This document shows positions 1-17,636 of a stretch of DNA of 17,636 nt, in pieces. Every line of letters starts with the position of its first letter. The first letter of the stretch is position 1. Position numbers and translations under genes: made by a program. The notes under the pieces were generated by a model. That model saw nothing but the letters and a program-made list of their open reading frames with translations, was not told where the DNA came from and did not search any database. The DNA comes from Thioclava sp. GXIMD4216. Lineage in GTDB: Bacteria > Pseudomonadota > Alphaproteobacteria > Rhodobacterales > Rhodobacteraceae. The DNA is taken from NCBI RefSeq assembly GCF_037949285.1, contig NZ_CP149931.1:1-17636 (forward strand), read 5' to 3'.

Positions 1-157
1 GCTACGAATGCCAAGGTTTCATTGGCGCCAAGTCTGCACGGCAGGCGGCAAGCACAGGACTACCTGACCGGCGCTTTCGGCCGGGAATAGACGACCAGAT
101 TTCACGCCATTGCTAACCCTGCCCGTCTGCCTTCACCCCGTAATTTTGGGGGTTTTC
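1..157. other. left-edge non-coding stretch
   Basis: I see no convincing gene here. Short frames are open to the left edge (one closes at the TAG near 90, another near 113), so the 3' tail of a gene cut by the window edge is possible, but neither peptide is recognisable. A small hairpin, CCCC (136-139) with GGGG (148-151) around an AT-rich loop and followed by GTTTTC, could be a weak terminator for something entering from the left. Confidence 0.3.
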
Positions 158-180
158 GCCTGCCAAACGGCAGGCCGTTT
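158..180. repeat. two mutually exclusive overlapping hairpins
   Basis: GCCTGCC (158-164) pairs with GGCAGGC (169-175) over the loop AAAC. The loop and right arm also form a second perfect repeat, AAACGGC (165-171) with GCCGTTT (174-180). The two stems share bases, so only one can form at a time. They lie immediately upstream of the presumed oriT and may be part of it, for example as a termination or regulatory hairpin for the mob region. Confidence 0.5.
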
Positions 181-183
181 GAC

Positions 184-283
184 GGAAGTGAGTATGTGTC
201 TCTCCCGCCTCTTGGCGGGCGAACGACAATTGGGTTGCGCGACGCGGAATCAAATTGTCTAGTGAGTACACATACTCACTTCC
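184..283. other. oriT: candidate oriT / relaxase operator: 16-bp perfect inverted repeat upstream of mobV
   Basis: GGAAGTGAGTATGTGT (184-199) is repeated as its exact reverse complement at 268-283. The second copy lies inside a smaller palindrome, AGTGAGTA (261-268), loop CACA, TACTCACT (273-280), so AGTGAGTA occurs three times in two orientations. A CCCGCC-TCTT-GGCGGG hairpin (204-219) sits between the arms. MobV relaxases nick just upstream of their own genes at hairpins carrying an AGTGNGT-like core, which fits the position and the motif. The nick site is not known; the assignment rests on context and on the repeat. Confidence 0.6.
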
Positions 284-300
284 TTCAAACGGAGGCTCCC

Positions 301-1845
301 ATGTCCGCAGAACCCCGCAAGCTCCTTGATGAAGGCTGGTCCAAGGTACGGGGCAGCATGCAGGGCCTTCACGGTGAGGGGAAATCCTTCGGCATCATGC
401 GGACTGCGAAGATCAAAACGCTCGGCAACATGGGGGCCAGCCTTCAGCATAGCTTCCGGGAGCGGGAGACCCCGAATGCCGATCCAGACAGGACCAGCGA
501 CAACACGATCCTGGTCGGCGGCGACAACAGCAAGGAGGTGCTGGCAGCGTGGAAGGATCGGGCTCCCGAGAAGATCAGGAAGAACGCCGTGCACGGTCTG
601 GAATACTTCATCGGTGGCTCGCCCGCGAAAATGAAAGCCATGACCAGGGAGGAGCAGGACACGTACTTCCGGGATGCGCTTGGCTGGATCGAGAACCGGC
701 ACGGCAAGGAAAACGTCCTCTCAGCGATGGTCCACCGCGACGAGACCACCCCGCACATGACGGTGATGACCATCCCCCTCGATGACAGGGGCAAGCTGAA
801 CTGCCGGTCGTTCGTGGGGAACAAGAAGGCTCTTTCCGATCTCCAGACAGACTTTGCGGAGAAGGTCAGCGAGAAGCATGGCCTTCGGCGGGGCATCAAG
901 GGTTCCACAGCGCGGCACGAGCGCGTGCAGCGGGTCTATGGGGCCTACATGTCCGGTGAAGACGCTGTAGCCCTCCCTGAGCGCGTCAGAGGCTCTCTCC
1001 TGCGCGGTGGCAAGGAAAGCGATGCTGACTGGCACGCACGGGCCACAGAAGTCGCCACAGACGCGCTCCGTGGCTACCAGATGAAGATGCGGGAAGAAAA
1101 GCTCGACATGGATGCGAAGCTGAACACGGCGCAGTCGATGATCCAGTCTCTTCAGTCGCTGCAGCAGAGCTATAAGATCCAGCTCGACGCAGCCCGTGAA
1201 ACGCTGTCGCGATTGGTGTCGAGCCTGGAACTGGCTGATAAGGGGGCCGAGGCAAACGCTGCCCTCGAAGCCTATGCCGATTTGGAAGGGAAAATTCTTG
1301 TTGGTGATCTTGGCGTCCTCAAGGACGCTGCAGGTTCACCAGCTCGGATCGATAAAATCGTGGACATCTATGACCGGGTCATTCCTGACGGTACCGCGAT
1401 GACCGAAGAGCAGGCCCGGTTCGACCGGGCGCTGGACCTGACCTTGGATGCCATGGCGGATGGCAAGGTGGCGAAACGGAAAGACCCGGTACGGATAGCG
1501 ATCGAGGCTCGTGCCCTGCCCTATGTTCAGAAAGCTCTTGCTCACCTGGCGCAGGATCGAGTGACCCCGCCCTTCAGCAGCCGGGACGAACGACTGGCAT
1601 TCCGTGCGGAAATCGAAGGCTCTCTTTCAGCGGATCAGCTGGTGGGTCTGAAGCAGGGTGACGAGACAGTGCTGGAAGACGTCCTTGGTGATCGTCTTTC
1701 TCAGCAGCAACAGCTCAGCCTGGCACTGGCTTACTTCGATTATGGGGACATTGATGTCGATGCTGGCGTCCGTCGCGGCATGATTGAGCGGCTCTCTGAT
1801 GTAGAAGATGGACCTAAGCATCAGGAGCCAGGGCTTCGGCACTGA
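301..1845 (+). CDS. MobV (Mob/Pre) family plasmid mobilization relaxase
   Basis: DNA relaxase of the MobV (Pre/PF01076) family: it nicks oriT, becomes linked to the 5' end and pilots the strand during mobilization by a helper conjugation system. The frame is open from GTG 196, but ATG 301 follows a strong GGAGG (about 291-295), so 514 aa is preferred. Residues about 30-40 (FGIMRTAKIKT) and His50 (LQHSFRER) match the N-terminal MobV motif I. Residues 145-153 (HRDETTPHM) are the metal-binding HxDExxPHxH-type motif, with Thr in place of the last His. The roughly 30 residues ahead of motif I are an extension beyond the usual MobV start. From about residue 260 the protein is helical, probably coiled coil, as in other Mob/Pre proteins. 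No coupling protein or type IV secretion genes are in view, so the plasmid looks mobilizable rather than self-transmissible. Confidence 0.9.
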   Translation: MSAEPRKLLDEGWSKVRGSMQGLHGEGKSFGIMRTAKIKTLGNMGASLQHSFRERETPNADPDRTSDNTILVGGDNSKEVLAAWKDRAPEKIRKNAVHGLEYFIGGSPAKMKAMTREEQDTYFRDALGWIENRHGKENVLSAMVHRDETTPHMTVMTIPLDDRGKLNCRSFVGNKKALSDLQTDFAEKVSEKHGLRRGIKGSTARHERVQRVYGAYMSGEDAVALPERVRGSLLRGGKESDADWHARATEVATDALRGYQMKMREEKLDMDAKLNTAQSMIQSLQSLQQSYKIQLDAARETLSRLVSSLELADKGAEANAALEAYADLEGKILVGDLGVLKDAAGSPARIDKIVDIYDRVIPDGTAMTEEQARFDRALDLTLDAMADGKVAKRKDPVRIAIEARALPYVQKALAHLAQDRVTPPFSSRDERLAFRAEIEGSLSADQLVGLKQGDETVLEDVLGDRLSQQQQLSLALAYFDYGDIDVDAGVRRGMIERLSDVEDGPKHQEPGLRH

Positions 1846-1859
1846 TTGGGTAGAGTGAC

Positions 1860-1868
1860 TTATCCACA
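1860..1868 (+). promoter_or_regulatory. DnaA box (perfect TTATCCACA)
   Basis: Exact match to the consensus DnaA box, placed about 100 bp before the first iteron and followed by an AT-rich run (1929-1946) that would serve as the duplex-unwinding element. It lies 15 bp after the mobV stop codon. Confidence 0.75.
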
Positions 1869-1928
1869 GGCCGCATGATCTTCGTGGGTGTTAAATATGT
1901 GTTAGATTCAGTGTTACGCTGACTTGGA

Positions 1929-2090
1929 ATATCATTTTTTTTATTGAAACCAACTCACTATGCGAAACTCTGGTAACTGAAAACACGAATCTCGGTAACT
2001 AAAATCCTGTTTTTGGTAACTGAAAACACGAATCTTGACTTTGGTAACTGAAAGCACGAATGTGCCCGTATGGTAACTGAAAACACGAAT
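1929..2090. repeat. oriV: plasmid origin: AT-rich element plus five iterons
   Basis: A 19-bp unit GGTAACTGAAAACACGAAT occurs at 1972-1990, 2015-2033 and 2072-2090 identically and at 2043-2061 with one change (AAAGCACG). A degenerate copy starts at 1994 (GGTAACTAAAAT). Start-to-start spacings are 22, 21, 28 and 29 bp. The last copy overlaps the repA start codon and encodes its first residues. Iterons upstream of a RepA gene are the binding sites for the initiator; with the DnaA box and the AT stretch they define oriV. Confidence 0.88.
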
Positions 2091-3104
2091 TCAAACGATC
2101 CCCTGCTGCCTGATCGTCATCCTCAGCACGATCTGTTCATCTGCGATGTGGCGGATGCGGTCTTGAAGGACGTGATGCAGCACATGGAGCACCCGTTTTA
2201 CTCCCTTTCCAAGAAGCCGGAGACCACGGTTAAGCGCTACAGGAACGGCGAGAACTGGTTGGAAATCACGCCGAGCGTCAAAGGTCTTGCCACGATTTAT
2301 GATAAGGACATCCTGATCTACTGCATCAGTCAGATCATGGCGAAGCTGAAGCTGGGTGAGCAGGTGTCGCCGCGCGTTCGGATCAACTCGCGGGAACTGC
2401 TGATCTTCACCAACCGGGGAACAAGCGGTCGGGAGTATCAATCCCTCCTCGATGCACTTGACCGCCTCGAAGGAACACGGATCAGGACCAACATTGTCAG
2501 CGGCGATGAAGAGCAGATCGACGGCTTCGGTCTGATCGACGCATCCTCGATCCGTCGCAAGCACGGGTTGGACGGCCGCCTACTCTGGTGTGAGGTGAAG
2601 CTGTCGGATTGGGTGTTCAACGCGATCCGGAAAGAAGAGGTCCTGACCTTGCACCGGGACTATTTTCGTCTGCGCAAGCCAATCGAACGCCGCGTGTACG
2701 AGATCGCTCGAAAGCACTGCGGGCAGCAAAGAACCTGGCGGATCACCCTACCGAAACTTTTGCTCAAGACCGGCTCACAAAGCCCGGAGAAGCGGTTCCG
2801 CCAGATGATCAAGCAGCTGGTTCAGCATGACCACTTGCCGGACTACAACGTCGCCTTTGATGAAGCTGCGGATATGATCATCTTCACCAATCGCGGCACG
2901 ATGGTCCCTGCCCCATTGATCCAGGGGCGTGTTCCGCCCCTAAAGTCGGTCACCTATGAACGTGCCCGGCAGGTCGCGCCAGGCTGGGACGTGCATTACC
3001 TCGAACGCGAATGGCGAGAGTGGATTTTTGAACCGCCGCGCGATGCGGATGGGGCTTTCGTCGGCTTTTGCCGGAAGTGGTTCGAGAAACGCGACAGGCC
3101 CTAA
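2070..3104 (+). CDS. repA: RepA-type plasmid replication initiator (RPA family)
   Basis: Initiator that binds the adjacent iterons and opens oriV. The 344-aa length and the conserved block LLPDRHPQHDLFICDV (from residue 12), then MEHPFYSLSKKP and the FTNRGTSGREY region, match the RPA/PF10134 replication initiators common on alphaproteobacterial plasmids. The middle of the protein (about residues 190-260, with LRKPIERRVYEIARKHCG) looks like the winged-helix DNA-binding part. The start ATG lies at the edge of the fifth iteron, so residues 2-7 (VTENTN) are read from the iteron itself. There is no good ribosome binding site ahead of it; the family block starts only about 10 residues later, so the start is near here in any case. 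RepA bound to the last iteron should repress its own gene. Confidence 0.9.
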   Translation: MVTENTNSNDPLLPDRHPQHDLFICDVADAVLKDVMQHMEHPFYSLSKKPETTVKRYRNGENWLEITPSVKGLATIYDKDILIYCISQIMAKLKLGEQVSPRVRINSRELLIFTNRGTSGREYQSLLDALDRLEGTRIRTNIVSGDEEQIDGFGLIDASSIRRKHGLDGRLLWCEVKLSDWVFNAIRKEEVLTLHRDYFRLRKPIERRVYEIARKHCGQQRTWRITLPKLLLKTGSQSPEKRFRQMIKQLVQHDHLPDYNVAFDEAADMIIFTNRGTMVPAPLIQGRVPPLKSVTYERARQVAPGWDVHYLEREWREWIFEPPRDADGAFVGFCRKWFEKRDRP

Positions 3105-3117
3105 GTGCGGTTCAAAT

Positions 3118-3207
3118 CCGGTATGTGATATAATACCGGTAAGAGAAACTTATCCGGTATTGAAAACAAAACCGGTTCAATATATAAAACCGGTAAAACA
3201 AAAAGGC
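3118..3207. repeat. parS: candidate parS centromere/operator: five CCGGT motifs at exact 18-bp period
   Basis: CCGGT begins at 3118, 3136, 3154, 3172 and 3190, each exactly 18 bp after the last, with AT-rich filler between. Four of the five continue as CCGGTA. In type Ib partition systems the centromere is a tandem array upstream of a short parA and doubles as the operator of the par operon, bound by a small ribbon-helix-helix protein. Position, period and neighbours all fit that arrangement. Confidence 0.75.
3160..3188 (+). promoter_or_regulatory. par operon promoter inside the CCGGT array
   Basis: TTGAAA (3160-3165), 17-bp spacer, TATAAA (3183-3188): close to the sigma-70 consensus. The fourth CCGGT falls in the spacer; the third ends just before the -35 and the fifth starts just after the -10. 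A protein bound to the array would cover the promoter, implying autoregulation. Confidence 0.65.
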
Positions 3208-3218
3208 AGGTTCGAGCA

Positions 3219-3887
3219 ATGCCCGTCATCGTCATGGCAAGCCCCAAGGGAGGCGTTGGAAAGTCCACATGCGCCGTCCTTCTGGCGTCTGAGTTCGCCC
3301 GCATGGGCGCTGAGGTCACAGTCTTGGACTGCGACCCGAACAAATCGCTGACCCGGTGGGCATCTCACGGCACCCCAAAGGGTGTCACGCTCCTGAGCGA
3401 GATCGGCCGAGCTGAAATTGTTCCGACGATCCGGGGCGCAGACGGGGATGGCAGGATCGTTGTCGTGGATCTCGAAGGCGTCGCCTCGCAACTCGTCAGC
3501 CGGGCAATATCTCAGGCCGATCTGGTGATCGTGCCAATGCAGCCAACTGCGCTTGACGCTGAGATAGGCTCGGAAGCACTCGCATTGGTCCGGGAAGAAG
3601 AAGAAGCTCTCGGCCGCAAAATTCGCCACGCGGTCGTTCTGACCAAGACGAGCGCGGCCGTGAAAAGCCGTGTCCAGAAAGAACTCGAAGAGCAGCTACG
3701 CGGGGCGGGGATCGACGTAATCGAACCTTCTCTGGTCGCGCGGGCAGCTTTCTCTGAAATCTTCGCCTATGGCTTCGATCTGACCGCGATGATGCAAGAT
3801 CCGAAGATGGTGACGGGGGGCAAGGTCGATATGGCTATCACGAACGCCCAAGGTTTCGCGGAGGCTGTCTATGAGCGACTCAAATAG
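3219..3887 (+). CDS. parA: ParA-type plasmid partition ATPase
   Basis: Deviant Walker-type ATPase that moves plasmid copies apart before division, using its partner bound at the centromere. The P-loop SPKGGVGKST is at residues 8-17, with Lys10 the signature deviant lysine. VLDCDPN (35-41) supplies the switch aspartate and VVVDLEG (81-87) the Walker B strand. At 222 aa it lacks an N-terminal DNA-binding domain, which makes it the small, type Ib kind, so repression is expected to come from the partner rather than ParA. ATG 3219 follows the centromere array closely; the ribosome binding site is weak (GGCAGG, 3205-3210). Its 3' end overlaps the next gene by 17 bp, so translation is probably coupled. 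Confidence 0.92.
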   Translation: MPVIVMASPKGGVGKSTCAVLLASEFARMGAEVTVLDCDPNKSLTRWASHGTPKGVTLLSEIGRAEIVPTIRGADGDGRIVVVDLEGVASQLVSRAISQADLVIVPMQPTALDAEIGSEALALVREEEEALGRKIRHAVVLTKTSAAVKSRVQKELEEQLRGAGIDVIEPSLVARAAFSEIFAYGFDLTAMMQDPKMVTGGKVDMAITNAQGFAEAVYERLK

Positions 3888-4146
3888 ACTGGCGGGACTG
3901 AAGGCCCGCCCGAAAGATACAACCGTCGAAGAGGTTCGGCGCGTGGACGAAGTGGGAGAGGCGAGGGGGTTCCTTGATCGAACGCCACGAAAGAAGCCCG
4001 GCCGCAAGCCGAGCCCGCGCACTTGGCAACTCCACCCAAAGGTTTTCCCGAAGGTAGGGGAAGCCATAGCGGCTGAGGCGGAACGGCTTGGGATCACTCA
4101 GGGGCAACTAATCGAGCGGCTTTGGGAACAATACACAGCGGAGTGA
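3871..4146 (+). CDS. small ParB-like partition partner (ribbon-helix-helix type)
   Basis: 91-aa basic protein whose start codon lies 17 bp inside parA. Residues 1-37 are polar and probably flexible. A basic block at 38-50 (RTPRKKPGRKPSPR) follows, then a strand-helix-helix pattern from about 52 to 88 (WQLHP, a helix from VFPKVGEAIAAEAERLG, and a helix from TQGQLIERLWEQY). That pattern resembles ribbon-helix-helix centromere-binding proteins of type Ib partition operons. I infer that it binds the CCGGT array, loads ParA and represses the operon. The flexible N terminus would be the ParA-contacting part, as in ParG-like proteins. Sequence alone does not prove the fold. Confidence 0.7.
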   Translation: MSDSNRLAGLKARPKDTTVEEVRRVDEVGEARGFLDRTPRKKPGRKPSPRTWQLHPKVFPKVGEAIAAEAERLGITQGQLIERLWEQYTAE

Positions 4147-4249
4147 CTACAGCCGATCCTTCGTACGAGCATCGAAAGCACCAAGGAATACTCCGGCACT
4201 GAACAGTGCAGAAGCCCTGGGAATCGCGCGCAAGTACCATCTCTGAGCC

Positions 4250-4421
4250 ATGCAGACCTACCTTGAAAAAACGCCAACCTACGAAGCACGTCGCCCGGTT
4301 TTACCGGATGGCCTGGTTCTCGTTCTCGAACCAGGCCGTCACGGCTCTGATCACACTGGAAACGGCCAAGCGTCACCGTGGGCATTGGGTGGAGCCTCAG
4401 CAACTAGCGATGTTTGAATAG
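4250..4421 (+). pseudogene. decayed WGR-domain gene (frameshift and internal deletion)
   Basis: A start at ATG 4250 reads MQTYLEKT, a plausible WGR-protein N terminus, then meets six A residues (4266-4271). The match continues in another frame as KHVARFYRMAW, and later ALITLETAKRHRGHWVEPQQLAMFE up to the TAG at 4419-4421. Small WGR proteins on alphaproteobacterial plasmids have RFYR near the start and an AKRRRGY-like end, but between them should come the WGR motif itself, about 30-40 residues that are missing here. I read this as a remnant with a shift at the poly-A run and a deletion. The alternative is that it is not a gene at all. Confidence 0.45.
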
Positions 4422-4445
4422 TCTTATTGGCCCAGTTTACATATG

Positions 4446-4488
4446 AGCGGGATGTCTATATGTCCTTAGGACATATAGACATCCCGCT
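4446..4488. promoter_or_regulatory. palindrome P1, candidate AbiEi operator 1
   Basis: A perfect palindrome with 21-bp arms (4446-4466 and 4468-4488) around a central T. The centre, TATGTCCTTAGGACATA, is shared with palindrome P2 apart from the middle base. It also contains ATGTC twice per arm, in direct repeat. A promoter-like TTTACA (4436-4441), 17-bp spacer, TATGTC (4459-4464) overlaps it. AbiEi repressors bind inverted repeats in their own promoters, which is the likely role. Confidence 0.75.
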
Positions 4489-4526
4489 TCACCCAATCAC
4501 GCTTCTGTTCGACTCAGAAATCTCTC

Positions 4527-4556
4527 TTGACATAACGCAATCCTTACCCCTATGTC
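4527..4556 (+). promoter_or_regulatory. promoter of the abiEi-abiEii-RM operon
   Basis: TTGACA at 4527-4532 is a perfect -35; TATGTC (4551-4556, 18-bp spacer) is the candidate -10 and lies inside palindrome P2. Repressor bound to P2 would block it directly. Confidence 0.55.
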
Positions 4557-4581
4557 CTAAGGACATAGGGGTAAGGATTGC
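4537..4581. promoter_or_regulatory. palindrome P2, candidate AbiEi operator 2 and leader hairpin
   Basis: A perfect palindrome with 22-bp arms (4537-4558 and 4560-4581) around a central A. It covers the presumed -10, the transcription start region and the ribosome binding site (AAGGA, 4573-4577) of abiEi, and ends 2 bp before ATG 4584. Outside the shared 17-bp core its arms are unrelated in sequence to those of P1, yet both are perfectly self-complementary. If transcribed from an upstream start it would form a 22-bp hairpin hiding the ribosome binding site. Confidence 0.78.
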
Positions 4582-4583
4582 AG

Positions 4584-5465
4584 ATGAATTTCACAGACGG
4601 CGTAGAAAAAGTTATAAATGACAATGACTTGCCCGTCATAACCTTCTACGAATTCTTCGTTCTAGGCTACCATCTGTTTCACAAAAAAGCGCTGAACGGC
4701 GAGCCGCTGAAGCGCCTTCCGCACGACTGGGACCAGACACGCGCCAAAAATGCGTTGCGACGCCTTGAGGCGCGGAAGGCGCTTGTCATGGACTCTGACT
4801 TCCGCTCCGGCGTCTGGCGTGTCACGCAATCAACGAGAGCTGGTTCGGCGGAAGAGGCCGCCTGCATCGCTGATCCCTTCGCCTACGTCTCCCACCTGTC
4901 TGCCATGCAGCGCTATGGCCTTACTGATCGCAGTCCACAGGCACTGCATCTGACAACCCCCAAACGACCGCTTTGGAATGCGCTCCGCGATGAGCGCGTT
5001 CATAAAGACCTGCCCGATCTGGACCAGATCGAAAGGCCTGTTCTGAACAGGGCCGGCTTCAAGGACACGATCCGTCGCCGCCCGGTCGTAGTGCATGTAT
5101 CAAGCCACCCGTGGACACCGGCCCCCGTCAGTGGTGAGGAGACGCGGATCACTTCGATTGGCCAAACCTTCGCTGACATGCTTGCTGAACCGCAGCTTTG
5201 TGGGGGCATGCGCCATGTTCTCGATGTCTGGGAAAATGAGGCGGATCAGTGGGTGCCCGAGATTATTGCTGCAATTGATGTCCTGGACAGCAAGATCGCC
5301 AAAGTCCGCGCGGGCTATATTCTATCTGAAGTCATGGACATAGATGATCCGGCGCTGCACAACTGGGAGAAGTTTGCTCAACGGGGCGGATCGCGCAAAC
5401 TCGACCCTGACGCCGAGTACGCCCCTGAATTCTCAGAACGCTGGATGATTTCAATAAATGTCTGA
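4584..5465 (+). CDS. abiEi: AbiEi-family antitoxin / transcriptional repressor (type IV TA)
   Basis: Antitoxin of an AbiE type IV toxin-antitoxin pair. In studied examples AbiEi does not bind its toxin; it opposes toxin activity and represses the operon by binding inverted repeats in the promoter. The assignment rests on length (293 aa from ATG 4584; a TTG at 4578 is in frame), on the following AbiEii gene and on the operator palindromes. The N terminus (about residues 10-80, with ITFYEFFVLGYHLF and the RAKNALRRLEARKALV helix) looks like a winged helix. The following FAYVSHLSAMQRYGLTDRSP block (about 98-117) is characteristic of this COG5340-like family. It overlaps abiEii by 8 bp. Its ribosome binding site lies in the right arm of palindrome P2. 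Confidence 0.82.
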   Translation: MNFTDGVEKVINDNDLPVITFYEFFVLGYHLFHKKALNGEPLKRLPHDWDQTRAKNALRRLEARKALVMDSDFRSGVWRVTQSTRAGSAEEAACIADPFAYVSHLSAMQRYGLTDRSPQALHLTTPKRPLWNALRDERVHKDLPDLDQIERPVLNRAGFKDTIRRRPVVVHVSSHPWTPAPVSGEETRITSIGQTFADMLAEPQLCGGMRHVLDVWENEADQWVPEIIAAIDVLDSKIAKVRAGYILSEVMDIDDPALHNWEKFAQRGGSRKLDPDAEYAPEFSERWMISINV

Positions 5466-6381
5466 TAACGACCCCCACGCGCAAGATAGCAAATTCGACA
5501 TCGTCGATGTCGATGTTCGTGCATGGGTCGAAACCGCGCGCGCAGACCCAACACTCTATCGAGATCGCCAAGTAACGGAGATTGTCTTAGGGGCAATCGG
5601 CTTAGCCCCCTCACTGTCGAAAACGCTCGTCTTGAAGGGCGGGGCGGTCATGGCCCTAGCTTTCAAGAGCAATCGGGTCACCGGGGATGTGGACTTCACC
5701 TCCATGGCAGAACCTGATGACCTGACAGAGAAAATCACCACCGAGCTGAATGAGATGCTGCCCCGCACCGCGATCAAGCTCGGCTACCCTGATCTTCTTT
5801 GTCGGGTTCAATCAGTGAAGAAGATGCCACGCGCCCAGAATTTCGAGGATCACGAATTCCCCGCGCTCCGGGTCCGCATTGGATCCGCCAAGCGCGGCAC
5901 AGGTGAAGAGGTCCGGCTGGCGGACGGCAAGGCAAGTCGAGTTCTTGATGTCGAGATCAGCTTCCGCGATCAGGTCTATGCCTTTCAGGAGCTGAACCTG
6001 CACGGGGCCGGTGTGGCGGTACGCGCGTTCACTATCCATGAGCTCGTCGCCGAAAAATTCCGTGCTCTGCTTCAGCAAACCATACGCAAGCGCAACCGGC
6101 GACAGGACGTCTACGACATCGCATTTCTGATTGGCAAAAATGATTTCAGCGATGCTGACAGAACAGCCATCCTAACCACGTTGATCGAGAAATGCCGCAG
6201 CCGTGGGATCGAAGCCAATCGAGAATCCATGGATGACCCGGAAATCAAACAACGCGCCCAGGCTGAATGGGAAACGCTCGCCCTCGAAATCGGTGATTTA
6301 CCGCCCTTTGAAGAGCGCTTCTCTCTCATGCACGATCTCTATGTTTCGCTGCCATGGGGCGGCACCAAGAAAGACCATTAA
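5458..6381 (+). CDS. abiEii: AbiEii/AbiGii-family nucleotidyltransferase toxin
   Basis: Toxin of the pair: a DNA polymerase beta-like nucleotidyltransferase that in studied cases acts in the cytoplasm, is bacteriostatic and gives phage abortive infection. The family signature is complete. LKGGAVMAL (59-67) is the Gly-rich motif, followed by GDVDF (76-80) with the two metal-binding aspartates D77 and D79. RVLDVEISF (161-169) supplies the third acidic residue. HELVAEKFRALL (194-205) carries the catalytic-type Lys200, with RRQDVYDIAFLI (214-225) after it. The 307-aa length is normal for the family. Nothing suggests loss of function. It starts within abiEi and is followed after only 3 nt by the RM gene, so all three should be made from one message. 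Confidence 0.9.
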   Translation: MSDNDPHAQDSKFDIVDVDVRAWVETARADPTLYRDRQVTEIVLGAIGLAPSLSKTLVLKGGAVMALAFKSNRVTGDVDFTSMAEPDDLTEKITTELNEMLPRTAIKLGYPDLLCRVQSVKKMPRAQNFEDHEFPALRVRIGSAKRGTGEEVRLADGKASRVLDVEISFRDQVYAFQELNLHGAGVAVRAFTIHELVAEKFRALLQQTIRKRNRRQDVYDIAFLIGKNDFSDADRTAILTTLIEKCRSRGIEANRESMDDPEIKQRAQAEWETLALEIGDLPPFEERFSLMHDLYVSLPWGGTKKDH

Positions 6382-6384
6382 TTT

Positions 6385-9300
6385 ATGAATTTGTTCAACC
6401 GTAAGACCCTGAAGCGCCACATCAAAGACGATCCAATCCCAGCAGATCATCTGGCTGCGCTGGAAGCCTGGGCGGAGCTGATAAGCTCGGGCCGGATTGA
6501 ACGCCTAAAAGAGACCGCCCTGCACGGGCAGTTCGCCTCCAAGATCGTTGAAGGTGTTCTCGGTTACCACGGTCCAGCTGGCGGGGCAGACTACAACGTC
6601 TCAACCGAACAAAATATTCTGCGCGGCAGCGTCGATCTGGCGCTTGGCCGCTTTGGCGGCAAGACACCTGACATCGTGGCACCATTCGAGCTGAAGGGCG
6701 CGGATACCCGCGACCTCGATGCAATCATGCCGGGCCGGAACAAGAGCCCCGTTCAACAGGCGTGGGAATACGCCATGAACGCACGCGGCGTAAAATGGGT
6801 TTTGGTCTCGAACATGATCGAGCTGCGCTTCTACGGCTTCGGGGAAGGCACCTCGGCCTATGAGGAATTCCGCCTCGACCAGCTGACAGACCCCGAAGAA
6901 TACGCGCGCTTCATGCTGCTCCTGTCAGCGGAGAATCTGCTGTCTGGCCGCACGGCTGATCTGCTGAAAGAAAGCCGCCGCGAAGACAAGGACATCACCG
7001 ACAGCCTGTATCAGGACTACAAGGACCTGCGCCTCAAGCTCCTGAGCGCGGTCCAAAAAGCCGATGCCTCGATCGCCCCCCTCGATGCGATTGCCATCGC
7101 GCAGAAGATCCTCGATCGGGTGCTGTTCATCGCCTTTGCCGAAGATACCGGCCTGCTGCCAAACAACACACTGGAAAACGCCTTCATCGCGCGTGACCCT
7201 TACAACCCTCGCCCCATCTGGGACAATTTCAAAGGCCTATTCCGTGCCATCGACTTGGGTAGCGATGAGCTGAAGATCCCAAGATACAATGGCGGCCTGT
7301 TCCGCGAAGACGCGGTGATCAACGGGCTAATCATATCCGATGACGTCTGTGAAGGGTTCAAGACCTTAGGCGGCTATGACTTCGCATCCGAAGTCTCGGT
7401 CACCGTCCTAGGCCACATTTTTGAACAGTCCATCGCGGACGTGGAACGCCTGCAGGCGATCGCGCGCGGTGAAGAAGAAGAGCCCGAGAAAACCACCGGC
7501 ACAAGCGGACGACGCAAGCGTGACGGTGTCGTCTATACTCCTGATTACATTGCACGCTTCATCGTGGCCGAGACTCTTGGCACGCACCTGAGAGAAATTT
7601 TTGAGGACACCTTACGCGCTCATGCCAAGAAGGGCGCGGATGTCAGCGACTACGAAAACATCTCCTGGCGGAAAAAGTCGGCCGAACTGGAAGCCTGGCA
7701 GGCCTATCGCGAGCGCCTGAGAACCTTGCGCATTGTTGATCCCGCCTGTGGTTCAGGTGTGTTCCTGATCATGGCCTTCGACTTCATGAAGGCCGAACTG
7801 ACCCGCGTGAACGACAAGATCAAAGACTTGCTTCCGAAAGCTGAATATTTTGGGGACCTACTCGACTATGTCCCAGATAGTGAAATTCTGACCGGCAATC
7901 TCTTCGGCGTAGACGTGAACGAAGAAAGCATCGAGATCACCAAACTGTCGCTTTGGATCAAGACCGCCCGACGTGGCAAGGTTCTCGACAGCCTCTCGGG
8001 CAGTATCCGCGTCGGCGATAGCCTGATCGAAGACAGCAACTTCGCCTATCTCGACCACGCCTTCACTTGGGAAACGGCCTTCCCCGGTGTCTTTGCCGAA
8101 GGCGGTTTCGACGTGGTCCTGGGCAACCCGCCCTATGTGCGGATGGAATTCCTGAAGCTGCTGAAACCCTATCTGGAAAAGCGCTATGAGGTCGTGTCCG
8201 ATCGGGCCGATCTCTACTGCTATTTCTACGAACGCGGCCTGCGCCTGCTGAAACCGGGCGGGCGCTTGGGCTACATTTCCTCGAACACTTTTTTCAAGAC
8301 TGGCTCGGGCAAGCCCCTGCGCGAATACCTTTTGAAAGAGGCCACTATCGAAAGCGTGGTCGATTTTGGCGACCTGCAAGTCTTCGAGGGCGTAACCACC
8401 TATCCGGCGATCCTGATCATGAAACGCGGGGCCGCGCCCAAAGGGCATGAGCTGCGCTTTTGGAAGGTGGATGCCCTGCCGGAAAACAACTTCTTGGCCA
8501 CTTGGGAAGCTGCTGCCGGCCCATATCCACAGACGGCCTTGGGTGCCGGATCGTGGGAACTGGAAAACCCTGCCCTGCGCGCCCTGCGCGACAAGATCAG
8601 GACAGGCAGAAAAACTCTAAAGGACGTTTACGGATCACCGCTCTACGGTATCAAAACAGGCCTGAACGCTGCCTTTGTGATCGACAACGCCACCAAGGAG
8701 CGCCTCTGCGCCCAGGACCCAAAGTCTGCCGATCTTCTGCATCCTTTCCTCGAAGGCAAAGACCTGAAACGCTGGCGGGCCGAACCGCGCGGCCTGTGGC
8801 TGATCTACATCCCTAAAAACCGGATCAACATTGACGATTATCCAGCCATTCGGGATTGGCTACTTCCATTCAAGGATCAGCTGGAAAAGCGGGCCACCAA
8901 GCAGGAATGGTTCGAGCTCCAACAGGCGCAGGAGGCCTACTTGCCTTACTTTGAGGGCGCAAAGGTGCTCTACCCTGAATTTTGTAATGTGCCACAGTTC
9001 CAGTTGGAAGACGGACATTTCACGAACAACAAATGCTACTTTATCGGTTCAGACGACGCCTGGCTCGCAGCTTTCCTGAACTCCAAAGTGGCTTGGTTCA
9101 CGATCACCGGAAACAGTGTTCCTGTTCGTGGTGGCTTCCACCAAATGCACTCTCAGTTTGTCGAGCAGGCCGTGATACCAAAAATCTCGGCTGAGCAGAA
9201 AACCGACCTTGAGGGCCTAACCAACAGTTGCCAGACAGCGGCCCAAAAACGCCTGGCACTCCAAACCGCTCTCACGCGCCGCCTACCAGACCTCTGCCCG

Positions 9301-9573
9301 CCTGGACGCGAACCCAAGCTCACCAACAAGCTCAAGGAATGGTGGACCCTGCCCGACTTCGCCACCTTCCGCGCCGAGGTGAAGAAGGTGTTCAAGGCCG
9401 ACATCCCGCTTGCTGATCGCTCCGACTGGGAGGATTGGATCAACCGCGACCGCGCTGAGATCGCCCGCCTGACCGCCGAAATCGCCCAGGCCGAAGCCCG
9501 GATCGGCAGCATCGTCTATGACCTGTTCGACCTGACCGAAGACGAAATCGCGCTGTTGGAGGCGGCCATATGA
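6385..9573 (+). CDS. single-chain type IIG restriction-modification enzyme (Eco57I-like)
   Basis: A 1062-aa fusion of nuclease, adenine methyltransferase and target-recognition domain. Asp84 (GSVDLAL), Glu102 and Lys104 (FELKG) and QQAWEYA (124-130) form a PD-(D/E)XK nuclease with a QxxxY motif. A helical connector fills about 165-375. Methyltransferase motif X (GVVYTPDYIARFIV, 381-394), motif I DPACGSG (452-458) and motif IV NPPY (581-584) are intact; NPPY indicates N6-adenine methylation. The part from about 700 to 960 resembles TaqI-like specificity domains, ending in a helical tail. Such enzymes cut unmethylated DNA at a distance from an asymmetric site and need no partner. The recognition site cannot be predicted from the sequence. 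It follows abiEii by 3 nt with no promoter of its own in view, so AbiEi probably controls its expression. A short ATG frame overlaps its stop. Confidence 0.9.
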   Translation: MNLFNRKTLKRHIKDDPIPADHLAALEAWAELISSGRIERLKETALHGQFASKIVEGVLGYHGPAGGADYNVSTEQNILRGSVDLALGRFGGKTPDIVAPFELKGADTRDLDAIMPGRNKSPVQQAWEYAMNARGVKWVLVSNMIELRFYGFGEGTSAYEEFRLDQLTDPEEYARFMLLLSAENLLSGRTADLLKESRREDKDITDSLYQDYKDLRLKLLSAVQKADASIAPLDAIAIAQKILDRVLFIAFAEDTGLLPNNTLENAFIARDPYNPRPIWDNFKGLFRAIDLGSDELKIPRYNGGLFREDAVINGLIISDDVCEGFKTLGGYDFASEVSVTVLGHIFEQSIADVERLQAIARGEEEEPEKTTGTSGRRKRDGVVYTPDYIARFIVAETLGTHLREIFEDTLRAHAKKGADVSDYENISWRKKSAELEAWQAYRERLRTLRIVDPACGSGVFLIMAFDFMKAELTRVNDKIKDLLPKAEYFGDLLDYVPDSEILTGNLFGVDVNEESIEITKLSLWIKTARRGKVLDSLSGSIRVGDSLIEDSNFAYLDHAFTWETAFPGVFAEGGFDVVLGNPPYVRMEFLKLLKPYLEKRYEVVSDRADLYCYFYERGLRLLKPGGRLGYISSNTFFKTGSGKPLREYLLKEATIESVVDFGDLQVFEGVTTYPAILIMKRGAAPKGHELRFWKVDALPENNFLATWEAAAGPYPQTALGAGSWELENPALRALRDKIRTGRKTLKDVYGSPLYGIKTGLNAAFVIDNATKERLCAQDPKSADLLHPFLEGKDLKRWRAEPRGLWLIYIPKNRINIDDYPAIRDWLLPFKDQLEKRATKQEWFELQQAQEAYLPYFEGAKVLYPEFCNVPQFQLEDGHFTNNKCYFIGSDDAWLAAFLNSKVAWFTITGNSVPVRGGFHQMHSQFVEQAVIPKISAEQKTDLEGLTNSCQTAAQKRLALQTALTRRLPDLCPPGREPKLTNKLKEWWTLPDFATFRAEVKKVFKADIPLADRSDWEDWINRDRAEIARLTAEIAQAEARIGSIVYDLFDLTEDEIALLEAAI

Positions 9574-9623
9574 CCGATACACCAGCACCAAGACCTTTGG
9601 GTTCAAAGCTTTTCGAACGGTAA
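9570..9623 (+). pseudogene. stub of a possible fourth operon gene
   Basis: ATG 9570 overlaps the RM stop as ATGA, the classic coupling arrangement, and the frame reads MTDTPAPRPLGSKLFER before a TAA at 9621-9623. The peptide is too short to identify. Since the resolvase/transposon segment starts only about 40 bp further on, it is likely the 5' end of a gene that was cut off when that segment arrived. It may instead be a chance overlap. Confidence 0.4.
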
Positions 9624-9665
9624 TGCAGACGACCAGGACACGTAACTTGCCTCGCCCGGCGGGCG

Positions 9666-10238
9666 TCAAGGTTTCTGAAGACTGGGTTGAATACGCTTCT
9701 CAACCCGCCGCACCGTCCGCTCGCTGACCTCGAAGAGCCGCGCGATCTCGGAGATTGCGCGTTGTTCCTCGTCACGCATCCGGCGCACCTCGGCCTTCTG
9801 GGCAAGCGACAGGGCAGGGGGCCTACCTCCTACCCGGCCGCGCTTGCGGGCCGCCGCCAGCCCCTCCATGGTTCGCTCGGCAATCCGCTCGCGTTCGAAC
9901 TGCGAGATGGATGCGAATACATGGAATGTCAGGCGACCTGCCGGGGTCGTGGTGTCGATGTCCTCGGCCAGGGACCGGAACCCAGCACCTTTCGCACGGA
10001 TCGCCGCGACGATCTCCAGAAGGTCTTTCAGGGACCGGGCCAGACGGTCATATTTGGTGACTGTCACAACGTCGCCCTCGCGGAGCTGATCCAGCATCCG
10101 ATCCAGCTCGGTCCGCGCGCGCTTCGATCCACTGATCCGGTCCGCGAAAATCCTCCCGGCTCCGGCGGCCGAAAGGGCGTCAGCTTGTGAATCAAGGCTC
10201 TGGTCGCCAGTGCTGACGCGGGCATATCCGATGATCAT
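9666..10238 (-). CDS. serine resolvase/invertase (TnpR-like)
   Basis: A 190-aa site-specific recombinase that resolves cointegrates or plasmid dimers at an adjacent res site. MIIGYARVSTGDQSL at the N terminus holds catalytic Ser9; the central part has YDRLARSLKDLL and the Arg-rich FERERIAERTMEGLAAAR. The C terminus (about 150-183, with AISEIARLFEVSERTVRRVEK) is the helix-turn-helix that binds res. Length and motifs are complete, so it should be active. It points away from the IS. No Tn3-type transposase is present in the window, so it is either the remnant of a Tn3-family transposon or a plasmid multimer-resolution gene. Confidence 0.9.
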   Translation of the reverse strand: MIIGYARVSTGDQSLDSQADALSAAGAGRIFADRISGSKRARTELDRMLDQLREGDVVTVTKYDRLARSLKDLLEIVAAIRAKGAGFRSLAEDIDTTTPAGRLTFHVFASISQFERERIAERTMEGLAAARKRGRVGGRPPALSLAQKAEVRRMRDEEQRAISEIARLFEVSERTVRRVEKRIQPSLQKP

Positions 10239-10244
10239 GCGTCA

Positions 10245-10390
10245 CTGTGACAAAAACCTGCCAGAACCGCAAAGGTTTTGCCTATGGTTTTTGTCACAGC
10301 TAACTGATTGATCTAACGTGGGGCAGGGGGCTTGGACAAAAACGACCGTTTTAGGCGCATAAGTTCTGTCACGGGGTTTATGTCTGGTGT
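10245..10390. other. res-like recombination region upstream of the resolvase
   Basis: A perfect 14-bp inverted repeat, CTGTGACAAAAACC (10245-10258) and GGTTTTTGTCACAG (10286-10299), with a nested AAAACCT/AGGTTTT pair (10253-10259, 10273-10279). A further imperfect element runs from GGACAAAAACG (about 10334) to GTTCTGTCAC (about 10374). Resolvase res regions contain several such imperfect inverted sites just upstream of tnpR, so this is the likely substrate and also the operator of the resolvase gene. Subsite limits are approximate. Confidence 0.6.
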
Positions 10391-10395
10391 GCGGA

Positions 10396-11911
10396 GATAT
10401 TGTTGAAAAAGTCCGTTGCTTGACGCCCGAGGCTTTGATTCACTCGTTCTAAGAGTGGAGGTCATTGCAATGATGGGGCCAAGGCAAGTTGCGCAGGGCG
10501 CTTTGTTTTACGATTTCTCTATAGAGAACTTCGTGCCGTTGGATCACCCGGTGCGCGGTATCGACCGGTTCCTTGACCTTTCGGATGTACGGCCAATGCT
10601 GGCACCGTTCTACAGTTCTGGCGGGCGCCCCTCGATCGATCCCGAGCTGATGATCCGCATGCTTCTGCTGGGCTATTGCATGGGCATTCAGTCCGAGCGG
10701 CGGCTTTGCGACGAGGTTCATGTCAATCTGGCGTATCGTTGGTTTTGCCGGCTCGATCTGACCGACGCGGTGCCGGATCATTCGACATTTTCCAAGAACC
10801 GGCACGGGCGCTTTCGCGAGAGCGGGCTGTTCCGTCATCTGTTCGAGACCGTCCTGCAACGATGCATCGACGAAGGTTTGGTCGGTGGTCACAGCTTCGG
10901 TGTCGATGCCAGCTTGATACCGGCGAATGCCAATCAGACGCGAGGCGTTGACAGCAAGGAAGGCCTGCCCCCGGAGCTGCTGTCTCGCGCCGTGAGTGAA
11001 TATATCGAAACGCTCGACGATGCGGCCTTTGGCGCTGCAACCGCAGTCGTTCCCAAGTACATCTCGCCGGTAGACCCGGCCGCCCGTTGGACGGGAGCCG
11101 ACGGCGGTGCCGCATACTTTGCCTATTCTACCAATTATCTGGTGGACTTGGATAATGCTGTGATCGTCGATGTCGAGCCAACAGCTCCGATACGGCCAGC
11201 GGAAGCGCGCGCCGCACGGGACATGATCGACCGCGTTCAGCAACGCTTTGGCATCAAACCCGGAACGTTGGTCGGCGATACAGGCTACGGATCGGCCGAA
11301 ATGTTGGGCTGGCTGGTGGAGGAGCGCAAGATTGCCCCTCACATCCCCGTCTGGGACAAATCGAAACGCACCGACGGCACCTTCTCGCGGGACGACTTCG
11401 TCTACGATACGACCTCCGATCGGTATACCTGTCCTGCCGGAAATACGCTCGAGACGTCCCGCCGGAAGTTCTCGAAGCCGCGCGCCACGAATGTCAGCAA
11501 GGACGGATTGATCCGCTACCGCGCGCGCAAGCAGGACTGCGACACCTGCCACCTGAAAGCGCAATGCTGCCCGACCCAACCCGCCCGAAAAGTGCTCCGC
11601 TCGGTTCACGAAGCGGCCCGAGACATTGCTCGCGAAATTCGCAAAACCGACGCCTACATGACCTCGTTCATGCAAAGGCGAAAGGTCGAGATGCTTTTTG
11701 CCCATCTGAAACGATATATCGGCCTGCGCATGATGCGGCTGCGTGGACCCAAAGGTGCAACCGAACAATTCCAACTCGCCGCAACCGCCCAGAACCTCCG
11801 CAAACTGGCCAAGTTGGTGACCAGGCCAGCCCTAGCATGAGCGAAGTCGGCAAGCCGATCTTTTAGGATCGTACGCAAAACGCTTCGAACGTCGACTTTT
11901 TCAACAATATC
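10396..11911 (+). mobile_element. complete insertion sequence, IS1182 type (1516 bp)
   Basis: Perfect 18-bp terminal inverted repeats GATATTGTTGAAAAAGTC (10396-10413) and GACTTTTTCAACAATATC (11894-11911) enclose one intact transposase gene. CGGA directly flanks both ends (10392-10395 and 11912-11915) and may be a 4-bp target duplication. Intact ends, flanks and gene point to a recent insertion. Joining the flanks gives TGTCTGG...CCGGACA around the insertion point, an imperfect inverted repeat, so the target may itself have been a resolvase-type site. Confidence 0.88.
10470..11840 (+). CDS. IS1182-family DDE transposase
   Basis: 456-aa transposase. The frame opens earlier (10416), but ATG 10470 follows GGAGG (10457-10461) at good spacing. 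The N-terminal part (about 15-115, with SGGRPSIDPELMIRMLLLGY and DHSTFSKNR) is the DUF772-like domain typical of the family. Candidate catalytic residues are Asp146 (GVDASLIPA), Asp270 (VGDTGYGSAE) and Glu407 (RRKVEMLFAHLKRYIGL). A Cys cluster (CDTCHLKAQCC, about 357-367) precedes the last acid, as is usual in IS1182 elements. No frameshift or missing motif is apparent. Confidence 0.93.
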   Translation: MMGPRQVAQGALFYDFSIENFVPLDHPVRGIDRFLDLSDVRPMLAPFYSSGGRPSIDPELMIRMLLLGYCMGIQSERRLCDEVHVNLAYRWFCRLDLTDAVPDHSTFSKNRHGRFRESGLFRHLFETVLQRCIDEGLVGGHSFGVDASLIPANANQTRGVDSKEGLPPELLSRAVSEYIETLDDAAFGAATAVVPKYISPVDPAARWTGADGGAAYFAYSTNYLVDLDNAVIVDVEPTAPIRPAEARAARDMIDRVQQRFGIKPGTLVGDTGYGSAEMLGWLVEERKIAPHIPVWDKSKRTDGTFSRDDFVYDTTSDRYTCPAGNTLETSRRKFSKPRATNVSKDGLIRYRARKQDCDTCHLKAQCCPTQPARKVLRSVHEAARDIAREIRKTDAYMTSFMQRRKVEMLFAHLKRYIGLRMMRLRGPKGATEQFQLAATAQNLRKLAKLVTRPALA

Positions 11912-11947
11912 CGGACCTTCCGGACATTCAGCGATCAGCCGGTACAA

Positions 11948-12055
11948 ATGCAGTATGACGATGAAGTGGCTCCCAACCGCAGAAAACTGGGAGCTGCGCC
12001 GTGGCGCAACTCCCGGAAGGGGTTGTTCGAGATCGCCCCAGAAAGGGGAGCCTAA
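11948..12055 (+). CDS. short open frame of unknown origin right of the IS
   Basis: Right of the IS one frame stays open from the IS edge to TAA 12053-12055, with an ATG at 11948 giving 35 aa (MQYDDEVAPNRRKLGAAPWRN...EIAPERGA). The peptide looks coding-like in composition but I do not recognise it. It could be the 3' remnant of a gene interrupted by the resolvase/IS segment, a genuine small gene, or chance. The tail end of the minus-strand hmp transcript would run across it. Confidence 0.25.
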   Translation: MQYDDEVAPNRRKLGAAPWRNSRKGLFEIAPERGA

Positions 12056-12059
12056 CCCC
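12041..12059 (-). terminator. candidate terminator of hmp
   Basis: Read on the minus strand, GGGG-TTAGGCT-CCCC is followed by TTTCT. It begins 28 bp after the hmp stop. The stem is only 4 bp and the T-tract short, so this is tentative. Confidence 0.3.
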
Positions 12060-12086
12060 ACCATTCGGTGCGTAGAAATCCGTCCA

Positions 12087-13268
12087 CTAGCTAATCTGTT
12101 CTGCTGCAGGGCCAAAGAATTCATAGTGGATACGCGCAGCCGGAACATTGGCAGCCTGAAGACCGCCGACTATGGCTTTCATAAAACCGACTGGACCGCA
12201 AACGAAGTAGTCCGTGGAGCCCGTATCACTAATACCGGCCAGCCAGCTTACGTCAATCTGACCAGGGCGGACACCCGCGTTCAGATCCGCATCTGTGGGT
12301 TGCTCATAAAAGACGTAACTTTCGGTCGCTCCGAGGCTCAGCGCGTTCCGCATTGCATGGCGCTCGCGATCGCGGGCCGCGTGCACGGACACGATACGTC
12401 GATTTCCCCCACCATAACTTTCCAACATCGACACCATAGGCGTAAGACCGACGCCGCCGGAGAGAAGAACAACATCATGCTTACCGGCAGGATCGAGAAA
12501 GAATTCGCCCGCAGGAGCGGAGACGTCAATTTCGTATCCGACGCCCACGCTGTCGTGAAGCCAGTTGGAAATCCGGCCTCCTGGCTCACGCTTAACGGTA
12601 ATACGGTAGGTCTTGCCATTTGGAGCGGAGGAAATCGAATAGTTCCGACGAAACTCTTCTCCCTCTTCCGGGGCGAAGCGGAAACTCAAATACTGGCCGG
12701 GGCGATGGCGCAAAACGGATCCTCCGTCAACCGGGCGCAGGACGAAGGATGTAATCTCTGGGGTTTCCGGGGACTTCTCGATGACCTCAAAACGTCGCCA
12801 TCCTCGCCACCCTCCTTCGGCCGCCGCTGAAACTGAGTAGATTTCCTCTTCCCGCTCGATCAGCGTATCCGCAAGGAACCAGTAGGCTTCGCCCCATGCC
12901 TCAAGGATAGCAGGAGTGGCAGCTTCTCCAAGAACCTCGGAGACAGCGCCTAGCAAAGCTTTGGCAACGTGGGGATAGTGTTCCGGCAAGATTTGTAGGC
13001 CCACGTGTTTCTGCGCAATACGTTCCAGCGCAGATACCAAGACGCCCGGGTTTCGGATGTGGGTGGCATAGGCAATTAGCGCTCCTGCCAGCGCCTTGTG
13101 CTGTGGAGAGTTCCCGTGCTGATGGGACATGTTGAAAAGCGCCCTGATTTCGGGGGCGGCAAGCAGCCGTTTGTACATGCTGGGCACGATCTGATCTGCG
13201 TGAGCAGCCACGACCGGCGCTGTTGCTTCGATGATTTCCAGAGTTGCCTCGGTGAGGGGCTTGGCCAT
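12087..13268 (-). CDS. hmp: flavohemoprotein, nitric oxide dioxygenase
   Basis: Converts nitric oxide plus oxygen to nitrate using NAD(P)H, FAD and heme in the cytoplasm. The 393-aa length and domain order are canonical. The globin domain (about 1-140) has proximal His88 in ERIAQKHVGLQI and the conserved MYKRLL and FNMSHQ segments. The FAD domain (about 153-260) has RNYSISSAP at 208-216. The NAD domain has GGVGLTPM (271-278), CGPVGFM (357-363) and the C-terminal HYEFFGP (381-387). ATG is preceded by AGGAG. It is transcribed divergently from an NsrR-type regulator across two operators, so NO should induce it. The nearby res/IS segment suggests that the module reached this plasmid by transposition, but no right-hand transposon end was found. 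Confidence 0.95.
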   Translation of the reverse strand: MAKPLTEATLEIIEATAPVVAAHADQIVPSMYKRLLAAPEIRALFNMSHQHGNSPQHKALAGALIAYATHIRNPGVLVSALERIAQKHVGLQILPEHYPHVAKALLGAVSEVLGEAATPAILEAWGEAYWFLADTLIEREEEIYSVSAAAEGGWRGWRRFEVIEKSPETPEITSFVLRPVDGGSVLRHRPGQYLSFRFAPEEGEEFRRNYSISSAPNGKTYRITVKREPGGRISNWLHDSVGVGYEIDVSAPAGEFFLDPAGKHDVVLLSGGVGLTPMVSMLESYGGGNRRIVSVHAARDRERHAMRNALSLGATESYVFYEQPTDADLNAGVRPGQIDVSWLAGISDTGSTDYFVCGPVGFMKAIVGGLQAANVPAARIHYEFFGPAAEQIS

Positions 13269-13279
13269 GCCGTTCTCCT

Positions 13280-13314
13280 GCCTTATAGGTTCCGATCATT
13301 GGAATCTATAAGGC
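13280..13314. promoter_or_regulatory. NsrR-type operator 1
   Basis: GCCTTATAGGTTCC (13280-13293) and GGAATCTATAAGGC (13301-13314) are inverted copies with a single mismatch, separated by GATCATT. The inner half-sites are TTCC-N7-GGAA. It begins 12 bp upstream of the hmp start codon. Binding here would block hmp transcription. Confidence 0.7.
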
Positions 13315-13332
13315 GTAATAAAATGATTCCAA
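13305..13332 (-). promoter_or_regulatory. candidate hmp promoter overlapping both operators
   Basis: On the minus strand TTGGAA (13332-13327), 16-bp spacer, TATAGA (13310-13305). The -10 falls inside operator 1 and the -35 inside operator 2. Confidence 0.45.
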
Positions 13333-13342
13333 CTGACGGAAT
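13326..13342. promoter_or_regulatory. NsrR-type operator 2
   Basis: ATTCC-AACTGAC-GGAAT: the same TTCC-N7-GGAA architecture as operator 1, 37 bp further on. The repeat of half-site and spacer makes one shared dimeric regulator likely, and the neighbouring Rrf2 protein is the obvious candidate. Confidence 0.6.
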
Positions 13343-13415
13343 GTATTTAACAGTGCGTCATACTGTCGCATTTTTTTTCGCGAAGACTCCGAGCGGAACG
13401 GAAAGGGCACAACTG

Positions 13416-13841
13416 ATGAGGCTAAATGACACCACAGACCTGGCGCTACGAATTATGATCTATGCCGCGTCGGTCCATCCGCGGCGCTTCAACATTGATC
13501 AGATCGTGCAGACCTATGCTCTTCCGCGCAGTACAATCATGAAAGTAGTCAGTTCCCTGACCCAAGGAGCTCTGCTTTCCGCGCAGCGAGGACGTGGAGG
13601 CGGTTTATACCTCGCGCGTGAAGCCTCAGAAATCTCTGTCGGCGACATTATTCAACATATGGAAACGGATTTCGACCTGGTGGAATGCATGCGTACCGGT
13701 AACCGCTGCACGATTACCGAAAGCTGCAAACTGATCCCACCGTTAATCGCCGCGCGAAAGGCATTCATCGAAACGATTGGCCGATATTCTGTTGCTGATG
13801 TCGCACTTGCTCCAAGCGATTTCGGTATGGATACAGCCTAG
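13416..13841 (+). CDS. nsrR: NsrR-type Rrf2-family nitric-oxide-sensing repressor
   Basis: 141-aa Rrf2 protein that carries an iron-sulfur cluster and releases DNA when the cluster reacts with NO. The frame is open far upstream, but ATG 13416 gives the family start (MRLNDTTDLALRIMIYAA) after GAAAGGG. A winged helix occupies about 5-70 (LPRSTIMKVVSSL, then the Gly-rich wing RGRGGGLYLAR). Cys91, Cys98 and Cys104 (C-x6-C-x5-C) are the cluster ligands in the expected place. IscR-like alternatives are less likely given the hmp neighbour and the absence of iron-sulfur assembly genes. The two operators upstream suggest that it regulates itself and hmp. Confidence 0.85.
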   Translation: MRLNDTTDLALRIMIYAASVHPRRFNIDQIVQTYALPRSTIMKVVSSLTQGALLSAQRGRGGGLYLAREASEISVGDIIQHMETDFDLVECMRTGNRCTITESCKLIPPLIAARKAFIETIGRYSVADVALAPSDFGMDTA

Positions 13842-13864
13842 CTCAAGCCAAATCTGAGACGACG

Positions 13865-15112
13865 ATGTCGGTGGTCAGGTCAGTGTGCTCTCTGGCACCA
13901 GCTGCTCCAGCGCTTGGTACCAGGCAGCGCCAACATTTCTTTCTAGAACGGATAGGTTCGAGCTTGCACATTCTGAAGTCATTAGGTCCCGCCGTTGCTC
14001 GCGTCTCGGGCATTGAAGCGTTTCGCGCAGGGCTGGGGGCATTGATTGGCCTCGGGCTGACCGGAATTTTTCTTCTTTCTCCCCAGATTGACATGGAACT
14101 GGGTCTCTACCTCGTTGCGCCTTTCGGGGCATCGTCAGTATTGCTGTTCGCCGTTCCCAACAGCCCGCTTGCACAGCCATGGTCGGCGATTGTCGGGAAC
14201 ACGGTTGCGGCGATTGTCGGCGTCGCCGTCTGTCTGACTGTTTCCGATCCAACCTTGCGGATTGCTTTGGCAGTGGGGCTCGCTATTACCGCAACCATTC
14301 TGTGTCGGGCAGTCCATCCTCCTGCGGGTGCGGTCGCTATGACTGCAGCCATGTCGCCCGACGCCGTCACGCATCTTGGCTTCTGGTTTGCTCTCACCCC
14401 AATTGCAATGGGCACATCGGCACTCGTAGTTCTAGCCGTCATCTATGCGCGCCTGACTGGACGTCACTACCCGTTCAGGCAGTTTGATGATCTCAGCAAG
14501 CACGGAACTGATGATCGTAACCCCACGGAACGCCTGGGACTGTCAGAGGACGAACTGACCAATATACTTGAGCGTTACAGCCAATCGTTCAACTTGGGCG
14601 TCGAAGACCTCGCACGGCTAATCGGTGCAGCAGAACTACAAGCCGCCGCGCATTCCTCAGGACCTTTGTCAGCTCAGGACATCATGTCCCGAAACCTCGT
14701 CACCGTCGGTCCGGGCACATCCCTCGGTGATATTGCCGACCTCTTCAGACAGCACCGGTTCACCTCTCTTCCAGTGATTGAAGCCGACAAGACATTCTTG
14801 GGGGTGATTTTTCAAATGCACCTCATCACTCAAGCCCGTAGTGACGCGATGCGCCTTGATAGAGGATACGGGGCAGCCCTGCGACGGCTGCTGGATCGCG
14901 AACGCGAAAAACCAATAGTGGCAGGGGACATTATGAGCGTGGCAGGGCCCCGAGCAACAACCAACACGCCGATTGGGGCTCTTCTGCCAATGATGGCAGA
15001 CGGAGACACTGACGCCGTCCCCGTCATTGAGTACGGAAAAATCGTGGGCATCGTCACACGCACGGATTTGATCGCTGCTCTGGCGCGCAGCGCTGCACGC
15101 ACTAACCAGTGA
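13865..15112 (+). CDS. HPP-family membrane protein with two CBS domains
   Basis: The N-terminal half (about 55-200) has several hydrophobic segments and the family signatures SPLAQPWSAIVGN (100-112) and HPPAGAVAMTAA (151-162). It is an inner-membrane HPP domain. The cytoplasmic C-terminal half has two CBS motifs (about 275-325, starting DIMSRNLVTV, and about 355-407, starting DIMSVAGPRA and ending GIVTRTDLIAAL), usually nucleotide-sensing. Members of the HPP family have been linked to nitrite transport in plastids and cyanobacteria; the hmp-nsrR context fits a nitrogen-oxide role here, but the substrate is inferred. It starts 23 bp after nsrR and is probably co-transcribed. A TTG at 13964 after GATAGG is an alternative start that would remove a poorly conserved leader. 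Confidence 0.85.
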   Translation: MSVVRSVCSLAPAAPALGTRQRQHFFLERIGSSLHILKSLGPAVARVSGIEAFRAGLGALIGLGLTGIFLLSPQIDMELGLYLVAPFGASSVLLFAVPNSPLAQPWSAIVGNTVAAIVGVAVCLTVSDPTLRIALAVGLAITATILCRAVHPPAGAVAMTAAMSPDAVTHLGFWFALTPIAMGTSALVVLAVIYARLTGRHYPFRQFDDLSKHGTDDRNPTERLGLSEDELTNILERYSQSFNLGVEDLARLIGAAELQAAAHSSGPLSAQDIMSRNLVTVGPGTSLGDIADLFRQHRFTSLPVIEADKTFLGVIFQMHLITQARSDAMRLDRGYGAALRRLLDREREKPIVAGDIMSVAGPRATTNTPIGALLPMMADGDTDAVPVIEYGKIVGIVTRTDLIAALARSAARTNQ

Positions 15113-15239
15113 TCAGTCAAGGCGGGAACGCTATCAAGAGACCAAGATACAGAAACAGGACCAGGTTCCCTCGGCTTTGCCTCGGCCTTTTGCGACGCCC
15201 GCCCTGCCCACAACCTGCTCGCTTCCCGTGGCGATATGG

Positions 15240-15306
15240 GCGCTGTCCAGCATCGCAGGATGCAAGGCGCGGCCCTAGGGGCCACGCTGGACAGCGCGGG
15301 CTTTTT
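15240..15306 (+). terminator. long stem-loop, candidate terminator after the HPP gene
   Basis: GCGCTGTCCAGC (15240-15251) pairs perfectly with GCTGGACAGCGC (15286-15297). The 34-nt loop holds a second stem, GGCCC-TAG-GGGCC (15271-15283). A CTTTTTC tract (15301-15307) follows after a short GGG. It is a plausible intrinsic terminator, though 130 bp past the gene; a small structured RNA is an alternative. Confidence 0.5.
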
Positions 15307-15669
15307 CTCGATTGAGATCCCCGGTTGCGGGGCTCACGGCTGATCTGGAATGTGGCCCGGGGCCACACTTCGCGCCGTTGGCGCTGCGCGGCGGTCAGGC
15401 TGTCGAACGTCTAGCGAAAGCGACTCCAAGCTGCGGTTTTCTGAGTGTTGGCAGCGTGGCGTGGCAAGCAATCCCGACCCAACCGCCGAGCATTTCCGAC
15501 CCGGACCGGACCTTGGACGCAGGGCAGGCGAAGGCTCAAAATGCGGACGAAGCCGCCGTTCAAAGCTAGATCTCTAATGGCCGCGGCCAATCCGAAGCAG
15601 ACAAGGTAAAAACGAACGCAAAGGCTAGGATAGTCCTTCGCGGGGCATCAATTGCCTCCACTGAAAGCA
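15307..15669. other. non-coding or decayed region with a 17-nt palindrome
   Basis: About 360 bp between converging transcripts. TGTGGCCC-G-GGGCCACA (15351-15367) is a perfect palindrome. Several frames stay open for 70-85 codons, which is expected in GC-rich DNA; none has a ribosome binding site or recognisable protein, and their residues look random. I see no RNA gene. It may be remnant sequence brought in from another replicon. Confidence 0.4.
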
Positions 15670-16242
15670 TTATTCTTTTTTCCTCACCTCTTGCTCTACT
15701 ACGGCGACGGCGAGATTGGAGCTTCGTTCGATCAAGCTGCCAATTTTCTCGTTTAGCTTTTCGATGAACGATGTGGTTAACGCGAGAGGCGCCTTGCCGC
15801 GCTGAATCATTGGAACAAGGTTAAACACCTCTCCCTTATCGTTCAACTCTGGATGGAACCAAAACGGTTTGTGAGCCATCGAATTTCGAATGGTGCGCAG
15901 CTCGTTCAGGTCGGCCCTGAGTGTCTTCACCTCGTCTTCTGTCAGGAAGTTCGGGGCTATCAATAACACCACGTTGTTACGTCGCTCGAAGGTGAGTGGG
16001 GTTAGCAGCCCCTCATCAAACGCGGCCTGCACGTCGTCGCGCTTAACCCGGTCGCCGAGCATAAAGTAGACGATGGCCGCGCTTGTGTGCCGCTCAATGG
16101 TGAAGGCACCGCCAAGAACCCCACCGCGCACCTGCCGCACCCACTCATAAATCGACTTTTGACGGGCCTCCATATCGAAGCCCTCGGCCGCCGGTTTAGG
16201 GCCACCCTCGCCCCAGTCCATTGCTCCATCTTCAATCATCAC
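15670..16242 (-). CDS. HEPN-like protein with R-x4-H motif
   Basis: A 190-aa mostly helical protein that I cannot name. Residues 44-61 (GGAFTIERHTSAAIVYFM) and 82-96 (PLTFERRNNVVLLIA), then LNELRTIRNSMAHKPFWF (112-129), resemble the helical layout of HEPN-type proteins, with R119 and H124 giving the R-x4-H signature of metal-independent RNases. HEPN proteins are frequent in toxin-antitoxin and phage-defence loci, but non-catalytic members exist. The start is GTG 16242 or ATG 16239; both lie within the last codons of the upstream membrane-protein gene (overlap 8-11 bp), so translation is coupled. The last residues are charged (EVRKKE). Function is inferred from motif and context only. Confidence 0.6.
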   Translation of the reverse strand: MMIEDGAMDWGEGGPKPAAEGFDMEARQKSIYEWVRQVRGGVLGGAFTIERHTSAAIVYFMLGDRVKRDDVQAAFDEGLLTPLTFERRNNVVLLIAPNFLTEDEVKTLRADLNELRTIRNSMAHKPFWFHPELNDKGEVFNLVPMIQRGKAPLALTTSFIEKLNEKIGSLIERSSNLAVAVVEQEVRKKE

Positions 16243-16486
16243 TGCATCTCTTTAATAAGTTCAATGAACGTAAAACCCCGTCGGCTAATCCGACGATTAT
16301 TAGCATGTTACCGCCACGCAACCAAACTTCAAAAAGCCGTGGAAGGTATCCGGCATCACGCGCTACGGTCATGAGAAGGCCCGCTCCAACAGCTATGGCA
16401 CCGGCAATCGTTCCCGCGAAGAAGGCTATGTACATACCGACCTTGGATCGGCTGTGACCTACAACTGAATATTCGTGCTCGGACAA
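16232..16486 (-). CDS. small two-segment membrane protein
   Basis: An 84-aa protein starting at TTG after GAAAGG, downstream of a good promoter. Residues 17-40 (GMYIAFFAGTIAGAIAVGAGLLMT) form a clear membrane helix, and about 57-73 (GGNMLIIVGLADGVLRS) a weaker second one, with a charged tail KRCSDD. It has no recognised family. It is translationally coupled to the HEPN-like protein, suggesting that the two work together, for example as membrane anchor, sensor or effector. It could equally be an immunity or antitoxin-like partner. Confidence 0.6.
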   Translation of the reverse strand: MSEHEYSVVGHSRSKVGMYIAFFAGTIAGAIAVGAGLLMTVARDAGYLPRLFEVWLRGGNMLIIVGLADGVLRSLNLLKRCSDD

Positions 16487-16540
16487 GACGCGCCTTTCTG
16501 AATTGGCTCATCTTGATGATTCGAGCCTACGAGGCCACCA

Positions 16541-16569
16541 TATATAGAATATATCAGCTCAATTTTCAA
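16541..16569 (-). promoter_or_regulatory. promoter of the membrane/HEPN gene pair
   Basis: On the minus strand TTGAAA (16569-16564), 17-bp spacer, TATATA (16546-16541), close to consensus. An inverted repeat ATATAT-AGA-ATATAT (16540-16554) covers the -10 and may be an operator. The start codon is 55 bp downstream. Confidence 0.65.
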
Positions 16570-16604
16570 CGAAATGGCACGAAGGAATTCATCTTTTGTT
16601 CTTT

Positions 16605-16625
16605 TGCAAAGGGGCTGTCTGCCCC
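16605..16625 (-). terminator. candidate terminator of the HTH gene
   Basis: Read on the minus strand, GGGGC-AGACA-GCCCC (16625-16611) is followed by TTTGCAAAAG. It lies about 45 bp after the HTH stop. The T-tract is short, so efficiency is doubtful. Confidence 0.4.
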
Positions 16626-16670
16626 CGCGCCTGACGGCGCTCCCCCGAGGATACTTTTGGGAAGATGAAG

Positions 16671-16928
16671 TCAGATCCGATGATCTGGCTCAGTCGCATC
16701 CGCGACCTGCTCCAGAAGCATGGACGGCATAACACCGATCGCACGGGCAAGAACCACCAGCTCAACGACATCGATCCGGCGCTCGCCACTCTCGATCCTG
16801 GCAACCAGAGACTGATGGCACTTAAGGCGCTCGGCCATTCCTGCCTGCGTCAGGCCTGCCGCTTTCCGGGCGTTGATCAGCGCCTCACATAAAGCCACAT
16901 GACCTGTGCTTCTGATCGTCTTCGTCAT
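16671..16928 (-). CDS. XRE-type helix-turn-helix transcriptional regulator
   Basis: 85 aa from ATG 16928, preceded by GAGGTGG; the frame extends upstream to 16955 without a ribosome binding site. Residues about 14-66 form a Cro/CI-type HTH: VALCEALINARKAAGLTQAGMAERL leads into the recognition region CHQSLVARIESGERRIDVVELVVLARAIG. The rest is a short C-terminal tail. It is divergent from the 184-aa gene across palindromic DNA, which it probably controls. Such small XRE proteins are often antitoxins or plasmid regulators; no toxin partner is recognisable. Confidence 0.85.
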   Translation of the reverse strand: MTKTIRSTGHVALCEALINARKAAGLTQAGMAERLKCHQSLVARIESGERRIDVVELVVLARAIGVMPSMLLEQVADATEPDHRI

Positions 16929-16960
16929 GTCGCTGCGCCACCTCTTTGGGCGCAAGCGGT

Positions 16961-16996
16961 AATCTGCTTTTCAGATTATCTAAAAAATGGATAATT
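16961..16996. promoter_or_regulatory. candidate operator between the divergent HTH and 184-aa genes
   Basis: Two overlapping inverted repeats: AATCTG-CTTTT-CAGATT (16961-16977) and ATTATC-TAAAAAATG-GATAAT (16975-16995). They sit 33 bp upstream of the HTH start and 36 bp upstream of ATG 17032, the expected place for XRE autoregulation and control of the divergent gene. Confidence 0.5.
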
Positions 16997-17031
16997 CAGC
17001 GCATTCCAGACCAGCTTCAAGGAGACGCCTC

Positions 17032-17586
17032 ATGAGCCAGCCCCTTCAGCATTCAATGATCCTGACCAGGCTCACCAAGACAGGACAGGCCCTGATGCAA
17101 CTGAACAGCCGTGGCTATGTCGACATCGACGCCGCCCGGCATCTGGTCGCCGCCGGCCTTGCAGAACCGGAGCGAATTCGTGTCGAAATCCGGCACCTCC
17201 CTTCCAGAGAATTCGAGGGCATCGGCCTGACGTCTGAGGGCAGCGCCGCCGTGAAAAATCTGGACCAACAGATGGCCCCTAGATCAGGATTATCGGACAG
17301 CCGTTCTTTCACGACCGGCCACGAGCTTTCCGATAGCGAGCGGGTCGTGACCTGCGGCTATCTGGGCTGGCTAGGCGAAGATGCTCTATCGCAACTTGAT
17401 CGCCGGTTCGCATGGGGCTGGTACCCTGAGATGCCCACGGAGCCAACGCAGGTCTTCGAGGTTCCCCTTCCCATACTCAAGACATCGCGCCGGAAGATAG
17501 CCCGCAGACTTACCGCCAAGATCGGGCCGGTTGATCCCGACTTCGACCAGAAGGGGTTCATGGACGAGCTGTGGGGTGACGACTGA
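17032..17586 (+). CDS. hypothetical protein, 184 aa
   Basis: I do not recognise this protein. ATG 17032 is chosen because AAGGAG (17019-17024) stands 7 bp ahead; the frame opens at 16987 without one. The first half (about 1-75, with LTRLTKTGQALMQLNSRGYVDIDAARHLVAAGL and IGLTSEGSAAV) could be a winged-helix-like fold in which an edge strand reads LTSEG. The second half contains GYLGWLGEDAL and RFAWGWYPEMP, then a basic stretch (LKTSRRKIARRL) and an acidic end (FMDELWGDD). No membrane segment or signal peptide is seen. It is probably regulated by the divergent HTH protein. Confidence 0.65.
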   Translation: MSQPLQHSMILTRLTKTGQALMQLNSRGYVDIDAARHLVAAGLAEPERIRVEIRHLPSREFEGIGLTSEGSAAVKNLDQQMAPRSGLSDSRSFTTGHELSDSERVVTCGYLGWLGEDALSQLDRRFAWGWYPEMPTEPTQVFEVPLPILKTSRRKIARRLTAKIGPVDPDFDQKGFMDELWGDD

Positions 17587-17632
17587 TCCGGGTCGGGCCG
17601 GAGACCTCCGAGTATTGGAGGCCCGATCCGGG
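17587..17632 (+). terminator. strong stem-loop after the 184-aa gene
   Basis: Immediately after the stop codon, 17587-17599 pairs with 17620-17632 (TCGGGCC with GGCCCGA, extended by CCGG/CCGG and G-T pairs). A competing inner stem is CCTCC (17605-17609) with GGAGG (17617-17621). A T-tract would lie at or beyond the window edge, so termination is likely but not shown. Confidence 0.5.
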
Positions 17633-17636
17633 AATT

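Follow-up and report, generated by a model that had tools for sequence, protein, structure and literature searches.

The window, by which we mean the whole stretch of DNA that was analysed, is one 17.6-kb plasmid contig. Its interval 4446..9623, which begins at the start of an upstream palindrome (P1) and ends 50 nt beyond the stop codon of a restriction gene, carries three genes on the plus strand: abiEi (4584..5465), abiEii (5458..6381) and a type IIG restriction-methylation gene (IIG; 6385..9573). AbiEi and abiEii overlap by 8 nt (−8) and a gap of 3 nt (+3) separates abiEii from the IIG gene. This order and spacing had been given in an earlier sequence-only reading and was confirmed here. 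All 10 full-length loci that were compared have exactly this spacing, and the median dN/dS is low for all three genes (0.066 for AbiEi, 0.086 for AbiEii and 0.214 for IIG; ten loci). No terminator-like hairpin was found on the plus strand at either gene junction, and a search against Rfam gave nothing at the gathering score.

Proteins of the locus

AbiEi, a putative autorepressor of 293 amino acids, was recognized by PADLOC (E = 1.5e-117) and has no match in Pfam or NCBIfam. In Foldseek its predicted fold matched 6y8q (E = 1.2e-4) and 1zel (E = 4.6e-4), with query TM-scores of only 0.37–0.42, and appears to consist of a winged helix and a C-terminal antitoxin domain; the pLDDT of the five models ranged from 82 down to 55 and residues 267–293 are of low confidence. 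AbiEii (307 amino acids), putatively a nucleotidyltransferase (NTase)-type toxin, matches Pfam PF08843 (E = 8.7e-28) and the PADLOC profile (9.6e-113), and its predicted fold matches MenT3/MenT4. NTase motifs I–IV are present, and K60, G61, G62, R73, D77, D79, K200, D217 and D220 are invariant in the 14 rows aligned; Q216 stands where the published motif IV shows K/R. In L012, whose AbiEii lies outside this 14-row alignment, motif I reads KSG. A sequence search of the PDB gave no match for AbiEi or AbiEii. Adjacent genes for AbiEi and then AbiEii, each with its family profile (for AbiEi from PADLOC only), identify the pair as an AbiE-type, type IV toxin–antitoxin (TA) system. In such systems AbiEi neutralizes AbiEii without formation of a direct complex.

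The IIG protein (1062 amino acids) was assigned by the PADLOC model REase_MTase_IIG (3.4e-141, residues 38–1061) and by the Pfam domains Eco57I, N6_Mtase and MmeI_Mtase, with MmeI_hel slightly below the cut-off. It has a PD..ELK-type motif as well as DPACGSG and NPPY. A single chain thus combines the nuclease, recognized by its motif only, with the spacer, the N6-adenine methylase and the specificity part. All 12 sequence matches in the PDB are DNA methylases or restriction-modification (RM) enzymes, including RM.BsaXI. In bins of 50 residues the identity drops to 22–42% at residues ~850–950 in six of nine relatives, and in some it dips already from ~750 on. As judged from this comparison, the specificity (target recognition) region, 8632..9234 on the plus strand, is swapped among loci.

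Palindromes, putative promoter and junction

Two perfect inverted repeats lie ahead of abiEi, spanning −138 to −3 relative to this gene, and correspond to the twin operators of the sequence-only reading; they are putative AbiEi operators. P1 (4446..4488) has 43 bp (21-1-21) and P2 (4537..4581) has 45 bp (22-1-22). They share the core TATGTCCTNAGGACATA, which occurs twice in the window, against 0 expected from 200 shuffles, and nowhere else in the 3.84-Mb genome. In 23 of 26 loci the core centre of P1 is at −117 to −130, and in 23 of 26 that of P2 is at −25. P2 covers a putative −10 region and the leader: TTGACA, the putative −35 element, is at 4527..4532 on the plus strand and TATGTC follows 18 nt later, within P2. 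Ahead of the P2 core, TTGAC is found in 24 of 26 loci, among which there are close relatives. A consensus sigma-70 scan of 4100–9750, which can miss alphaproteobacterial promoters, called no promoter. The single promoter claimed before therefore rests on the conserved −35-like box and has no consensus sigma-70 counterpart in this region. Operator-like repeats at the promoter, here putative operators, agree with the AbiE type of TA system, and the three-gene layout behind them is confirmed and kept in many loci.

The outer arms of the palindromes are nearly perfectly symmetric while their sequence is free to change among loci. An RNA hairpin was considered as the reason for the palindromes and rejected: among the paired cells there are just two G-U pairs, both in the outermost position of P1, which agrees better with symmetry of the DNA than with a folded RNA. 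The idea that AbiEi reads the sequence of the outer arms was likewise discarded, since in these arms P1 and P2 of the same locus agree at 83 of 238 positions.

The join between abiEii and the IIG gene is base-precise. The usual AbiEii ends with LPW and a stop codon (seen in 6 of the 9 aligned rows without IIG sequence downstream; other tails in 3), and IIG-linked AbiEii extends seven codons beyond this end, in all 5 aligned rows with an IIG gene or an IIG stub. The final seven abiEii codons, the stop codon and the following 3 nt make up the IIG leader (6358..6384, plus strand), which is closely similar, with a 3-nt gap, to the leader of IIG genes linked to BrnT-BrnA. From the base-precise junction together with the exchanged partners it is plausible that AbiEi is a co-regulator of the IIG enzyme.

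Distribution and plasmid neighbourhood

Inspection of 21 AbiEi loci in genome contigs revealed a full-length IIG gene behind AbiEii in 8; 2 more enter an IIG gene up to the contig end, 3 retain only the IIG start and 8 have no IIG gene, including L016, whose abiEii breaks off 38 nt from the contig end. Among 390 genomes of the order, IIG was found in 8 (E ≤ 1e-60) and AbiEii in 6 (E ≤ 1e-20); both were found in 3, always adjacent (hypergeometric 1.1e-4, or 2.7e-3 without the genome of the window). Among 385 genomes of the class, IIG was found in 5, AbiEi in 6 and both only in the window's own genome. Many IIG genes have no AbiE and many AbiE pairs have no IIG, the latter in sphingomonads and others, and viral contigs contained one IIG copy, not linked to AbiE. 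Homologous RM genes thus do adjoin AbiE, which the sequence-only reading had made a test of its proposal, yet they often occur elsewhere. In the IIG tree all 14 AbiE-linked rows fall inside one clade (100/99) of 17 rows; the others are two BrnT-BrnA-linked copies and one unlinked copy. The dS values of AbiEii and IIG are not correlated (Spearman −0.16 and p 0.29 over ten loci, with the swapped specificity region counted in the IIG dS), which speaks for reshuffled modules and against a tightly co-evolving unit.

In relatives of the IIG gene the same 5′ slot harbors an XRE-type regulator and a small hydrophobic ORF. The XRE-type gene was found in six relatives (five by tblastn, L068 judged by eye) and is C-protein-like by position only; at the settings used no palindromes were found ahead of it in these six loci. 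In the window no such small XRE-type controller precedes the enzyme. Two members of the AbiE-linked clade carry BrnT-BrnA instead of AbiE. L051 has BrnT-BrnA ahead of an IIG enzyme of 96% identity; in L028 the ORF tested gave no Pfam match, and this locus was left without a family label. The occurrence of IIG behind other regulator or toxin pairs suggests that the control slot is exchangeable, and with an XRE-type regulator in the sister slot it is reasonable to assign to AbiEi the role of governor of the enzyme.

Upstream of P1, at 4250..4421 on the plus strand, lies the remnant of a WGR-domain gene, recognized by tblastn with the WGR protein of L051 (48% over residues 8–86, at 4263–4418) and by blastn offsets. 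Its WGR-like part is out of frame with the ATG and about 27 codons are missing. In relatives the gene is intact (the L051 copy matches Pfam WGR) and follows a tyrosine recombinase gene. What lies behind the recombinase(-WGR) genes varies among the fetched loci: AbiE-IIG, BrnT-BrnA-IIG, a cytosine methylase, AbiE together with an MmeI-like enzyme, or else BrnT-type pairs or a BrnA-like gene, each with RM genes of the opposite strand further on (type I after the BrnT-type pairs, type ISP after the BrnA-like gene). In L084, WGR is directly followed by the last ~34 IIG codons, a deletion scar.

Expression of the enzyme and its meaning

The locus is a real, recurrent, mosaic plasmid-borne TA-RM operon. 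Probably, the AbiE promoter drives the IIG enzyme as well, AbiEi represses the whole transcript and the two functions are independent. The IIG leader would have been attached to an autoregulated AbiE pair right at the final sense codon of abiEii, and by this joining the enzyme would be expressed from the AbiE promoter via read-through, which implies co-transcription, and short-range translational coupling. By analogy with studied AbiE systems, AbiEi bound to P1 and P2 would keep the entire transcript, and with it IIG expression, at a low, self-adjusted level. AbiEii and the enzyme would serve as two independent stabilizing or defence functions, the former through its toxicity when the plasmid is lost or a phage infects the cell, the latter by DNA restriction, and the slot ahead of the enzyme would accept XRE plus the small ORF, AbiE or BrnT-BrnA.

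One may argue instead that a plasmid hotspot next to the tyrosine recombinase-WGR pair carries AbiE and IIG as independent cargo, with leaky read-through into IIG and no regulatory effect. The varied TA and RM cargo behind the recombinase(-WGR) genes, the scar in L084 and the uncorrelated dS values are in line with this, but the +3 spacing and a single junction are fixed in the linked loci compared, the shared leader, about 24 nt, does not seem long enough to contain its own promoter, and the regulator comes first in XRE-linked IIG loci, too. We therefore consider this reading unlikely. An own IIG promoter in the 3′ part of abiEii is improbable: although alphaproteobacterial promoters can escape a consensus scan, none was found by it, and the BrnT-BrnA-linked copies have unrelated DNA ahead of the leader. 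The logic of a guard, a toxin held back by the presence of an enzyme, is common to PrrC, PARIS and CreTA. That AbiEii would likewise be freed by loss or inhibition of the enzyme, the back-up role proposed by the sequence-only reading, is very improbable in spite of the close AbiE-IIG linkage and of the existence of guardians of RM systems, PrrC and PARIS among them (described in the excerpted text of PMC12707154), because AbiEi is already the expected neutralizer of AbiEii, AbiE lacks an IIG gene behind it in 8 of the 21 contig loci, including the truncated one, and L013, L017, L018 and the complete plasmid of L082 keep an intact AbiE pair, motif residues included, with the IIG gene broken or missing.

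The preferred reading, one transcript under AbiEi, has parallels in known systems, as far as the excerpted texts of the papers go. In a studied case, AbiEi acts as a repressor by way of a 23-3-23 pair of repeats that lies over its own promoter (PMC3985639). The AbiE system of Streptococcus agalactiae resembles the window in the order AbiEi-AbiEii, the predicted AbiEi fold, the NTase motifs and inverted repeats over the promoter; the window differs in sequence and geometry of the operator (22-1-22, core GTCCTNAGGAC, two sets) and in having an RM enzyme as third gene. Rv2827c of Mycobacterium tuberculosis represses through two inverted-repeat sets from the start codon (−1) to about −131 (PMC7319586), and the predicted folds of the window match 1zel and MenT4. 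Unlike in the window, four half-sites are described there, with graded affinity and negative cooperativity, and the excerpted text mentions no RM gene (PMC7319586). Single-chain type IIG (Eco57I/MmeI-like) enzymes share domain models and motifs with the window, and their XRE-linked relatives share the regulator-first layout, but here the first gene encodes a TA antitoxin and not a C-type protein. The pneumococcal tvr locus (tvrAT, tvrR) also combines TA-like genes and a tyrosine recombinase with RM genes and exchanges specificity; it is a type I system of other families with recombinase-driven shuffling, and its phd-doc-like pair appears to suppress excision (PMC6265443). Among the literature matches listed, no title or beginning of an abstract described an AbiE-IIG operon, which does not imply its absence from print; the excerpts of PMC10221251 and PMC11541004 name AbiE loci and no such operon.

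The symmetric, sequence-free arms raise a separate question, the upkeep of long perfect palindromes. It is a tentative proposal, and one we regard as less likely than not, that the IIG control slot of this clade is exchangeable between autorepressor-led pairs (XRE plus ORF, AbiE or BrnT-BrnA), the antitoxin being the RM controller, and that the AbiE operator arms keep symmetry without sequence conservation, pointing to DNA structure or self-templated repair. L051, with BrnT-BrnA in the place of AbiE, is a natural swap ahead of nearly the same enzyme. If AbiEi sets the enzyme level, antitoxins can act as RM controllers, TA pairs would be interchangeable front ends for plasmid restriction genes, and two addiction or defence functions would be tied together through one regulator.

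The AbiE-IIG operon on a plasmid and its recurrence

Contig C6 makes up the entire window (17,636 bp; genome 3.84 Mb in six contigs) and, since it carries genes for a MobV relaxase, RPA-type replication and a ParA-family protein, it represents all or most of a plasmid; an exact terminal repeat was not seen at the five lengths tested. On its plus strand, abiEi (4584-5465; PADLOC 1.5e-117, zero matches in Pfam and NCBIfam) is followed at -8 nt by abiEii (5458-6381; Pfam PF08843 and PADLOC) and this at +3 nt by a gene for a 1062-aa type IIG restriction-methylation enzyme (6385-9573; Pfam Eco57I, N6_Mtase and MmeI_Mtase; PADLOC, over almost the full length) with the motifs PD..ELK, DPACGSG and NPPY. 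Further along, the gene of an NO-inducible flavohaemoprotein (12087-13841, minus strand) is overlapped by an opposite-strand ORF with an Rrf2 domain; its neighbour (13865-15112) encodes HPP and CBS domains.

Among 21 AbiEi loci in the genome contig set, a full-length IIG gene follows abiEii in 8, begins and then meets the contig end in 2, and is reduced to its start in 3 (108, 44 and 31 aligned residues). None was seen behind abiEii in the remaining 8, one of which, L016, has abiEii cut 38 nt from the contig end. DNA similar to the region 4400-9700 occurs in 34 plasmid records. In 15 of them at least 80% of the region lies in one place, and 12 of the 15 are Pseudosulfitobacter plasmids with the same match. 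Median dN/dS in the full-length loci was 0.066 for AbiEi, 0.086 for AbiEii and 0.214 for IIG. Across 390 genomes of the order, IIG was present in 8, AbiEii in 6 and both in 3, each time adjacent. Of 394 genomes from the family, 11 have IIG, one being a 33% partial match; AbiE adjoins it in three of the other ten (G000, G073, G630). With cut-offs of E<=1e-100 for IIG and E<=1e-15 for AbiEi, 385 genomes of the class gave 5 and 6 carriers, respectively, and the window's genome was the sole overlap. All ten full-length loci compared have the -8/+3 spacing. The composite operon proposed by the sequence-only reading is real and recurrent. Its parts all belong to known kinds, and what they form together is a new variant.

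Putative operators, symmetric arms and predicted folds

Two perfect inverted repeats, P1 (4446-4488) and P2 (4537-4581), share the core TATGTCCTNAGGACATA, and these are its only two occurrences genome-wide. P2 overlaps the putative -10 region (TTGACA, 18 nt, then TATGTC), and TTGAC is found upstream in 24 of 26 loci, a set that includes near relatives. Relative to the start codon, P2 has its centre at -25 in 23 of the 26, at -30 in L021 and at -29 in L022; it is missing from L025, which has its sole core at -82 and a shortened abiEii. The centre of P1 falls between -117 and -130 in 23 of the loci, and P1 is absent from L034 and L082. Operators described for AbiE are a 23-3-23 repeat pair across the promoter in S. 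agalactiae (PMC3985639) and two repeat pairs at -1 to -131 for Rv2827c (PMC7319586). P1 and P2 resemble these and, by analogy, AbiEi would act in the window as a repressor via these putative operators.

The AlphaFold2 model of AbiEi (13 rows; best pLDDT 82, other four 55-73, residues 267-293 poor) had as top structure matches S. agalactiae AbiEi (6y8q, E 1.2e-4) and Rv2827c (1zel, 4.6e-4), with modest TM-scores of 0.37-0.42 on the query. The AbiEii model (12 rows, pLDDT 86) matched the nucleotidyltransferase toxins MenT3 and MenT4 (E 2.3e-9 to 1.6e-5, query TM 0.43-0.59). The AbiEii motif residues, as defined in PMC3985639, are invariant across 14 aligned rows, with the motif IV basic residue replaced by Q. 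Motif I of L012 reads KSG instead of KGG, which may alter toxicity.

Position-by-position comparison of the operator arms of 17 loci revealed symmetry in 272 of 272 cases for the inner 8 nt per arm and in 468 of 476 for the outer 14 nt. Within one locus, P1 and P2 have the same base at only 83 of 238 outer positions, and agreement of outer arms between two loci falls to 0 (P1) or 7% (P2). Counting base pairs in alignments of 18 rows, 17 of them distinct, gave a covariation score of 0.586 for P2 and 0.736 for P1; it was matched by none of 500 shuffles, and slid controls reached at most 0.14. The number of further pair types in P1 was not unusual (87 of 500 shuffles). The outer arms covary almost strictly by Watson-Crick pairs, with two G-U cells in total, both where the arms of P1 pair outermost. 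Nine AbiE loci at greater distance (36-59% AbiEi identity; L107 is the same contig as L024) were also compared. Eight of them, a Xanthomonas and a Thiodictyon plasmid included, show a palindrome built on the core GTCCTNAGGAC, its arms unrelated; the ninth, from Ferrovibrio, has a long palindrome with a different core. In the AbiE operators of the window, the 17 loci and L103-L110, the outer arms retain near-perfect symmetry, their sequence being free. Selection on DNA structure and template-switch correction of the arms are candidate causes.

Junction and slot ahead of the enzyme

Among nine aligned AbiEii rows without IIG behind, six end exactly in LPW-stop (L014, L020, L023, L024, L026, L027); the tails of the other three (L019, L021, L022) are unrelated. 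All five rows followed by IIG or a stub of it are seven codons longer. Apart from a 3-nt gap, these codons, the stop and the 3 nt resemble the leader of the IIG genes in L051 and L065, which have BrnT-BrnA and no AbiE; from this resemblance, the AbiE pair seems to have been joined to an IIG leader at the last sense codon of abiEii. The seven-codon junction and an IIG stub are present in L017 (73% AbiEi identity) and the junction is absent from L014 (82%), so modules were exchanged. dS values of AbiEi and AbiEii are correlated (0.41, p 0.005), those of AbiEii and IIG are not (Spearman -0.16, p 0.29). Across nine relatives, no 50-aa bin within IIG residues 1-700 falls below 86% identity to the window enzyme, and identity drops to 22-42% around residues 850-950 in six, as expected for swapped target-recognition regions.

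AbiE is one of several occupants of the slot 5' of fetched IIG genes with at least 60% identity. BrnT-BrnA fills it in L051 and L065 (L051 BrnT: Pfam 3.4e-27, antitoxin under its cut-off), and an XRE-type HTH gene plus a small ORF in L052, L053, L055, L066, L067 and L068 (HTH gene identified by Pfam in L053, by tblastn in four, by eye in L068). The small ORFs were hydrophobic in five of five tested (19-residue hydropathy windows above 1.6; L067 barely) and could encode an effector. Other occupants are a ParA gene (L054, and L032 with a CopG-type gene between), AbiLi/AbiLii-like genes (L030), an Hsp70-family gene with a short ORF (L031) and ORFs without family assignment (L028, L029); L064 and L077 have no plus-strand ORF of at least 60 aa in the 1 kb ahead of IIG.

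In the IIG tree (30 rows, 13 of 27 inner branches open), all 14 AbiE-linked enzymes fall into one clade of 17 (100/99), together with both BrnT-BrnA rows and L064. Its sister comprises three XRE-linked rows and L032 (fork support 85/87); three other XRE-linked rows lie near the base. The AbiE label needs four changes on the best tree, one of them forced by starred branches. In the simplest reading, AbiE would have come into the slot once and been replaced at least once by BrnT-BrnA; the opposite order may also apply.

Proposed governor and guard roles, and a plasmid hotspot

A putative role of AbiEi as governor of the IIG enzyme is a fair reading, and the exchangeable slot favours it. The further proposal that AbiEii backs up IIG, its toxin being freed on loss or inhibition of the enzyme, is disfavoured by four loci with AbiE intact, including motif residues, and IIG broken or gone: L013, L017, L018 and L082, a complete Phaeobacter plasmid with an IS1247 copy inside the IIG gene. 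Assembly error is possible in three of the four, which are contigs from metagenome assemblies. A two-residue insertion in AbiEii of L013 and L082 upsets the motif III/IV pattern, with motif residues retained, and also occurs in the IIG-linked L033 and L083. Transposase genes interrupt abiEii and end the IIG gene in L034. An MmeI-like enzyme takes the IIG place in L018 (8960-11866), behind the AbiE pair and an IIG stub. In L026, the gene behind AbiE encodes a GHKL-type ATPase domain.

A tyrosine recombinase gene and a WGR gene precede the locus in many relatives, and a WGR remnant is present at 4250-4421 of the window. In L084, WGR is followed directly by the last ~34 IIG codons, a deletion scar. 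We surveyed nine further plasmid regions around the recombinase. The next gene is that of BrnT with a short partner in L086, L087 and L089; further on, L086 and L089 carry type I RM genes on the opposite strand (a fragment in L089). It is BrnA-like, with no BrnT annotated, in L088 and L091, and L088 has a type ISP RM gene farther along, also on the opposite strand. Genes for a cytosine methylase (L093), a transposase (L092) and a glycosyltransferase (L090) were also found in this place, and L094 has about 3 kb without an annotated gene after the recombinase. The tyrosine recombinase and WGR pair marks a plasmid hotspot for toxin-antitoxin pairs and various RM types (L051, L065, L086-L089, L091, L093 and the window).
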